Shown piece after piece: positions 1 through 64,000 of a stretch of DNA of 64,000 nt. Source of the DNA: an uncultured Dokdonia sp. Lineage in GTDB: Bacteria > Bacteroidota > Bacteroidia > Flavobacteriales > Flavobacteriaceae. The position numbers were made by a program, and so were the translations under genes. Location of the stretch: NCBI RefSeq assembly GCF_947492535.1, contig NZ_CANLNH010000010.1, positions 62,001 through 126,000 on the forward strand. Reading direction: 5' to 3'. How positions within the stretch are numbered: the stretch's first letter is position 1; every line of letters begins with the position of its first letter. The notes beneath the pieces were generated by a model. That model was not told the origin of the DNA and did not search any database. It was given only the letters and a program-made list of their open reading frames with translations.

Positions 1-466
1 GTAGGGTTCCGTATCCGCAAACAGTTTCTCCAGTTGCGGTTTTACCTATAAAATACCACATGGCCCAGCCTGCATATAGGTTGCTGTCTGTACGCCAATT
101 GTCAGTCCAAGTATAGGGTTCTCCTTGTTTAAGTTGTTGTTTTTTGGTGCCGAAGGTTTTATCAAGTTCTTTAAGTGGATAGGATTTTCTAAGATTCCAT
201 TTCCCGTCATAAAATAAATACGCACCATACTCTGTTATGGTAATTGCGCTCTCTTTGCATAAAATAGAAGTAGCATGCTTCCAATAATAACGATCATCTA
301 TTTGTATAGGGTCATTTTCTTTAGGGAAATTAGCGACCTCTATTGCGTTTCGAATGTCTTTTAATTTTTTAGGTAACGATTCGTTACCTGTGGGTCCTGT
401 CCAATCTCTTTGTCCGCACATTGTGAATGTTGCAAGTAATAAACAGATAGTGAGATATGTTTTCAT
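1..466 (-). CDS. Secreted protein of unknown function, cut by the window edge
   Basis: An open frame runs on the minus strand from an ATG at 464-466 to the window edge, giving 155 codons with no stop, so the C-terminus lies outside. It starts with a typical signal peptide (MKTYLTICLLLATFTMCGQ) and continues as a soluble, Trp/Tyr-rich domain. I do not recognise the family. Its start is about 110 bases from the end of the AraC-type gene on the same strand. Confidence 0.7.
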   Translation of the reverse strand, partial: MKTYLTICLLLATFTMCGQRDWTGPTGNESLPKKLKDIRNAIEVANFPKENDPIQIDDRYYWKHATSILCKESAITITEYGAYLFYDGKWNLRKSYPLKELDKTFGTKKQQLKQGEPYTWTDNWRTDSNLYAGWAMWYFIGKTATGETVCGYGTL

Positions 467-575
467 CTTTTGTACTTTTTATTAGTTAGCACAAAGATGC
501 TGTATCAAAGGATGCTGGTCGTCTCAATTCTGGGAATGACACTTTTTATAGGTGTCAATTTGAAAATTGAGCCAT

Positions 576-1691
576 TTAAGTATTTGATTTTAGGTGACTT
601 GGTGATTTTCCTGTGATTTTCTTTACAGCTCTATTAAATGAAGCTTTTGAATTAAAACCTGCATCATAAGCTATAGAAAGCAAGGTGTAATTTTTACTTT
701 TAGGGTTTTGGAGTGCTCGTTTTACCTCTTCTATTCGAAGTTCGTTGATGTAATCTGTAAATTTTTTTTGTAAGATGTTATTCAAAGATTTGGTCACGAG
801 GTATGGTTTCTGGTTTAGCTTTCGCGAAAGCGTACTCAACGTTAATTCCGGATCTTTAAATAAAGCTTTTTCAGACATTACTTTTTGTATAGATGCAGCA
901 ATTTCTTCTAGTTGTTTTTGTTCCTTCGAAGATAACTGTTGGATCGGTTTTAATGCCGAATCTTTCCGTCTAGAAAACCCTTCTATTCCTAACCAATACG
1001 TAATAATTGCCATGCCTATAAAGACAGGGTGTCCATAAAATAAATTGCTAGCAAAGTTGAAGAAAAAGTAATCTATGAGAATGATTATGATATAAATAAT
1101 GGCAAATATTTTTATGACAATAACTACCCGTCGAATCCAATCTAATTTTCCTTCTATGCGTTCATAATTGGTGAGTTCAGGAAGATGAGAAAGTAGTTGT
1201 TGAGATCTGCTGGTGTAGTATATAAGGAGCGCACTGGAAATAACATACATGGTAGGGTAGAGCATCCACGCCATATATCCATAATACCCAAGCCATGAAA
1301 GACTCTCTCTGGTGCCATCCCAATAGAAATTCTGTGATTTTATAAAGAAACTCCAAATAATCTCAATGACTACAGGAAGGAAATGAATGTAGTCTTTTTT
1401 CTTTAAGCGAAAATCAGGGTTGGCATAACTCTTCACAAAGAAAAAGAGCAATGTACCATAGATCCAATTGTATTCTAAGAGTACTTGATACCAAAAATCA
1501 TAACGTCCATAGCCAAATATCTTACTGGTTTCTACAAGTAATCGATAGGAAAAAAATAAAAGAATAGCAGCTAGAAATCTATTGGCATAAAAATGCATAC
1601 CCTTCTTTTGAGATAAAATACAACCGTATACAATCCCTTGAAAAGCGCCTACAGATAATAAGACAATAAGAATATAGTCTATAGATTTCAC
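576..1691 (-). CDS. AraC-family regulator with N-terminal membrane domain
   Basis: This 371-residue protein has about seven hydrophobic helices in residues 1-240 and an AraC/XylS helix-turn-helix domain from about residue 270 to the end (second helix-turn-helix around SIAYDAGFNSKASFNRAVKK, then TGKSP). This architecture is common in Bacteroidota and suggests a membrane-embedded sensor that binds DNA with its cytoplasmic tail. The ligand is unknown. The 14-bp genome palindrome lies inside the gene and encodes LSRK near residue 288, just before the DNA-binding part. The target cannot be told from the sequence. Confidence 0.85.
   Translation of the reverse strand: MKSIDYILIVLLSVGAFQGIVYGCILSQKKGMHFYANRFLAAILLFFSYRLLVETSKIFGYGRYDFWYQVLLEYNWIYGTLLFFFVKSYANPDFRLKKKDYIHFLPVVIEIIWSFFIKSQNFYWDGTRESLSWLGYYGYMAWMLYPTMYVISSALLIYYTSRSQQLLSHLPELTNYERIEGKLDWIRRVVIVIKIFAIIYIIIILIDYFFFNFASNLFYGHPVFIGMAIITYWLGIEGFSRRKDSALKPIQQLSSKEQKQLEEIAASIQKVMSEKALFKDPELTLSTLSRKLNQKPYLVTKSLNNILQKKFTDYINELRIEEVKRALQNPKSKNYTLLSIAYDAGFNSKASFNRAVKKITGKSPSHLKSNT
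818..831. repeat. Palindrome GCTTTCGCGAAAGC, copy 1
   Basis: Inside the AraC-type gene, LSRK phase; right flank extends to GCGTAC. Confidence 0.95.
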
Positions 1692-1714
1692 TCCTCTAAG
1701 ATAAAGAAGTGTCG

Positions 1715-2434
1715 TTAAGAAACAATTTTCTTTTTATAGTACTCGTGTAGTTCTTCGGCTGAAGCGCCTAACCATTTTTTTACATAAATGGCCCAAAAAT
1801 GATATTGTAGTTTCCAAATACCATTTTTTTTATAGCGTCTAGATGAGGTGGTTATTTTTTTATTAATCACAACAAATTCTTTGCGCGCATATAACTTATT
1901 GATGAGGTCATTGTCTTCATAGATAATAAAACGCTCATCATACCTGCCTAGTTCTTCAAATAAATCTTTTGTGATAAACTGACTCTGATCACCACCTCGA
2001 CAAGCTCTCCAAGAAAATTGAGTAAGCCAGCTAGCGAGTCGTAACCACCAGTGGTTACTATCAAAACACATTCTGAAACATCCTGCATGATTGCCTTTTG
2101 ACACTTCACTTATAATGTTTTGATCATATCCTTTTGGTGGGAAACTATCAGCATGTAAAAAATAAAGAATGGCTCCTTTTGCAATAGAAGCACCCGCATT
2201 CATTTGTTTTGCTCTGCCTTTAGGAGCGGTGATTACATGAATGTTATTTACGTTATCTTGGGTACTATGATTTTGAATGATAGCTAGTGTGTTGTCTTCA
2301 CTACCCCCGTCTACAATAATAATTTCTATAGACGTTTTTGCATCTTTACTCGTAACTAGATGCTTCAAAAGCCGAGAAATATTCTCGGCTTCATTGAGCG
2401 TAGGTATTATTATTGAAATTTTGGGAGTTCCCAA
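1715..2434 (-). CDS. Family 2 glycosyltransferase, TIGR04283 (arsenosugar-associated) type
   Basis: This 239-residue GT-A glycosyltransferase shows the nucleotide-sugar fold start ISIIIPTLNEAENISRLL, the DGGSEDNT motif, FLHADSFPP as the metal-binding HAD version of DxD, and GGDQSQF plus YEDNDL later. Proteins of this size and motif set are the transferase 2 family found with ArsS-type radical SAM enzymes. It follows the DUF547 gene on the same strand after a 6-base gap, so the two are probably co-transcribed. A role in attaching or building the sugar part of an arsenosugar is inferred from family and neighbourhood; the acceptor is unknown. Confidence 0.85.
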   Translation of the reverse strand: MGTPKISIIIPTLNEAENISRLLKHLVTSKDAKTSIEIIIVDGGSEDNTLAIIQNHSTQDNVNNIHVITAPKGRAKQMNAGASIAKGAILYFLHADSFPPKGYDQNIISEVSKGNHAGCFRMCFDSNHWWLRLASWLTQFSWRACRGGDQSQFITKDLFEELGRYDERFIIYEDNDLINKLYARKEFVVINKKITTSSRRYKKNGIWKLQYHFWAIYVKKWLGASAEELHEYYKKKIVS

Positions 2435-2440
2435 ATATGT

Positions 2441-3391
2441 TTATTTATTAAGTGACCAATTATAATCTTTGAATCTCTTTTTTGCTTTTGCATTAATTGG
2501 AGTTTCAGAATACGTATTTAAAAAATCTATAACGGATCCGTTGGTTTTAAAATCTTTTGCAAACCAATTAAAAATTTCTGAGATTTCAATACTGTTTGCT
2601 GTAATAGTATTACGTTTTTTATCATTCACAAAACGTCTTGCTAACGTGTCTAGTTGTTTGTCTACTTTTTGAGCAGTGAATGCTTCATTTAATAATGGAG
2701 GACACGAAAAAGAAGCACAGTTGATTCCAAAGTGAATACGAGCATCTCCCATTTTACGTAAAATCTTATGCTCAATCTCATTAAGATTATAATATTTTTC
2801 GCCTAATTTCCAAAAACGTTGTCCCCATGGATCTTTAATATCTTTAATGCTAGCTAATGGATAATTACGAAGTATAAGATCTACCGTCATTGCATTATAG
2901 GCATTCATCCAGTAGGCAAGTTTATCTTCTTTAGTCCAGGTGTCTGTAGGCATATTTTCACCTAAAGCTTTTATGTAACTTCTTAAGGTACTCCAGTTTC
3001 TTTTAAAACCATCGTAATCTACATTTCCTTCTTTAGAAACATAGGTTGCAACTAAATCATCATAACTTGTGTGATCAAATGCTTCTAATGGTTTTTTTGC
3101 AGGAACAGGCACATCAGTCATTTCCTTTTCATTAGTCTTACTATCGGTAGTTGGAATGACTGGTATTTCTTTTTTTGGTTCTTCTTTAGGAGCGTCCATC
3201 ATATCCTTTTCTACTTCAGGTGCTTCCCGTTCTATAACTGTTTTATTTTCTGTTTTCACTTCATTTTCGACTACTTTCTTCTCAACAGTCGTCGTTTTAT
3301 TTACCTGCTCTGCAGATGCAATTTTTTTGCTTCCACCACAGGCAGTTAATATACCAGCTGTAAGTGCTAATGCTATTAAATAATATTTCAT
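2441..3391 (-). CDS. DUF547-domain lipoprotein
   Basis: A lipoprotein signal (lipobox ILTAC at about residues 14-18) is followed by a low-complexity Lys/Glu/Val/Thr linker to about residue 100 and a DUF547 domain (YWMNAYNAMTVDLIL, INCASFSCPPL, FNWFAKDF). It should sit on a membrane facing the periplasm or surface. DUF547 has a papain-like appearance (Cys in the NCASFSCP motif), but its biochemical role is not established. It is separated from arsM by a strong hairpin terminator, so it probably has its own promoter, and it is co-directional with the glycosyltransferase downstream. Confidence 0.85.
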   Translation of the reverse strand: MKYYLIALALTAGILTACGGSKKIASAEQVNKTTTVEKKVVENEVKTENKTVIEREAPEVEKDMMDAPKEEPKKEIPVIPTTDSKTNEKEMTDVPVPAKKPLEAFDHTSYDDLVATYVSKEGNVDYDGFKRNWSTLRSYIKALGENMPTDTWTKEDKLAYWMNAYNAMTVDLILRNYPLASIKDIKDPWGQRFWKLGEKYYNLNEIEHKILRKMGDARIHFGINCASFSCPPLLNEAFTAQKVDKQLDTLARRFVNDKKRNTITANSIEISEIFNWFAKDFKTNGSVIDFLNTYSETPINAKAKKRFKDYNWSLNK

Positions 3392-3552
3392 TTTATTTGA
3401 TTTATGGGGTATGTTATACCAATACTTCCTTTCTGGACTTATTCTATTTTCATTCTAGTAGTCCAAAATTTACGCCATACTTTACAGAATCAACTATTAT
3501 TTTTATACTTTTTACTCGTTAGAGTGTGTGTTGTGTCTTTATTATATAACGT

Positions 3553-3589
3553 AAAAAGAGGGAGTATATACGTATACTACCCTCTTTTT
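3553..3589 (-). terminator. Bidirectional-looking hairpin terminator after arsM
   Basis: AAAAAGAGGG (3553-3562) pairs perfectly with CCCTCTTTTT (3580-3589), and the loop holds a further GTATA/TATAC pairing. On the minus strand the stem runs into T residues, right after the arsM stop codon. Confidence 0.8.
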
Positions 3590-3607
3590 AAAATTATTTA
3601 TATGGCA

Positions 3608-4576
3608 TTAGCAACATCCGCCACCATCATAATGGAAAGTAGATTCACTAATAAAAATATCATCACGTCCTAAATCTGCAATAGCCTGTGCCGTTTTATC
3701 GCAAACAGCTAATGGCTGGTTCTTTAAAAGAATGTGTCCTTTTTTATCATCAAAATAATCTTCATCCCCATAATAAATAGCTGCTTTTCCTGTAAAGATA
3801 CAAGGACCATCTTCTGGCATTGGATCTTTAATGGCTGCAATTTCTATAGATTCTATATAGATAAGCTCATCTGTAGGATACGCTCCTGGATTAAGGATAC
3901 GATATGGTTTACGCGCTCTAATTTCAATAGTTCCAAAGCCTACATCTGTAAGTGCTTTTACATATTCAGCTATAGGAAGACTTCCACTTAAGCAAAGTGC
4001 ACGTAATCTATCATCATTACGTAACTCTTCATTCATAGGTTGCTCACAGGTAGGGTCACTCATCACAAGACGTCCATGTGGTTTTAAAACGCGGTACATC
4101 TCTTCTATGGCTCTTTTTAAATCTTCTGCCTTAAAGATGTTAAAGAGGCAATTTTGAGCGGCAACATCAATCGTATTATCATCAACAGGTAGATTAAGAG
4201 CATCTCCTTTTTTGAGGTCTACAAATTCACTTTTAAACCAAGGATTTAATTCTTCTGCTTCTACAAAGTTTTTACGGGATGCTTCAAGCATTTCATCTAC
4301 TACATCTACACCTACAACGCCTCCTTTATTTCTGTTAAAATAAGCAAACTGCAAAAGCTCCATGCCGCCTCCAACACCTACATATAGCATTTTCGGTTCA
4401 TTGGTAAGATCTCTAGCATTTACAGTACTGCCACATCCGTAATTCATTTCTTGCATGATTTTAGGGATCTTTAATCCTGGTAGCTCCCAAATAGGGTTGG
4501 TAGTACAACATAGTCCTACGTCTGGCGTTAATGCTGCTTCTTTATATACATCTACTGTAGCATCTAAATAACTCAT
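3608..4576 (-). CDS. arsM: Arsenite methyltransferase of arsenosugar clusters (ArsM)
   Basis: This 322-residue SAM-dependent methyltransferase has the motif-I loop YVGVGGGMELLQ, an acidic GVDVVDEML strand end and the DVAAQNCLFNIF region. Cys residues at LCCTTNP (about 23-24), YGCGST (about 48) and NCLF, plus a terminal GGGCC, are candidates for binding trivalent arsenic. Family knowledge: ArsM methylates arsenite with SAM to methylated arsenicals, the substrate supply for ArsS. The context (nucleoside phosphorylase, ArsS, transferases) fits the arsenosugar version rather than a stand-alone detoxifying ArsM. It is the last gene before a terminator. The cytoplasm is the expected location. Confidence 0.88.
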   Translation of the reverse strand: MSYLDATVDVYKEAALTPDVGLCCTTNPIWELPGLKIPKIMQEMNYGCGSTVNARDLTNEPKMLYVGVGGGMELLQFAYFNRNKGGVVGVDVVDEMLEASRKNFVEAEELNPWFKSEFVDLKKGDALNLPVDDNTIDVAAQNCLFNIFKAEDLKRAIEEMYRVLKPHGRLVMSDPTCEQPMNEELRNDDRLRALCLSGSLPIAEYVKALTDVGFGTIEIRARKPYRILNPGAYPTDELIYIESIEIAAIKDPMPEDGPCIFTGKAAIYYGDEDYFDDKKGHILLKNQPLAVCDKTAQAIADLGRDDIFISESTFHYDGGGCC

Positions 4577-4650
4577 ATTTCTGTCTGTTTTATTATAAAA
4601 TAGTATGGGGTTTTGTATAACTGAACTCCTTAGTCGTATGAAATTCTATT

Positions 4651-5463
4651 TTATATCGTTTTTATTAATTCGGTGAATAATTTGATCATATCTGGTTCTG
4701 CCTTTCCAGCCATCGCAATGATTTCTGGAATATCTACAGGTTCTAAATTATCGGGATCACACTCGTCTGTTAATACAGATACTGCACTTACAGGAAGACT
4801 TAGATGGTTTGCAACAATGATTTCTGGTACGGTGCTCATTCCTACAGCATCTGCACCAATAATTTTAAGATATCGATACTCTGCTCTTGTTTCTAATTGT
4901 GGTCCTACAACAGATGCATATACACCTTTATGCAAATGGATTCCATTTGCGGTAGCTATTTTTTCTAGAGCAGCATTCATCGTGACATCATAAGGAGCAC
5001 TCATATCTGTAAATCGTTCTCCTAGTTTTTCAACCCCTTTAAACGCAAGTGGAGATCCTCCCTGCAAATTGATATGATCATCAATAAGCATTAATTCTCC
5101 TTTCTTGAAATTTAGATTTACGGCTCCAGCGGCATTAGAAACTAATAATTTTTTAATACCAAGTGCATGCATAATACGTACAGGAAACGTTACATCTGTA
5201 AGAGAATATCCCTCATATAAATGAAAACGTCCTTGCATCACAATAACTTTCTTATCTTCTAGTGTTCCATAAATTAATTTTCCAGTGTGAAACTCAACAG
5301 TGGCTGTTGGGAAATGAGGTATATGATTATAACTTACTTCTTTAATAATGTTTACACTATTTAGTAGCTGTCCTAATCCTGTGCCTAGAATAATTCCAAT
5401 TTCTGGATTGTCAAACCCTTTGTTTTGAAGGTATTCTGTAGTTTCTTGAATGATTTTTATCAT
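4651..5463 (-). CDS. Purine nucleoside phosphorylase (trimeric PNP-I type)
   Basis: The 270-residue protein has the PNP/MTAP family signatures: GIILGTGLGQLL phosphate loop, HFPTATVEFHTG, QGRFHLYEGYS, NAAGAVN, VGPQLETRAEY and GMSTVPEIIVANH, the last with the Asn typical of 6-oxopurine-specific enzymes. The general reaction is phosphorolysis of a purine nucleoside to base and ribose-1-phosphate. Its position between arsM and the DM13/T9SS gene in the arsenosugar operon suggests that it removes adenine from the ArsS product, but it could also serve ordinary purine salvage. Length and motifs are complete. Confidence 0.9.
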   Translation of the reverse strand: MIKIIQETTEYLQNKGFDNPEIGIILGTGLGQLLNSVNIIKEVSYNHIPHFPTATVEFHTGKLIYGTLEDKKVIVMQGRFHLYEGYSLTDVTFPVRIMHALGIKKLLVSNAAGAVNLNFKKGELMLIDDHINLQGGSPLAFKGVEKLGERFTDMSAPYDVTMNAALEKIATANGIHLHKGVYASVVGPQLETRAEYRYLKIIGADAVGMSTVPEIIVANHLSLPVSAVSVLTDECDPDNLEPVDIPEIIAMAGKAEPDMIKLFTELIKTI

Positions 5464-5472
5464 AATAATTAA

Positions 5473-6180
5473 TTACTGAACAATCAGTTTTCTTGTTGTT
5501 TTTTGATCTCCTGATGAAATGGTCATGATATAGATGCCAGCTTTTAATGTAGGAACATATATCGTTTGGTTTGTAATATTTTGTTGGTTATGCACTTGCT
5601 TTCCTACTACATCATAAATAGTAATATCATTATTTTGTGTGGTTAGTCCAGCTATTGAGAATTGATCTTTCATAGGATTTGGTGTAATATTTACAGCGTC
5701 AAAAGCTCTATCTTCAATAGCAAGTGTTGCGCAATCTGCTCCTTGGTTTTCTCCTAAAGTTGCTCTACCCCATAATACATCGGCTTGAACGCATTGTATG
5801 ATGATATAAGAGAAATCACTAAGATTTACACTGTCTGGCACATCAAATACTTTCATCCCTGTAATAGGGTCATTCATATCTTGACCTCCATTATCATCTT
5901 GTAATGGCTCTGTAGTTACTTCTATTTCTGTTCCTCCTTGATCAAGGCGTTCAGTTGTTGTTAAAAACACACGTAATTCTATACCTTGTACGGTAGCAAA
6001 ATCATCTGCAAAGATTACTTGTTTAGTTCCATCTGTTTCAAATCTCAAAAAAGCAGTTCCTTCTACTGGATAATCAACAGGATCATCTACTGCGGCAAGA
6101 GCTCCTTCTCTAAAGCATTGCGCTTGAGTTATAGATGAGATTAAAATAAGTGCGATAAGAGTAATTGTAATTTTTTTCAT
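5473..6180 (-). CDS. Secreted DM13-like protein with T9SS sorting domain
   Basis: The protein has a signal peptide ending in AQC (residues 1-21), a DM13-like beta domain (about 40-150; VFLTTTERL, FSYIIIQC, ADVLWGRATL) and a C-terminal type IX sorting domain from about 165 (ITPNPMKDQF, then GIYIMTI, TTRKLIVQ). DM13 is thought to act in electron transfer at the cell surface. The sorting domain predicts export through the outer membrane by T9SS and surface attachment or release. The start ATG overlaps the stop of the upstream transferase gene by four bases, so it is translationally coupled within the arsenosugar operon. Its part in that pathway is unknown. Confidence 0.8.
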   Translation of the reverse strand: MKKITITLIALILISSITQAQCFREGALAAVDDPVDYPVEGTAFLRFETDGTKQVIFADDFATVQGIELRVFLTTTERLDQGGTEIEVTTEPLQDDNGGQDMNDPITGMKVFDVPDSVNLSDFSYIIIQCVQADVLWGRATLGENQGADCATLAIEDRAFDAVNITPNPMKDQFSIAGLTTQNNDITIYDVVGKQVHNQQNITNQTIYVPTLKAGIYIMTISSGDQKTTRKLIVQ

Positions 6181-6809
6181 GTTTGTAGTTTTAATTGATT
6201 AATATAATTAGCAAACTCTGGGTAGGGTGTTAGGTCTTCCGCAAAGTCTATGTCGTTTAGTTCTTCTAGTGTGTGTATCGTATAAGATGAAAGATCTTTC
6301 AATGTATTTTCAAGTACAGTATCACCTCCCCATTCTTTGTTTTTGAATACATCAGTAATAAGAAATCTCATTCCTAATAAATAATAGCCGCCGTCTTTTG
6401 CAGGGCCAATTACTGTGTCATGTGTTGTTAAGGCATCAAAGGCTTCTTTTAAGTGATGGGGTTGTAAATCATAGAGATCACTTCCTATAATCACTATTTT
6501 TTTATAATTGTCTGAAAACCCTTCAGTAAATGCATGCTCCATACGTTGTCCAAGATCATCTCCTTGTTGTTGAAATTTTTCAAAAAAGGATTCTTCCCAG
6601 AGATCTTGTTCTCTAACTTTTACAGAATAACCTACTCTTTTTGTGCAGTCATTTTGTATGACAACATCATGGGTATGTTGCAATAGTTCTTTATATATAG
6701 TCAACGCGTTCTCTTGTCCAACGCCCTTTGCTAGACGTGTTTTTACTTTACCCAACTCAGGATTTCGAGTGAATATAAGAAGGAGGTTATTTTTGTTTTC
6801 TGTGCTCAC
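6177..6809 (-). CDS. TIGR04282 (DUF2064) transferase, arsenosugar-associated, copy 2
   Basis: This 210-residue CofC/MobA-like nucleotidyl or glycosyl transferase has FTRNPELGKVKTRLAKGVG as the nucleotide loop, VIIGSDLYDL and the GPAKDGGYYLLGM motif. These are hallmarks of the transferase 1 family that accompanies ArsS. The start is GTG, and the stop of the preceding rhodanese gene overlaps it by one base (TAGTG). A second member lies at 7396-8079. The two are clearly divergent, so they probably act at different steps or as partners. The exact sugar donor is not known. Confidence 0.82.
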   Translation of the reverse strand: MSTENKNNLLLIFTRNPELGKVKTRLAKGVGQENALTIYKELLQHTHDVVIQNDCTKRVGYSVKVREQDLWEESFFEKFQQQGDDLGQRMEHAFTEGFSDNYKKIVIIGSDLYDLQPHHLKEAFDALTTHDTVIGPAKDGGYYLLGMRFLITDVFKNKEWGGDTVLENTLKDLSSYTIHTLEELNDIDFAEDLTPYPEFANYINQLKLQT

Positions 6810-7297
6810 TATTTATATATTTTAATACCGGTTTGTAAATATTTCCCCCATTCTTTACTATACACATGTACGCTGTCTGTTGGGTTCTTTTTTTGATTCA
6901 CCACCATATATCCTTTGTCTTTCCAGGCAAAGATACTTCCGTATAGGTTGTAAACTTTTGTATAGCCTAATTTTTGAAGGCTCTCGCCAAAATTTTCAGA
7001 ACGAACTCCTATAGAGCAGTATACTACAATAGGCTGTGATTTGTCTGGGTACGCTTTCGCGAAAGCGTATGAATCCAACTTCTCACTACTCCATATGGCA
7101 GTAGGAATATGACTCACTGTAAACTCTTCCTTTTTGCGTGTGTCTAAAATGAGATACTCATTTTTGTTTTGATGTAGATCTTCTACAGAAATATAGGGTA
7201 CCGTTTTGTCATTATAGGTATTTAATACCACATCCATAGGCTCTTGTGCCCATGTAGGAACTGATATTAAAAATAAAATGATAACGATTAATTTCAT
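6809..7297 (-). CDS. Secreted single-domain rhodanese
   Basis: A signal peptide (MKLIVIILFLISVPTWAQ) precedes one rhodanese domain with LDTRKKEEFTVSHIPTA and the active-site loop VYCSIGVRSE, which keeps the catalytic Cys. Rhodaneses transfer sulfane sulfur or reduce related substrates; arsenate reductases can share the fold, so a role in arsenic chemistry is possible but not shown. The protein should act in the periplasm. The genome palindrome sits in frame and encodes AFAKA just upstream of the catalytic loop. It lies in the middle of the arsenosugar operon. Confidence 0.85.
   Translation of the reverse strand: MKLIVIILFLISVPTWAQEPMDVVLNTYNDKTVPYISVEDLHQNKNEYLILDTRKKEEFTVSHIPTAIWSSEKLDSYAFAKAYPDKSQPIVVYCSIGVRSENFGESLQKLGYTKVYNLYGSIFAWKDKGYMVVNQKKNPTDSVHVYSKEWGKYLQTGIKIYK
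7050..7069. repeat. Palindrome, copy 2 (full 20-mer)
   Basis: TACGCTTTCGCGAAAGCGTA in the rhodanese gene, AFAKA phase. Confidence 0.95.
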
Positions 7298-7395
7298 GTT
7301 TGATCTAAATACTTCTTGTTGAATTACAACATTGTCATATGTTGTAGTGATTTTACATCCTTTTAGAACGAATTTTATACTATGTCTAGCATAAA

Positions 7396-8079
7396 TTAGT
7401 AAGAACGAAGTAGAGGAGATCCTTTATTGAATATGCAGTTAAGAATAAAAGAAGGTATGAAGTTTTGAGTGTCTTCAATACGAGTAGTTGCCGTTGTGAT
7501 AATAGATTGTAGTACTTGTTTGAGTTTGCTATTAGCTAGTTTTAGCTCTTTTTTAAGTACGGTTTCAATATCAAATGCGGTATCAATATCGGTTAAGGAA
7601 TGAAGTAAAATGGCATCGTTGTTTTCTGAATATACGCTCAGTAATTTTTCAGAAAGCGAATTTGTTTGCCATGGCAATTGTAAAAATTGTACAGCATTAA
7701 ATCGTGATTTGTGTAGTCCTATTAGGTAAAAGCCTCCATCTTTGGATGGGCCTAAAACAAATTTGTGATTTTCAAGTTTTTGAGCAGCATTTAAAATATG
7801 ATGTGTTTGTAAATGAGGTGTGTCATTTCCAATGGTAATCACATTGTCATACCCTTTATTGTAAATAGATTGTATCGCATTTGTAAGACGTTCTCCAAAA
7901 GTAGTTCCTACTTGATCTGCTTCAGTGGCTCTGAAATAGGGAAGCTTACTTTTTTTAACAGTAGCTATCGTATGGTTGTTTAACTGCGTAAATAGGTGCT
8001 CTGCGTTTTTAAACGGCTTGTTTGCCGCTTCTTTTTGAGCAGATTGTGCAAATATTAATATGGCAGTTTTTTGTGACAT
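7396..8079 (-). CDS. TIGR04282 (DUF2064) transferase, arsenosugar-associated, copy 1
   Basis: Motifs are ILIFAQ at the N-terminus, GTTFGERLTNAI, VITIGNDTPHL and GPSKDGGFYLIGLH, the same family as 6177-6809. An upstream ATG at 8109 would overlap the arsS coding end by 22 bases. The ATG at 8077-8079 (MSQKTAIL) leaves an 8-base gap to the arsS stop and begins directly at the first beta strand, so I prefer it. About 228 residues. The C-terminal ~40 residues beyond the domain have no clear match. Confidence 0.82.
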   Translation of the reverse strand: MSQKTAILIFAQSAQKEAANKPFKNAEHLFTQLNNHTIATVKKSKLPYFRATEADQVGTTFGERLTNAIQSIYNKGYDNVITIGNDTPHLQTHHILNAAQKLENHKFVLGPSKDGGFYLIGLHKSRFNAVQFLQLPWQTNSLSEKLLSVYSENNDAILLHSLTDIDTAFDIETVLKKELKLANSKLKQVLQSIITTATTRIEDTQNFIPSFILNCIFNKGSPLLRSY

Positions 8080-8087
8080 TACAGTAA

Positions 8088-9146
8088 TTAAGCTACAGTT
8101 CCTTGACAACTACTACCAGCACCTGCAGTGCATCCGTAGCAATGTTGTGAGATGACAATATCGCGATTATTTAGAACTTCTTCATTATACTCAGAGATAT
8201 GTTTAATTTTTGAGTTGACTTTAAGGCCCAACATCTGGTTAAAGTCACAATCATAAAGCCATCCATCCCAACTTATAGAAATTGTATTGGTACACATCAC
8301 ATTAGCAACAGCCATTGGGTTATAAGCTTCAACTAGTTGATACATATAATCTTCATAGTTTTCTGATGCGATCAGATAATCTAAGAATCTAGCGATAGGA
8401 AGATTGGTAATGGCGAAAAGGTTATGGAATTGAATTCCGAAATCTTCCATTAATGCCTTCTTAAAATCTTTTTCCATGCTCGCTTGATCTCCTGGTAAAA
8501 AGGCACCAGATGGATTATATACAAGATCTAGGCGTAAATCGCTATCAGGCATTCCATAGCCTACAGCGTTTAACTCTTGAAGGGCTTTAATAGATTTGTC
8601 AAAAACACCATCTCCACGTTGTTTGTCAGTCTTTCCTTTTGTCCAATGCGGCATAGAAGAGATGACGTGTACATTGTGTTTTTTGAAAAATTCTGGTAAA
8701 TCGTAATACTTTTTATTAGCTCTTATAATCGTAAGATTACTACGTACGATAAAATCTTTAATTCCCGCTTTACTAGCTTCCTCTACAAAACGTCTAAAAT
8801 GAGGATTCATTTCAGGAGCTCCTCCTGTAAGGTCAAGGGTATGTGCGCCTGTATTGCGTATAACCTCAAGACATTGCTCCATGGTTTCCCAAGTCATAAT
8901 TTCTTTACGGTCAGGACCTGCATCTACGTGGCAATGGTCGCATACTTGATTACACATATATCCTACATTGATTTGTAAGATTTCTAATGTGCGTGGACGT
9001 AGAGGAAACTGATTTGTTTCTTTTATTTTCTTTGCAAATGTGGGTAATTCTCCATTTTTGAAAATACCATTAGAGAGTATTTCTAACTGACGATTTGCGT
9101 CTGCCAGTTCGTTTTCGCTCTTTTTAAGTGACTTTGTTGCTCCCAT
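8088..9146 (-). CDS. arsS: Arsenosugar biosynthesis radical SAM protein ArsS
   Basis: This 352-residue radical SAM enzyme has the cluster motif CNQVCDHC with C65, C69 and C72, the GGAPEMNP glycine-rich motif and a Cys-rich C-terminus (VMCTNTISISWDGWLYDCDF, then QHCYGCTAGAGSSCQG) typical of the ArsS/SPASM-like family. Family knowledge: ArsS joins a 5'-deoxyadenosyl group to dimethylated arsenic to give the nucleoside precursor of arsenosugars. All Cys positions are ordinary TGC/TGT codons, so this is not a selenoprotein form. It follows the peroxidase-like gene by about 60 bases, which contain a short GC-rich hairpin. Confidence 0.92.
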   Translation of the reverse strand: MGATKSLKKSENELADANRQLEILSNGIFKNGELPTFAKKIKETNQFPLRPRTLEILQINVGYMCNQVCDHCHVDAGPDRKEIMTWETMEQCLEVIRNTGAHTLDLTGGAPEMNPHFRRFVEEASKAGIKDFIVRSNLTIIRANKKYYDLPEFFKKHNVHVISSMPHWTKGKTDKQRGDGVFDKSIKALQELNAVGYGMPDSDLRLDLVYNPSGAFLPGDQASMEKDFKKALMEDFGIQFHNLFAITNLPIARFLDYLIASENYEDYMYQLVEAYNPMAVANVMCTNTISISWDGWLYDCDFNQMLGLKVNSKIKHISEYNEEVLNNRDIVISQHCYGCTAGAGSSCQGTVA

Positions 9147-9154
9147 ATTTAGTG

Positions 9155-9168
9155 TCCGCGCAGGCGGA
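9155..9168. repeat. Short GC-rich inverted repeat before arsS
   Basis: TCCGC-gcag-GCGGA forms a 5-bp stem with a 4-base loop in an otherwise AT-rich gap, about 9 bases upstream of the arsS start codon. It could affect arsS translation or be a dispersed repeat. Confidence 0.5.
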
Positions 9169-9206
9169 TATCTTTTTCTTTGTATAGTTTTGGCGAAATT
9201 ACAATA

Positions 9207-9542
9207 CTATCCGTCTAATTTAGTTACTTTATTCATCATCATCACGCCGTGTACTAATGTAGCACCACTTTTTATAGCAGCACCTACGTGTACAGCTTCC
9301 ATCATTTCTTCTTTGGTAATTCCTTTTTGTAAGCCATCTTTAGAGTAGGCGTCTATGCAATAAGGACATTGTTCTGTATGTGCTACCGCAAGAGCGATAA
9401 GAGATTTTTCGCGAGCTGTGAGCGCTCCTTCTTCAAAAACTTTACCGTAATAGTCAAAGAATTTTGTTCCTAATTCTTCGCTCCATTCTGTGATCTTTCC
9501 AAATTTTCTGAGATCTTTTGGGTCGTAATATTGATCTGCCAT
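9207..9542 (-). CDS. Arsenosugar-associated peroxidase-like (CMD/AhpD family) protein
   Basis: This small alpha-helical carboxymuconolactone decarboxylase/AhpD-like protein contains LTAREKSLIALAVAHTEQCPYCIDAY, with the CxxC pair of AhpD enzymes, and EAVHVGAAIKSGATLVHG. A longer reading from 9593 is open, but the promoter at 9605-9634 would then leave almost no leader. The ATG at 9540-9542 (MADQYYDPKDL) starts where the family normally starts. It is the first gene of the arsenosugar operon. A thiol redox function supporting arsenic chemistry is inferred. Confidence 0.85.
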   Translation of the reverse strand: MADQYYDPKDLRKFGKITEWSEELGTKFFDYYGKVFEEGALTAREKSLIALAVAHTEQCPYCIDAYSKDGLQKGITKEEMMEAVHVGAAIKSGATLVHGVMMMNKVTKLDG

Positions 9543-9604
9543 ATATGTTTGATTGTGGTAGGCTAAAGTATAATTAATCGTAATCTTGTCCAATTACTTA
9601 CAAT

Positions 9605-9634
9605 CAAATTTAAATAAATGGTTTTATTTAACAA
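9605..9634 (-). promoter_or_regulatory. Bacteroidota sigma-A type promoter of the arsenosugar operon
   Basis: On the minus strand TTG (9634-9632) is followed after 19 bases by TAAATTTG (9612-9605), an exact match to TAnnTTTG. The transcription start should fall near 9598, giving a leader of about 56 bases to the ATG at 9542. Confidence 0.8.
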
Positions 9635-9712
9635 TTTTATGTGCTAATGGGTTGATTTTATGTGTTTGAAATAATAAAAATAAAAAGATGTGTAATTTTT
9701 CTAAAAAAGTTG

Positions 9713-9743
9713 TTGTTCATATTTAAATAAGGTTATATATTTG
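9713..9743 (+). promoter_or_regulatory. Bacteroidota promoter of tRNA-Phe
   Basis: TTG at 9713-9715, a 20-base spacer and TATATTTG at 9736-9743 match TTG-N19/20-TAnnTTTG. The tRNA begins 15 bases after the -7 box. Confidence 0.75.
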
Positions 9744-9758
9744 CAGCCGCATTAGCGA

Positions 9759-9831
<73 letters not shown>

Positions 9832-9837
9832 CAGAAA

Positions 9838-9866
9838 AACCCGATCAATTTGATCGGGTTTTTTGT
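9838..9866 (+). terminator. Rho-independent terminator of tRNA-Phe
   Basis: CCCGATCA (9840-9847) and TGATCGGG (9851-9858) form a stem with a 3-base loop, followed by TTTTTT. Confidence 0.9.
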
Positions 9867-9927
9867 TTTAATTTATTTTAAACTTATAGTATTAAGTTAA
9901 AAGCCTATTCAAGTATAAGTGCTTATT

Positions 9928-10440
9928 CTAACTATTCTTATTATACTTTTCTAGTTCTTCCTCTATTTCGTCTTTGAGATCGAGATCACCTATAATTTTA
10001 TTTAACTCACGACTTATCCATATCAAAAAAATAATAATGGGTATAATAATAGGTATAGAATACCAAAAATCAAATTCGTCTATATAACTGACTTGATAAT
10101 TAATGACCCCTAATAACTGGAATAAAAACATTATTAGAGGAATTAAAATAGCCCATCTCCACCAGTCTTTTGAGGTAATAAACCATAAAGATGTGATAAT
10201 AACAAAAGTGATTTTTGTGAATAATGCATGTACAAAACCTTGTGCATGGGTAAATTCTCCGCTATTTATATTGAATAAAGTTGTTTGCCAAATTTTTGAA
10301 TCTGTAGGGGCGTATTTGTATAAATAAAACAAGAAAGGTGTAATAGCTAATAAAAAAGCTATTACACCTCCAATAATAAGACGTTTCTTCCTATCCGTTT
10401 GGTGGAACTTGGTAGTCTTTTTTGTCAATTTGTACTTCAT
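9928..10440 (-). CDS. Small integral membrane protein, unknown function
   Basis: The 170-residue protein has a basic N-terminus (residues 1-20), four predicted membrane helices (about 22-42, 70-88, 94-112 and 128-146) and an acidic cytoplasmic tail. No family motif is recognised. Its start overlaps the end of the 40-codon reading frame at 10391-10513 by 50 bases in another frame. The Ile/Phe/Trp-rich helices are typical of a real membrane protein rather than a chance ORF. Confidence 0.75.
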   Translation of the reverse strand: MKYKLTKKTTKFHQTDRKKRLIIGGVIAFLLAITPFLFYLYKYAPTDSKIWQTTLFNINSGEFTHAQGFVHALFTKITFVIITSLWFITSKDWWRWAILIPLIMFLFQLLGVINYQVSYIDEFDFWYSIPIIIPIIIFLIWISRELNKIIGDLDLKDEIEEELEKYNKNS

Positions 10441-10513
10441 TTGGGGATGAGTTTGTAGCGGTACCTACAATAACTGCAAGAGCAAATGCAATTGCTAGAA
10501 TTACTTTTTCCAT
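10391..10513 (-). CDS. Possible 40-residue membrane or exported peptide
   Basis: ATG at 10511-10513 opens a frame of 40 codons: a hydrophobic start (KVILAIAFALAVIVG), then a polar tail (NSSPNEVQIDKKDYQ). The composition is that of a signal peptide or single-helix peptide. It overlaps the next gene by 50 bases, so translational coupling is possible. The frame is short, and conservation elsewhere is not known to me. Confidence 0.45.
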   Translation of the reverse strand: MEKVILAIAFALAVIVGTATNSSPNEVQIDKKDYQVPPNG

Positions 10514-10739
10514 AATTTAAGGGGTTTTTGAGTTTAATGATTAGGACAAATGTCCCTCTTCACCTCCTTCTTATGAAATAATAACGCTATTTGTTATTGT
10601 ATAACTTATCTACTAATGTTTACAAACTTACTAAAAAATGATTTTGAAAATCACATAAAATAAAAAGTCTGTTAATAACCCTTAATTTATGTTAACAGCC
10701 TATTAATTTGTAAAACCTTACAGTCTTTTACGATTCTGT

Positions 10740-10772
10740 TAACAAGGTAGTACTTTTCAATTTGTATTTTTG
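10740..10772 (+). promoter_or_regulatory. Probable coaX operon promoter
   Basis: TATTTTTG at 10765-10772 matches TAnnTTTG exactly, 17 bases before the coaX ATG. The upstream TTG element is weak (TTAAC near 10739-10743). Confidence 0.5.
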
Positions 10773-10789
10773 GCGAGATATTATACCGT

Positions 10790-11515
10790 ATGCAACTTAT
10801 TATAGATGTTGGAAACACGAGAGTGAAAGTCGCTATTTTTGATGATGATGTAATGGTCGCAAAAAAAGCGATAACCTTACCTCAGTTTATAGAAAATTTA
10901 GGTGATTTTGTCGCAGCATATCCTGTGAAGAGGGCTATTATATCTTCAGTAGGACGCTTGTCACAAGAGCAATCTAGATCTGTACAACTTCGATTTCCTA
11001 CCATATTACTGTCTCATAACACACCGCTTCCTTTTGTGAATGATTATGGAACACCCCAAACATTAGGTGTAGATAGAATAGCGCTTGTGTCCGCTTTCGC
11101 GAAAGCGTACTCAGGAAAAAATGGATTAATAATAGACGCAGGAACCTGTATTACATATGATTATATAAATGCCGAAGGTCATTATAAAGGTGGTGCAATA
11201 TCTCCTGGGATTCGATTGCGATATAATGCATTACATACTCTTACGGCAAACCTTCCTTTATTAGAAACCCATATGCCAGAACAGATTGTTGGTGATAGTA
11301 CAGAAATGGCTATTCATTCTGGAGTAATGATGGGTGTCGTTAAAGAAATTGATGGAATAATAGACCAATATAAACGTGATTTTGGGGTTGATACCGTTAT
11401 TTTAACTGGTGGAGATACAGAAACCTTGTCAAAACGATTAAAAAATAGCATCTTTGCGCACTCTAATTTTTTGATGGAGGGCTTAAATTATATATTAAGA
11501 CGAACGAATGATTAA
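10790..11515 (+). CDS. coaX: Type III pantothenate kinase
   Basis: This 241-residue ASKHA-fold kinase phosphorylates pantothenate, the first step of CoA synthesis. Visible motifs are IIDVGNTRVKVA (phosphate 1), GVDRIAL, IIDAGTCITYDY (phosphate 2) and GGAISPGI, then ILTGGD. The length is normal for the bacterial family. The palindrome is in frame and encodes AFAKA directly after GVDRIALVS. The stop overlaps the next start by eight bases, beginning a seven-gene envelope operon. Confidence 0.95.
   Translation: MQLIIDVGNTRVKVAIFDDDVMVAKKAITLPQFIENLGDFVAAYPVKRAIISSVGRLSQEQSRSVQLRFPTILLSHNTPLPFVNDYGTPQTLGVDRIALVSAFAKAYSGKNGLIIDAGTCITYDYINAEGHYKGGAISPGIRLRYNALHTLTANLPLLETHMPEQIVGDSTEMAIHSGVMMGVVKEIDGIIDQYKRDFGVDTVILTGGDTETLSKRLKNSIFAHSNFLMEGLNYILRRTND
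11093..11106. repeat. Palindrome, copy 3
   Basis: In coaX, AFAKA phase, between conserved GVDRIAL and DAGT motifs. Confidence 0.95.
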
Positions 11516-12755
11516 AAAAATAATTATTGCAGTAATGCTTGTGATGGCTGGAAAGGCCTTTGGACAGGAGGGTGGAACTGCATCTCCTTATTCCTTTTAT
11601 GGTATAGGAACACAACAATTTAGAGGAACGTATGAAAACCGTGCCATGGGTGGTATGAGTGTGTATAGTGATAGTTTACACCTTAATTTATTAAACCCTG
11701 CGCAACTAGGTCGATTGCGATTTGTGACATTTACAGTAGGAGGAAGTCATACAGAAGTAACATTAAAAGATGGAGCTAATGAGAATAATACTTCCGTAAG
11801 TACAGTAGATTATTTAGCATTAAGTTTTCCTGTATCTAAAAAAGCAGGCGTTAGCTTTGGTTTAGTTCCATTTACGTCCGTAGGATATGATTTAAGCGAT
11901 AGTGATGAAGAGAGTATAAATACTTTTTCTGGTAGAGGTGGTGTAAATCGCGTATTTTTATCTGCTGGATATGAGATCACGAAAGGATTATATGTAGGAG
12001 GAAGTGCTAATTATAATTTTGGAAACATCCAAAATGAAACATTACGTACTATAGAAGGAGCAGAATTAGGTACTCGTGAACGTAATCGATCAGATATATT
12101 AGGGTTTACTTTTGAATTAGCTGCACAATATGATCGTATGCTTACAGAGAAGCTTGAATTAAGAACATCTGTAAAGTATGTTCCTGCTACAGAAGTAGAA
12201 TCTGAAAATCAACGACAAGTGTCTTCAGTTATATTTAATAACTTAGGGTTATTACAGGATTTAGATATCGTTGAAGTTCCCGTAGGAGATACTAACTTTG
12301 ATTTTCCTTCTTCCGTTACATTGGGAGCGGGATTAGGAGAACCTAATAAATGGTTTTTTGGAGCTGAATATACAACTCAAAAGAATAGTACATTTACAAA
12401 TAGAGGGTTTACTTTAGATAATGTACGCTTTGAAGATGCAGCTCAATTTAGATTAGGAGGGTTTTATATTCCTAAATTCAATTCTGTTTCAAGTTACTTT
12501 GAGCGAATCACTTACAGAGCAGGGTTTAGATATGAAGAGAGCGGTATTGTCATAGATAATGAAGATATAAATGAGTTTGGCATATCTTTTGGAGTTGGAT
12601 TACCAGCTGGGCGAAGTTTAAATAATATTAATTTTACTTTTGAGTTCGGACAGCGTGGGACAACAAATTCAGGATTAGTTCAAGAAAACTTCTTTAACGC
12701 AGGGATTAGTTTATCTCTCAATGATATTTGGTTTATCCAAAGTAAATTTAATTAA
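11508..12755 (+). CDS. Outer membrane beta-barrel protein, putative
   Basis: A signal peptide (residues 1-19, ending AFGQ) is followed by about 395 residues with alternating hydrophobic/polar strands and Gly/aromatic turns. Characteristic pieces are YSFYGIGTQQF, NRAMGGMSVYSDS and LNLLNPAQLG, which recall the FadL/OmpP1-like barrels of Bacteroidota. The C-terminus ends in a strand (ISLSLNDIWFIQSKFN). It sits between coaX and a periplasmic TPR protein, next to lptC, so a role in envelope biogenesis or transport is likely. The cargo is unknown. Confidence 0.75.
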   Translation: MIKKIIIAVMLVMAGKAFGQEGGTASPYSFYGIGTQQFRGTYENRAMGGMSVYSDSLHLNLLNPAQLGRLRFVTFTVGGSHTEVTLKDGANENNTSVSTVDYLALSFPVSKKAGVSFGLVPFTSVGYDLSDSDEESINTFSGRGGVNRVFLSAGYEITKGLYVGGSANYNFGNIQNETLRTIEGAELGTRERNRSDILGFTFELAAQYDRMLTEKLELRTSVKYVPATEVESENQRQVSSVIFNNLGLLQDLDIVEVPVGDTNFDFPSSVTLGAGLGEPNKWFFGAEYTTQKNSTFTNRGFTLDNVRFEDAAQFRLGGFYIPKFNSVSSYFERITYRAGFRYEESGIVIDNEDINEFGISFGVGLPAGRSLNNINFTFEFGQRGTTNSGLVQENFFNAGISLSLNDIWFIQSKFN

Positions 12756-12773
12756 TAGTACAAAAACTAGATT

Positions 12774-14159
12774 ATGAAAACTAAATTAACTACACTTTTT
12801 GCAGCGATCGTATTGATGATGACCGGGACTGCAAATGTAAATGCTCAACAAATAAGCGAGGAGTGTATTACTACAGGTTCGATTTTTGTAGAAGCTGCCA
12901 AAGTTAAAAACTATGAAGCGGCGAGACCATCATTTGAAAAACTGAGAAAAGATTGCCCTAACTGGTCGTTAGCTCTATATCAATATGGAGAGCGTTTGTT
13001 AAAAGCAGACCTTAAAAAAGCTACTGGAGCAGAAAAAACAGCTGTTGCACAAGATCTTATCGCCTTTTTAAAGCAAAGAGAACAGTATTTCCCTGCAAAA
13101 ACCCCAGCTGGAAAAAATGCAGCAAACCAAGCACAGATTCTTTTTGATAACAAAATAGGAACAGAGAAATCTCAATATGATGCATTTAACAAAGCATTTG
13201 CAAAAGATGTAGAGTCTATCAATAGTGCAAAAAGTATCTATACGCGTTTTAAGTTAGCTGTGAGTTTACATAAAGCAAATCAATTACCATTACAAGATGT
13301 ATTTGATCTGTATGATGAAACACAAGAAAAACTTAATAAAGAAGCAACCAAACTTGATGGTAAGCTACAGAAGTTATTAGATAAAGAAGAGTCTGGTACA
13401 GCATTAACGGCTAAAGAAGGGAGAAGAAAGAAAGGGTATGAAACAAACCTTAAAGCATTTGGTACGTTTGCAGGAGGTACTGACGCTGAAATGGGTATTT
13501 TAGGGAATTGTGAAAACTTAATCCCATTATATAATAAAGGATACGAAGAAAACAAAAATGATATCGGTTGGATTCGTAAAGCTGCAGGACGTCTTGCAGG
13601 TAAAGATTGTACAGATTCTGATTTATTTCAGAAATTAGTAACACAATTACATAACCTTGAGCCATCTGCAAAGTCAGCACAATATTTAGGAATCTTAGCT
13701 GATAAGAAAGGTGACAATGCAGGAGCTCAGAATTATTTCCAACAAGCAATTGATCTTGAAACAGATCCTAAAGAAAAAGCAAAATCGTACTACAGACTTG
13801 CTGAGAAAGCAAGAAAGTCTGGAAGTTATGGGAAAGCAAGAGGTCTTTATAACAAAGCATTAGCTGAAGATCCATCTATGGGTAGATGTTACTTGAAAAT
13901 AGCTGGCATGTATGCTGCAAGTGCAAATAACTGTGGAGATTCTGTATTCAACAAAAGAGCTGTGTACTGGTTAGCTGCAAATACAGCAGAGCGTGCAGGT
14001 CGTGTAAGTCCTTCATTAGCTAAAACTGCAAATGGAACAGCGGCTTCATATAGAGGGAAAGCTCCAGATAAATCAATGATCTTTAACGCAAATATGGGCG
14101 GTAAAACAGTCTCTATAGGATGTTGGATTGGATCTAGCGTAAGAGTTCCTAATCTATAA
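12774..14159 (+). CDS. Secreted TPR-repeat protein
   Basis: This 461-residue protein has a signal peptide (residues 1-24, ending NAQ) and helical repeats throughout. The clearest TPR units lie at about 300-375 (AQYLGILADKKGDNAGAQNY, then SYGKARGLYNKALAEDP). It is rich in Lys and Ala. The C-terminal ~60 residues are less repeat-like and contain a conserved-looking GCWIGSSVRVPNL end. The gene overlaps lptC by one base and follows the outer membrane protein gene, so both are probably periplasmic partners. Function unknown. Confidence 0.8.
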   Translation: MKTKLTTLFAAIVLMMTGTANVNAQQISEECITTGSIFVEAAKVKNYEAARPSFEKLRKDCPNWSLALYQYGERLLKADLKKATGAEKTAVAQDLIAFLKQREQYFPAKTPAGKNAANQAQILFDNKIGTEKSQYDAFNKAFAKDVESINSAKSIYTRFKLAVSLHKANQLPLQDVFDLYDETQEKLNKEATKLDGKLQKLLDKEESGTALTAKEGRRKKGYETNLKAFGTFAGGTDAEMGILGNCENLIPLYNKGYEENKNDIGWIRKAAGRLAGKDCTDSDLFQKLVTQLHNLEPSAKSAQYLGILADKKGDNAGAQNYFQQAIDLETDPKEKAKSYYRLAEKARKSGSYGKARGLYNKALAEDPSMGRCYLKIAGMYAASANNCGDSVFNKRAVYWLAANTAERAGRVSPSLAKTANGTAASYRGKAPDKSMIFNANMGGKTVSIGCWIGSSVRVPNL

Positions 14160-14728
14160 TGATTAGAACAAAAACATATATATTATACTTAGTCACAGCT
14201 TTTGCTGTGACTTTGTGTTTTAGTTGTAAAGGTAAAGGAGAAGAGATTCGTAAAATGCGAATTAAATCTGATGCCGCTATTGCAGAAGGAACAGGTATTA
14301 ATCTTAAATATACAGATTCCGGTAAGGTAACAGCACATCTCAAAACACCATTATTGAAGGATTTCAGTAATGCTTCCTTTCCATATAATGAGTTTCCAGA
14401 AGGAGTAGAAGTTACTTTTATAGATGATGAAGGCAAGGAAAGCATTATTACATCAAAATATGCGATACAATATAAAAATACTAATCTTATAGACTTGCGT
14501 GAAGATGTAACCTTGTTTACAAGTGATTCTGTAACATTAAATGCACAACAATTATACTGGGATCAGTCTAATAACTGGATATTTACAGATCAACCTTATA
14601 CGCTTACTACAGCAGATGGATCTCGTAATGATGGCGATTTATTTGATTCTAATAAAGACTTTACAAATTTTGTATCTTTAAACAACGTAAGTAAACAGTA
14701 CGTAAAAGAAACCACCGAAGAACAATGA
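14159..14728 (+). CDS. lptC: LPS export periplasmic protein LptC
   Basis: The 189-residue protein has a lipoprotein-like N-terminus (CFSCKGKG) and an LptC/OstA-like beta-jellyroll: YTDSGKVTAHLKTPLLKDF, FIDDEGKESIITSKYAIQY and LREDVTLFTSDSVTLNAQQLYWDQ, then a WIFTDQPYTL region. LptC links the LptBFG transporter to LptA in moving LPS to the outer membrane. The usual E. coli form has a membrane anchor, while Bacteroidota versions are often lipoproteins, as here. It overlaps neighbours on both sides, indicating tight co-expression. Confidence 0.88.
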   Translation: MIRTKTYILYLVTAFAVTLCFSCKGKGEEIRKMRIKSDAAIAEGTGINLKYTDSGKVTAHLKTPLLKDFSNASFPYNEFPEGVEVTFIDDEGKESIITSKYAIQYKNTNLIDLREDVTLFTSDSVTLNAQQLYWDQSNNWIFTDQPYTLTTADGSRNDGDLFDSNKDFTNFVSLNNVSKQYVKETTEEQ

Positions 14729-14919
14729 TGCGTTACGCAAAATTCACAGAATGGATATATGCTATTATAGCAGTATTAGCAGGGTATGAAACCTTTTCAA
14801 AATGGAATGAAGATAGAAATAGTGCTTATCTATTCCTGTTTTTTACAATAATTAGTGTCGGAATGTTTTTCTTTAGAAGACATTTTAGAAAGAAATTTGA
14901 AAAAAGGAACCAACCTTAA
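14725..14919 (+). CDS. Small two-helix membrane protein
   Basis: A 64-residue protein with two membrane segments (about 8-22 and 31-50) and a basic tail RRHFRKKFEKRNQP. Its start overlaps the lptC stop by four bases and its stop directly abuts the next ATG, which supports it as a real member of the operon. Function unknown. Confidence 0.75.
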   Translation: MMRYAKFTEWIYAIIAVLAGYETFSKWNEDRNSAYLFLFFTIISVGMFFFRRHFRKKFEKRNQP

Positions 14920-16221
14920 ATGGAATCATTAGAGGGTAGTATAGCGGTAATTTGTGTCTCGCTCATTCTTTCTGCTTTTTTCTCAGGTATGGAAATTGCT
15001 TATATATCAGCAAATAAAATCCATATCGAGCTAGAAAAAAAGCAAAACGATTTCCTTTCTAAAATTCTTACCCGTCTTACCAAAAAACCCTCAAAGTTTA
15101 TAGCTACAATGCTTTTAGGTAATAATATTGCCTTAGTGGTATATGGATATTACATGGGAGATGTATTGCAGCATTGGTTAGAAGGTATGATGCCTTTCGG
15201 CGAAAACTTCCAATGGCTCTCCACCTTTGTTTCAGAATTTAGTTTATTAAGTCAGACTATTATCTCAACACTTGTAATTCTTCTTACGGCAGAATTTTTG
15301 CCAAAAGTATTCTTTCAGATATATGCTAATAAACTATTGAAGTTTTTTGCAATCCCTGCCTATTTCTTCTATGTTCTATTTAGTTTTTTAAGCTCCTTTG
15401 TTATTTGGATTTCGGATATGGTTCTAAAACATGTGTTTAAAACAGATGGTGATGAAGTGCAACTTGCATTTTCTAAAGTAGAGCTAGGAAATTATATTTC
15501 AGAACAGATGGAATCAGTATCTGAACATGAACAAATAGATACGGAGATTCAAATTTTTCAGAATGCATTAGAATTCTCAGAAGTAAAATCTCGAGAAGTA
15601 ATGATTCCACGCACAGAAATTATCGCAGTAGAAGAGAATACCAGTCCTACAAATCTTACTTCTCTCTTTATAGAGTCTGGACTTTCTAAAATATTAGTGT
15701 ATAAAGATACAATAGATGATATTGTAGGTTATGTACATTCTTTTGCATTATTTAAAAAACCTAAGACAATTAGTAGTGTTTTAATGCCAGTAGTATATGT
15801 GCCTGAAACCATGTTAGCAAAAGATGTCCTTAACGTACTTACCAAAAAAAGAAAAAGTCTTGCGGTTGTTATAGATGAGTATGGAGGTACTAGCGGTATG
15901 ATGACAGTAGAAGATATTATTGAAGAGCTTTTTGGAGAAATTGAAGACGAACATGATTCTATAGATTTAAAAGAAGAAGTTACTGATGATGGATATTATC
16001 ACTTATCTGCTCGTTTGGAGGTAGATTACTTAAATGAAACTTATAAGTTAAACCTTCCTGAGAGTGAAAACTATGAAACTTTAGGAGGTCTTGTTGTGAG
16101 TCATACCGAAGAGATTCCAGAAGAAGGAGAGACCATAATCATAGATAACTTACACTTACATATACTGGAGACTTCCAATACAAAAATAGAACTTATTGAG
16201 ATACGTCCTCAGGAAGGTTAA
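14920..16221 (+). CDS. CNNM/CorC-family transporter-like protein (DUF21, two CBS, CorC_HlyC)
   Basis: The 433-residue protein has an N-terminal DUF21 membrane domain (1-190; SAFFSGMEIAYISANK, TMLLGNNIALVVYG, LTAEFLPKVFF), a CBS pair (about 210-335; VMIPRTEIIAVEE, VIDEYGGTSGMMTVEDIIEELFGEIEDEHD) and a C-terminal CorC_HlyC domain. This family covers Mg/Co efflux-type proteins and, in gliding flavobacteria, GldE. The operon context with lptC and a PpiD-like protein is not a gliding cluster, so I give no gene symbol. Location: inner membrane. Confidence 0.88.
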   Translation: MESLEGSIAVICVSLILSAFFSGMEIAYISANKIHIELEKKQNDFLSKILTRLTKKPSKFIATMLLGNNIALVVYGYYMGDVLQHWLEGMMPFGENFQWLSTFVSEFSLLSQTIISTLVILLTAEFLPKVFFQIYANKLLKFFAIPAYFFYVLFSFLSSFVIWISDMVLKHVFKTDGDEVQLAFSKVELGNYISEQMESVSEHEQIDTEIQIFQNALEFSEVKSREVMIPRTEIIAVEENTSPTNLTSLFIESGLSKILVYKDTIDDIVGYVHSFALFKKPKTISSVLMPVVYVPETMLAKDVLNVLTKKRKSLAVVIDEYGGTSGMMTVEDIIEELFGEIEDEHDSIDLKEEVTDDGYYHLSARLEVDYLNETYKLNLPESENYETLGGLVVSHTEEIPEEGETIIIDNLHLHILETSNTKIELIEIRPQEG

Positions 16222-16298
16222 ATCCTATCACTTTTTTGTTTTATATATTATAAGAAAATGGTATTTTCGCCCACTATTGTAGAATAAATTATTGACAG

Positions 16299-18419
16299 AT
16301 GGCAATTTTAAATAAGATAAGACAACGATCACTATTTTTAATCCTAATTATTGCACTTGCACTTTTCTCTTTTGTGCTTGCAGATTTGATTAAAAATGCA
16401 GGATCAGATTCCTCAAAGCAAAATCGCATTGCGACGATTAACGGGGAAGATTTAGATAGAAAAGAATTTGATCTAAAAGTAGAGCAGCAAGTACGTCGTT
16501 TAGGTCCTTCGGGAACAACAACTAGAGCAGTGAACTCTGTATGGGATCAAGAAGTAAACCGTATGGTTTTAGAAGGTCAATATGAAGAACTAGGAATTCG
16601 TGTTGGAAAAGATCGTTTAGCAGATCTTCTTAAAAATGCATTACAAAATGATGCAAGATTCCAAGATGCTGATGGATTCTTTAGTGAAGCAAAAATGCAA
16701 GAGTTTATAGCTACCTTAAAAGAAAGTAGAAATCCAGACGATTTTTCAGGATGGCTTACTTATGAGAATTCACTTGCAGATACTGAAAAACAAAATGTAT
16801 ACTACAATTTGGTAAAGGCTGGTCTAGGAGCTACTCTTAAAGATGGAGAAGTTGCTTATCGATTAGATGGAAATGCTGTAGATATCCAATTTGTACAAGT
16901 TCCTTATGCTAGTATTCCAGATGAAGATATTTCAGTATCTGAATCTGAAATCACAAATTATATCAATGCACATAAAGACGAATACCAAACAGATGCTACT
17001 CGTAACATTCGTTTTGTGAAGTTTCAGGAAAAAGCGACATTAGATGATGAGAATGTGCTTAAAGAGTCTATGAAACTATATCTTAATGATGAATTAGTAT
17101 CTTACAATAGATCAACACAAATTAACGATACACTTCCTGGCTTTAGAGTTGCTGAAGATTTAAATGAATTTCTTTCAGAAAATTCTGATTTGCCGTATGT
17201 AGATCGTTTTAGATTTAAAAAAGACCTTGCAGGAGTTGTAAGAGATACCATCGCTCAATTAGATAAAGGAGCAATTTATGGCCCTTACAAAGACGGTCGT
17301 TATATGAGATTAGATCGTATCGTTGAGACGCGTCAAATGCCTGATTCTGTTCAATCACGTCATATATTAGTGTCATACCAAGGTGCATTACGTTCTCCAG
17401 AGACACGTACTGAGGAGGAAGCAAAGCAACTTGCAGATAGCATCTTTGGAGTGATTAAAAGAGATAAAAGCTCTTTTGATGCATTAGCTGCCGAATTTTC
17501 ATCAGACTCATCAAACAAAAGCACTGGAGGTGATTTAGGTTTTCAAGATCCAAATTTATTTGCAGCAGAATTTAGAGATTATATTGTAGATAACCCTAAA
17601 GGTTCTATGGATATCGTAAAAACAGATTTTGGATATCACATTATAGAAGTTACTGAACAAAAGAACTTCCAGAAAGCACTTAAGATTGCTAGTATAGCAA
17701 AAGAAATTGTCCCTTCAGATAAAACAATTTCTGATGTATATACTCAAACGCAGAAGTTTGAAATAGCAGCAGGTGATGGAGATTTTGAAGCCGTAGCTAA
17801 AGAAAACTCATATACAGTTCGTCCTGTAAATAACATAGGAAGAATGGATGAGAATTTGCCAGGAGAAGGACCACAGCGTTCTATTGTACAGTGGGCTTTT
17901 GAAGAAGATGTGAAAAAAGGAGATATCAAGCGTTTTCAAGTAAATGATGGCTATATCGTAGCTCAAATTACTCGTATGGTAGAAGAAGGTGTAAAACGTC
18001 CAGAAGATGTATCTGCTAGCGTATTACCTATTATACGTAAGCAAAAGAAAGCAGCTCAAATTAAAGGAAATATCACAGGAACTACCTTAGATGCTATTGC
18101 ACAAAACCAAGGTCAAACGGTAAAAACATCAGGAGCACTTAATATGAATAGTCCTAATATTGCAGGAGCAGGAGATGAACCTAAAGTAGTAGGTGTAGCA
18201 TTTGGTCTTAATGAAGGAGATGTTTCAGAACCTATCGAAGGAGAAAGAGGTGTATATGTGATTAAAGTAACTAAGAAAACAGAAGCACCAGTATTAGAAA
18301 ACTATGGAACATATGCTGCGCAGCAAGCTCAAAAAGCAAGAAACGGAGTTACTACAAAGGTAATTGAGGCGCTTAAAGCAGCCGCAGATATTGAAGATTA
18401 TAGAGGAGCGTTTTATTAA
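16299..18419 (+). CDS. PpiD/SurA-like peptidyl-prolyl isomerase, membrane anchored
   Basis: The 706-residue protein has one N-terminal membrane helix (about 12-30, SLFLILIIALALFSFVLADL), a SurA_N-type chaperone region, a parvulin domain with SRHILVSYQ, FDALAAEFSSDSSNKSTGGDLGF and FGYHIIEV (about 350-460), and a second parvulin-like region near 580-680 (VGVAFGLNEGDVSEPIEGERGVYVIKV). It resembles PpiD, a periplasmic foldase for exported outer membrane proteins. It ends the envelope operon before a strong bidirectional terminator. Confidence 0.9.
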   Translation: MAILNKIRQRSLFLILIIALALFSFVLADLIKNAGSDSSKQNRIATINGEDLDRKEFDLKVEQQVRRLGPSGTTTRAVNSVWDQEVNRMVLEGQYEELGIRVGKDRLADLLKNALQNDARFQDADGFFSEAKMQEFIATLKESRNPDDFSGWLTYENSLADTEKQNVYYNLVKAGLGATLKDGEVAYRLDGNAVDIQFVQVPYASIPDEDISVSESEITNYINAHKDEYQTDATRNIRFVKFQEKATLDDENVLKESMKLYLNDELVSYNRSTQINDTLPGFRVAEDLNEFLSENSDLPYVDRFRFKKDLAGVVRDTIAQLDKGAIYGPYKDGRYMRLDRIVETRQMPDSVQSRHILVSYQGALRSPETRTEEEAKQLADSIFGVIKRDKSSFDALAAEFSSDSSNKSTGGDLGFQDPNLFAAEFRDYIVDNPKGSMDIVKTDFGYHIIEVTEQKNFQKALKIASIAKEIVPSDKTISDVYTQTQKFEIAAGDGDFEAVAKENSYTVRPVNNIGRMDENLPGEGPQRSIVQWAFEEDVKKGDIKRFQVNDGYIVAQITRMVEEGVKRPEDVSASVLPIIRKQKKAAQIKGNITGTTLDAIAQNQGQTVKTSGALNMNSPNIAGAGDEPKVVGVAFGLNEGDVSEPIEGERGVYVIKVTKKTEAPVLENYGTYAAQQAQKARNGVTTKVIEALKAAADIEDYRGAFY

Positions 18420-18442
18420 TACGTTCATAGAATACAAATCAT

Positions 18443-18474
18443 AAAAAAAGGATCACAGATGTGATCCTTTTTTT
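18443..18474. terminator. Bidirectional terminator between convergent genes
   Basis: AAAGGATCACA and TGTGATCCTTT form a stem flanked by A7 and T7. It serves the PpiD-like gene on plus and the GHMP kinase gene on minus. Confidence 0.9.
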
Positions 18475-18507
18475 ATGTCTTTAACTGTCTTGTGTAAGGA
18501 GATTGTT

Positions 18508-19419
18508 TTACGATAAAACCATCTCTGAAAACGGAATAATAGTCGTGTATCCTTTCTCTTTGAAATAATTCATGTCTTCAGAAGTACCAACTACTAGTAT
18601 AAAATCACCGCCCCATCCACCTAAGCTTTTGATAGCTTTTGGATATGTTGGAAATAATTGTTTTTTAATAGTAGGTGTTTGCAATACACTAGATAATTCC
18701 GACTCATGGGTTGTAACCAACTCTTGAAAATCGTGTAAAGAATCTTGCGATGCAATCATAGCTACAGTATGCGAAGTAAATGATTCAATCTTCAACTCTT
18801 TTTCTACATGACTTAAATTTCTATAGTGAGAAATACTATCTCTACTATTTTGCTTTCGATTAAGATGTATAAAAAACACCTGCTCTTTAAAACTTGGACT
18901 GAATATAACGGGTGTCACCAAAGGAGCTGTATCCTTCTTGATATAGGTGATAGGAGTCGCCGCAGTAGCACAAGCAATGTCATAACCACTACCTCCAAAG
19001 GTTTTGTCAAGTAATTCATATGGATTTACTTGAGCCCATTGCGCAATATTTGTAATCAGGGTAGAAGAGGAGCCTAATCCCCAATTCCTCGGGAACTCTA
19101 GTGTGCTTATTGCTGTATAGCCTTGTTGGGTATTTAAAAACGTTGGATTGAGTGATTGTGCGGCACTAAGTATTTCATAAAGTGTAGTGATAATAGGATC
19201 TTCAAATGATTTGCCTTGAGTTAAGGGCAAGGTAATTTCTGTTTCAAACCATAGCGAGTCATCGTGTAAAATACTTTTCCATTGTAATGTGGGTGTATTT
19301 GATGTGCTTATCGTAAGAGACTGTCCTTTTTTTGTAGGAATGGCGAGTGCTTTAGCGCCATCCAATACAAGATATTCAGCAGTGAGAAGTAATTTACCAT
19401 GACTATAAAAAGAATGCAT
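18508..19419 (-). CDS. GYDIA-family GHMP kinase
   Basis: The 303-residue GHMP-fold kinase has GKLLLTAEYLVLDGAKALAIP at the N-terminus, the ATP-binding loop RNWGLGSSSTLI and the family-naming GYDIACA segment, with a C-terminal GGWGGDFILV glycine motif. It directly follows HMG-CoA reductase with no gap. That pairing suggests it works in the mevalonate route (mevalonate or phosphomevalonate kinase step), but the substrate cannot be read from the sequence. Cytoplasmic. Confidence 0.85.
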   Translation of the reverse strand: MHSFYSHGKLLLTAEYLVLDGAKALAIPTKKGQSLTISTSNTPTLQWKSILHDDSLWFETEITLPLTQGKSFEDPIITTLYEILSAAQSLNPTFLNTQQGYTAISTLEFPRNWGLGSSSTLITNIAQWAQVNPYELLDKTFGGSGYDIACATAATPITYIKKDTAPLVTPVIFSPSFKEQVFFIHLNRKQNSRDSISHYRNLSHVEKELKIESFTSHTVAMIASQDSLHDFQELVTTHESELSSVLQTPTIKKQLFPTYPKAIKSLGGWGGDFILVVGTSEDMNYFKEKGYTTIIPFSEMVLS

Positions 19420-20727
19420 CTACGATCGTATTTTTTCTATAAAATGAACCACCGCACTATGCGTGACAGGGTTTGTTTTGAAATGAGTTACGGCTTGTTC
19501 TTTTTCGGTGCTAGAAGCTTCAAACTGATTTAAGATATTCATCAAGTGCATTTTCATATGCCCCTGTTGTATTCCAGTTGTCGTCAGTGATTTTACAGCC
19601 GCAAAATTTTGAGCAAGTCCAGCAACAGCAATAATTTGCATAAGTTCTTTTGCATTGGGCTGTTTCAGTAATTCAAAGCACCATTTTACAAGCGGATGCA
19701 ATTTTGTAAGACCACCCACAGTACCTACGGCTAAAGGAATATCCATCCAGAATCTAAATGTTCCATCTTCTATACTCACATGCGTAAGGCTTTTATACAT
19801 CCCATCTTTAGATGCATATGCATGTATTCCAGCTTCAATAGCTCTAAAATCATTCCCAGTTGCTAATACAACAGCATCGATGCCATTCATAATGCCTTTA
19901 TTATGCGTTACGGCACGATACGGTTCTACTTCGGCAATAGCAATAGCTTGTGCAAATTTTTCGGCAAACTCTTCCCCGTCAATACCTTTTTCAGTAAGAT
20001 CGGCTGTAGGGCAGCTTACTTCTGCTCTTACGATACAATCAGGAACATAGTTTGATAAAATGCTCATAATAATGCTGAGTTCGCTTTCGCGAAAGCGTAT
20101 ATCTGCATCAAATCCATTTTTAAAAGTCTGTGCAAATTGCTCAAGACAACTATTGATAAAATTAGCACCCATAGCATCTAGGGTCTCAAACGTACAGTGA
20201 AGCTGGTAATAATTAGCTAAAGCAGCTGTTTTGTTTACTAATTCAATAGCTTTTATCCCACCACCTCGTTTCTCCATATTTTCGGTGATCGGTTTTGCTT
20301 CTTTTATAAGTGTGGGGTGTATCTCGTTAAAAAAGGCTTCCAGCCTTTTGAAATCACCCGAATACATAAAATGTACTTGGCCTATTTTGGTGGTTCCTAA
20401 AACGGTGGTTTTAAAACCTCCACGTGCTTCCCAAAATTTTGCAGCCTTACTTGCTGCGGCAACTACAGAACTTTCTTCTATGGCCATTGGGAGCGTATAG
20501 TAGGTGTCATTAATTAAAAAATTAGGAGCAACACCTAAAGGTAAATAGTAATTGGTGACCGTATTTTCTATAAATTCATCGTGTAACTGTTGCAGTTTTG
20601 TATCTGAATTCCAATACGTTTTTAATAGTTGGCTTGCCGTTTCTTTTCCAGAAAAATAGGTTTGTGTTAACCAATTAATCTTTTCTATTTTAGAGAGTTT
20701 TGAAAAACCTGATATTTTTTGGGTCAT
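19420..20727 (-). CDS. Hydroxymethylglutaryl-CoA reductase, class II
   Basis: The 435-residue enzyme has the class II HMGR features ENTVTNYYLPLGVAPNFLIN, MAIEESSVVAAASKAAKFW (catalytic Glu), the DAMGANFINSC motif with catalytic Asp region, THNKGIMNGIDAV (catalytic Lys) and AVGTVGGLTKLHP. It reduces HMG-CoA to mevalonate for isoprenoid synthesis. The palindrome is in frame and encodes FRES at about residues 211-215, right after FDADIR. The downstream kinase gene starts on the base after the stop. Length is normal. Confidence 0.93.
   Translation of the reverse strand: MTQKISGFSKLSKIEKINWLTQTYFSGKETASQLLKTYWNSDTKLQQLHDEFIENTVTNYYLPLGVAPNFLINDTYYTLPMAIEESSVVAAASKAAKFWEARGGFKTTVLGTTKIGQVHFMYSGDFKRLEAFFNEIHPTLIKEAKPITENMEKRGGGIKAIELVNKTAALANYYQLHCTFETLDAMGANFINSCLEQFAQTFKNGFDADIRFRESELSIIMSILSNYVPDCIVRAEVSCPTADLTEKGIDGEEFAEKFAQAIAIAEVEPYRAVTHNKGIMNGIDAVVLATGNDFRAIEAGIHAYASKDGMYKSLTHVSIEDGTFRFWMDIPLAVGTVGGLTKLHPLVKWCFELLKQPNAKELMQIIAVAGLAQNFAAVKSLTTTGIQQGHMKMHLMNILNQFEASSTEKEQAVTHFKTNPVTHSAVVHFIEKIRS
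20083..20096. repeat. Palindrome, copy 4
   Basis: In the HMG-CoA reductase gene, FRES phase. Confidence 0.95.
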
Positions 20728-20903
20728 TCTATATGATTTGTAGTCATCACAAAGATAGGTAGAAAGTTGCTAAAGAGGTTTTAGGTATTATTTTTGATGA
20801 TAATTATTTCTTAACATTTTGATAGTATTTAACACCAAATAGCGGGTTTTCTGGTCTTTTTTTAGTAAAATTGGAAAACCTTTACTAAAATCTTGCGATT
20901 TTT

Positions 20904-23099
20904 ATGCGAATCACTACTTTTATGATTGTCATGTTTCTTTTGGCAACCCCCATCATTACAGCTCAAAATAAGTCTATTACCATTGATGATATATGGAAAA
21001 AGAACACCTTTGGAACAGAGCGTTTACAAGCATTACATTCCTTAGCAAATGGAAAAGAATATGCGGTACAAAATTTTGACAAAACAACACGTATAGCATC
21101 TGTAGATGTCTACAACTATGAAAGCGGAGAAAAAGTGCGTACACCCGTAAGCTCTGCAGAAATAGAAGGTCTTGATGATTTTATAAGCTATGAATTTAGT
21201 CCAGATGAACAAAAAGTATTACTCTCTACACAGATTAAATCCATTTTTAGACGCTCTACATTAGGAGAGTATTATGTGTATGATTTGCTTTCGCGAAAGC
21301 TTACCAAAGTATCTGACGATCTTATTCAGGAACCTACCTTTTCTCCAGACGGTACTAAAATAGCTTATGGGAAAAATAATAATCTCTACGTTTTTGATAT
21401 TGATAGAAATGAAACGAATCAATTCACATTTGATGGTAAGAAAAATAGTATCATAAACGGAATCACAGACTGGGTATATGAAGAAGAGTTTGGTTTTGTA
21501 CGTGCTTTTGATTGGAGTGCAGACGGAGAGCGTATTGCCTACATTCGTTTTGATGAAACAAACGTTCCTGAATTCTCTATGGATGTATATGGAGATAAAT
21601 TATACCAAACACAAACCGTATTTAAGTATCCAAAAGCGGGAGAAGAAAATGCTAAAGTAAGTCTACATATTTATAGTTTGGGAGAAGCACTTACAGGAAC
21701 GAATGTGGTACAAACAAAACAGATAAGTTTTGGAAATATAGATCCTTATTACATTCCAAGGATTCAATGGTCTAAAGACCCAAATATTCTTTCGATACAA
21801 ACCCTTAATAGAAATCAGAATGATCTCATTCTTGTATTTTATGATGCAAGCACCAATAAAGTTTCACAACCCCTTCGTGATAGAGATCAAGCATATGTAG
21901 ATGTGACAGATAATTTAACCTTCCTAGAAGACAATAGCTTTATTTGGACGAGTGAGAAGGATGGATGGAATCATATTTATCATTACAATAAAGATGGGTC
22001 TCTTAAAAATCAGGTAACCTCAGGAAAATGGGAAGTAACTGATTATTATGGATATGATGCAGCTTCTAACCGAATTTTTTATCAAAGCACAGAAAATGGC
22101 TCTATTAATAGAGGGATTTATGCGATTGATATCAATGGAAAAAATAAAACCCCATTAGCTGTAGAAGTAGGTTCCAATAATGCAGATTTTAGTGCAGATT
22201 TTACGTACTTCATAAATACGTTTAGTGATGCTTCTACACCATGGCGTTATACACTACACGATGCAAAAGAAGGTCGATTAATCAAGTCATTAAAAGATAA
22301 TGAAACGGTAAAAACGTTATATAGCAGTTATAAAGTATCTCCTAAAGAGTTTTTTACTTTACCTATTAATGGAGAAGACCTAAACGGATATATGATCAAG
22401 CCTCAGGATTTTGACCCTACCAAGAAATATCCGATGTTTATGTATCAATATTCAGGCCCAGGATCTCAATCGGTGAAGAACTCTTGGAATAGTGCGAATG
22501 ATATGTGGTTTCAAATGCTAGCACAAGAAGGATATATTGTGGTCTGTATTGATCCTAGAGGAACAGGTCTTAAAGGACGTGATTTCAAAAAGGTAACACA
22601 AAAAGAATTAGGAAAATATGAAGTAATCGATCAGATTGCTGCCGCAGAAAAATTAGGAAAAAGAGAGTATATAGACGCAGATAGAATCGGAATATTCGGA
22701 TGGAGTTATGGAGGATTTATGGCATCCAACTGTCTTTTCCAAGGAGCCGATACGTTTAAGATGGCTATTGCCGTAGCCCCAGTAACTTCTTGGCGTTTTT
22801 ATGATACGATTTATACTGAGCGTTATATGCAAACCCCGCAGGTAAACCCTGGAGGCTATGATCGTAACTCACCATTAAGTCATGTGCAAAAATTAAAAGG
22901 AGATTTACTCCTTGTACATGGTAGTGCAGATGATAATGTACATGTGCAAAATTCTACACGCCTTGTAGAAGCACTTGTACAAGCAGATAAGCAGTTTACC
23001 TACTTTAATTACCCTGATAAAAATCATGGGATTTATGGAGGTAATACACGTTATCACTTATATACGATGATGACAAACTTTATCAAAGAAAAATTATAA
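20904..23099 (+). CDS. Dipeptidyl peptidase IV-like S9 protease
   Basis: The protein has a signal peptide (residues 1-20, ending TAQ), a DPP-IV N-terminal beta-propeller (to about 490) and an alpha/beta hydrolase domain. The catalytic triad is visible: Ser601 in GWSYGG, Asp676 in GSADDNVH and His708 in KNHGIYG. It should cut X-Pro or X-Ala dipeptides from peptides in the periplasm. The two POT transporter genes that follow fit uptake of its products. The palindrome is in frame and encodes LSRKL in the propeller. Confidence 0.93.
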   Translation: MRITTFMIVMFLLATPIITAQNKSITIDDIWKKNTFGTERLQALHSLANGKEYAVQNFDKTTRIASVDVYNYESGEKVRTPVSSAEIEGLDDFISYEFSPDEQKVLLSTQIKSIFRRSTLGEYYVYDLLSRKLTKVSDDLIQEPTFSPDGTKIAYGKNNNLYVFDIDRNETNQFTFDGKKNSIINGITDWVYEEEFGFVRAFDWSADGERIAYIRFDETNVPEFSMDVYGDKLYQTQTVFKYPKAGEENAKVSLHIYSLGEALTGTNVVQTKQISFGNIDPYYIPRIQWSKDPNILSIQTLNRNQNDLILVFYDASTNKVSQPLRDRDQAYVDVTDNLTFLEDNSFIWTSEKDGWNHIYHYNKDGSLKNQVTSGKWEVTDYYGYDAASNRIFYQSTENGSINRGIYAIDINGKNKTPLAVEVGSNNADFSADFTYFINTFSDASTPWRYTLHDAKEGRLIKSLKDNETVKTLYSSYKVSPKEFFTLPINGEDLNGYMIKPQDFDPTKKYPMFMYQYSGPGSQSVKNSWNSANDMWFQMLAQEGYIVVCIDPRGTGLKGRDFKKVTQKELGKYEVIDQIAAAEKLGKREYIDADRIGIFGWSYGGFMASNCLFQGADTFKMAIAVAPVTSWRFYDTIYTERYMQTPQVNPGGYDRNSPLSHVQKLKGDLLLVHGSADDNVHVQNSTRLVEALVQADKQFTYFNYPDKNHGIYGGNTRYHLYTMMTNFIKEKL
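21287..21300. repeat. Palindrome, copy 5
   Basis: In the DPP-IV gene, LSRK phase; only the 14-bp core is symmetrical. Confidence 0.95.
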
Positions 23100-23144
23100 T
23101 CAACTAACTATTATACAACCTAATTATTAATTAATAGAAAATAT

Positions 23145-24530
23145 ATGTCAACAAAAGCAGCACACCAAAAAGAACTATTTGGACATCCAGTAGGGCTTTA
23201 TGTTTTATTTTTTACAGAGATGTGGGAACGCTTCTCATATTATGGGATGAGAGCAATATTAGTACTTTATTTAGTGGCAGAAGCTAGTGCAGAAAATGCT
23301 GGTCTAGGTTGGTCTAATGGTGATGCTTTGTCTTTGTATGGCACCTATACAATGCTTGTTTATGTTGCGTCTATTCCAGGAGGAATAATAGCAGATAAAT
23401 TATTAGGACAACGAAAATCTGTTTTGCTAGGCGGTGTATTGTTAGTTGCGGGTCATAGTATTTTAGCGATTGAAGAAATGTGGGCTTTTTACACAGGACT
23501 AGGACTTATTATATCAGGAGTCGGGATGCTTAAGCCTAATATATCAACAATGGTTGGTGGTTTATATAAGCAAGGAGATATACGTAGAGATAAAGGGTTT
23601 ACTATATTTTACATTGGAATCAATGTTGGAGCATTTCTCTCAAGTTTAATTGTAGGATATGTAGGTGAAGTTTATGGATGGCATTATGGTTTTGGATTAG
23701 CAGGTATAGGAATGGCCTTAGGTCTTATTCAATATGTTGCAGGTCAAAAACACTTAAAACATGTAGGTAATTATTTAGGAGCTTCTAAAAATGAAGAAGA
23801 GAAAGCTGCTATGAAAAAACCGTTAACGAAAATAGAAAAAGATCGAATTATCGTTCTATTTATATCATTTTTATTAGTTATTGTTTTCTGGGGAGCTTTT
23901 GAACAAGCAGGTGGGCTTATGAATATTTATGCAAAAGATAATACCAATAGAATGCTTATGGGATTTGAAGTGCCAGCTTCTTGGTTTCAATCTTTAAATG
24001 CAATGTTTATTATTTTCTTAGGAACAACAGTAGCGGCGTATTGGGCGAGTAGAAAATTGAAAGGAAAAGTTTCTACATCATTATTTAAAATGATAATGGG
24101 ACTTATCATAATGGGTACAGGTTTCTTTTTTATGTCAGCAGCTTCATCTCAATATGAAAGTACTGGTTCTTCTGCAATGTATTGGTTAGTTCTTGCATAT
24201 CTATTCCATACAGTAGGAGAGCTTTGTATTTCTCCAGTCGCATTGTCTTATATCACTAAATTAGCACCACTTAAATATGCGTCAATTATGATGGGTGTTT
24301 ATTTTGCTATGACTGGATTTGGAAATAAACTAGCTGGATTACTAGGAGAAGCTTCAGAAAAATTAGGTGAGTTTACAATTTTTACTGGTATTGCTGGTTT
24401 TTGTGTAATTTTTGGCGCTTTAGTAATGATTTTTAGAAAGAAATTAGAGAGTCTCACACATGGAGCAGAAGATAACGAGAGAGATCTAAGAAATGAAGAA
24501 GCTGAAGGGTTTGAACTAGCAGATAACTAA
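23145..24530 (+). CDS. POT/PTR-family peptide:proton symporter, short form
   Basis: The 461-residue membrane transporter of the major facilitator superfamily starts with the POT signature FFTEMWERFSYYGMRAILVLYL (ExxERxxYY-type), followed by GGIIADKLLGQRKSVLLGG, GMLKPNISTMVGGLY, FYIGINVGAFLSSL (PTR2 motif) and later AFEQAGG. About 12 helices, with a charged C-terminal tail. It imports di- and tripeptides using protons. It lies 45 bases after the DPP-IV gene and 11 before a second POT gene. Confidence 0.92.
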   Translation: MSTKAAHQKELFGHPVGLYVLFFTEMWERFSYYGMRAILVLYLVAEASAENAGLGWSNGDALSLYGTYTMLVYVASIPGGIIADKLLGQRKSVLLGGVLLVAGHSILAIEEMWAFYTGLGLIISGVGMLKPNISTMVGGLYKQGDIRRDKGFTIFYIGINVGAFLSSLIVGYVGEVYGWHYGFGLAGIGMALGLIQYVAGQKHLKHVGNYLGASKNEEEKAAMKKPLTKIEKDRIIVLFISFLLVIVFWGAFEQAGGLMNIYAKDNTNRMLMGFEVPASWFQSLNAMFIIFLGTTVAAYWASRKLKGKVSTSLFKMIMGLIIMGTGFFFMSAASSQYESTGSSAMYWLVLAYLFHTVGELCISPVALSYITKLAPLKYASIMMGVYFAMTGFGNKLAGLLGEASEKLGEFTIFTGIAGFCVIFGALVMIFRKKLESLTHGAEDNERDLRNEEAEGFELADN

Positions 24531-24541
24531 AAAACGATATT

Positions 24542-26290
24542 ATGGCGACAAATTCTACAGATAAGTTTTTTGAAAACCCTGTAATAGGACACCCTGCAGG
24601 TCTTTTTGTGCTCTTTTTTACTGAAATGTGGGAACGTTTTTCCTACTATGGGATGAGAGCTTTACTAGTGATGTTTTTTACGGCATCTATAATGGATGAA
24701 GGTTGGGGTTGGCCGAGAGAACATGCTTTTGCTATATTTGGTACATATACTTCTTTAGTGTATTTATCAACCTTATTAGGAGGATATTTTGCGGATAAGA
24801 AAATAGGGTATCGATGGGCAGTTGTTGTTGGTGCATTATTAATGACTCTTGGACATGCTGCAATGGCCCTAGAAACACCATTCTTTATTTATACAGGACT
24901 TACGCTATTAGTATTTGGAAGTGGCTTTTTTAAGCCGAATATGACCTCTATTATTTCAGAAATGTATAAGCATAGACCAGAAAAGAAAGATGGTGCGTAT
25001 ACCATTTTCTATATGGGTGTAAATGCAGGTGCCTTTTTAGGAATTCTTTTATGTGGTTATTTTGGAGAGCAAGTTGGTTGGAGATGGGGATTTGGATTAG
25101 CAGGTATTTTTATGCTTTTCGGATTACTACAATTTTGGTTTGCTCAAGATATTTTTGGTAACATAGGATTAAAACCGGCCAAAAAAGAAGAAGTCGTTTT
25201 AGAAGAAGGAGAAGACACACAATTGAATCCTTTTACAAAATTTGAACTCGTATTAATAGCAGTCGCATCAGTAATAGGGCTTTCTTGGATTCTAAATGAC
25301 CCTGTTAGTAAAATATCTGAAGGGAAGTATAATCTGTTTGATTTTGAGCTTTTTGGATTAAGTGGGGCTAATTTTATGATATTATTTGCATTAGTCTTAT
25401 TTATTCTTCTTTTGGTTATTAGAATCCCTAAATATGCTAAAATAACAAGAGATAGAATGCTTGCCGTAGTGTTCTTTGCATTTGTCACGATCTTCTTTTG
25501 GGCAATATTTGAACAAGCACCAAGTTCTCTTACCATTTTCGCAAGAGATTATACAGATCGTATTTTAGAAGGGAGTGCTGGATTGACTTTTAAAATTGTA
25601 GATGCGCTTATTACTATTATTCCACTTGTAGTAATTACGTGGGTGTTAATTAAGCTATTCTCAAAAACATTTAAAAAATATTCTTTATCAAATATCATAT
25701 TGGCATTAAGTTTTGTGATCATTTGGGCACTTGCACTCTATAGATTGTTTGATAAGTTTAACCAAGATATTGCAGAAATTGATGCATCTTGGTTTGGAAT
25801 TTTAAATTCATTATTTATTATAACCTTAGCGCCATTGTTTTCAAAGTGGTGGGAAAGTAAATACAATCCTAATGCAAATATGAAGTATGCCATTGGGATG
25901 GTGCTTTTAGGTATAGGAATGGCCTGTGTGGCTATTGGAGCATCAGATATACCAGTAGGTGCTAGAACAGCTTCAGTAAGTATGATCTGGCTAGTGCTAG
26001 TATATTTATTTCATACGATGGGAGAGCTTTGTATATCTCCAGTAGCACTTTCATATGTCAGTAAACTTGTTCCAGGAAGAATGATTGCAATGATGTTTGG
26101 AATCTGGTACCTTGCTGTCGCTATCGGGATGAAATTAGCTGGTGTATTTGGAGAAGCATCAGAATCTATTGCAAAAACAGAAGGGCTGAGTTATTTTTTC
26201 TGGCTTCTTACGGCAGTTGCAGTAGGGTTAGGTATTCTATCTGCGATATTATATCCAGTGATAAAGAAATTAATGCACGGCGTTAAATAA
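24542..26290 (+). CDS. POT/PTR-family peptide:proton symporter, long form
   Basis: The 582-residue paralog of the preceding transporter has the same signatures (FFTEMWERFSYYGMRALLVMFF, GFFKPNMTSIISEMY, FYMGVNAGAFLG, FWAIFEQAPSSL) but about 120 extra residues that add membrane segments in the middle, giving about 14 helices. Conserved VYLFHTMGELCISPVALSYVSKL occurs in both copies. The two probably differ in peptide preference. It is followed by a strong terminator. Confidence 0.92.
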   Translation: MATNSTDKFFENPVIGHPAGLFVLFFTEMWERFSYYGMRALLVMFFTASIMDEGWGWPREHAFAIFGTYTSLVYLSTLLGGYFADKKIGYRWAVVVGALLMTLGHAAMALETPFFIYTGLTLLVFGSGFFKPNMTSIISEMYKHRPEKKDGAYTIFYMGVNAGAFLGILLCGYFGEQVGWRWGFGLAGIFMLFGLLQFWFAQDIFGNIGLKPAKKEEVVLEEGEDTQLNPFTKFELVLIAVASVIGLSWILNDPVSKISEGKYNLFDFELFGLSGANFMILFALVLFILLLVIRIPKYAKITRDRMLAVVFFAFVTIFFWAIFEQAPSSLTIFARDYTDRILEGSAGLTFKIVDALITIIPLVVITWVLIKLFSKTFKKYSLSNIILALSFVIIWALALYRLFDKFNQDIAEIDASWFGILNSLFIITLAPLFSKWWESKYNPNANMKYAIGMVLLGIGMACVAIGASDIPVGARTASVSMIWLVLVYLFHTMGELCISPVALSYVSKLVPGRMIAMMFGIWYLAVAIGMKLAGVFGEASESIAKTEGLSYFFWLLTAVAVGLGILSAILYPVIKKLMHGVK

Positions 26291-26311
26291 AATTCATACG
26301 ATTATAAACAC

Positions 26312-26342
26312 AAAAACGTTCCTTATCTTGGAACGTTTTTTG
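26312..26342 (+). terminator. Terminator of the DPP-IV/POT operon
   Basis: AAAAACGTTCC (26312-26322) pairs with GGAACGTTTTT (26330-26340) across a 7-base loop, followed by further T residues. Confidence 0.9.
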
Positions 26343-26421
26343 TTTGTAAGGGATTAGAAAAGAATTAGACATAAATAGATGAAGATGATGTCTGAGGTAT
26401 ACTAATTGTATTGATGCAGTA

Positions 26422-26441
26422 TACGCTTTCGCGAAAGCGTA
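26422..26441. repeat. Palindrome, copy 6 (full 20-mer)
   Basis: Intergenic, between the POT operon terminator and the thioredoxin-like gene; symmetry extends to 22 bases (26421-26442). Confidence 0.95.
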
Positions 26442-26502
26442 TAAAAGGACAACACATTAATTAAGCCCCTATGTCTTCATTAAGATGTAAACATTAAAAT
26501 AG

Positions 26503-27042
26503 ATGAAAAAACTACTTTATATATGTGCACTCATTTTTATGAGTTCGCTATCGGCACAAGAAATTAATTGGATGACGTTTGATGAAGCATTAGAAGCGCA
26601 AGCCAAAAACCCAAAGAAAATTATTGTAGATGCATACACAACTTGGTGTGGTCCTTGTAAATTATTAGATAAAAATACCTTTGGTGATCAACAAGTAGCC
26701 GATTTTATCAATGAAAACTACTATGCTGTAAAATTCAATGCAGAAGGAACTGAGGAGGTTAATTATTTAGATAATGTATATACCAACCCTAGACATGATC
26801 CTAACCGTAGAGGACGTAATAGCCAGCATGAGTTTGCACAAGCAATGAAATTACGAGGGTATCCTAGTATTGTATTCTTTGACGAAAAAGGAAATTATAT
26901 ACAACCCGTTGTAGGATATAAAACGCCACGTCAATTAGAGATCTTTCTTAAAATGATTGCTAATGATGATTATAAAGACCTCACCACACAAGAGAAGTGG
27001 CAGGCGTATCAAGATAGCTTTAAATACACATTTGGAGAATAG
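26503..27042 (+). CDS. Secreted thioredoxin-fold protein
   Basis: This 179-residue protein has a signal peptide (1-18, ending SAQ) and a DUF255/thioredoxin_7-like fold with the active site TTWCGPCKLLDKNTF near residue 50, then PRHDPNRRGRNSQHEFA as an inserted basic loop and GYPSIVFFD with the cis-Pro. It is a periplasmic disulfide reductase or oxidase candidate. The gene stands alone between a terminator and the convergent comEC. Substrate unknown. Confidence 0.87.
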   Translation: MKKLLYICALIFMSSLSAQEINWMTFDEALEAQAKNPKKIIVDAYTTWCGPCKLLDKNTFGDQQVADFINENYYAVKFNAEGTEEVNYLDNVYTNPRHDPNRRGRNSQHEFAQAMKLRGYPSIVFFDEKGNYIQPVVGYKTPRQLEIFLKMIANDDYKDLTTQEKWQAYQDSFKYTFGE

Positions 27043-27117
27043 TTCTTCACTTTAGGAGACTTCAGCGTAAGAAACAGAATACGTACAGATAATCAAGAAT
27101 TCAGGTAATTTCTTGAA

Positions 27118-29142
27118 TTATTCAATCATAAAAAATCCCTTTTCATAGGAGCTATGGAAAGGGGTTTTTAGTTGGTGACATGTGGCTTTCCATCGAGTAA
27201 TATCACTTTTGTAATTAGAGCCATCTGCAATAATGGTGGTATTTGGATATAAGGAAATAAGACGCTCTAAGTGGATATCTGGCGATTGACGTAATAAGAT
27301 GTAATGAGGTTCTATATCTTTAATTTTGTAAACTTCTAAACTATCAATAACGAGTATTTTTTTATGCTTAAAACTAAAGTAGTTTTGCATCCTTTTTATA
27401 TAAAAAGTATCTAGCCCAAATCTATTCTGATAAGCTTCTATACGATAATCAGTAGTGAACTTTTTGTGATGAGTATCGCTATATACTACTAAAGAATCTG
27501 CCATGTATACCCCAATAAGGGTTTCTCTATTTTTATGGAAGATGGTTATATGTGAGGTTTTCTTTTTCTCTTTTTTATATACCTGTATACTAAGTGTTAA
27601 AACAATGATCGTCAAGAAAAATAAAAGCCTTTTATATCGATACTTTTTGAGGGTATATATAAGTGATGCTAATAGCGCATACATTAAGAACATCGTAGTA
27701 AATGATAATGAAATATGATCAATAATAAACACTTCTTTAGAAGCAATCCAAGCAATGAAGTTATTTAAAAAATCAATTATTTTTCCATAGGCTATTGCTA
27801 ACTCATTAGGAAGTATAGAAAAATAACTAAGACCTATAATGAGAATACCTAATGAAAGTATAATGCCTAGAAATGGTAGCACAACGATATTAGAGATTAA
27901 AAATAAACCAGGAAATTGATGGAAATAAAAAAGACTTAGTGGTAATACTCCTATTTGGGCGGCGATAGATACTGTAATAATGCCCCATAATTTCGTAGTT
28001 AAATAATAGCTGGGGCGATAAAAACTATATAACCAAGGCTGTACCCATAAAATAGCAATGACTGCCAGATAACTCAATTGAAACCCCACTTGATAGAGTA
28101 ACATGGGATCCATGCTAAGTAAAATAAAAGCAGAAAACAGAAGCGCATCATTAACACTGCGTTTTCCTCCTAAACAACTCCCTAGTTCTAAAAAGCTAAA
28201 CATCGTTACAGCTCGTAAAACCGAAGGAGATAATCCTGTGACAAAAGCAAAACACCATAAGAGTGTTATACAAATTCCAGAACGTATCCATCGAAATTTT
28301 CTACTTGAAATAATACCTGTGATAGATCGTAAAATGAGCAATAGAATACCAACGTGTAGTCCAGATACGGCTAGTATGTGCATCATCCCTGCATTTACAT
28401 ATTGATTACTTAAGTTAGCGTCAATATCTTGACGCTGACCTAATACTAGTGCTTGTATAATCGCTAGTTGCTTTTGTGTAAAAGGTTGATTTTTTAATGT
28501 GCTGATTACGCTTTCGCGAAAGCGTAAAGCAATTGTTTTACTAGTTTCTGTTATCTGATTTCCTTTTAAGAGTTCATTACTTTCAATTAAGAATTGGCCA
28601 TAAATATCTTTTCTTTTTAGATAAGCGCCATAGTCAAATTGATATGGATTTTTTATGTTAGGGAGATCTTTTAGAATCGTTCGCGTATAATACCAATGGC
28701 CAATGGTAAGTTTTTTTTGAGTGCTATCTATTTCAATAGATAAAAGAGCTTTTCCTGTGATGTGTGCACTATCACTTTTATGTAATTGTACGATATATTT
28801 AGTGTGATATTTGCTGGGTTTTAATTGTTCTTGAATGGAAAATAAATAGGTGTGTGCTTTTTTGTTATTAAGGTGTGTATAGTGAGATTTATTATGTAAT
28901 GGATTTTTGATTATTGTATTTCCTATTCCTAAGAATAGAAACAAAAAAAGAAGCGCTATTCCAAAAGGAATAGACCATTGTTTGTTTTTATAGGTGAGTA
29001 TGTGGAAAATACCTGCGAGACTATATAAAACTACTATGAGTATGCCTATGCAAGTTAAAGACATATCGTTATAAGGAAACAAGAGTATCCCTATTATAAA
29101 AGCCATGGTGACTTTTGTGAGAAGTATATTGTTTGATTTCAA
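27118..29142 (-). CDS. comEC: ComEC/Rec2 DNA-uptake channel protein
   Basis: The 674-residue polytopic protein has an N-terminal helix pair, a soluble OB-like DUF4131 region (about 60-210) and the Competence domain (about 215-500; MMHILAVSGLHVGILLLIL, FVTGLSPSVLRAVTMFSFL). The C-terminal ~150 residues look like a reduced metallo-beta-lactamase-like part without a clear HxHxDH motif, as in several Bacteroidota. Its role is transport of single-stranded DNA across the inner membrane. The palindrome encodes FRES in residues about 207-213. If the palindrome acts as an uptake sequence this gene would matter, but that is speculation. Confidence 0.88.
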   Translation of the reverse strand: MKSNNILLTKVTMAFIIGILLFPYNDMSLTCIGILIVVLYSLAGIFHILTYKNKQWSIPFGIALLFLFLFLGIGNTIIKNPLHNKSHYTHLNNKKAHTYLFSIQEQLKPSKYHTKYIVQLHKSDSAHITGKALLSIEIDSTQKKLTIGHWYYTRTILKDLPNIKNPYQFDYGAYLKRKDIYGQFLIESNELLKGNQITETSKTIALRFRESVISTLKNQPFTQKQLAIIQALVLGQRQDIDANLSNQYVNAGMMHILAVSGLHVGILLLILRSITGIISSRKFRWIRSGICITLLWCFAFVTGLSPSVLRAVTMFSFLELGSCLGGKRSVNDALLFSAFILLSMDPMLLYQVGFQLSYLAVIAILWVQPWLYSFYRPSYYLTTKLWGIITVSIAAQIGVLPLSLFYFHQFPGLFLISNIVVLPFLGIILSLGILIIGLSYFSILPNELAIAYGKIIDFLNNFIAWIASKEVFIIDHISLSFTTMFLMYALLASLIYTLKKYRYKRLLFFLTIIVLTLSIQVYKKEKKKTSHITIFHKNRETLIGVYMADSLVVYSDTHHKKFTTDYRIEAYQNRFGLDTFYIKRMQNYFSFKHKKILVIDSLEVYKIKDIEPHYILLRQSPDIHLERLISLYPNTTIIADGSNYKSDITRWKATCHQLKTPFHSSYEKGFFMIE
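28510..28523. repeat. Palindrome, copy 7
   Basis: In comEC, FRES phase. Confidence 0.95.
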
Positions 29143-29204
29143 AACGGTTTAATTCTTATGAAAATGGCAAGGAGATCATCTTGTTATTAAAAACATATAT
29201 GGAT

Positions 29205-29301
29205 AGCTGCTTTAAAAACGATAACTTAAGACATAGGAGGACTGGTGCATAGAGAAACCATATGTCTTAATGCGCATGTTATCGTTTTGTAAAAAGCAGC
29301 T
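29205..29301. repeat. Long three-block inverted repeat (97 bp)
   Basis: The left arm has AGCTGCTTT, AAAACGATAAC and TTAAGACATA. The right arm carries their reverse complements in order, giving about 30 bp of pairing with small bulges around a 25-base loop. No coding frame spans it. Confidence 0.85.
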
Positions 29302-29320
29302 CCCCTAACTAACACATAAG

Positions 29321-29385
29321 GGAGAAGAGAATACCTGATTCTAGGTGTATGCGCACTTTAAAATAGGATGTAACATCTCTTCTCC
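29321..29385. repeat. Second inverted repeat in the same gap
   Basis: GGAGAAGAGA (29321-29330) is complementary to TCTCTTCTCC (29376-29385). A small inner pair ACCT/AGGT (29333-29336, 29343-29346) lies inside the loop. Together with 29205-29301 it fills the roughly 300-base gap after comEC. Confidence 0.7.
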
Positions 29386-29444
29386 TTTGTTGTAAAGAAG
29401 TGTATAATTTGATGCAATTTCTTAGTAAACTGTTCTGACTTTGG

Positions 29445-29654
29445 TTAAGGAATATGTTCTTGTAATAGATGCTCCATAAAAGCAACTTTTAAATCAATAT
29501 ATAACGAAGCCTTTCGTATAAACAATAGTATTTTAATCATAAAGAAAACAATAAAAATAAGACTGATTAATAAAGATAGTTGCCATAAAAATAGACTACT
29601 ATCCATTTGAGCGTTTATGAATTCCATACGATTAATCATATTCGTTAAGTCCAT
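29445..29654 (-). CDS. Small single-helix membrane protein, unknown
   Basis: A 69-residue protein with a strong membrane segment (about 20-48, SLFLWQLSLLISLIFIVFFM then IKILLFI). The start overlaps the end of the larger upstream gene by 23 bases, so it is probably coupled to it. No known family. Confidence 0.6.
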   Translation of the reverse strand: MDLTNMINRMEFINAQMDSSLFLWQLSLLISLIFIVFFMIKILLFIRKASLYIDLKVAFMEHLLQEHIP

Positions 29655-30801
29655 AGAGTACTTCTTTCATTTTACTTCCATTAATCTCTACAGGTCTATA
29701 GGCTGTGTTGAATTTTTCTATGGCCACTGTAATACTTTCTTTAAGTTTTTTATATTCTACTGGAATCTTACTAGCACATTGCGTTTCGTTTTCGTAGCTA
29801 TCTAACATGATGCCGAATTTTTCATAAAATTTTGCACCTTGGTCTATAAAGGCATTATACTGTGTAATGAACTGTAATAATCTATCTATAGGAAACTCTA
29901 GGTTGATTTGCATTTTATGTGCTTTATACCGTTTGCTGTCATCTGCTAACGCTGTGTTGAGTGCTTCTAAATAGGTGTCTAAATGATTTCTTACACTATC
30001 CCAATCATCACTATCCCGACATTCTTTTAAGGGTGTTTTGTATTTGATGGGTTTTGTGAAATCAACAAAAAGTTGCTGTAATTCACCTATAATATTTTCA
30101 TTACTCTTTTGTAGAAAAACGGTTTCAAAATAAATAGTATTTAGGTCGTTATGCATACGAAGTGTGAAGTCTAATATACATTCTACATCTTTAAGACTTT
30201 CTTCTTTTTGCGCTCTAGAGGTACTATCGTTATTAAATAGAGAAATAAAAGAATGTGCCACCGATGTATAGATGTTATTACCTAATATCTTGGTAAGATC
30301 AAATCCTTTCCTTTTGTCTGCTTTAGATCCAATCACTTCTTTAATATTTTTAAATTCTGGATAGTTGTTAGGGTTTGCTATTTTATTGATCTCATGAAAG
30401 GTACTTACCGATGCAAAATGGTGATCTAATGCCAGTGTTTTTTCATAGAGTATTTTAATGATTTGAAGTCCTTTGATATATCGTATTTTACTAAGATCTG
30501 AAAGTTCGCTTAGTACAAGACGTTCTCTTTCTTCTTTGAGTCTGTCTTTTTCTAATAACCAATATAGTTTTTGATCAGTAGTGATACTCTCTTTGATGCC
30601 ATGATTTGCTTTAGATAGTGCTAAGGAAATCAAAGTATACTTTTCTTGATACTGTGCTTTGGTATTTTCTAGTTCACTATATAATTGTGCTATATGGTCT
30701 TCAATAGAAGGTTCTGTCAGTATCATAGTGTTAGATAACGCATACCCTTTATGAATACTACAAAGAGATAAAATAATAGTGATGTATATAATGAGTTTCA
30801 T
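29632..30801 (-). CDS. Secreted alpha-helical protein, unknown
   Basis: The 389-residue protein has a signal peptide (1-22, ending GYA) and an almost entirely helical, charged body with heptad-like stretches (about 35-75 and 80-110). Only a few Cys are present. I recognise no domain. It appears to form a two-gene unit with the small membrane protein downstream. The composition (Lys/Glu/Leu/Ile) is ordinary for a periplasmic coiled-coil protein. Confidence 0.7.
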   Translation of the reverse strand: MKLIIYITIILSLCSIHKGYALSNTMILTEPSIEDHIAQLYSELENTKAQYQEKYTLISLALSKANHGIKESITTDQKLYWLLEKDRLKEERERLVLSELSDLSKIRYIKGLQIIKILYEKTLALDHHFASVSTFHEINKIANPNNYPEFKNIKEVIGSKADKRKGFDLTKILGNNIYTSVAHSFISLFNNDSTSRAQKEESLKDVECILDFTLRMHNDLNTIYFETVFLQKSNENIIGELQQLFVDFTKPIKYKTPLKECRDSDDWDSVRNHLDTYLEALNTALADDSKRYKAHKMQINLEFPIDRLLQFITQYNAFIDQGAKFYEKFGIMLDSYENETQCASKIPVEYKKLKESITVAIEKFNTAYRPVEINGSKMKEVLYGLNEYD

Positions 30802-30820
30802 GTTTTAAAAATTTTTCCTT

Positions 30821-30990
30821 TATTCTTGTTTCTTCTAGAAGAAGAAAAGTTTTAGGGTATTCGTTTTTTCGTCATTCCGAATTTATTTCGGAATCTCATT
30901 TACTTTATTGATTCTCTATTTTTTGTGATGCTGAAACAAGTTCAGCATGACGTTTTTCTCCTATTCTCGTTTCTCCTAGAAGGAGAAATG
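30821..30990. repeat. Composite intergenic repeat with nested hairpins
   Basis: Two copies of a TATTCTyGTTTCTyCTAGAAGrAGAAA-type element (from 30821 and 30963), each self-complementary, flank an 83-bp block at 30870-30952. That block opens with CGTCATTCCGAA, has TTCGGAAT pairing inside it, and closes with GCTGAAACAAGTTCAGC followed by ATGACG. The outer CGTCAT/ATGACG also pair. Confidence 0.8.
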
Positions 30991-31007
30991 ATGTAAAAGG
31001 AGTATTA

Positions 31008-31466
31008 TTAATTTTTTGATTCAATGTTGTTAGGTATTACAATAGTAATGTCAATGTATTGATCAGAAATTATCGTTGGATAGCTCTTTGCTTCTAAGAT
31101 AGTAAGCTGTTTAGATCTTGTTTTTGATGTAAGAGCAGTAATGCCTTCAGGGAGTGATAATGCTTTTTCCATGGTGAATTGTAAATCGTTTTTATTTCTG
31201 GAGGTAATAGGCGCTCCTAGAATACGGTCTTGCTCTTCTTTTGTTAGTTTATCTCTATGTATACGTAAGATAATAGCTCCTTCCTCTGTTGTGATAAAAG
31301 AAGCATTCGCACGATTAACGTCTTTTTGAGAAATATTTTCTATAGAACATAAATGCCTACCTTGTCGAGCGCAGTTGGTAAAACTACCAAATTGAGCTCT
31401 ATATTCTTGAGATAAGGCACTAGTTGATATGCACACTAAAAATAGTGTGGTGAGTATTGATTTCAT
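31008..31466 (-). CDS. Small secreted protein, unknown
   Basis: A 152-residue protein with a signal peptide (1-19, ending LSQ) and a basic, two-Cys region near the mature N-terminus (CARQGRHLCSIENIS), then a short mixed alpha/beta domain. No recognised family. It stands alone on the minus strand downstream of other unknown secreted proteins. Confidence 0.65.
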   Translation of the reverse strand: MKSILTTLFLVCISTSALSQEYRAQFGSFTNCARQGRHLCSIENISQKDVNRANASFITTEEGAIILRIHRDKLTKEEQDRILGAPITSRNKNDLQFTMEKALSLPEGITALTSKTRSKQLTILEAKSYPTIISDQYIDITIVIPNNIESKN

Positions 31467-31571
31467 AAGATTACGTTTTCTTAAAACAAGATTTAAAGGA
31501 CTTGCTTTAACTATCTATTTGTTATTAAGAGTAGCATTATAGTATTGTGTAAATTTTGAGTGGCAACTTCT

Positions 31572-31712
31572 TTAATTATCTTTTTTAATAAAGAAAGCGA
31601 CCCAACTTCCAATACCACATAAAACAATAAATAATGGATATATTTTACCGGTAAAAAGCCCTTCCCTAAACCCTTCTTGAGTTAAACTTGATAGTACGAT
31701 AATAGTAATCAT
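31572..31712 (-). CDS. Possible 46-residue membrane peptide
   Basis: From ATG 31712 (or GTG 31715) a frame reads MITIIVLSSLTQEGFREGLF, then a hydrophobic helix YPLFIVLCGIGSWVAFFI and ends KKDN. The two-helix pattern looks real, but the start is uncertain, because a stop lies 14 codons upstream of the GTG and no ATG precedes it. Confidence 0.4.
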   Translation of the reverse strand: MITIIVLSSLTQEGFREGLFTGKIYPLFIVLCGIGSWVAFFIKKDN

Positions 31713-31768
31713 CACTAAAAGGAAATACTTGTTTTTTATAAAATATTTTTTTTGCTAAATATGCGACT

Positions 31769-32326
31769 TTATTTATGCCAGAATTCTTGTTCATCAAAAT
31801 TTAAGAGTATTATTTCAAAAGAAATTCCTGAGTCGTTCAATACTTCTTCCCAATATTTCATTTTCTTAATTATATTTTTTCCTCCGAACTTAGCCCAAAG
31901 AAATACGGCATAATATTTTTTATCTGTAGATACATTAAATTTCTCACCTGAAAGTGTTCTTGAATGCTCAATAAAGTAACTCAAGTCTTTGTCATTATCA
32001 TTGTCTTGAATGTTTATAGTATCTATAGTTTCTATAAAACTAGCGACATCATTTAAGCAGCTTTTGTCATTTTCAGGGTTTAAAAAAACACCATCTTTTG
32101 AAAAGAAAAATAAATTAGGAACCCTTGTAGATGATAAAACTTCGTTCCAAGAGTTGAGATCTTTTATAGCATATCCCTTATAACCATCAAGATCATTTTC
32201 TTTAAGGTAATTAGAAATAGAAGCTTCATTTTCAATCTCTGGTGTTTTAACAGAAGAAATCGCTTTATTAAAAGATTGACATGATGCTAATAAAATAAAA
32301 GGGAGTAGTACTATTAATTTTTTCAT
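31769..32326 (-). CDS. Lipoprotein of unknown function
   Basis: A 185-residue protein with a lipoprotein signal (lipobox LLASC, Cys16). The mature part contains LNSWNEVLSSTRVPNLFFFS and YYAVFLWAKFGGKNIIKKMKYWEEVL and could be a small alpha/beta fold. No confident family. It is preceded by the Cys-containing secreted protein gene on the same strand (67-base gap). Confidence 0.65.
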   Translation of the reverse strand: MKKLIVLLPFILLASCQSFNKAISSVKTPEIENEASISNYLKENDLDGYKGYAIKDLNSWNEVLSSTRVPNLFFFSKDGVFLNPENDKSCLNDVASFIETIDTINIQDNDNDKDLSYFIEHSRTLSGEKFNVSTDKKYYAVFLWAKFGGKNIIKKMKYWEEVLNDSGISFEIILLNFDEQEFWHK

Positions 32327-32393
32327 TTCTTTTTATTTAATGGTTTAAAATTGAGGCATATTTATAAGCAGTAAATATGCCTCATTAACGTAT

Positions 32394-32867
32394 TTATTCA
32401 AATTTGCTTAAGTTTTGATCAAATTTTAAAACAAGGTTATTCGATTTAATAGATGCTGTTGCTGTTACATAGCGCGAATTGATTAATTCATTACTTTTCT
32501 GTTGATTGCCTCCGCAAGATGTTACTGTCTGACATCTAAAACCAATACCAGATTTACAGTTACTTTTTCTCGTTGCTATGTATATTTGAATACAAATTCC
32601 TCCATCTCCTGGACCACGAGTAGCTTTAGAAGTACTACTTTTTGTTAAATTCAATGGTAAAGTTAATGTTGATGATCCGTCTTTAGATATTTCTAAATTA
32701 GCACTTTTTGTGTCTTTTGTGTATATACTAGAATATCCTAATTCTTTTGCTATTTCACTACTGAATGTTAGATAACTATCCAGAGTTACTTTTTGAATTG
32801 ATTGAGCATTTATATTTCCTGTGATAGCTATAAAAGCAATTGCTATACATAATTTGATGGTTTTCAT
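32394..32867 (-). CDS. Small secreted Cys-containing protein, unknown
   Basis: The 157-residue protein has a signal peptide (1-21, ending NAQ) and, in the mature part, a Gly-rich turn (TRGPGDGG) followed by Cys residues in ICIQIY, SNCKSG, FRCQT and SCGGN, possibly two disulfides. I do not recognise the family. Low-GC codon use matches the surrounding accessory stretch. Confidence 0.65.
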   Translation of the reverse strand: MKTIKLCIAIAFIAITGNINAQSIQKVTLDSYLTFSSEIAKELGYSSIYTKDTKSANLEISKDGSSTLTLPLNLTKSSTSKATRGPGDGGICIQIYIATRKSNCKSGIGFRCQTVTSCGGNQQKSNELINSRYVTATASIKSNNLVLKFDQNLSKFE

Positions 32868-33195
32868 AATACTAAAATTTTATTGTTATTTTGAATACTA
32901 CCTACTCATTCGCTTTTCGGTAACCGCGGCTTGGTTTTAAGTGAGAGCACCTCACATTGGATAAACCATTGCCTGATGTTATAAAACTTTAGTATATTTG
33001 TTTTATAAACAGGCATTAGCTTGTTTTTCTGACAAACGATGAGAGCTTCTACCTGGTAGAGGCTTTCTCTATTTATAAGCTGACCTGTAATTTTTTAACA
33101 TAAATTAACAGATTTTACTTACTTCTCTGTATATTGCTATTCTATCATATAAAAATTGCTATTACGTTTTTAATTATGTTTCTATTTGGGTTTTT

Positions 33196-33302
33196 AAACC
33201 CAATTTGATCTATTACGCACCACACGAAAATTTAAATATCACAAATTGGGTTTGTTATTTTCAACAATTCAAAAGTGTGAAGATTTTTGAGTGTTTGCAA
33301 GT
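33196..33302 (+). repeat. Direct-repeat element, copy 1
   Basis: A ~107-bp sequence that reappears at 44410-44519 in the same orientation. It contains the 12-bp inverted repeat AAACCCAATTTG (33196-33207) / CAAATTGGGTTT (33242-33253) around TATTACGCACCACACGAAA. Confidence 0.9.
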
Positions 33303-33310
33303 GGAGTAGG

Positions 33311-33353
33311 TCTCTATTCTATGAATTAAGAGTCTTAATTCATAGAATAGAGA
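33311..33353. repeat. Perfect 43-bp palindrome
   Basis: A 21-base left arm (33311-33331) and its exact reverse complement (33333-33353) are separated by one G. The sequence is AT-rich with no following T tract. It ends 46 bases before the ATG of the TPR-AraC regulator. Confidence 0.95.
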
Positions 33354-33399
33354 TTTATACAAGATGCATATATTGAATTTTTAAAATTTAAAAGGTAAA

Positions 33400-35127
33400 A
33401 TGAATCATTCTTTCCGTTATGACATTAGATTAGTGTTCATTATTGTTTTTCTTCAAATTTATTCTGTTCAATCCCAAGAAATAAAGAATATTCACTTAGA
33501 TTCTATTCAAGAACTTGATTATCCTGATATTTTTGAACTGATTATTAAAAACAGTGGTATTCTTCAAAAGAAATTGACTAAAGTTCATTTGAAAAAAGCA
33601 AAAAAGGAAAACAATCTAGCAATGATTGCTGAAAGCTATAGTATTTTGTCATCTTTATCAGAAAAAAACTATGATGAAGCGTTTAAATATTTAGATAGTG
33701 CTATAACAATTTCAAAAAATAGTAATGATTATCATTATCCTTCTCTAATATATTTACAGAAAGGAGGATTAGAAGAAAGACTTGGTAATTATCATGAATC
33801 ATTGAATTCTTATCTTCAGTCAATTAAATATGCAAAGAAAGTCCATAATGAGAAATATGAATATTTTGCAAAACATAATATAGGTGTTTTAAGAAAAAAT
33901 ATAGGTGATTATGAAGAAGCAAAAAAAATGTTTAAAGAATGTATAGAATATGAATTTAATAAAAACCCAATTAGTTTTAATGACTCGATTAGTATAGCTG
34001 TAACTCAAAATGAGTTGATTAATACATATATTTTAGAAAAAGAAAAGGATTCTATTATATTTCTCAATAATCAAAGTTTATTAAAAAATAAAAACATAAA
34101 ATTAAGGCAATTTTACATTTTAAATAAAGGAATAGGTAATTTATTTGAAAAACAATACAATTATGCGATCTCTAATATTAATAATGCTATAATTGATATT
34201 AATAATTTAAAATATAGTGATTTAGATAAGCTGTATTATACTATGTTTGCTAAACTATATTTAGGTAAAACTTATCTTAAGTTAAATCAAATCAATAAAT
34301 CTGAGATACAATTTAAATACGTAGATAGTATATCTAGACTTAATAAATATTATCATCCTATTGTCAAAGAAGCCTTAATAGAGTTAATTAGTATAAACAA
34401 AAAGAATAATAAACTCGAAAAAGAATTGGATTATATAAATCAACTTCTAGAAGTTGATAGTATTATTGATGAACAAGTAAAACTAGTAAATGATAAATTA
34501 GTAAAAGATTATGACATTCCTGAATTATTAGAATCTAAGGAAATACTAATTGAAAAATTAAAAAATAAAGATTCAAAATCATCTTATTTAATTGTTTTTT
34601 TAGTCTTAACTCTTATTTTATTAATAACATTATTTATCTGGTTATATAAGAGGAGAAATAATATATATGAAATTAAATACAATAAGTTAATCCAAAAGTA
34701 TAATGAAAGAGTTAAATCCAAAGAAAAACTATTAGATGTCAATATTGAGAAAAAGAAACCTAAAGAAATTAATATTTCACAAGAAATTATTGAAAGAGTG
34801 CTTATGCAACTGAAACAATTTGAAAATGATAAAGGTTTTCTTGAAAAAAACATTTCCGTTGGGTTATTAGCATCAAATTTTAATACTAATTCAAAGTACC
34901 TATCTAAAATTATTAATTATAGTAAAGGAAAAACATTTACAACATACATAAATGAATTACGTATTAATAATTTTATAGATATGATAAAGACAAATCCTAT
35001 GGCAAGGAATTATACAATTAGTGCATTAGCTTCTGAAAATGGATTTAGTTCTACTGAAGTTTTTGCAAAAACATTTAAAAAAATAACAGGCTTATACCCA
35101 TCATATTTTATAAAGCAACAAAGTTGA
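33400..35127 (+). CDS. Membrane-spanning TPR regulator with AraC DNA-binding domain
   Basis: The 575-residue protein has a signal or anchor segment (1-25, ending SQE), periplasmic TPR repeats (about 60-330; KAKKENNLAMIAESYSILS, SYLQSIKYAKK, ALIELISINKKNNKLEKEL), a membrane helix at about 394-415 and a cytoplasmic AraC-type HTH at about 470-572 (LASNFNTNSKYLSKIINYSK, ISALASENGFSSTEVFAKTF, KKITGLYPSYF). Such proteins are thought to sense peptides or stress outside and bind DNA inside. It lies directly upstream of a double-glycine peptide and the protease cluster, so it probably controls them. Codon use is very AT-rich. Confidence 0.87.
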   Translation: MNHSFRYDIRLVFIIVFLQIYSVQSQEIKNIHLDSIQELDYPDIFELIIKNSGILQKKLTKVHLKKAKKENNLAMIAESYSILSSLSEKNYDEAFKYLDSAITISKNSNDYHYPSLIYLQKGGLEERLGNYHESLNSYLQSIKYAKKVHNEKYEYFAKHNIGVLRKNIGDYEEAKKMFKECIEYEFNKNPISFNDSISIAVTQNELINTYILEKEKDSIIFLNNQSLLKNKNIKLRQFYILNKGIGNLFEKQYNYAISNINNAIIDINNLKYSDLDKLYYTMFAKLYLGKTYLKLNQINKSEIQFKYVDSISRLNKYYHPIVKEALIELISINKKNNKLEKELDYINQLLEVDSIIDEQVKLVNDKLVKDYDIPELLESKEILIEKLKNKDSKSSYLIVFLVLTLILLITLFIWLYKRRNNIYEIKYNKLIQKYNERVKSKEKLLDVNIEKKKPKEINISQEIIERVLMQLKQFENDKGFLEKNISVGLLASNFNTNSKYLSKIINYSKGKTFTTYINELRINNFIDMIKTNPMARNYTISALASENGFSSTEVFAKTFKKITGLYPSYFIKQQS

Positions 35128-35259
35128 AATGATACATGTGATTGATTTTCAAATATTTAAATGTCTTATTTCTGGAAAATAGACAGGTGGTAGTATTAAA
35201 TCTGTTAAACTTACTTGACTTAATTATTACCTTGCGACTGAAATTATAAAAACTGAAGT

Positions 35260-35433
35260 ATGAAAAACTTAAATTTAAAAAAATTAACCATTGCAAAATT
35301 AGCTGTTGATCAATTTTCTAAAATTCACGGAGGGGGAGATTCTGATGATATCAATTGTAATCCAGGTAAGAGTTACATAGTAGGAGGCGTATTAGTTTGT
35401 AAAAACGACCCACCTAATAACGGTAATGGATAA
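35260..35433 (+). CDS. Double-glycine leader peptide (bacteriocin/lanthipeptide-like precursor)
   Basis: A 57-residue peptide. The leader reads MKNLNLKKLTIAKLAVDQF, then SKIHGGG, the pattern of Bacteroidota GG-type natural product precursors (KKLTIAKL). The core after GG is about 31 residues with two Cys (CNPGKS, LVCKND) and a Pro/Asn/Gly-rich tail (NDPPNNGNG). It lies between the TPR-AraC regulator and the first prolyl oligopeptidase gene (29-base gap). No modification enzyme or C39 exporter is nearby. The fate of the core is unknown, but the proteases are the obvious partners. Confidence 0.75.
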   Translation: MKNLNLKKLTIAKLAVDQFSKIHGGGDSDDINCNPGKSYIVGGVLVCKNDPPNNGNG

Positions 35434-35462
35434 AAATTTATAATCTTAAAATTGTACAAGAA

Positions 35463-37640
35463 ATGTTTAAAGTAATTAAAGTAATTAAAGCAATAGTATT
35501 ATTAAATTTAATCATTTCTTGTGCAAATGATGTCCCAACTTATAAACACCCTATAGCACCTTCTGAAAAGGCAATAGATATTTTTTTTAATGACACGATA
35601 GTAGATGTTTATCGTAATCTTGAAAATCTTGAAAACCCTGAAGTTTTAGATTGGATGCAAACCCAAAAAACTCTTGCAGATTCTATTCTTAATAATATTT
35701 CTGGAAAACAGGAATTAAAAACCCTACAAGAACAATATGATCAAAACGTTCCTTACACGGTAATATCCATTAAAAATTTAGTTAATAAAAAATGTTATTA
35801 TTTAAAAAAGAAAACAGAGGAAAAGTATTTTAATTTGTATTACAGAAAAACAGTAGATTCTGAAGAATTACTGCTTTTTGATATTGAGAAATATAATAAA
35901 GAAAATAATAGTAATTATACTATAACATATTATCAACCAGATTGGATAGGAGATAAAATTGCAATTGCAATTGCTAAAGAGGGGGAAGAAATAGGAAATA
36001 TTATTATTTTAAATTCAATAACAAAAAAAATACTTAAAGAAACTATACAAAAAACAGCACCTTCATTATCGGGAGGGATACGTTGGATGCCTGATAATAA
36101 AAAGTTTATGTATATGGAGCATAAGTATACAGACCCTAAAAATGAGAATTATTATTTAGATTTAAAAACCAAATTATATACAATTGAAACTAATGAGTCC
36201 ATCGATGTGTTTTCAAAAGAAAGTAAACCATCTATAGGCATTAAAAGAGAAGATTTTCCTAGAATTCTATATTTTAAAAATTATGATAAATATATACTTG
36301 GAGAAATTAGTGGTTCAAGTAGTTTTAAAGATACTTACGTTACACCTATAAAAGATATAGATAATCCATCTTGGAGTTTATTATATTCAAAGGAGGACAT
36401 GGTCAGTTCTGCGAGAATTAATGGGGATTATGTTTACTTTAGATCTTCATTAAATAGTCCTAATAAGAAAATATGTAGGACTTTAATTTCCGATCCTGAT
36501 TTTGAGAATCCAGAAATACTAATTCCAGAGGACAAGCATAGTGTTATTACCTCTTTAAAGTTGGTTGATAAGGGATTTGCTTATGTTACTCAAAAAAATG
36601 GAGTAGAATCAAAGTTGTTCTTATATTTAAATGGAGAGGTTTCCAGAATAAAACTTCCTAAAAAGGCAGGTGATATCAATATAGGAACATTAGGTACGAT
36701 AGATTCTACAATATGGATAACATATAGTGGGTGGACTACTCCTTCAGAGACTTTAGAGTATGATATAAAAACTGGTGTTTTTAAAGAAGATAAAATTAAT
36801 GTAAAACAAAAATTTACAGATTTTGACAATGCTGTTGTTGAAGAAATAGAAGTTGTTGATAAAGAAGGAGTACGTATTCCTATGTCTTTAATTTATAGTA
36901 AAGAGCTTAATAAAGATGGAAGTAATCCTACAATAATGTTAAGTTATGGCGCTTATGGTGTTAGTGTTAATCCTTTCTTTTTTCCTTCATTATTAATGTG
37001 GATTAATCAAGGAGGTGTATTAGCTATAGCACACGTAAGAGGAGGAGGGGAAAAAGGAGATTCTTGGCATAAAGCGGGTTTTAAAATAACAAAATCTAAT
37101 TCTTGGAAAGATGCTATTACTTGTACAGAATATTTAATCAAAGAAGGGTATACATCTCCAAATAAATTAATCTCATGGGGATCTAGTGCAGGAGGGATTG
37201 TTGGAGCTAAAGCAATGGTGGAACGCCCAGATTTATATGCTGCTGCAATATTTGATTCTCCTGCAATAAATATGTTGCGTTGTGAAAATCAGCCAAATGG
37301 ACTAAATAGTATTAAAGAATTTGGAACGGTACAAATAGAAGAAGAATATAGAGCTCTTCTAGAAATGGACGCTTATCATCATATAGATGAGGATAAAGAA
37401 TATCCTCCAGTATTAATTTTTGCAGGATTAAAGGATGGTAGGGTTGCTGCTTGGGATCCAGCAAAATTTATTGCGAAACTCCAAAATTATAGCAATTCTA
37501 AAGGACCTATTCTTTTCGATATTAATTTTGAAGAAGGACATTCTAATGCTAATTTTGATAGCCAATATGAATTATATGCTCGAGTCTTTTCTTTCGCTCT
37601 TTGGCAAACAGGACATCCTGATTATCAACTAAAAGAATAA
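35463..37640 (+). CDS. Prolyl oligopeptidase (S9A), lipoprotein form
   Basis: The 725-residue protein has a lipoprotein signal (lipobox LIISC), the N-terminal S9A segment, a beta-propeller (about 80-430) and an alpha/beta hydrolase domain. The catalytic triad is complete: Ser575 in GSSAGG, Asp658 in LKDGRV and His693 in EEGHSN. S9A enzymes cut after Pro in short peptides; some cyclise peptides. It is the first gene of a tandemly duplicated protease pair and should face the periplasm or surface. The end FSFALWQTGHPDYQLKE is identical in the second copy except for the first residues. Confidence 0.9.
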   Translation: MFKVIKVIKAIVLLNLIISCANDVPTYKHPIAPSEKAIDIFFNDTIVDVYRNLENLENPEVLDWMQTQKTLADSILNNISGKQELKTLQEQYDQNVPYTVISIKNLVNKKCYYLKKKTEEKYFNLYYRKTVDSEELLLFDIEKYNKENNSNYTITYYQPDWIGDKIAIAIAKEGEEIGNIIILNSITKKILKETIQKTAPSLSGGIRWMPDNKKFMYMEHKYTDPKNENYYLDLKTKLYTIETNESIDVFSKESKPSIGIKREDFPRILYFKNYDKYILGEISGSSSFKDTYVTPIKDIDNPSWSLLYSKEDMVSSARINGDYVYFRSSLNSPNKKICRTLISDPDFENPEILIPEDKHSVITSLKLVDKGFAYVTQKNGVESKLFLYLNGEVSRIKLPKKAGDINIGTLGTIDSTIWITYSGWTTPSETLEYDIKTGVFKEDKINVKQKFTDFDNAVVEEIEVVDKEGVRIPMSLIYSKELNKDGSNPTIMLSYGAYGVSVNPFFFPSLLMWINQGGVLAIAHVRGGGEKGDSWHKAGFKITKSNSWKDAITCTEYLIKEGYTSPNKLISWGSSAGGIVGAKAMVERPDLYAAAIFDSPAINMLRCENQPNGLNSIKEFGTVQIEEEYRALLEMDAYHHIDEDKEYPPVLIFAGLKDGRVAAWDPAKFIAKLQNYSNSKGPILFDINFEEGHSNANFDSQYELYARVFSFALWQTGHPDYQLKE

Positions 37641-37648
37641 TTATTTTA

Positions 37649-39265
37649 ATGAGAATACTTGTGTTTTTTTTACTTCTTTTGTCTACTGCTTCTATTCAAG
37701 CACAACACAAGAAATCTATTGTTAGTTGGAATCAAAATATAAAAGGAGATTCTCTCATAGAAGCTCAAGAAAAAAACTGGGAGCATCTAGATATAGAAAA
37801 AGATACAATTCCTGGAATAAGTTTGGATAGGGTTTACAAGGAACTTCTTGAAAAAGAGAAACGTAAAGAGACTATAGTTGCTTTAATTGATACAGAAATT
37901 GATATCAATCAAGCAGAAATCAATAAAATTTTGTGGTTAAATATTGATGAAATTCCTAACAATAATATTGATGATGATAATAATGGATATGTAGACGATA
38001 TACATGGTTGGAATTTTATGGGTAATTCTGAAGGAGAAAATATCATAATAGCAAATAATGAAGCTACTAGGATAGTAAGATATTATCAAACTAAAGCCAT
38101 AGCAGAATCAATAGAGGACTCAATATTGATTAACAATCAAGACTACAAAAAAGCGAAATTTATTGTTGATAAAGAATTAAAATCTTCGTTATCTACTATT
38201 AAAAGAGGAAAGGTTATTATTGAAAAATATAAAAATGCTATGCGCCTTATAGGGAATAACTATGCTGATGATATGCTTACTATTGAGTTTTTGGATAGCA
38301 TTAAATTAGCTAGGCCAGAGATAACAGAAGAGATTAAGGCAATATATAAATGGAAAAATATTGGTTATGATCTAGAAATATTAGAAAATGATTTTAATAG
38401 TAAAAAAAATATAGTCGATTATTATTATAACATTCATTATAATGAACGATCAATTCAAGGTGATGATCCTGAGAATTTATCAGATAATCATTATGGTAAT
38501 AATTTGCTTACAGGTAATTTAGGTGAATTTTATCACGGTACTCAAATAGCTAGTGTATTGAAAAGTGTTGTAGGAGAAAATACTTCAATCAAAATATTAC
38601 CTATCCCTTCAATTGTTAATGGAGAGATTCATGATAAAGATTTGGCACTTTCTATATATTATGCTGTAAATAATGGTGCGAAAATCATCAATTTAAGCGC
38701 AGGTAAATATTTTTCACTTCACTCTGATTGGGTTCAGGAGGCGATATCTTACGCCTTAGATAAAGATGTTTTATTTGTTTTTGCAGCAGGTAATTCTAAA
38801 TTAAATATTGATATAAATGATAATATGGTCTATCCTAAAAGAACTAAGTACAATTCAAATTCTATAATCAGAGTAGGAGCTTCTGGGAAATATATTGATA
38901 ATAAATTAGCTACTTTTTTTAGTAACTATGGAAAACAAGAGGTAGACATATTTGCCCCAGGCCATGAGCTTCCAGTCTTAAATCCTTACAATGAACATTT
39001 AATTAATTCAGGAACTTCTTTGTCAACTGCAATAGTTTCAGGAGTAGCAGCCCTTATCCGTTCTTATTACCCGTCTCTCACGGCGTCAGAAGTAAAACAA
39101 ATCCTGATGGATTCTGCTGTGAAGTATGATATTCTAGTAGATGTACCTACTAAAGAAAATCCAGAGCAACAATTGCCTTTTAGTGAACTATCAAAATCAG
39201 GTGGTATTGTAAATGCCTATAATGCAATGCTTATGGCTGAAGAGTATGTGAAGAAAAAGAAATGA
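37649..39265 (+). CDS. Secreted subtilisin-family (S8) protease, copy 1
   Basis: The 538-residue protein has a signal peptide MRILVFFLLLLSTASIQAQ, a short N-terminal region (VSWNQNIKGDS, EKNWEHLDIEKDTIPGISLD) and an S8 domain with Asp81 (VALIDTEID), His296 (YHGTQIAS) and Ser457 (SGTSLSTA). The Asp-His distance is about 215 residues rather than the usual 30-60, because of a helical, charged insertion at about 120-280. The His motif is HGTQIA rather than HGTHVA. It starts nine bases after the S9A gene. Probably active, with specificity changed by the insertion. Confidence 0.85.
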   Translation: MRILVFFLLLLSTASIQAQHKKSIVSWNQNIKGDSLIEAQEKNWEHLDIEKDTIPGISLDRVYKELLEKEKRKETIVALIDTEIDINQAEINKILWLNIDEIPNNNIDDDNNGYVDDIHGWNFMGNSEGENIIIANNEATRIVRYYQTKAIAESIEDSILINNQDYKKAKFIVDKELKSSLSTIKRGKVIIEKYKNAMRLIGNNYADDMLTIEFLDSIKLARPEITEEIKAIYKWKNIGYDLEILENDFNSKKNIVDYYYNIHYNERSIQGDDPENLSDNHYGNNLLTGNLGEFYHGTQIASVLKSVVGENTSIKILPIPSIVNGEIHDKDLALSIYYAVNNGAKIINLSAGKYFSLHSDWVQEAISYALDKDVLFVFAAGNSKLNIDINDNMVYPKRTKYNSNSIIRVGASGKYIDNKLATFFSNYGKQEVDIFAPGHELPVLNPYNEHLINSGTSLSTAIVSGVAALIRSYYPSLTASEVKQILMDSAVKYDILVDVPTKENPEQQLPFSELSKSGGIVNAYNAMLMAEEYVKKKK

Positions 39266-39314
39266 TAATTAATTCCTCTTTAACCTAAACCTAACTAAAA
39301 GAATAATTATTTTA

Positions 39315-41477
39315 ATGAGAATACTTGTATTTTTTTTACTTCTTTTATCTACTACTTCCATTCAAGCTCAACATTTAAATATTTCTCCTGAAATAGCATA
39401 TGATACTTACCATGGAATTACAGTAGCTGATCCCTATAGAAATATAGAAAACATAAAAGATAGTGTTGTTGTTAATTGGATGAAAAATCAAGCATATTAT
39501 TCAAATGAAGTTTTAGATTCATTGAATGGACGAAATTCTTTGTATAATAGACAAGTTGTTATTAGTGAAAATAGCCCTTATTTTATCTATGGAACAAGAA
39601 AAACTAATGATGGAAGGTATTTCTATGTAAAAAAAGAAAAAGATTCTGCTTATGCATATATTGCTTATAGAGATTTCCAAAGTAGTAAGGAGCACTTTTT
39701 ATTTGACCCTTCTAAAAACGACATTACGAATTATTATGGAATTACGTACATTAAGCCCAATTGGAAAGGAAATAAAGTAGCGATAGGTTTAAAACGACGT
39801 GGTGCGGAAGTTGGGATTGTTGTAATATTGGATGTATTAACAAAAAAAATAGATAATATTGTTTTAAAAAATACTGATCCCAATAATTTTTATGGTATCA
39901 ATTGGCTGCCAGATGATAGCGGTTTTATTTATGTATATATTCCTTATACTGATCCTAATTCTCCTGACTATTGGTTAGAAACTAAATCTGTCCTATATAA
40001 ATTAGGAACTGACCCCAAAAAGTTAAACGTTATTTTGGAAGTAGGTACAGATAAAAATATAAAACTTAAAAAAGAAGATTTTCCAGCAATTACTATTTTT
40101 CACAAAGATGATGCGTATGTGTACGCAAGAATAGGGGGGTCTTCAAGGTTTAAAGATACTTATTTCAAGAAAATAGAAGATATAGCAGACACTTCTATAA
40201 GTTGGGAGTTACTCTATAGTAAAGAACATAAAATTAGAAAATTTATACCTTCAAAAAATGGATTTTATTTTTTAACCGCTTTACAAAAAGATAATTATCA
40301 AATTGCAAAAACTAATATGCATCATCCCGATTTTAGCAACTATCAAATTATAGCAAAGCCAAATAGTAACGAAATAATAGCAGATTTTGAGCTTACAAAA
40401 GATGGAATCTATTATGTTACAGAAAAGAATGGAGTAGAAGCCACACTGAATTTTACAAATGGATCTATGCACAAAATAATACAAATGCCTTCGAAATCAG
40501 GAAAAATTACGATAGATAGTTTAGGTGATGAATTCCCTTATTTATGGGTTACTGGTAGTGGTTGGTTAAATAATGACATTACTTATATTTATAATCATAA
40601 GGATGATAATTTTAGCCAATTACAATTGAAAAAAGTAAAACAATATACTGAATTTTCTAATTTTGAGGTGTTAGAATTTGAAATTCCATCTCATGATGGG
40701 GTCATGTTGCCTATCTCTATTATAAAACAGAAGAATGTAATATTGGATTCAAATAATCCAGTGTTGTTATATGGTTATGGTTCATATGGAACAATCGCTA
40801 GACCTTTTTTTAGCTATATGTTTTTGACTTGGATAAAGGAAGGGGGAATCCTTGTTGTTCCGCACGTGCGTGGGGGTGGAGAAAAAGGGAATAAGTGGTA
40901 TTTAGATGGTTCGAAAACAAAAAAATTTAATACTTGGAAAGATCTAATTGCTGCTACAGAATACCTTATTGATAAAAAGTATACGAATCCTTCTAAAATT
41001 GCGGTATGGGGTACAAGTGCCGGAGGCATTATGGCAGGTAAGGCTATTACTACTCGCCCTGATTTATATGCAACTGCTGTATTTATATCTCCAGCGATGA
41101 ATATGCTGCGTTCAGAAATACAGCCCAATGGTCTAAATAGTATCAAAGAATTTGGTACTGTAGAAAAAGAAGATGAGTTTAAAGCACTACTTGATATGGA
41201 TTCTTATCATAGTATCAAAATAGGAGTGAAATACCCTTCTGTATATGTATATGCAGGTGCGAAAGATGGGAGAGTGGTAGTTTGGGATTCGGCTAAATTT
41301 GTAGCTAAACTTCAAGCTAGCTCTATATCAAAAAAACCAATTTTATTTGATGTAGACTTTAACTCAGGTCATGCAGGTAATGTAGGAGGGACTAATTCAA
41401 TATTTAGATTGTATGCAAATTCAATAGCATTTTTGTTATGGCAAACGGGACATCCAGATTATCAACTAAAAGAATAA
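39315..41477 (+). CDS. Prolyl oligopeptidase (S9A), secreted form
   Basis: The 720-residue paralog of 35463-37640 has a complete triad: Ser568 (GTSAGG), Asp651 (AKDGRV) and His686 (SGHAGN). Unlike copy 1 it is not a lipoprotein. Its first 19 residues (MRILVFFLLLLSTTSIQAQ) match the signal peptide of the neighbouring S8 protease, and the preceding ~25 bases are also the same as in front of that gene. So its 5' end seems to have been replaced during duplication. It lies 49 bases after S8 copy 1. Confidence 0.9.
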   Translation: MRILVFFLLLLSTTSIQAQHLNISPEIAYDTYHGITVADPYRNIENIKDSVVVNWMKNQAYYSNEVLDSLNGRNSLYNRQVVISENSPYFIYGTRKTNDGRYFYVKKEKDSAYAYIAYRDFQSSKEHFLFDPSKNDITNYYGITYIKPNWKGNKVAIGLKRRGAEVGIVVILDVLTKKIDNIVLKNTDPNNFYGINWLPDDSGFIYVYIPYTDPNSPDYWLETKSVLYKLGTDPKKLNVILEVGTDKNIKLKKEDFPAITIFHKDDAYVYARIGGSSRFKDTYFKKIEDIADTSISWELLYSKEHKIRKFIPSKNGFYFLTALQKDNYQIAKTNMHHPDFSNYQIIAKPNSNEIIADFELTKDGIYYVTEKNGVEATLNFTNGSMHKIIQMPSKSGKITIDSLGDEFPYLWVTGSGWLNNDITYIYNHKDDNFSQLQLKKVKQYTEFSNFEVLEFEIPSHDGVMLPISIIKQKNVILDSNNPVLLYGYGSYGTIARPFFSYMFLTWIKEGGILVVPHVRGGGEKGNKWYLDGSKTKKFNTWKDLIAATEYLIDKKYTNPSKIAVWGTSAGGIMAGKAITTRPDLYATAVFISPAMNMLRSEIQPNGLNSIKEFGTVEKEDEFKALLDMDSYHSIKIGVKYPSVYVYAGAKDGRVVVWDSAKFVAKLQASSISKKPILFDVDFNSGHAGNVGGTNSIFRLYANSIAFLLWQTGHPDYQLKE

Positions 41478-41485
41478 TTATTTTA

Positions 41486-43141
41486 ATGAGAATACTTATA
41501 ATTTTTTCATTTCTTTTGTTTACTATTTCTATTCAAGCACAACAGAAAAAAACTGTTGTAAGTTGGGATAAAAATATAAAAGGAGATTCTCTTACAGAAG
41601 CTCAAGAAAAAAATTGGCAGCATTTAGATATAGAGAAAGATACAATTCCTGGGATAAGTTTGGATAGGGTTTACAAAGAGCTTCTTAGAAAAAAGAAAGG
41701 GAAAGATATTATTGTAGCTGTTTTAGATACTAAGGTTGATATTTTTCATGAAGATCTACAACAACAGGTATATGTAAATGTTAATGAGATCCCTAACAAT
41801 AAGGTAGATGACGATGGTAATGGCTACATAGATGATATACATGGATGGAATTTCTTGGGAAGTGAAAACGGTAAAGATATTTTATATCAAAAAAATGAAA
41901 TAACTCGATTTATTGAAAAATATAAACCTATAGTATCAGATACGCTTAATCCACTTTCTAAAGATTCGACTTTTATAGAAGAATACAAGCAATTAGAAAA
42001 AGAATATGATGTTCTTTTAGAAAAAACTACAGAAGATATTGAGTATGCATATAAAATTATTGGTATAGATACCGCTGTAAAAAGAGCACTTGCTCCTTAT
42101 TTTGAATCTTCTAGCTATACACTTGAAGATTTAGATGCGTTAAAAAATAAATTTCCTGATGATAAAGATTTGCATTCTAATATTTTAAAAAGATCTAATT
42201 TTATTAAATATAATATTACAGAAGAATATTTATATAATACGTTAGATGGAGCTTTGAACAATAAAAAATTAGTTAACCCTTTATTTAACGAAAGAGTTAT
42301 TATTAACGATTCTTTAATTAATTTTACTAATAGAAACTATGGTAATCCTATTGTGTATGGAAAAGTTCCTTTTGAACATTCAATTGCTGTAAGTGGCATT
42401 ATGGCAGCAAATAGGTCTAATGGAATTGGTATTCTAGGGGTTTCAGATCATATAAAAATAATGCCTGTAGTGATGGTGGCATCTGGTGACGAACATGATA
42501 AGGATGTTGCGACGGCGATACGTTATGCAGTAGATAATGGAGCAAGCATTATTAATATGAGCTGGGGAAAGAAAAGATCGTTATATAAAGAGAAAATATT
42601 TGAAGCGATTCGTTATGCAGAAGAACGTGATGTACTTTTGGTAACTGCAGGAGGTAATAATAATGAAGATAACGATGTGTATTCGTATTACCCTAACGAC
42701 TATGATAATGGAAATGAATTTGCTTCTAATTTTATTGTTGTAGGAGCCTCTAGCTATGACGTTGAAAAACTAAAAGCATCTTTTTCTAATTATGGAACAT
42801 CTCAAGTAGATATTTTTGCTCCAGGGGATAGGTTGTATTCTACATCTTCAGACAATGAGTTTGGGGATTATGATTGGACTAGCGGCACTTCATTAGCCTC
42901 TCCAATAGTTTCAGGAGTAGCTGCCTTAATTCGTTCTCATTACCCGTCTCTCAAGGCGTCAGAAGTAAAACAAATCCTGATGGATTCTGCTGTGAAATAT
43001 GATATCCTAGTAGATGTACCTACTAAAGAAAATCCAGAGCAACAATTGCCTTTTAGTGAACTCTCAAAATCTGGAGGTATTGTAAATGCCTATAATGCAA
43101 TGCTCATGGCTGAAGCGTTTGTAAAAAGAAATAAAAAATAA
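41486..43141 (+). CDS. Secreted subtilisin-family (S8) protease, copy 2
   Basis: The start is set at the ATG at 41486, which begins the shared signal peptide (MRILIIFSFLLFTISIQAQ). A longer frame from 41438 would run into the preceding gene. The 551-residue protein has Asp81 (VAVLDTKVD), His298 (FEHSIAVSG) and Ser469 (SGTSLASP), so the triad is complete, again with a ~215-residue Asp-His insertion. The N-terminal ~80 and C-terminal ~75 residues are nearly identical to copy 1, while the middle is strongly diverged, as expected from recombination at the gene ends. Confidence 0.85.
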   Translation: MRILIIFSFLLFTISIQAQQKKTVVSWDKNIKGDSLTEAQEKNWQHLDIEKDTIPGISLDRVYKELLRKKKGKDIIVAVLDTKVDIFHEDLQQQVYVNVNEIPNNKVDDDGNGYIDDIHGWNFLGSENGKDILYQKNEITRFIEKYKPIVSDTLNPLSKDSTFIEEYKQLEKEYDVLLEKTTEDIEYAYKIIGIDTAVKRALAPYFESSSYTLEDLDALKNKFPDDKDLHSNILKRSNFIKYNITEEYLYNTLDGALNNKKLVNPLFNERVIINDSLINFTNRNYGNPIVYGKVPFEHSIAVSGIMAANRSNGIGILGVSDHIKIMPVVMVASGDEHDKDVATAIRYAVDNGASIINMSWGKKRSLYKEKIFEAIRYAEERDVLLVTAGGNNNEDNDVYSYYPNDYDNGNEFASNFIVVGASSYDVEKLKASFSNYGTSQVDIFAPGDRLYSTSSDNEFGDYDWTSGTSLASPIVSGVAALIRSHYPSLKASEVKQILMDSAVKYDILVDVPTKENPEQQLPFSELSKSGGIVNAYNAMLMAEAFVKRNKK

Positions 43142-43202
43142 ATATAACCTCAGAAACTAATAAGTGTTACCTCAATAATATAAAATCGTATATCTCTATA
43201 CT

Positions 43203-43634
43203 ATGGTGAAACAATTATTTTTATGGATACTAGTATTTTTTGTATACCAAACACAAGCCCAAACCTCCAGAAACTGGACTTCTTTTTATCAAACTGTTGA
43301 TGTCACTACTGAAACAGAACGCGCTTTTATATTAAAAGGCTATATCAAAGTAATTACAGGCGATACGACTGCGGGTGCGGGACTATGGGCACGTGTAGAC
43401 ACACATAATGATGAACGTGGTTTTTTTGAAAATATGGAAGATAGACGTGTAAAAGATGCTATTTGGAAAGAATATACCATAGAAGGTACAATTAATAAGA
43501 ATTCAAAAGCTTTAGTGGTTGGTGGAATTGTTGAATTTGATGGAGGTTTCTATTTCGACAAACTGAGTTTAGCTATAGAAAATGATGAAGGCAAAATGGA
43601 ATCGGTTCCCTTAGGAATACAAGTTTTGACATAG
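43203..43634 (+). pseudogene. 5' part of a frameshifted secreted DinB-like protein gene
   Basis: Signal peptide (1-19, ending QAQ) and a beta-rich domain (FILKGYIKVITGDTTAGAGL, ALVVGGIVEFDGGFYFDKL). The frame ends at GIQVLT just where a one-base shift joins the next frame with a sensible sequence (NTSFDIEVLNEKMHSW). A missing A in the GGAATAC tract near 43615-43619 would explain it. It may be a natural mutation or a sequencing error. Confidence 0.75.
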
Positions 43635-43636
43635 AA

Positions 43637-44326
43637 GTGCTAAATGAAAAGATGCATAGTTGGAATGAAGGAATCTCTAAAACAAGAAACGCATCCATTA
43701 AAGAGTATACAATTACCACCTCAAATGATGCTATAGATGGAATGCATTCATTGCATATTATTGGTGAGGGTACAAAACCAGATTTTGACTTTTATAATAT
43801 CAAAGAACAAAAAGGATTTACGCCTCAAGTAGGAACATTAGTGTCTATGCTTGATAATTTGAAACAACGTGCAGTAGTCCAAACACAAGATCTTACTGAA
43901 TACCAATCTGATCATCTACATGATAAAGAAGCTAATAGTATAGGCGCATTGATTATGCATCTAGCTGCTGCTGAAGCCTATTATCAAGTACTTACATTTG
44001 AAAGTAGGACATTTAACGAAGAAGAAAAAAAGAAGTGGAGTATCGCACTCAATTTAGGGGAAGAAGCACGTGAACTATATAAAGACAAACCAATAGCGTA
44101 TTATCTAGAAGAATTTGACAAAGTTCGCGCTCGTACCAAAGAATTATTAGCTACGGTAGATGATAATTGGTTACAAAAAGATATACTAGGAGAAGGTGTT
44201 AATAACTACTATGCGTGGTTTCATGTAATGGAACACCAAAGTAGTCACTTAGGCCAAATACTATTCCTTAAAAAACGAATCCCGTCTGAACCTCAAATTA
44301 CTAATGATAAGGAAATTAGAGATTAA
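43637..44326 (+). pseudogene. 3' part of the same gene, DinB-like domain
   Basis: Read from an internal GTG, 229 residues continue the broken gene: a linker (EYTITTSNDAIDGMHSLHII) and then a four-helix DinB/YfiT-like domain with metal-ligand His residues in LIMHLAAAEAYY and WFHVMEHQSSHLGQI. DinB-like enzymes often act in thiol transfer or esterase-type reactions. Without repair of the frame this half would lack a signal peptide. Confidence 0.75.
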
Positions 44327-44409
44327 GTAAGGCAAGTCTGTTTTTCTTTACAATACACCTATATGCGTAGGTGTAAACTATAGATAAACATACGTGAAAA
44401 ACAAGATGT

Positions 44410-44519
44410 AAACCCAATCTGATTTATTACGCACCACACGAAATGTTTTAAATATCACAAATTGGGTTTATTATTTGTAACAACCCAAAAGTGAGAAGTT
44501 TTTAAGGTATTTGCAAGTG
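44410..44519 (+). repeat. Direct-repeat element, copy 2
   Basis: Matches 33196-33302 over about 110 bases with few changes and a 2-base insertion. The inverted repeat ends are AAACCCAATCTG and CAAATTGGGTTT, so one arm has a mismatch here. Confidence 0.9.
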
Positions 44520-44548
44520 AAACTTGATACATTTCTTGTTTGAGTGCA

Positions 44549-44568
44549 TACGCTTTCGCGAAAGCGTA
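44549..44568. repeat. Palindrome, copy 8 (full 20-mer)
   Basis: Intergenic, preceded by TTTGAGTG as in copy 9. Confidence 0.95.
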
Positions 44569-44880
44569 CTTATACCATCTTCCAATAACCCGCATTTCCA
44601 ATATTTTTTATCAAGCTATATGGTAAGTGTACTTTTGGAAATGGTGATCTGTATATAATAAAACGAGGTGTTTTGCGGTATGGGCTCTTTTTTTTAAGTT
44701 GATTATTTCTTCGCTAACCTGCATTCAATACTACAAAGCATCTCTTATGTTTCTTACGAATATGAAATGAGTGTACACGTATATGAATTAGATCAATTTT
44801 TACTAAAAAATAAAGAGCTAAAATAGCTAGTTTTAGTATTGATATAGAATAAATTAGGAACCTTTAAAAAATAAGAATCC

Positions 44881-45075
44881 ATGAAAAAACAAGATCAAAA
44901 TAAATTGCATTTCACAACGTTTAAAGTTGCTGCTTTAGGAAGAGAAGCTAGTATATCTATTGTTGGTGGTAACAAAGCAGTTGCAAATTCTACAAAAATG
45001 TGTGTCACGACAACAGTTATTACGGATACAACTGTTGTTACAAATACGTCAGCTATTTGTGAGAATGAGAAATAA
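44881..45075 (+). CDS. Thr-rich, lanthipeptide-precursor-like peptide
   Basis: A 64-residue peptide with a leader (KKQDQNKLHFTTFKVAALGR) ending in a GG motif (SIVGGN) and a core of about 33 residues with ten Thr, two Ser and two Cys (MCVTTTVITDTTVVTNTSAI, then CENEK). This composition is typical of precursors whose Thr/Ser are dehydrated and joined to Cys, as in Bacteroidota class I lanthipeptides. No LanB or LanC gene is in the window, so it is either served in trans or not modified. A hairpin follows the stop. Confidence 0.65.
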   Translation: MKKQDQNKLHFTTFKVAALGREASISIVGGNKAVANSTKMCVTTTVITDTTVVTNTSAICENEK

Positions 45076-45102
45076 TAATTTTAGTGATATATTTTTTAAA
45101 AT

Positions 45103-45135
45103 AAGAGCGCTTTAGAGATCTTCTAAAGCACTCTT
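45103..45135 (+). terminator. Hairpin after the Thr-rich peptide
   Basis: AAGAG-c-GCTTTAGA (45103-45116) pairs with TCTAAAGC-a-CTCTT (45122-45135). The T tract is poor, so termination may be partial. Confidence 0.6.
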
Positions 45136-45149
45136 GTAGTTTGAGTGTA

Positions 45150-45169
45150 TACGCTTTCGCGAAAGCGTA
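45150..45169. repeat. Palindrome, copy 9 (full 20-mer)
   Basis: Intergenic, between the Thr-rich peptide hairpin and the C40 gene. Confidence 0.95.
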
Positions 45170-45203
45170 TAGTATATAAATAGTGTAGTGAGTTTGATGA
45201 TCA

Positions 45204-45677
45204 CTAGATCACCCGTCTCACCTCCACAAATGCACGTTTCCAGTACTTCTCATCTAGTGATGAGGTGAGGACTCCTTTTGAGGTAGTAGAATGTATAAAA
45301 TAGATCTGTCCGCTTTTTACGGCGGTGACCAAGCCTACATGGTTAATGTTTCGGCTGTTTTTATTGGTTCTAAAAAATACCAAATCACCAGCACGAGCAC
45401 TACTTTTAGAAACTGGTTTTCCTTTTTTTGCCATATCACGAGACACGCGCGGTAAGACAATGTTTTCTTTTTGAAAAGCCACATACACCAGTCCTGAACA
45501 ATCCATTCCTCTGGAGGTCGTACCGCCAAATTTATATTTGGTCCCACTAAATGCTTGGGCATGTAATACGACGCGTTCCGTTTTAGGAAGGGTACGTGTT
45601 TTTGATACTGTTTTTTTTGAACTTCCGCATGAGGTTAATAAAGCAGCCGTAAAAAGGAAAAGGAATAGTTTTTTCAT
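45204..45677 (-). CDS. NlpC/P60 (C40) cell-wall hydrolase lipoprotein
   Basis: The start is placed at 45677 (MKKLFLFLFTAALLTSCGSS), giving a perfect lipoprotein signal; the longer frame from 45713 adds a polar extension that would spoil it. The NlpC/P60 domain has catalytic Cys in MDCSGLVYVAF, His in NRNINHVGLV and a third polar residue in IHSTTSKGV. It cuts peptide cross-links in peptidoglycan from the outer membrane. About 157 residues. It is the last gene of a minus-strand group with lpxB and surE. Confidence 0.9.
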   Translation of the reverse strand: MKKLFLFLFTAALLTSCGSSKKTVSKTRTLPKTERVVLHAQAFSGTKYKFGGTTSRGMDCSGLVYVAFQKENIVLPRVSRDMAKKGKPVSKSSARAGDLVFFRTNKNSRNINHVGLVTAVKSGQIYFIHSTTSKGVLTSSLDEKYWKRAFVEVRRVI

Positions 45678-45784
45678 GTAGTATAAATGTTGTTTATGAT
45701 TCGGGTAAAACAAATATAGTTTTTTAAAGAGAATAGAAAAAAGAGTATGGAATATAGACGCTAAATTGCGTGTTACAATATTTT

Positions 45785-45808
45785 AATCTTTCCAGGAGGA
45801 AGAAGATT
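45785..45808 (-). terminator. Possible weak terminator between lpxB and the C40 gene
   Basis: Imperfect hairpin AATCTTtCC/GGAAGAAGATT on the strand of lpxB followed by AAAATATT. Pairing is fair, but the T tract is absent. Confidence 0.35.
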
Positions 45809-45848
45809 GAGTGATTTGCTGAAAGCAAATAGCATCGAAATCTCCGTC

Positions 45849-46964
45849 TCACATCTCACGACTATGCTTTACAATCAGTTTTGCAGTTTTAGCACTGGCG
45901 CCACGACCGCCTAGTTTTTGTTCTAAGTCGTAGTAGTCTGCAAAAATCTGTCCTCGCTGATAGTCATCTAAAATCTGGTTTAAAGAAGCCTTTAGCGTTT
46001 TGGTGGTAAAGTCATTTTGAATAAGCTCTGTCACTACAGGTTTATCCATGATCAAGTTCACCAGTGAGATATAGTCTAACTTAATAATGCGTTTGGCAAT
46101 TTCATAGGAAATCCGACTTCCTTTATAACAGACCACTTGAGGTACTTTAAATAAAGCTGCTTCTAGCGTAGCTGTGCCTGAAGTAACCAATGCTGCATTT
46201 GCAAAGCTCAATACATCATACGTTTTATTCATAATTAAACGTACGTTAGAATTTTTAAGAAAAGGTGCATAAAAAGAAGCGTCTTGACTCGGTGCGCCTG
46301 CAATCACAAATTGATACTTTGGATAGTCGTCTATTACGCTGAGCATCACACTAAGCATCGCATTGATTTCTTGCTTACGACTTCCAGGTAATAAGGCAAT
46401 CATGGGGCGTTTATCAAGGTCATGTGCTTTGGCAAACACCTCCGGATCGGCTTGTGTACGTCCAGAAATCGCATCTATAAGAGGATGTCCTACAAAGTGT
46501 ACAGGATACTGATATTTGTTGTAAAACCCTTCTACAAAAGGTAAGATCACATACATATGATCTATGGTTTCTTTAATGGTTTTGACACGACTGGCGCGTG
46601 AGGCCCACACTTGCGGACTGATATAATAATGCGTGTTATATCCTTCTGCTTTTGCCCATTTGGCAATACGTAAATTAAAGCCTGAATTGTCAATAAAAAT
46701 AAGCACATCAGGATGAAATGCCGCGATGTCTTTTTTACACGAACTGATAAAGCCTAATATGGTAAAGAGATTTTTTAAAATCTCTACAAATCCCATAAAT
46801 GCCCTTTCTTTATAATGAGTGACCAGCGTGCCACCTACTTCTTGCATGAGATCACCACCCCAAAAACGAATGTCTGCTTCTGGGTCTTCGTGATATAAAG
46901 CCTTCATGAGATTTGATCCGTGTAAATCTCCACTGGCTTCTCCTACAAGTATGTAATATTTCAA
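45849..46964 (-). CDS. lpxB: Lipid-A-disaccharide synthase
   Basis: The 371-residue GT-B enzyme joins UDP-2,3-diacylglucosamine and lipid X. It starts YILVGEASGDLHGSNLM and contains FIDNSGFNLRIAKWAK, YYISPQVWASRASRVKTI, VGHPLID, ALLPGSRKQEI and TSGTATLEAALFKVPQVVCYK, the standard LpxB series. Peripheral inner membrane, cytoplasmic side. The start lies 1 base after the stop of the small membrane protein gene, and surE is upstream, a common flavobacterial order. Confidence 0.95.
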   Translation of the reverse strand: MKYYILVGEASGDLHGSNLMKALYHEDPEADIRFWGGDLMQEVGGTLVTHYKERAFMGFVEILKNLFTILGFISSCKKDIAAFHPDVLIFIDNSGFNLRIAKWAKAEGYNTHYYISPQVWASRASRVKTIKETIDHMYVILPFVEGFYNKYQYPVHFVGHPLIDAISGRTQADPEVFAKAHDLDKRPMIALLPGSRKQEINAMLSVMLSVIDDYPKYQFVIAGAPSQDASFYAPFLKNSNVRLIMNKTYDVLSFANAALVTSGTATLEAALFKVPQVVCYKGSRISYEIAKRIIKLDYISLVNLIMDKPVVTELIQNDFTTKTLKASLNQILDDYQRGQIFADYYDLEQKLGGRGASAKTAKLIVKHSREM

Positions 46965-46965
46965 A

Positions 46966-47244
46966 TTATAAAAATTTACGCGCCATCACTAAAACAGCTA
47001 TAATTACAGTAATTAAAAGAACACCACGTGCTTTGTAATCTTGTTTCTTTTTTATAAAAATAAAGAAAGCAGCGAGGTTTAAAACAGCTCCTAGGGTTAC
47101 AATTTTTCCAAAATACCCTTCATCCATCGATTTTTGAATGGTGACATCAACAGCATAATCTGAAAATGCAAGGATATAAAGATAGACTCCTATTGCATTT
47201 GCAATGAGTCCTATAATGGCTCCACTAATGATATCTTTCTTCAT
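46966..47244 (-). CDS. Small three-helix membrane protein in the surE-lpxB group
   Basis: The 92-residue protein has membrane helices at about 8-28, 48-62 and 74-89. It is unrecognised but lies directly ahead of lpxB with a 1-base gap, which supports a real gene. Confidence 0.75.
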   Translation of the reverse strand: MKKDIISGAIIGLIANAIGVYLYILAFSDYAVDVTIQKSMDEGYFGKIVTLGAVLNLAAFFIFIKKKQDYKARGVLLITVIIAVLVMARKFL

Positions 47245-47311
47245 AGATAAAGGCTAGATTGATTTAGATCATTTATACAAAAGTAACAATCCTTTTTGAG
47301 GTTTGGTGGTA

Positions 47312-47331
47312 TACGCTTTCGCGAAAGCGTA
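47312..47331. repeat. Palindrome, copy 10 (full 20-mer)
   Basis: Intergenic, between surE and the small membrane protein gene. Confidence 0.95.
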
Positions 47332-47361
47332 AACAGTCCATTTCACAAGGGATTATTTAAT

Positions 47362-48135
47362 TTACAGATCCCACGTATTGAGTTCTTGAATTGCATGATG
47401 TGCGGTAAGATCAAATTGTGTAGGAACAATGCTTACATACCCCTGTGCAAGTGCCCACTCATCGGTATCTTCTCCTTTGTCTTGATTGATAAATTCTCCC
47501 GTGAGCCAATAGTAATCACGTCCATACGGATTGGTGCGTTTGTCAAAATCTTCGACCCACATGGCTTTGGCCTGACGGCATACTTTTGTGCCTTTTATTT
47601 CCTCAAGAGGTAGTTTAGGAATGTTTACATTCAATACAACTCCTTTAGGAAGTCCGCTTTCTAATACTTTTTCGGTAATTGCTTTTACAAACGGAACACA
47701 GGCATCAAAATTGGCATCTGCGCTATAATCCATCAACGAAAACCCAATAGCTGGAATGCCTTCTACACCCGCTTCTACGGCAGCACTCATCGTACCGCTA
47801 TAGATCACATTTATAGACGAATTACTCCCGTGATTAATCCCGCTTACACAAATATCTGGTGTGCGATCTAAGATTTGCTGATTTGCTAATTTGACACAAT
47901 CGGCAGGTGTGCCAGAACAACTATATTCTTCATGAGTTGCTTCTGGATCATAAACAAACGGATCACAATACAAGGTGTCATTTATAGTAATGGCATGTCC
48001 CATGGCGCTTTGCGGCTTATCTGGGGCAACGACAATAATGTCTCCTATGGTACGCATTACATTGATAAGTGCGCGTATGCCTTTTGCGGTAATTCCGTCA
48101 TCATTTGTGATAAGAATAAGTGGTTTTTTTGCCAT
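47362..48135 (-). CDS. surE: 5'/3'-nucleotidase SurE
   Basis: The 257-residue SurE has the metal-binding ITNDDGITAKGIRAL at the N-terminus, VAPDKPQSAMGHAIT, SGTPADCVKLA and SGINHGSNSSINVIYSGTMSAA. It removes phosphate from nucleoside monophosphates and related compounds in the cytoplasm. The length is normal. It is divergent from prc across a 130-base region. Confidence 0.95.
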   Translation of the reverse strand: MAKKPLILITNDDGITAKGIRALINVMRTIGDIIVVAPDKPQSAMGHAITINDTLYCDPFVYDPEATHEEYSCSGTPADCVKLANQQILDRTPDICVSGINHGSNSSINVIYSGTMSAAVEAGVEGIPAIGFSLMDYSADANFDACVPFVKAITEKVLESGLPKGVVLNVNIPKLPLEEIKGTKVCRQAKAMWVEDFDKRTNPYGRDYYWLTGEFINQDKGEDTDEWALAQGYVSIVPTQFDLTAHHAIQELNTWDL

Positions 48136-48230
48136 GTGTAGGTAAAGTTGGATTCTATGCGCGAAAATACGTAAATTGCTTCTCTTTAGTGCCCATTAAG
48201 GTTTAACAAAATATTACAACCATTTTTTAA

Positions 48231-48258
48231 TTGTGGCACAATTTTTAATGTACATTGG
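48231..48258 (+). promoter_or_regulatory. Candidate prc promoter
   Basis: TTG (48231-48233), a 17-base spacer and TACATTGG (48251-48258), one mismatch from TAnnTTTG. The ATG follows 10 bases later, so the leader would be very short. Confidence 0.45.
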
Positions 48259-48268
48259 TAGTTAAAAA

Positions 48269-50428
48269 ATGCAAATACATAATTTTATGAGAAGTAATTT
48301 AAAGTTAATAGCTCTAGCGCTGCTGTTTTCGGTGGCGAGCTGTAGTTTTACTACAAAAGGAATAGATGAAGACCCTGAGAAAGATAAATTACTACTAGAT
48401 TTAATATCTTATGTTATTGAACGTGGTCATTTTGATCCGAAGGATATGGATGATACATTTTCAGCATCTGTTTTTGAAGATTACATAGATGCATTAGATC
48501 CTTATAGAAGATTCTTTCACAAAAAAGACATCGAAGAGTTTGCAGCATACAAGGACAAAATAGATGATATGGTCAAAGAAAAAGACCTTACATTTTTTGA
48601 TCTTACCTATACGCGTTTTGAAGAGCGCTTTAAAGAAGCAGAAGAAGCACAACGTAGTATTCTAGAAAAACCATTTGATTTTTCTAAACAAGAATCTATA
48701 GATACGGATTATGAAAAACTACCGTATGCAAAGAATAAAAAGGAAATTAAAGAACGCTGGAGACTCCAATTAAAGTTGAGTGCTTTAGGTGCTTTTTATG
48801 ATCTTAAAGACACACAAGAAAAGCAACTTGCAGAAGGAGAAGAACTGGAAGAAGTTCTTACCGAAGTACAATTAGAAGAGAAGGCAAGAGAAGAAGTTTC
48901 TGATGGGACTTCAAACTTCTTTGATCTTACCAAAGAGCTAGAGCGTAAAGATTACTTTTCATACTTTTTAAATGCTATTGTAGAAGAATATGATCCTCAT
49001 ACAAATTATTTTGCGCCTGTACAGAAAGATAGATTTGATCAACGTATGAGTGGCCAGTTTGAAGGGATTGGGGCACGTCTTCAAAAAAGAAATGGAGCGG
49101 TACATGTGACTACTGTCATTTCTGGAGGACCCGCTTGGAGACAAGGAGAATTACAAGCAGGTGATATTATCTTAAAAGTATCACAAGAAGATGATGAGCA
49201 AGCAACTAGCATCCAGGGAATGCGTCTTGATGATGCTATTCAACTTATTAAAGGCCCAAAAGACACCAAAGTAATACTTAATGTAAAGCGTAAGATAGAT
49301 GGTAGTCTTCAAGATATAGCGATTACGAGAGATGTTGTTTTATTAGAAGAGACGTATGCAAAATCTGCAGCTGTAAATAAAGATGGCCATAATTACGGAA
49401 TTATTAATTTACCTAGTTTTTATTTTGATACAGATAATGCAGGTGGTCGTAATGCTGCTACAGATATCAAGGAAGAGATTATTCGCCTTAAAAAACAAGG
49501 GATGGAAGGTCTTGTAATAGATTTACGTAACAACGGAGGAGGTTCTTTAAAAGCTGTGGTAGATATGGCAGGACTTTTTATAAAAGAAGGACCTGTAGTA
49601 CAAGTAAAGTCTAGTGACGATACACCCGATATTCTTAATGATGAAGATAAAGGGATCTTATGGGATGGACCACTTGTGATTCTTGTAAACGAAAATTCTG
49701 CCTCTGCTAGTGAAATCTTAGCAGCCGCAATGCAAGATTATAAAAGAGCGATTATTATAGGAGGAAAGCAAACATTTGGAAAAGGAACGGTACAGCGTTT
49801 CTTCCCACTTAATAGATGGTTACGATCTAATGATTATGGAGATATAGGAGCACTTAAAGTAACGATACAAAAGTTTTACCGTGTGAATGGTGGATCTACA
49901 CAACTTGAAGGAGTAAAGAGTGATGTTGTTGTTCCAGACATCTATAGTTATATAGATATAGGAGAGCGTGATCAAGAAAATCCGTTGCCTTGGGATCGTA
50001 TTAGAGCAGCTACTTATGATGTATGGGATGGGTATATTGATTATGAAAAAACGATCCAAAATAGTGTTGCTCGTATCTCAAAAAGCGAACAACTTAAACT
50101 TATAAATGACTATGCAAAATGGCTTAAAGAACGTCGCGAAGATACAGAGTGGGACCTGAGCTATGAAGGATATAAAAATAGAATCACGAGTAGTGATGAA
50201 GAGACCAAACGTTTTGATGCTATAGATGACTATACATCTAATTTGACATATAGTTCGTTGCCTTATGAATTAAAACTTTTTGAAACAGATACTGTTTTAA
50301 AAGATAAAAGAGAACGTTGGCATAAAAGTCTTGCAGGTGATGTCTATGTAGAAGAGGCACTTAATGTATTACAAGACTTAAAAATTAATAATATTAGAAA
50401 AAGTAAAATTGCTGCGATAAAAGATTAA
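48269..50428 (+). CDS. prc: Tail-specific protease (Prc, S41 family)
   Basis: The 719-residue protein has a lipoprotein-type signal (SVASC near residue 25; an inner ATG at residue 7 is an alternative start), an N-terminal Prc domain, a PDZ domain (about 235-320; GIGARLQKRNGAVHVTTVIS) and the S41 core. Catalytic residues by comparison with E. coli Prc are Ser479 in SASAS, Asp490 and Lys505 in FGKGT. It trims periplasmic proteins from the C-terminus. It is four bases from the permease gene downstream. Confidence 0.93.
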   Translation: MQIHNFMRSNLKLIALALLFSVASCSFTTKGIDEDPEKDKLLLDLISYVIERGHFDPKDMDDTFSASVFEDYIDALDPYRRFFHKKDIEEFAAYKDKIDDMVKEKDLTFFDLTYTRFEERFKEAEEAQRSILEKPFDFSKQESIDTDYEKLPYAKNKKEIKERWRLQLKLSALGAFYDLKDTQEKQLAEGEELEEVLTEVQLEEKAREEVSDGTSNFFDLTKELERKDYFSYFLNAIVEEYDPHTNYFAPVQKDRFDQRMSGQFEGIGARLQKRNGAVHVTTVISGGPAWRQGELQAGDIILKVSQEDDEQATSIQGMRLDDAIQLIKGPKDTKVILNVKRKIDGSLQDIAITRDVVLLEETYAKSAAVNKDGHNYGIINLPSFYFDTDNAGGRNAATDIKEEIIRLKKQGMEGLVIDLRNNGGGSLKAVVDMAGLFIKEGPVVQVKSSDDTPDILNDEDKGILWDGPLVILVNENSASASEILAAAMQDYKRAIIIGGKQTFGKGTVQRFFPLNRWLRSNDYGDIGALKVTIQKFYRVNGGSTQLEGVKSDVVVPDIYSYIDIGERDQENPLPWDRIRAATYDVWDGYIDYEKTIQNSVARISKSEQLKLINDYAKWLKERREDTEWDLSYEGYKNRITSSDEETKRFDAIDDYTSNLTYSSLPYELKLFETDTVLKDKRERWHKSLAGDVYVEEALNVLQDLKINNIRKSKIAAIKD

Positions 50429-50431
50429 TTT

Positions 50432-51532
50432 ATGTCGCAAACCGCAAATTCACTTACAAGCTTAGCGCTCCAAAAGTTTAAAAAAAACTTCTGGGGCGTT
50501 TTGAGTTTATTCTATATCGTGCTTTGTGGTATTATTGCATTATTTGCATATATAATTGCCCCTGATAATAGTCAGAATGCAAATCAAATGCATCTTTCTA
50601 TACATTCTAGAGGTCCTGGTTTTACCGTTTCTATGCTTACAATTCCATCTGCTATTGAAGATGACTCTTTTAAGGTGTCTTCTCTCTTTTTTGGGAAACG
50701 TAATAATGATACTGAAATTCCTATCACGTCCTACACTATAGAAAATGATGAGATTGTGTATACACCATATGCAGGAGATGATATAGAAGGGATTTCTAAG
50801 CGTTTAAAGATGGAAGAGGGGGTAGATGTATACGCTTTCGCGAAAGCGCATATAGATTCACAAAAATTTATATTGGGTACAGACAAATACGGTAGAGACT
50901 TATTGAGTAGGATGTTTGTAGGAGCGCGTATTTCTTTTTCGATTGGGTTTGTTGCAGTTTTTATTTCACTTCTTATAGGTGTGCTTATGGGAGCATTGGC
51001 AGGGTATTTTGGAGGAAAAGTAGATACCGCAATTATGTGGATTATTAATGTCACTTGGTCTATTCCTACATTACTACTGGTAATTGCAATTACACTTGCT
51101 TTGGGAAAAGGATTTTGGCAGGTATTTATAGCCGTTGGACTCACGATGTGGGTTGAAGTTGCTCGTGTGGTCCGAGGACAAGTAATGGGTGTAAAACAAA
51201 TGCAATATGTCACAGCAGGAAAAGCACTTGGGTATACACATGGACGTATTATTATTAGACATATACTACCTAATATTATGGCGCCTCTTATCGTGATTTC
51301 TGCAGCCAATTTTGCGGGTGCGATTCTTATTGAAAGTGGCTTAAGTTTTTTAGGAATAGGTGCACAACCTCCAATGCCTAGTTGGGGCGCAATGATTAAA
51401 GATCATTATAGTTATATTATTTTAGGAAAACCATATTTAGCTGTTATTCCTGGGCTTGCTATTATGTTACTCGTCATGGCATTTATGTTGGTTGGGAATG
51501 CCTTGAGAGATGCGCTAGATGTGAAGAGTTAA
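50432..51532 (+). CDS. Oligopeptide-type ABC transporter permease (DppC/OppC-like)
   Basis: The 366-residue permease has a first helix at about 22-44, a periplasmic loop of about 130 residues, then the binding-protein-dependent transport core (ISFSIGFVAVFISLLIGV, helices to 360) with the EAA-type loop VTAGKALGYTHGRIIIRHILPN. Partner permease, ATPase and binding protein are absent from the window, so they must be encoded elsewhere. The palindrome encodes AFAKA in the periplasmic loop just before the core. Peptide transport is the family role. Confidence 0.88.
   Translation: MSQTANSLTSLALQKFKKNFWGVLSLFYIVLCGIIALFAYIIAPDNSQNANQMHLSIHSRGPGFTVSMLTIPSAIEDDSFKVSSLFFGKRNNDTEIPITSYTIENDEIVYTPYAGDDIEGISKRLKMEEGVDVYAFAKAHIDSQKFILGTDKYGRDLLSRMFVGARISFSIGFVAVFISLLIGVLMGALAGYFGGKVDTAIMWIINVTWSIPTLLLVIAITLALGKGFWQVFIAVGLTMWVEVARVVRGQVMGVKQMQYVTAGKALGYTHGRIIIRHILPNIMAPLIVISAANFAGAILIESGLSFLGIGAQPPMPSWGAMIKDHYSYIILGKPYLAVIPGLAIMLLVMAFMLVGNALRDALDVKS
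50834..50847. repeat. Palindrome, copy 11
   Basis: In the ABC permease gene, AFAKA phase; right flank is GCGCA instead of GCGTA. Confidence 0.95.
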
Positions 51533-51669
51533 AGCATTAAATGAACTGCTCAGAGATTGTACAGTATCGTGTCATTTATAATTAATATTATTAACAACTA
51601 CGGTCTATACAAATTCCGAGTTCAATTCTATCTGCAGAAATAAGACTCTGTTATTTTATTGGCTGGCAA

Positions 51670-51843
51670 TTAACAATTTTGTTGGCAATCATCAAAACAT
51701 TCTCCTAACTCAACTCTGGTTCTAGAGATAGCCGCACAGTTGTAGTAACATGCTACAACACAAGAATTACCACCAGAGGTTGCTAGTTGTTCATTCTTAT
51801 TTAATGCTTTTACTCCGTTTAGATTTAAAATATTTTTTAACAT
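51670..51843 (-). CDS. Cys-rich GG-leader peptide A2
   Basis: A 57-residue peptide with leader MLKNILNLNGVKALNKNEQ then LATSGG, and a 32-residue core with six Cys (SCVVACYYNC, GECFDDCQQNC). The frame ends in Cys-TAA. The leader is shared with the other MLKN peptides of the window. It lies behind A1 after a strong hairpin and has no pseudoknot of its own, so it is probably expressed by read-through. Confidence 0.85.
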   Translation of the reverse strand: MLKNILNLNGVKALNKNEQLATSGGNSCVVACYYNCAAISRTRVELGECFDDCQQNC

Positions 51844-51870
51844 AAGATTCCATTTTAAGATTAGTATATA

Positions 51871-51908
51871 AAACTTACAAACAACCTATGAATGTTGTCT
51901 GTAAGTTT
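51871..51908 (-). terminator. Stem-loop between peptides A1 and A2
   Basis: AAACTTACAaACAAC (51871-51885) pairs with GTTGTcTGTAAGTTT (51894-51908). It may act as a partial terminator or an mRNA stability element. Confidence 0.65.
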
Positions 51909-51930
51909 TACTATTTATTAAGGCAATGGA

Positions 51931-52113
51931 TTAATCAATACACATTCCATCCATACAGCATCCTCTTCCATCTGCGCTATTGGGATTACCAAAGCATGGG
52001 CATCCATCACTATCTGATGTACAAAGGAAGATATTACATCCTATGGTTCCTCCATTAATTGATTTTAACTGACCTACATTTAATGGTTTTCCTAATTTTT
52101 CTAATTTTTTCAT
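51931..52113 (-). CDS. Cys-rich GG-leader peptide A1
   Basis: A 60-residue peptide when started at ATG 52113 (MKKLEKLGKPLNVGQLKSIN, then GG). A longer frame from 52167 would cross the leader element and is unlikely. The core of 38 residues has seven Cys, including CPC and a CC pair (GCNIFLC, GCPCFG, GRGCCMDGMC). Conserved pseudoknot A lies about 29 bases upstream. Confidence 0.85.
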   Translation of the reverse strand: MKKLEKLGKPLNVGQLKSINGGTIGCNIFLCTSDSDGCPCFGNPNSADGRGCCMDGMCID

Positions 52114-52142
52114 GGTTAAAATGATTTTGAATTTTACTGATA

Positions 52143-52178
52143 ACCTTGATCCATTAAAGACACTCAAGGTATGTGTCT
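52143..52178 (-). ncRNA. Candidate leader pseudoknot A
   Basis: Minus strand, 5' to 3': AGACAC, AT, ACCTTGA, GTGTCT, TTAATGGA, TCAAGGT. Stem 1 AGACAC/GTGTCT and stem 2 ACCTTGA/TCAAGGT interlock as an H-type pseudoknot. Both stems pair perfectly. Confidence 0.7.
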
Positions 52179-52363
52179 ATCCTTGCAAGAATATTTTTAA
52201 TGTTTTTTTAGTAATTTGATAGTCAGAATGTTATTGGGGTCGGGATTTTTACCTAAAAATAATCAAAAATGTATTTAAATTATTGATAATCTGAATTTTA
52301 ACATTAAAACGCTTTGAATTTTAACTTTTAAGTGTAAAAGTTGCCAGTATTAACCTAAATAGA

Positions 52364-52392
52364 AAAGCGAGCTATTACTAATAGCTCGCTTT
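52364..52392 (-). terminator. Terminator of peptide unit B
   Basis: A 13-bp perfect stem AAAGCGAGCTATT (52364-52376) / AATAGCTCGCTTT (52380-52392) with a 3-base loop, followed by TTTTC on the minus strand. Confidence 0.85.
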
Positions 52393-52449
52393 GTTTAGAT
52401 TATAAAAACCTAAATCATTGAATATGTTTATATAAGAGAATTACTTCGC

Positions 52450-52665
52450 TTATTCGCAGACACAAATTGAATCTACAGGGTTTGATGCTATTTGACAAAC
52501 AAGCCCTGAATTCCCTGGACAACTTAATGGGTGTCCTGGGCCTCCAATACATGGTTGGTTTTTCCATGGATGTGCTAAACAGTGACTACCATTTCTTCCT
52601 CCTTCGATTGATTTTTGCTCAGTTTTGCTTAAAGCCTTCCCTAAATTTGAAATGTTTTTTAACAT
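52450..52665 (-). CDS. Cys-rich GG-leader peptide B2
   Basis: A 71-residue peptide with leader MLKNISNLGKALSKTEQKSI then EGG. The core of 46 residues is His/Pro/Gly-rich with five Cys (SHCLAHPW, QPCIGGPGH, LSCPGNSGLVCQI, SICVCE has two). It follows B1 by 31 bases in the same transcript and precedes the unit B terminator. Confidence 0.87.
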   Translation of the reverse strand: MLKNISNLGKALSKTEQKSIEGGRNGSHCLAHPWKNQPCIGGPGHPLSCPGNSGLVCQIASNPVDSICVCE

Positions 52666-52696
52666 AATTGAATTTTTTTAATGAATAATGTCTTTT

Positions 52697-52918
52697 TTAA
52701 TGACCTTCACAACAAGCGTGATTTAAAGAAGCATCTACGCAATTACAAGACATTCTAGACGTACATCTTCCCCAATGATTTAAACATTGTGCTTGTGGAT
52801 TGCATCCTCCGTTTGTACCAGGCCAATTTTCTTCACCAACAGGTAAACGCCCTCCTAAAGTTTCTTTTTGCTCTGCCTTATTTAAGGTCTTTCCTAAATT
52901 TGAAATGTTTTTTAACAT
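52697..52918 (-). CDS. Cys-rich GG-leader peptide B1
   Basis: A 73-residue peptide with leader MLKNISNLGKTLNKAEQKET then LGG. The core of 47 residues has seven Cys (GGCNPQAQCLNHWGRCTS, SCNCVD, ACCEGH). Pseudoknot B ends 26 bases before the ATG. The unit lies directly behind the VKOR-thioredoxin gene on the same strand, separated by a terminator-like hairpin. Confidence 0.87.
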   Translation of the reverse strand: MLKNISNLGKTLNKAEQKETLGGRLPVGEENWPGTNGGCNPQAQCLNHWGRCTSRMSCNCVDASLNHACCEGH

Positions 52919-52944
52919 AATTAATTATTTTACAATTATTTTTG

Positions 52945-52979
52945 CTGTGAACATTTAGAGACACTCACAGATTGTGTCT
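52945..52979 (-). ncRNA. Candidate leader pseudoknot B
   Basis: Minus strand, 5' to 3': AGACAC, AAT, CTGTGA, GTGTCT, CTAAATGT, TCACAG. Stem 2 pairs perfectly although its sequence differs from copy A. Confidence 0.7.
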
Positions 52980-53004
52980 ATTCTTCGCGAGAGAATATTG
53001 TTCA

Positions 53005-53033
53005 ATTAATAGCCCTCATAAAGGGCTATTAAT
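53005..53033 (-). terminator. Hairpin between the VKOR-Trx gene and peptide B1
   Basis: A 12-bp perfect stem ATTAATAGCCCT (53005-53016) / AGGGCTATTAAT (53022-53033) just after the stop codon of the upstream gene. Confidence 0.75.
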
Positions 53034-53034
53034 T

Positions 53035-54654
53035 TTATATTGCTTCTTGAAATTGTGATGAAAAAGGAATCTGTGCTTTTAGAGAAGCTTCGTGTAACTC
53101 TTCTATAAAATATGTTAGGTCTTCACGTGCATACGCAGAAGGAAATGAATAACCATTTATTAAAATTTCTGGTGTAAAATTGATTCCATGATAAGCACTC
53201 CAATTTTGTTGATGAATTAATGTTTGATGGTATGCATCTTCTTGCTTACATGTTCCCCAAGTAGATAGCCAAGCATCAGGGTTCATTCCTCCATAAATGT
53301 CATGCATTGCTTTTAAACATGGTTCTTGTCCTTCTCGATGATATATTTCTAAAAGACGACTTGTGATTTTATAAATAGTGGTCTCTCTGTCATCTGTATT
53401 TACATTAATTCGGATTGTAATAGCGACTAGGTCGGAATACTTTTTTAGTATGTCTTCTAATATGCTATGTACAGGTTTACAATGTCCACAGAAAGGACTT
53501 GTAACTATTACAAGAGATAAAGGAGCGTTTACATTACCAAATACAATTTCTGATGCATTATCTATAGAAGTCTGTTTTTTGGGTGCTTGTGTAAGTAATG
53601 TCTCAAAGAGGGTAAAGTTTCTTTTAAACTTTGTAAAATCAATAGTAGCTTTTTTTAGTTTTTTAGATGCCAGGAATATAGGTTCGATAAACATCCAGGT
53701 TAATAATGTGAGTGTATATACAATTCCTATAATTAGGAGTGCGTTGATTTGTACGATATCGCTTATTTGGGAAATACCTATTCCTGTTTGTGTTAGTAAT
53801 ATACCTACAATAACAAGGCATAAAGGGCACCACGCTTTCGCGAAAGCGTATTGATAATATATAGAATAGAGGGTGATAGGTGTAGCGATAAAACTCACTA
53901 TATATAAAGGCGTAATTGCATACTTACATATGGATAAGACGACAACAGAACATGAAAGTCCTATAAAATATAGCAAACTTACATCACTGAGTTTTATTCC
54001 AAATACTGTAGCTCCATCAGAACTTAATACGGTACTACAATTTTTGGAGGTATTTGTATCTGAGCAGAATGCATTTCCTATTTTGGTTTCTATACCTAAC
54101 TGTTGTTTTATGATCGCAACACTTATAAAAACTCCTAGAAGTGCTACAATACCATACCCAATTGTTCCAGTAGTAAATTGAGCTTGATAGATCAGGCCTA
54201 AAAGCATGAACCCTAAACCTGCAAATAGACCTGTTCTCAAATATGTCGTTTTTTTGTTTTTTACAGATGGACGATCTGTTTCTTCTTTTTCTACAGCGAC
54301 GATAATACCTGTAAAGTGTTGTAAGAACTCTTGTGTAGCGTATTCTTTTCTGTCTTTAGCACTATAATATGTAATTAAGGAATTTTCTTTTTTTACTACA
54401 ATGCCAAATAACTGATCTTCTTCAATTTTCATACAGCTAAGAAATACGGTAGGAAGTTGGTCTAATATCTCTTCTGTTGCAGGAACAACTAGTGCGAGAT
54501 GATCTATATTAAAATGAGTAAGGACACCCGTAATAGCATGAAGACTTGGATATGAAGGATGACTCTGAATTTGAAATGCTAATTCTTCCTTATCAAAAGC
54601 AATTTTATTTAATTTTAATAATTGCGCTACTTGGTATATAACAGAATTGTTCAA
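53035..54654 (-). CDS. C39-like / VKOR / thioredoxin fusion, copy 1
   Basis: This 539-residue membrane protein has an N-terminal ~105-residue C39 peptidase-like domain (IQSHPSYPSLHAITGVLTHF) in which the catalytic Cys position is lost, a VKOR domain with about five helices (loop Cys pair in AFCSDTNTSKNCSTVLSS; quinone-site CxxC Cys276/Cys279 in WCPLC) and a periplasmic thioredoxin domain with Cys389/Cys392 (PFCGHC). VKOR-Trx fusions make disulfides, passing electrons to quinone. The C39-like part probably docks GG leaders. The palindrome encodes AFAKA immediately before Trp275-Cys276. It lies between the CHAT gene and peptides B. Confidence 0.9.
   Translation of the reverse strand: MNNSVIYQVAQLLKLNKIAFDKEELAFQIQSHPSYPSLHAITGVLTHFNIDHLALVVPATEEILDQLPTVFLSCMKIEEDQLFGIVVKKENSLITYYSAKDRKEYATQEFLQHFTGIIVAVEKEETDRPSVKNKKTTYLRTGLFAGLGFMLLGLIYQAQFTTGTIGYGIVALLGVFISVAIIKQQLGIETKIGNAFCSDTNTSKNCSTVLSSDGATVFGIKLSDVSLLYFIGLSCSVVVLSICKYAITPLYIVSFIATPITLYSIYYQYAFAKAWCPLCLVIVGILLTQTGIGISQISDIVQINALLIIGIVYTLTLLTWMFIEPIFLASKKLKKATIDFTKFKRNFTLFETLLTQAPKKQTSIDNASEIVFGNVNAPLSLVIVTSPFCGHCKPVHSILEDILKKYSDLVAITIRINVNTDDRETTIYKITSRLLEIYHREGQEPCLKAMHDIYGGMNPDAWLSTWGTCKQEDAYHQTLIHQQNWSAYHGINFTPEILINGYSFPSAYAREDLTYFIEELHEASLKAQIPFSSQFQEAI
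53834..53847. repeat. Palindrome, copy 12
   Basis: In VKOR-Trx copy 1, AFAKA phase, directly before the active-site WCPLC. Confidence 0.95.
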
Positions 54655-54702
54655 GGGCTTCTTTTTTGTGTTCCCTTTGTAGTTCCAGCGAATTGAATTT
54701 TG

Positions 54703-57390
54703 TTACCCTAAACTTTTTCTTTTTCTTTTTTTGAAGTATAAAATAATGATAACGAGTAGTATAAGAATTGCTGAAATGCTAAAAATAAGTGCTGTATTGT
54801 TAATGTATAAGGAGCTTTCTGCTTCCCCTATTAAAATAAAAGGAGCCCAGTAATATGGAGATTGGTTAGATAAATTACTTGAAGATATATAATCCAGTTT
54901 TGCTTTATATAAGGCATCAGATTTTGAATTTCCTTCTTTTAGATATGTATAAAAAGAAGTCATCACTTTTGAAGTAGCCTTATCATTCGTTTCCCATAAA
55001 CTAGATACAACCGTATTTGCTCCTGCATAAAAGAAACCTCTCGCTAAACTCATCACACCTTCCCCAGGAGCAATATCGCCTATAGTCGTATTACAAGCAC
55101 TAAGTACGATAAGTTCTGCATTGTTTTGATAGGTGTATAATTCATGAGATTCTAACGTTGTATCATAAAAAGCAATCCACGGATTTGAAGAGGCATCTGC
55201 ATGTGTTGCTAAATGTATGATCTCACTTGATTGTGATTTTGTAAGAAAGTTATCTTTTGTAGCTGTAGTTTCTAGAAAAGAGCGCCCACCTATAATACTT
55301 TCTATTGCAGCAATCTCCTTTCTGCTTTTTTGCAAAGGGGTTAAATTATTGTCTGAAAAGTTGATAGGAGCAAAGCCAGTAAATTTAGTATCATGAGTTC
55401 GCTGTATGGCTTCATTTCTTTGTGAAAAAGATAATGAATATGAGTAATTTATCTTGTGTGATTTAATTAAGTATTCTGAGCTGTTTTTAGAAGTTAAAAA
55501 GGAATCAAAAGGGACATATTGCAATTCTCCATCAGGAATAATAAGCAACTCCTTTCCTTTAATAGCTGTTTTAATATGTTGAGTAGGGAATAATATATTA
55601 AATAAGGCATGTGCAGAATCTTTATAACTTTCTTGTTCTGCTTCTGTTTCAAAAGGTTTAGAAATTGTTGTACGATATTGGAAGATATGCTCTTTTAATG
55701 TATTTATATCCTGAACTTCAAATAGCTCTATTGTAGTAGCATCTATATAAATACCATATATGATTTCATCTCCACTTTCTGGCTTGCCCCATATGTATGA
55801 AATGATGGCGATATCTGGAGGTAGTGATTTTTGTACTTGATTTATGGTTGTGAGTGTATTATCTAATTTTTTCTTTTTATATAAAGGAAACGCTAGCGAA
55901 ATAGAGTCTTGTAATTTCTGATAACTTGTTTTAAGATCAAAGAGTATTTCCTGTTGTTTCTTTATTTTTTCAGTGTCTTTTGTTTCAGAAATGGTATTTT
56001 CTAATGCTAGGATTTCCCTTTTGTAGATCAATTGTTTTTTTTGGAGCGCATCAGGGAGTTTTTTACTCTTCACTTTTGTGTCAATTTCTGAAGTAAGTAA
56101 AAGTGCTTTATTCTTTTCAATAAAATAAAATGCTACTTCGGGTTTGTTAAGTTTTTTACATACCCGAACCCCTTGTGCATATAATGAAGAGGCCTTTCTT
56201 CTCCAAAGTAATTGAGATCTCTCCTCTTGACTTTCTTCTTCTATAAGATCAATTAAGGTATCTGCAATCAATATATTATCTAAGGCTAGAGAAAGTTCGT
56301 TTTGATCTTTATTCTCTTCATACAGATCTTCTAAGATTTCTGCTTTCTCTTTAAAAGCTCCAAAGATTTTTATTTTTTCTGGAATTTCGCTGAGTTCATT
56401 TTGAGTGAGTACAGTTATTTTTTTATTCTCTATACCAGTACTTATGGTAAGAGACTCTTGAATGTAATCTAAGGCTTTACTTGCGTTTTTGCGATACCTA
56501 TAGTATTGACTTAGATGATGTCTTGAAACTGATTGATTAAGTGCATCTGGACATTCTTTAATTGTTTTTTCTATATAATAGAGTGCACTATCCTTTTTAG
56601 CGATATTATATAGGTCTGATAGATTTCCATAAATATCACATGTATAATCATTAATACCTTCTTGATCGAGATATTTTAAATTTTTTAAGTGATAGTCTCT
56701 AGCATTTTCAAAATCTAACGTAGCTTCTTGTGTGTAAAATGTTGCATATCCTGTATATATATAATATTTGTCTTCAGGCGATATGGTTGTTTTCTCTTCA
56801 AGAGCTAGGGCCTTGTCTAGCATCTCTTTTTTCTTGAGAAGGCTCTCTGTGCTACCTTGCTGATGGTATACTACAGAAAAGTTAATATATTGCTTGACAA
56901 GATCTCTATAATTGTTTTGTTTTTCAAGAAGTGAAATCCCTTTTTTAAAATAATCAATGGCTCTATAGTAATCACCTTGAGCACTGTAATAGAGACCTAA
57001 TCTAGAGTAAGATTGTGCTACTCTAGAAGGATTTATATTTTGTTCTATAATGGCTAGATATAATTCATTACTTTTTTCATAGTCATTTTGTCGGCTATAA
57101 AAAAAGCCTAAACGAAATTGTAAAGTAGCATACTGTTGCGTATTCCTTTCTGATGATGGAAACTTATCTAAAGCAAGCTTTCCATACCGAACTGCTTCTC
57201 CAATATGGGTGCCATAAATTCGTGTAGAAAAATGAGAAGCGATATCACTTAAACTTTTATAATCATTCGCATTTTCGCATACTGATAGTAAGCTGTCTAC
57301 AGTAGTTTTATATGCATATCCTTGATCTTTATAAGAAGAGAGATATACATCATAATTGTTTTGGCCTTGTAGATTGCTTGTTATAAACAA
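54703..57390 (-). CDS. TPR-CHAT protease with membrane anchor
   Basis: About 895 residues: TPR repeats (about 30-330), a coiled region (about 410-500), a CHAT caspase-like domain (about 590-850) and a C-terminal membrane helix with a basic tail. The catalytic dyad is present: His730 (HLATH) and Cys766 (LSACN), counted from the TTG at 57390. The in-frame sequence upstream of TTG encodes a clear signal peptide (RLYNLKSLYVLVLWLCGLF, ending GQ) without any ATG, GTG or TTG; a CTG at 57444 is the best true start. So the catalytic part is likely periplasmic. The gene overlaps or abuts the lipoprotein gene before it. Confidence 0.85.
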   Translation of the reverse strand: MFITSNLQGQNNYDVYLSSYKDQGYAYKTTVDSLLSVCENANDYKSLSDIASHFSTRIYGTHIGEAVRYGKLALDKFPSSERNTQQYATLQFRLGFFYSRQNDYEKSNELYLAIIEQNINPSRVAQSYSRLGLYYSAQGDYYRAIDYFKKGISLLEKQNNYRDLVKQYINFSVVYHQQGSTESLLKKKEMLDKALALEEKTTISPEDKYYIYTGYATFYTQEATLDFENARDYHLKNLKYLDQEGINDYTCDIYGNLSDLYNIAKKDSALYYIEKTIKECPDALNQSVSRHHLSQYYRYRKNASKALDYIQESLTISTGIENKKITVLTQNELSEIPEKIKIFGAFKEKAEILEDLYEENKDQNELSLALDNILIADTLIDLIEEESQEERSQLLWRRKASSLYAQGVRVCKKLNKPEVAFYFIEKNKALLLTSEIDTKVKSKKLPDALQKKQLIYKREILALENTISETKDTEKIKKQQEILFDLKTSYQKLQDSISLAFPLYKKKKLDNTLTTINQVQKSLPPDIAIISYIWGKPESGDEIIYGIYIDATTIELFEVQDINTLKEHIFQYRTTISKPFETEAEQESYKDSAHALFNILFPTQHIKTAIKGKELLIIPDGELQYVPFDSFLTSKNSSEYLIKSHKINYSYSLSFSQRNEAIQRTHDTKFTGFAPINFSDNNLTPLQKSRKEIAAIESIIGGRSFLETTATKDNFLTKSQSSEIIHLATHADASSNPWIAFYDTTLESHELYTYQNNAELIVLSACNTTIGDIAPGEGVMSLARGFFYAGANTVVSSLWETNDKATSKVMTSFYTYLKEGNSKSDALYKAKLDYISSSNLSNQSPYYWAPFILIGEAESSLYINNTALIFSISAILILLVIIILYFKKRKRKSLG

Positions 57391-57430
57391 TCCACAAAGC
57401 CATAAAACTAGTACGTATAATGATTTTAAA

Positions 57431-57883
57431 TTATATAGGCGCAGAAATACAAGTATTTGAAAATGTTGTTAATCTTAAATTAGGGTCTGTTGGTTTTACA
57501 ATATCTGGTTTACAATCCATGTCAGCAGGACATGCTCCTCTCACATGCCATATTTCTGCATTTGGATTAGTTGTACATTGTGTGATAGATACCATTCTGT
57601 TACAATATGGATTTCTAATAGCATTTTTTTCTTGTTTTGTAGAGCTTGGATCATATTCTACAAATATGTAATAAAAGTTATAACTACCGTCAGATATAAG
57701 TAAATTTGGATCTCCACAATTTGTCTGTACTCTGTTGTGTTGATCGGTTTGGTTTTTAGAAACACTGAGAATAGAATTTGTAGTTACTTGCTGTTCTATG
57801 TTTTCTTCAGAATCAACACTACATGATACCGTTAAAATAAAAATTAAAAGAACTGTTAAGGGCTTAAAAAATGTACTTTTCAT
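57431..57883 (-). CDS. Cys-containing lipoprotein, paralog 1
   Basis: The start is set at ATG 57883 (MKSTFFKPLTVLLIFILTVS, then C), giving a proper lipobox. 150 residues. The mature part has a conserved block shared with 58086-58499: YEPSSTKQ-type motif, KNAIRNPYC, RMVSITQC, AEIWHVRGACP, CKPDIVKPTDPNLRL and a final NTC. Several Cys could form disulfides. Unknown family. It precedes the CHAT gene in the same transcript. Confidence 0.8.
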   Translation of the reverse strand: MKSTFFKPLTVLLIFILTVSCSVDSEENIEQQVTTNSILSVSKNQTDQHNRVQTNCGDPNLLISDGSYNFYYIFVEYDPSSTKQEKNAIRNPYCNRMVSITQCTTNPNAEIWHVRGACPADMDCKPDIVKPTDPNLRLTTFSNTCISAPI

Positions 57884-58085
57884 AAAAAAGAATTTAGGGT
57901 TAAAATTAATATTCATTGTGTAGTTACATAACCCTTTTGTTTGTTACCCAGTAAATGTAAAAGTTTAATTTTAAGAACTAGTACTTCTTCTGGTGTTTTG
58001 TTTTACAGTAATCAAGTATCACTCATCCCTACCATATTTATTACTAAGATAGATATCAAAAAATAAATTAGGTATTGTATTCAAA

Positions 58086-58499
58086 TTATTGACATGTATT
58101 TGCAAATGTTGCTAGTCTTAAATTTGGATCTGTAGGTTTCACAATATCTGGTTTACATTCCATATTAGTAGGGCATATACCTCTTACATGCCATATTTCA
58201 GCATCTCTATTATTTGTACAAGGTGTGATGGATACCATTCTATCACAAAATGGATTTCTAATAGCGTTTCTTTCTTGTTTTGTAGAACTTGGTTCATATG
58301 CTACAAGTATGTAGTAAAAGTTGTGATTACCATCAACAATGAGTATATCTGGATCTGCACAGTTTTGACCTGAAAAAGAGTTGTAAACAGTATTTGCAGT
58401 GGTTAACGATTCTACGTTTTCTTCAGAGTCAACACTACACGATAATGTTAAAATAAGGATAAAAAGAGTAGTTAGGGATTTAAAAAATGTACTTTTCAT
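58086..58499 (-). CDS. Cys-containing lipoprotein, paralog 2
   Basis: The start is at ATG 58499 (lipobox LTLSC). 137 residues, very similar to paralog 1 over the whole mature part (NAIRNPFCDRMVSITPC, AEIWHVRGICPTNMECKPD, ATFANTC). The upstream leader of about 45 bases is also duplicated. It diverges from the sigma factor gene across about 115 bases. Confidence 0.8.
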   Translation of the reverse strand: MKSTFFKSLTTLFILILTLSCSVDSEENVESLTTANTVYNSFSGQNCADPDILIVDGNHNFYYILVAYEPSSTKQERNAIRNPFCDRMVSITPCTNNRDAEIWHVRGICPTNMECKPDIVKPTDPNLRLATFANTCQ

Positions 58500-58614
58500 A
58501 AAAAAGGTTTTAGGGTTAAAATCAAGTAGCAATTACTGTGTAGTTGCATAACCCTTTTGTTTGTTACCTAGTAAATATAAAAGATTATTTTTGTTTATCT
58601 AATTAATCACGCGA

Positions 58615-59178
58615 ATGCCTGAAAATACGGTTTACCTCAAAGCTTTATTACAAAATGATTCTAAAGTAATTACAGAAATATATGCTTCTATTTTTCCTAA
58701 AGTAAAAAAGTTTGTGATTCAAAATAAAGGACAACAGGCAGATGCTGAAGATATTTTTCAGAAAGCATTGATGCAAATTGCTGTGCGGTATCGCAGAGAG
58801 CCTTTTGAAATTAAAAGCAGTTTTGAAGCTTTTCTATTTACAGCGTGTAAAAATTTATGGAGAAGAGAATTAAATAAAACCAAAACAAGGGTAACAGATG
58901 ATGGAGTGATGGAACTTCAAAGTGAAGAAAAAGATATGGCACTTGCTACTTTAGAACAGGAACGATGGGAGCTATTTGCAGAAAAACTGGAATTAATCTC
59001 TGAAAACTGTAAAAAAGTACTTCAACTATTTTTTGCAAAAGTATCTTATAGTGAAATTGTAAAAAGGCTAGGGTACAACTCTGAGACTGTGGCAAGACAG
59101 CGCGTATTTAAATGCAAAACAAAACTCATGAAAACCATCACTAGTGATCAACGTTATAATTCCTTAAAAGAATTATGA
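58615..59178 (+). CDS. ECF-type RNA polymerase sigma factor
   Basis: The 187-residue sigma-70 family protein has region 2 at about 25-95 (ADAEDIFQKALMQIAVRYRR, FLFTACKNLWRREL) and region 4 at about 125-180 (LELISENCKKVLQLFFAKVS, YSEIVKRLGYNSETVARQRV). The stop overlaps the next start by four bases (ATGA), tying it to the anti-sigma-like gene. It is the likely specific activator of this gene group. Confidence 0.9.
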   Translation: MPENTVYLKALLQNDSKVITEIYASIFPKVKKFVIQNKGQQADAEDIFQKALMQIAVRYRREPFEIKSSFEAFLFTACKNLWRRELNKTKTRVTDDGVMELQSEEKDMALATLEQERWELFAEKLELISENCKKVLQLFFAKVSYSEIVKRLGYNSETVARQRVFKCKTKLMKTITSDQRYNSLKEL

Positions 59179-59975
59179 ATCCAGAGGAAGAAAATACATA
59201 TATAGAAAACTATTTATTAGGCAAATTACCTCAAGAAGAAGAGATTGCTGTACAAAAACGGTTGTCTGATGATATACGCTTTCGCGAAAGCGTACTCTTG
59301 CAGAAACAACTTCTTGAATCACTCTCTGAAAATTCATGGAGCTATGCTAAACATGTAGATGCAAAACGTCTCAATGAGTATGAGAAATTATATAAAAGCG
59401 AGGAAACAGCAAAGCTAAAAACAACCATAACACAAGCGCAAAGCAATTATCAAAATAGTGCTTCAAAAAATAAACGATCTTGGGTATACTATATAAGTGC
59501 TGCTCTTATAGCAATCATGATAGGTATAGCTGTATTGATGCCAAAAAAGCAAAATTCTCAAGAACTATATGTAGATTATTATGAAACTTCAGACATACCA
59601 TCATTAGTATCGCGTGGAGGTGAAGATGATACCTCACTTATAGATGCCGAGCGTTATTTTGAAGAAGGTAATTACAATAAAGTACTTACTATTCTTACAC
59701 CTAAAGTAGCAACGGTTACAAAAAACAAAGCAAGTATACTCCTTTACAAAGGGATTTCAGAAATGGAATTAAATCAATTTGAAAAAGCACATGCTACCTT
59801 TGATCAACTTAGTACTAGTGATTTGATTGATGCACCTATGGCAATATGGTATAAGGCATTATTGTATTTAAAAATGGATGACTCTGAAAATGCAAAAGTG
59901 TTACTTAGACAAATTACTATGTCTTCTACTAATTATAAATATACCGAAGCAAAAGAGCTATTAGAACAATTATAA
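59175..59975 (+). CDS. Anti-sigma-like membrane protein with TPR domain
   Basis: The 266-residue protein has an N-terminal part typical of Bacteroidota anti-sigma proteins (IENYLLGKLPQEEEIAVQKR), a single membrane helix at about 103-121 and periplasmic TPR repeats (about 155-260). It could hold the sigma factor in the cytoplasm and sense a periplasmic signal by the TPR part. The palindrome encodes FRES near residue 36 where relatives usually have an acidic helix. Cysteine is absent. Confidence 0.85.
   Translation: MNPEEENTYIENYLLGKLPQEEEIAVQKRLSDDIRFRESVLLQKQLLESLSENSWSYAKHVDAKRLNEYEKLYKSEETAKLKTTITQAQSNYQNSASKNKRSWVYYISAALIAIMIGIAVLMPKKQNSQELYVDYYETSDIPSLVSRGGEDDTSLIDAERYFEEGNYNKVLTILTPKVATVTKNKASILLYKGISEMELNQFEKAHATFDQLSTSDLIDAPMAIWYKALLYLKMDDSENAKVLLRQITMSSTNYKYTEAKELLEQL
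59278..59291. repeat. Palindrome, copy 13
   Basis: In the anti-sigma-like gene, FRES phase. Confidence 0.95.
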
Positions 59976-60083
59976 TTTCAACAACAATTTGTTGATTTTT
60001 AGATAGATACTCTTAAAAAAAAATATTTTTTCTTTTTTAGGGGTAAGAAATATTGTTGTCTGGAACATATAGGTGTTTACAAA

Positions 60084-61685
60084 ATGCATCTAAGTATGGA
60101 CGAATTAGTTTTTCGGCTTTTAACAATATCACAAATCACTTCATTCTCAAAAGAAGATATCTATCTTCAGTTACTATCTCATGCTGATTTTCCAAGTATT
60201 AGAGCGATTACAGATACATTAGATTATTTTGAAATTGAAAATATTGCAGCGAATGTTCCAAAAGATGCATTGTCACAACTTCCAAAATTATTTTTAGCGC
60301 TTGTTGAAAAAGAAGGAGAGACAGAATTAGTATTAGTAAAGCAATTACAAAAAAGAGTTCAAATAAGAACTATCCAGAATAAAAAGCAGCAGCTTTCAAT
60401 TCAAGAATTCTCTTCTCAATGGACAGGGACTATCATAGCAATAGAGCAAGAAGAGAAAACAACAGTATCCGTATTTAAATTGCCTGATTTTACGCCAATA
60501 GCACTGGTAAGTACATTCGTATTTGCTGTTGTAACTGCTTTGCTATTCATACCATCAATAACATATATCATATATGTTTTTCTTACCCTAGTAGGAGGTT
60601 TTGTAAGCTATTTGATTAGTAAAGAAAGTATAGGTGTTAAAGATGCTATTACATCAAAAGTGTGTAATGCATTATCATCAAAAATAGATAGTTGCAGGAC
60701 TGTTATTACATCAAAAGAAGGAAGAGTCAACAAAGCGTTTGGTTTGGGAGACGCTTCACTAATCTACTTTTCAAGTTTATTTTTTACAATAGTTTTTTTA
60801 GGGGTTCACACGAGTATTTTATTAGCAATATCCATAGGATCATTGCCTATAGTAGTGTACTCTATATATCTTCAGAAGGCACGCATAAAGCAGTGGTGCG
60901 GTTTATGTTTGTTGACTTCTGTAGTATTAATATCCCAATTTGGAACATTATTAAGAATGTTTTCAGGTTGGGATTTTTCTTTGTCTTATGCTTTTAAACT
61001 ACTTGTTTTAAATATGATGCTGACCTTTTTATGGGCATACATAAAACCTATAATAGTAAAGAATAAAGAATTGCTTATAACAAAGAAAAATTATTTCTCT
61101 TTTAAAAGAAACAAAACCTTCTTTACAGCAGCACTTCAAGAGGATGCCATTACAAATATGCAGACCCTTCCTAAAAAAGCACAACTGTATTTTGGAAATA
61201 GAGAGGCTCCTATACAAATAACCGCATATAGCAATCCATTATGTGGGTATTGTGTTGCTGCATTTGAATTATACGATAGATTATTAACGCAATTCCCAAA
61301 AGATGTAGGAATACAATTGATTTTTAATACCCCAAATGATCCTGAAAATCCATCTACAGAAATTGCAAAACAAGTCCTAGAAATCTATCATAAAGACTCA
61401 AGAAAAGGTTTTGAAGCATTAAAGGATTGGTTCTTAGATAGAGATGTGCAACGCTGGCAAGAAATTTATGGATATGGAAACTCAATGCTTTTGATGGATG
61501 ATCGTATCCTAGAAATGCATCGTGATCTAGCAATTCAAAATAATATTCATTATACACCAGAAACATTAATTGGAAATCAAAAGTTTCCTAAAAAATATTA
61601 TGAATATGAAGATCTCTTGCTTTTTGTTGAGGAGATAAAAGAGTCATCAAATTTAAAAATAAAACAAAGTGTAGAAGTTTTATGA
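60084..61685 (+). CDS. C39-like / VKOR / thioredoxin fusion, copy 2
   Basis: The 533-residue paralog of 53035-54654 has the same order. The C39-like domain (LLSHADFPSIRAITDTLDYF) again lacks a catalytic Cys. The VKOR part keeps the loop Cys pair (VCNALSSKIDSCRTVITS) and WCGLC, and the thioredoxin part has LCGYC. It follows the sigma/anti-sigma pair by 108 bases and is followed by a hairpin, pseudoknot C and the peptide at 61799. The matching arrangement around both copies points to the peptides as substrates. Confidence 0.9.
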   Translation: MHLSMDELVFRLLTISQITSFSKEDIYLQLLSHADFPSIRAITDTLDYFEIENIAANVPKDALSQLPKLFLALVEKEGETELVLVKQLQKRVQIRTIQNKKQQLSIQEFSSQWTGTIIAIEQEEKTTVSVFKLPDFTPIALVSTFVFAVVTALLFIPSITYIIYVFLTLVGGFVSYLISKESIGVKDAITSKVCNALSSKIDSCRTVITSKEGRVNKAFGLGDASLIYFSSLFFTIVFLGVHTSILLAISIGSLPIVVYSIYLQKARIKQWCGLCLLTSVVLISQFGTLLRMFSGWDFSLSYAFKLLVLNMMLTFLWAYIKPIIVKNKELLITKKNYFSFKRNKTFFTAALQEDAITNMQTLPKKAQLYFGNREAPIQITAYSNPLCGYCVAAFELYDRLLTQFPKDVGIQLIFNTPNDPENPSTEIAKQVLEIYHKDSRKGFEALKDWFLDRDVQRWQEIYGYGNSMLLMDDRILEMHRDLAIQNNIHYTPETLIGNQKFPKKYYEYEDLLLFVEEIKESSNLKIKQSVEVL

Positions 61686-61690
61686 AAATA

Positions 61691-61718
61691 AAAGAGCCTA
61701 GCGGTAACTAGACTCTTT
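61691..61718 (+). terminator. Hairpin between VKOR-Trx copy 2 and the peptide
   Basis: AAAGAG-c-CTAG (61691-61701) pairs with CTAG-a-CTCTTT (61708-61718). The T tract is short, so read-through into the peptide gene is possible. Confidence 0.7.
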
Positions 61719-61736
61719 AAACATTCTTGCAAGGAT

Positions 61737-61772
61737 AGACACAAACTGTGAGTGTCTCAAAATGTTCACGGT
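61737..61772 (+). ncRNA. Candidate leader pseudoknot C
   Basis: AGACAC (61737-61742), AA, ACTGTGA (61745-61751), GTGTCT (61752-61757), 8-base loop, TCACGGT (61766-61772). Stem 2 has one G-U pair. A preceding ATTCTTGCAAGGAT is also self-complementary and identical in copy A. Confidence 0.7.
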
Positions 61773-61798
61773 AAAATTAATTATTAAATTTTACAATT

Positions 61799-61960
61799 AT
61801 GTTAAAAAACATTTTAGAATTAACGGGAACTTTAGAATTAAAAAAAGAAGCGCAAAAAACAATTAACGGAGGAGCAAGCAGAGAATGTAATAAACCACCA
61901 ATTTGTCCTGTAGGGGCTGTATGGGATGCATATCAGTGTAGATGTCTTACTGACTGCTAA
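61799..61960 (+). CDS. Cys-rich GG-leader peptide C
   Basis: A 53-residue peptide with leader MLKNILELTGTLELKKEAQ then KTINGG, and a 28-residue core with five Cys (RECNKPPICPVG, YQCRCLTDC) ending in Cys. The ATG lies 26 bases after pseudoknot C, with an AT-rich initiation region also present before the 62389 peptide. Too short for usual gene callers, but its family pattern is clear. Confidence 0.87.
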   Translation: MLKNILELTGTLELKKEAQKTINGGASRECNKPPICPVGAVWDAYQCRCLTDC

Positions 61961-61990
61961 AAACATGTCATTATTCATGATATAGTAATG

Positions 61991-62023
61991 GAGTAAGCGG
62001 GTTTAGACTTGCTTACTCTTTAT
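61991..62023 (+). terminator. Terminator of peptide C
   Basis: GAGTAAGC (61991-61998) pairs with GCTTACTC (62011-62018), followed by TTTATT. Confidence 0.8.
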
Positions 62024-62326
62024 TAAAACATGTTGTCTTTTATATATGTAGCAAATGTTTCTATTATGATACTTACGCTTCTTGCGTTACGATAGAAATA
62101 AATACTAACATCATATTTAGGTAATTCAGAATTCTTCTTATAAATCTTAAAAAGGAAGTAGGCGAGTACTTTTTACAAGTTATATGTCTACTAAAATTAA
62201 GAGTATATAGTTTAATGACTGTGTGTCAGATCATTTTAATCACTAATAGTACAAAACGAATACCCTGTACATTCTGATTGGTTTAAATTGCTATGAACGA
62301 GATTTAAGCATAGAATTCATAAAGGA

Positions 62327-62362
62327 AGACATAGGCTGTGAGTGTCTTTAAGTGTTCATGGC
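62327..62362 (+). ncRNA. Candidate leader pseudoknot D
   Basis: AGACAT (62327-62332), AG, GCTGTGA (62335-62341), GTGTCT (62342-62347), 8-base loop, TCATGGC (62356-62362). Stem 1 has one G-U pair and stem 2 has two. The peptide ATG follows after 26 bases. Confidence 0.65.
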
Positions 62363-62388
62363 ATTGTTAATTATTAAATTTTACAATT

Positions 62389-62631
62389 ATGTTAAAAAAC
62401 ATTTTAAATCTAGAAGGAGCTCAACAATTAAATAAAACAGAGCAAAAAAGTATTAAAGGTGGAGTCTTTACTATCGGAGGTGTACCTATTGGTTCTACTT
62501 GTGATTATAATTCATTGCAAGCGTGTTTAAACGTATGTACAGCTCCAGGCACAAGTTGTGCGGCTTGTGCAGATACAAATGCTACACCAGGAACCTACGA
62601 ATGTAGAGCAGGTGGCTTTACAATTGGATAA
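62389..62631 (+). CDS. Cys-containing GG-leader peptide D
   Basis: An 80-residue peptide with leader MLKNILNLEGAQQLNKTEQ then KSIKGG. The longer core of 55 residues has six Cys (STCDYNSLQACLNVC, TSCAACAD, YECRAG) and begins and ends with the similar pieces FTIGG and FTIG. A terminator follows. Confidence 0.88.
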   Translation: MLKNILNLEGAQQLNKTEQKSIKGGVFTIGGVPIGSTCDYNSLQACLNVCTAPGTSCAACADTNATPGTYECRAGGFTIG

Positions 62632-62653
62632 TTGTTTGTTATAGTATGTTAGG

Positions 62654-62684
62654 AAAGGGTAGGTTTTAATTGCCTATCCTTTTT
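62654..62684 (+). terminator. Terminator of peptide D
   Basis: AAAGGGTAGG (62654-62663) pairs with CCTATCCTTT (62673-62682) with one wobble, followed by T residues. Confidence 0.8.
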
Positions 62685-62689
62685 AACTT

Positions 62690-64000
62690 TTAATGCAATG
62701 GTTGTTTTTTACGCTTTCGCGAAAGCAAAAGAAGCAATACTATAATAAGACTACCTACAATGATATAATACCAAAACCAATCTTTTTGTGGTAAGGGGTC
62801 CGTGTCTCCAATTAAAACTAATGAAGCCCAATAATAAGGTGCTACTTCAGATCCAGTGTGGTTTTTTAAGTAATCGAGTTTTGCTTGATGTAAAGAAGAA
62901 GATTTAGAGGCACCCTCTTGTAAATTTTTATAAAAGGCGTCTACAATATATTGTGTAGACTTATCGTCTACATTCCATAACGAAGAAATAGTACTTTGTG
63001 CGCCTCCATAAAAAAAGCCTCTAGCAAGACTCATGGTCCCTTCTCCAACGACCATTTCTCCTGCATTAGAATTACATGCACTTAGCATGACAAGAGAAGC
63101 ATTGTTTTGACGTAAACTAATGTCGTCTAGAAAAAGTTTACCATCGCTAAAAGCAATCCAAGGAGCAATAGAATCATTGGCATCTGCATGTGTAGCTAGA
63201 TGAATCAGGTTTGATTTTCCTAATTCATTAAAGAAAGCTTCTTGAGAAGCTTCCTGTTTAGAAAATATATGCCCATTAAAATAGGAGTCTAATGATGCTG
63301 TTTCTTTACTACTTTCTGTAAGCTTTGGTAAATTGAGATTGGTAAACTCTACTGGAGCAAATGCAGAAAAAGTAGTGTTGGTATTTAGGATATTATTTCT
63401 ATTAATCTCATGAAATGCGTAATTGTATTTATACCCTATTTTATGATGATATATGAGGTAGTCATTCTCAGAAGTGTTTGGAGATACTATAAGGCTTTCA
63501 AAAGGAATTTTACTCAAATAATCGTCAGGTATGATCGTAAGCTCTTTAGACTCTATGAGAGATCTTACAGAAGGCGGAAATAATGTTTTATACACCTCAT
63601 AAGACAATTGTTGATACGTTTTAATATCCTTCTCAGTTTTAAAAGGAATGGTGTTTTTTAAAAGCAATTTTTCTACTTTTAAAGCAAAATCTTGAAGTTT
63701 TTCTATAGGAAAGAAAACAGCTTCCTTTTTTGTAATCACAATACCATATCCAGTATTTGTATTAGGGTAAATACCAAACCCATCATCACTAGCGATATGA
63801 TACTCTAAAAGAGCGTGAGAAGGATCTATTTGTTGTTGGATTTCAGCAATAGAGAGACTACTTAATGTATATGAAATAGTATTGTCAGATGATAGGTTTA
63901 TTTTTTTTCGAACTTTTTCTAAGGAGTCTATCGTTTCTTTAAGGAGTGAAATATCATTGGTTCCATCTCTTTGTAAACTTTTAATTTTATTTTGTAATGT
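62690..64000 (-). CDS. CHAT protease with membrane anchor, N-terminus outside window
   Basis: An open frame runs from the window edge to 62690. A GTG at 63739 is internal, since the upstream frame is open and similar to the other CHAT protein (SSLSIAEIQQQIDPSHALLE). The CHAT domain keeps His in HLATHADAND and Cys in LSACNSNAGE, followed by GEGTMSLARGFFYGGA. A C-terminal membrane helix and a basic tail close it; the palindrome encodes LSRK in that tail. At least 436 residues; upstream TPR repeats are expected beyond the edge. Confidence 0.87.
   Translation of the reverse strand, partial: TLQNKIKSLQRDGTNDISLLKETIDSLEKVRKKINLSSDNTISYTLSSLSIAEIQQQIDPSHALLEYHIASDDGFGIYPNTNTGYGIVITKKEAVFFPIEKLQDFALKVEKLLLKNTIPFKTEKDIKTYQQLSYEVYKTLFPPSVRSLIESKELTIIPDDYLSKIPFESLIVSPNTSENDYLIYHHKIGYKYNYAFHEINRNNILNTNTTFSAFAPVEFTNLNLPKLTESSKETASLDSYFNGHIFSKQEASQEAFFNELGKSNLIHLATHADANDSIAPWIAFSDGKLFLDDISLRQNNASLVMLSACNSNAGEMVVGEGTMSLARGFFYGGAQSTISSLWNVDDKSTQYIVDAFYKNLQEGASKSSSLHQAKLDYLKNHTGSEVAPYYWASLVLIGDTDPLPQKDWFWYYIIVGSLIIVLLLLLSRKRKKQPLH
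62713..62726. repeat. Palindrome, copy 14
   Basis: In the second CHAT gene, LSRK phase, encoding part of the basic tail after the membrane helix. Confidence 0.95.

What the first reader, a model, noticed from the sequence alone, without database searches (positions are those of the whole stretch)
52143..62362. Conserved H-type pseudoknot in the leader of four peptide units
Seen: at 52143-52178 (-), 52945-52979 (-), 61737-61772 (+) and 62327-62362 (+), the same order AGACAC / 2-3 bases / 6-7-base arm / GTGTCT / 8 bases / complementary arm. Stem 2 varies but keeps pairing: ACCTTGA with TCAAGGT, CTGTGA with TCACAG, ACTGTGA with TCACGGT, GCTGTGA with TCATGGC. Loop lengths fit a classical pseudoknot: a short loop 1 across stem 2, an 8-base loop across stem 1. 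The distance to the ATG is 26-29 bases in all four. Inferred: an RNA switch or stability/translation element for the peptide family. Four non-identical paralogous copies with compensatory changes argue for RNA structure, though a two-site protein operator remains possible.
Basis: seen in the sequence. Interest (0 to 1): 0.88.

Follow-up and report, generated by a model that had tools for sequence, protein, structure and literature searches.

The report
Pseudoknot leader RNA of secreted peptides
Marine flavobacteria carry a small knotted RNA structure just before the start codon of genes for short, cysteine-rich secreted peptides; it matches no RNA family in the library searched and probably controls how these messages are translated.

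Summary
All four window copies are present. The genome has 17 matches at E<=0.1, and 26 of 299 sampled Flavobacteriaceae genomes have it at E<=0.001. Covariation, an independently selected set and an excess of G-U over A-C support an H-type pseudoknot of the sense RNA: stem 1 6 bp, loop 1 3 nt, stem 2 6 bp, no loop 2, loop 3 8 nt, with near-invariant loop bases. New here: a hairpin (P0) directly 5' in many copies; an A/U spacer with 2% G and no Shine-Dalgarno-like motif, about 26 nt long, to the ATG; frequent location between cistrons, often just after a C39-VKOR-thioredoxin gene; and use mainly on GG-leader, Cys-rich peptides. It reaches no Rfam gathering threshold. The closest known kind is the Rfam cis-regulatory family DUF805b, different in sequence and loop sizes, which fills the same slot in 3 loci and heads other GG peptides in this genome. 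Best reading: a post-transcriptional element acting at translation initiation (possibly also mRNA stability). The partner is unknown; a DNA operator is disfavoured.

The parts
52143..52178 (-). H-type pseudoknot copy 1 (AGACAC-ATA-CCTTGA-GTGTCT-TTAATGGA-TCAAGG-T)
   Evidence: 29 nt before ATG of the 60-aa GG peptide
52179..52192 (-). P0 hairpin of copy 1 (ATTCT-TGCA-AGGAT)
   Evidence: sequence; P0 statistics
51931..52113 (-). GG-leader Cys-rich peptide, 60 aa (ATG at 52113)
52945..52979 (-). H-type pseudoknot copy 2 (AGACAC-AAT-CTGTGA-GTGTCT-CTAAATGT-TCACAG)
   Evidence: 26 nt before ATG; 55 nt after the C39-VKOR-Trx stop
52980..52996 (-). P0 hairpin of copy 2 (ATTCT-CTCGCGA-AGAAT)
   Evidence: sequence
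52697..52918 (-). GG-leader peptide, 73 aa, headed by copy 2
52450..52665 (-). second GG-leader peptide of the same unit, 71 aa, 31 nt after the previous one, without its own element
53035..54654 (-). C39-like + VKOR + thioredoxin protein, directly upstream of copy 2
   Evidence: Pfam PF07884 and PF13462 above cut-off; PF03412 (C39) below its cut-off, 18.0 against 22 bits
60084..61685 (+). C39-like + VKOR + thioredoxin protein, directly upstream of copy 3
   Evidence: Pfam PF07884, PF13462, PF03412 above cut-off; relatives in 40 of 299 genomes
61691..61718 (+). terminator-like hairpin between the C39-VKOR stop and P0 of copy 3 (by eye)
   Evidence: sequence
61723..61736 (+). P0 hairpin of copy 3 (ATTCT-TGCA-AGGAT)
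   Evidence: sequence
61737..61772 (+). H-type pseudoknot copy 3 (AGACAC-AAA-CTGTGA-GTGTCT-CAAAATGT-TCACGG-T)
   Evidence: 26 nt before ATG; 51 nt after the C39-VKOR-Trx stop
61799..61960 (+). GG-leader peptide, 53 aa, headed by copy 3
62327..62362 (+). H-type pseudoknot copy 4 (AGACAT-AGG-CTGTGA-GTGTCT-TTAAGTGT-TCATGG-C); no clear P0
   Evidence: 26 nt before ATG
62389..62631 (+). GG-leader peptide, 80 aa, headed by copy 4

Best explanation
A cis-acting RNA element carried on the mRNA: in many copies a short hairpin (P0), then a compact H-type pseudoknot with conserved loop bases (A at position 7, AA at 24-25, G at 28), then about 26 nt of A/U RNA with flavobacterial initiation signals (A-rich at -13 to -11, A at -3, no Shine-Dalgarno) and the ATG. 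It works after transcription, most likely at translation initiation: the knot would sit just outside the 30S footprint and present its conserved loops to a shared partner (a protein, the 30S platform, or a small molecule) that raises or gates initiation on this class of GG-leader, Cys-rich secreted peptides. It marks mainly the first peptide of a unit; peptides that follow within a few tens of bases probably ride on coupling. Shown by computation: structure, strand, spacing, gene class, intercistronic location, co-inheritance with C39-VKOR-Trx. Inferred: transcription through the element, and translation as the level. Unknown: the partner and the sign of the effect.
For: Structure; summed scores of each stem beyond all 200 simulations on a tree. 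Sense-strand RNA: G-U:A-C 44:4, 54:5 and 19:5. Spacer: of 244 copies with an ATG ORF, 233 lie at 20-34 nt; in these 233 the mean is 26.2, sd 2.1 nt, G 2.1%, 0 of 233 with GGAG, AGGA or GAGG, A 0.88 at -12 and 0.86 at -3, positions that matter in F. johnsoniae (PMC6847099, passages seen). Gene class: 226 of 256 contexts are followed at 20-34 nt by an ORF of 30-139 aa with GG, GA or GS among residues 11-46; of 230 short ORFs the median is 63 aa and 6 Cys, 4 have no Cys. Intercistronic: 54 of 240 start within 40 nt and 107 of 240 within 120 nt after a same-strand stop. Co-inheritance: 22 of 26 element genomes also have C39-VKOR-Trx, against 18 of 273 others, Fisher P 1e-18, genomes taken as independent. 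Same slot filled by DUF805b, an Rfam cis-regulatory RNA, in 3 loci.
Against: No expression data; transcription through the element was not shown. Pairs 2-20 and 9-36 give no support, and under a conservative tree null only two stem 2 pairs are individually significant. P0 is missing in many copies (a 5-bp stem in 156 of 256; shuffles give 49). A at -6, also a positive signal in F. johnsoniae, is not enriched: T is 0.63 there. Of 40 class peptides without the element in 21 neighbourhoods (my count by eye), 28 follow another peptide within 60 nt but 12 lie 72 nt or more from one. Some copies follow long intergenic regions, where an undetected promoter could lie. Fixed distance to the ATG does not exclude a stability role. 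Of 38 C39-VKOR loci with a GG peptide, 5 show neither element.
Confidence: 0.62

Rival explanations
1. mRNA processing and stability element: the polycistronic transcript is cut in the AU-rich stretch before P0, and P0 plus pseudoknot protect the new 5' end, so peptides outnumber their processing and export proteins. This could act together with translation control; the odds given here are not exclusive.
For: Intercistronic position, in some loci right after a hairpin that could protect the upstream 3' end (by eye); AU-rich AACAATATT before P0.
Against: Does not explain the narrow spacing to the ATG or the near absence of G in the spacer; conserved loop bases suggest a specific partner.
Confidence: 0.3
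2. Riboswitch: the knot itself binds a small molecule and masks or frees the start site (overlaps with the best explanation if the partner is a small molecule).
For: Near-invariant unpaired bases A7, A24, A25, G28; size like small H-type aptamers (recalled).
Against: Targets are mainly one peptide class, not a metabolic pathway; the spacer is nearly free of G. An alternative pairing with the spacer was not searched for.
Confidence: 0.15
3. Two-site protein operator or promoter in duplex DNA.
For: Strong sequence conservation of AGACAC/GTGTCT; perfect 8-bp palindromes at -12 or -11 in 113 of 258 upstream stretches.
Against: Stem 2 changes sequence while pairing is kept; G-U over A-C bias; little room for a promoter in many copies; TANNTTTG not enriched in 200 nt upstream, 29 against 34 expected.
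Confidence: 0.04
4. Folded single-stranded DNA recombination site that shuffles peptide cassettes.
For: Multicopy, at the head of tandem peptide units; a G-T excess also fits folded ssDNA.
Against: Narrow distance to the ATG; copies differ in stem sequence. Neither recombinases nor 3' partner sites were searched for.
Confidence: 0.03

Closest known systems
DUF805b RNA (Rfam RF02914, clan CL00115, type cis-reg)
   Same: About 35 nt, H-type by my reading of its hits; in 21 of 23 distinct places where my script found its core and an ORF it ends 18-27 nt before the ATG (the others 56 and 14); heads many apparently secreted products including GG peptides; present in this genome (11 matches); occupies the slot after C39-VKOR in 3 loci.
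   Different: Different sequence and loop sizes (by my reading S1 4 bp, L1 4, S2 3 bp, L2 5, L3 10); no cross-hits either way, and in 7 element neighbourhoods Rfam reported only DUF805b places, all four in L315; far wider, 176 of 299 genomes, 128 over the cut-off; heads other GG leaders and many longer proteins.
T4 gene 32 mRNA leader pseudoknot (recalled)
   Same: H-type pseudoknot followed by unstructured A/U-rich RNA before the start codon; translational control.
   Different: Autoregulation by gp32 in a phage; here many paralogous copies, regulator unknown. Not tested.
preQ1-I and other small H-type riboswitches (recalled)
   Same: Compact H-type fold with conserved loop bases.
   Different: Metabolic genes; no Rfam riboswitch model matched the element itself.

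Membership tests
H-type pseudoknot cis-acting RNA | two interleaved stems both supported by compensatory change | tested here: met
   (stem 2 only)
H-type pseudoknot cis-acting RNA | structure on the sense strand | tested here: met
   G-U over A-C; intercistronic copies
H-type pseudoknot cis-acting RNA | the element is transcribed | not testable with these tools
DUF805b (RF02914) | score above the Rfam gathering cut-off | tested here: not met
   no match at the element in the window or 12 element loci, a permissive 121-base scan or 7 neighbourhoods (where DUF805b hits lie at other peptides)
DUF805b (RF02914) | conserved GGAA..CCGAAAA..GAGUAGG core | tested here: not met
   absent from the element's base frequencies; R1 finds 0 in 30 DUF805b loci at E<=0.1
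DUF805b (RF02914) | position about 20 nt before the start codon, often of secreted-product genes (works like) | tested here: met
   'secreted' judged by eye
riboswitch | direct ligand binding that changes expression | not testable with these tools
   needs in-line probing and reporters
protein operator in DNA | conserved sequence without strand bias, at a promoter | tested here: not met
   only one promoter consensus was tested

The most novel reading that the evidence does not exclude
Flavobacterial ribosomes hide their anti-Shine-Dalgarno sequence, and this knot (and, independently, DUF805b) is a ribosome-docking module that replaces it: a structured initiation enhancer placed at the upstream edge of the 30S subunit, evolved twice and interchangeable at the same gene position, giving secreted peptides high or gated translation.
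Probability: 0.2. Interest if true: 0.92.

Novelty: new variant of a known kind. Interest (0 to 1): 0.78.

Why it matters
It is a multicopy structured RNA family without an Rfam match that marks a class of secreted cysteine-rich peptides in marine flavobacteria, so it is a handle for finding them and a probable key to their control. It gives a testable case for how messages without Shine-Dalgarno are selected in Bacteroidota, and a lead on the function of DUF805b, which often sits before apparently secreted peptides and proteins at nearly the same distance from the start codon.

Tried and rejected
A first pattern with a wrong spacer found 3 chance places and none of the copies; corrected. My first covariation run mixed rows with different loop lengths and is superseded, whose rows were in turn sorted into the layout by a parse that rewards pairing, which leans towards the structure; the pattern set is free of this for three stem 2 pairs. 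A housekeeping promoter (TANNTTTG) was looked for upstream and not enriched. The 8-bp palindrome upstream was first read as a DNA operator; its flanks pair as a hairpin with changing letters, so I read it as P0. Viral contigs: no exact match to one pattern. RF02913, guessed to be DUF805, is pemK and gave nothing; the true DUF805 model was not identified. One search took gene ends from alignment ends and misjudged loci; one search replaces it, except that one search shows the pseudoknot at G217, which one search left out for want of a recognised GG peptide. A broader covariance model was considered and not built.
Full report
Observation. Copy 4 begins AGACAT, so one stem 1 pair is U-G. Loose H-type geometry alone is not rare in the window (38 rows, 8 at the four copies). 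A pattern search of the whole genome gave further copies, and reading them showed the same layout before further GG-leader peptides and one lipoprotein-like gene. Twelve copies were aligned: 97.4% of cells pair, 7 of 13 pairs change on both sides, and register-shifted controls fall to 24-58% of cells paired.

Family. A covariance model (R1, stem 2 only as structure) finds 22 matches at E<=10 in the own genome, 17 of them at E<=0.1, 7 of 18 genomes of the genus at E<=0.1, 26 of 299 family genomes at E<=0.001, 9 of 296 in an order sample of which one is outside the family and 8 of 395 in a phylum sample, all in the family. The samples overlap. One pattern gave no match in viral contigs.

Structure. 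Of 180 distinct R1 hits, 135 share one layout by a parse that rewards pairing. In 126 distinct sequences of that layout, 11 of 13 proposed pairs fall in the top 15 of 630 column pairs without weighting and with weighting at 90% identity; at 80% it is 9 in the top 15 and 11 in the top 20. Pair 2-20 hardly varies and pair 9-36 does not covary, so stem 2 is 6 bp and loop 1 is 3 nt. Loop bases A7, A24, A25 and G28 are 97-99% conserved. R1 was built with stem 2 pairs, so an independent set was chosen by a pattern that leaves three stem 2 pairs free: 71 of 88 distinct elements form all three, against a shuffled mean of 30 and maximum of 42 in 2000. Two larger alignments, which overlap and are fitted to stem 2, agree: 98.0% and 97.6% of cells paired, 10 of 12 and 11 of 12 pairs with changes on both sides. 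Against a simulated null on a tree made from the same columns, only pairs 11-34 and 12-33 pass alone, but the summed scores of stem 1 and of stem 2 exceed all 200 simulations. Divergent copies in genomes without an R1 match at E<=0.001 keep both stems with other letters, for example GGACCG/CGGTCC, AGACCA/TGGTCT and AGACAG/CTGTCT with TCAAGA/TCTTGA. Imperfect pairs are G-U more than A-C, 44:4 in stem 1, 54:5 in stem 2 and 19:5 in the free columns of the pattern set, as expected of the sense RNA.

Hairpin P0. Directly 5' of stem 1 a hairpin of the type ATTCT-loop-AGAAT is common: 156 of 256 elements have a stem of 5 bp or more there, against 49 in dinucleotide shuffles (maximum 57 of 30 rounds) and 63-84 at control offsets. 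Its stem changes with pairing kept (ATTCT/AGAAT, ATCTT/AAGAT, ACAAA/TTTGT). Frequent loops contain the self-complementary TCGCGA or TGCA. Many copies, including window copy 4, lack a clear P0.

Position. Of 244 copies with an ATG ORF, 233 have 20-34 nt from stem 2 to the ATG; the other 11 lie from -5 to 17 or at 53, 68 and 90 nt and may be wrong ORFs. In the 233 the spacer is 26.2 +/- 2.1 nt, 90% A+T and 2.1% G, without Shine-Dalgarno-like motifs, with A peaks at -13 to -11 and at -3. These match determinants of initiation found by ribosome profiling in Flavobacterium johnsoniae; A at -6, another one there, is not enriched here (PMC6847099; passages seen). Ribosomes of this class sequester the anti-Shine-Dalgarno (PMC9976891; start of abstract seen in the listing).

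Genes. 226 of 256 contexts have, at 20-34 nt, an ORF of 30-139 aa with GG, GA or GS among residues 11-46; 3 have an ORF of 140 aa or more at that distance (L024, L085, L216; lipoprotein-like by eye), 12 have another distance or start codon, 11 no ORF found, 4 a short ORF without the motif. In 21 neighbourhoods a loose rule lists 127 GG-like ORFs, chance ORFs included, 62 with the element, one of these a false call (L309). By my count from that list 40 peptides of this class lack it: 28 follow another peptide within 60 nt, 12 lie 72 nt or more from one. The second peptide family in the same genome (MKKSLKxLTLNKEVISNL...GG) lacks it. Neighbouring protein clusters in at least 6 of the 21 neighbourhoods are C39 proteins (17), a 429-aa protein that I read by eye as HlyD-like (11), CHAT-TPR (6), ECF sigma (6) and a 266-aa family (6); domains were searched only for window proteins.

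Intercistronic location. 184 of 240 elements have a same-strand gene stop within 600 nt upstream; 54 start within 40 nt and 107 within 120 nt of it. C39-VKOR-Trx relatives occur in 40 of 299 family genomes and in 22 of the 26 element genomes (Fisher P 1e-18, genomes taken as independent). Behind 53 of the 56 C39-VKOR matches, 38 have a recognised GG peptide downstream: 27 carry the pseudoknot (one, G213, doubtful), 3 DUF805b and 8 neither by the automatic rule; three of the 8 (G292b, G179, G170) show it by eye with other spacing. The rule fires on 35 of 760 shuffled upstreams. The other 15 were not scored, though G217 among them carries it.

Known kinds. The element has no Rfam match at gathering, and permissive scans give only sub-threshold matches of unrelated families near it. 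In genomes G150, G282 and G196 the same slot holds DUF805b; in G150 it overlaps the last codons of the C39-VKOR frame, so there it is on that transcript if the gene is expressed. DUF805b is in 176 of 299 genomes, 128 over its cut-off, and 0 of 14 controls. In 32 loci scanned, my expression found its core in 24; of 23 distinct places with an ORF (one place came up twice, as L333 and L365), 21 lie 18-27 nt before the ATG, the others at 56 and 14; many products look secreted by eye, some (L353, L363, L367) do not. In this genome it stands 20-22 nt before four peptides of one 20-kb locus, three of them of the second class, while two peptides of the first class there carry the new element and some other GG-like ORFs there show neither. 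The two RNAs do not cross-match. They work alike by position but are not shown to be related.

Verdict. A real RNA pseudoknot family (my confidence about 0.95), post-transcriptional and cis-acting (about 0.8), most likely at translation initiation (about 0.6). The partner, the signal and the sign of regulation are unknown.

Noticed in passing
L332, L333, L315 9882-9917 (-) and loci L341-L370: Rfam DUF805b RNA sits mostly 18-27 nt before start codons, often of GG peptides, lipoproteins and other apparently secreted proteins in Flavobacteriaceae.
   Followed up: partly
L333 3392-3478 (-): DUF805b overlaps the last codons (EAEAEKL, stop) of the upstream C39-VKOR frame, so one stretch is both coding and leader RNA.
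   Followed up: partly
L334 and L381, about 39-53 nt before the GG peptide ATG: Two C39-VKOR loci without either element share GGATTTGCAAATCA upstream of MKKxxSKFSDKLL...GG peptides: a possible third leader type.
   Followed up: no
window about 62711-62727, and within ORFs 50731-51309, 53378-53854, 59245-59358: Recurring palindromic stretch CTTTCGCGAAAG, seen as AFAKAY in spurious ORFs; its core TTCGCGAA also occurs in P0. Not counted.
   Followed up: no
L024, L085, L216: The element also precedes three lipoprotein-like genes of 162-191 aa at 23-29 nt.
   Followed up: no
window 54703-59975: Between the two peptide clusters lie a CHAT-TPR protein, two similar small lipoprotein-like ORFs, an ECF sigma factor and a 266-aa protein; sigma and CHAT types recur near elements in other genomes.
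   Followed up: partly
L002 834-955 (-): SAM riboswitch (RF00162) near one element copy, found by the same permissive Rfam scan.
   Followed up: no
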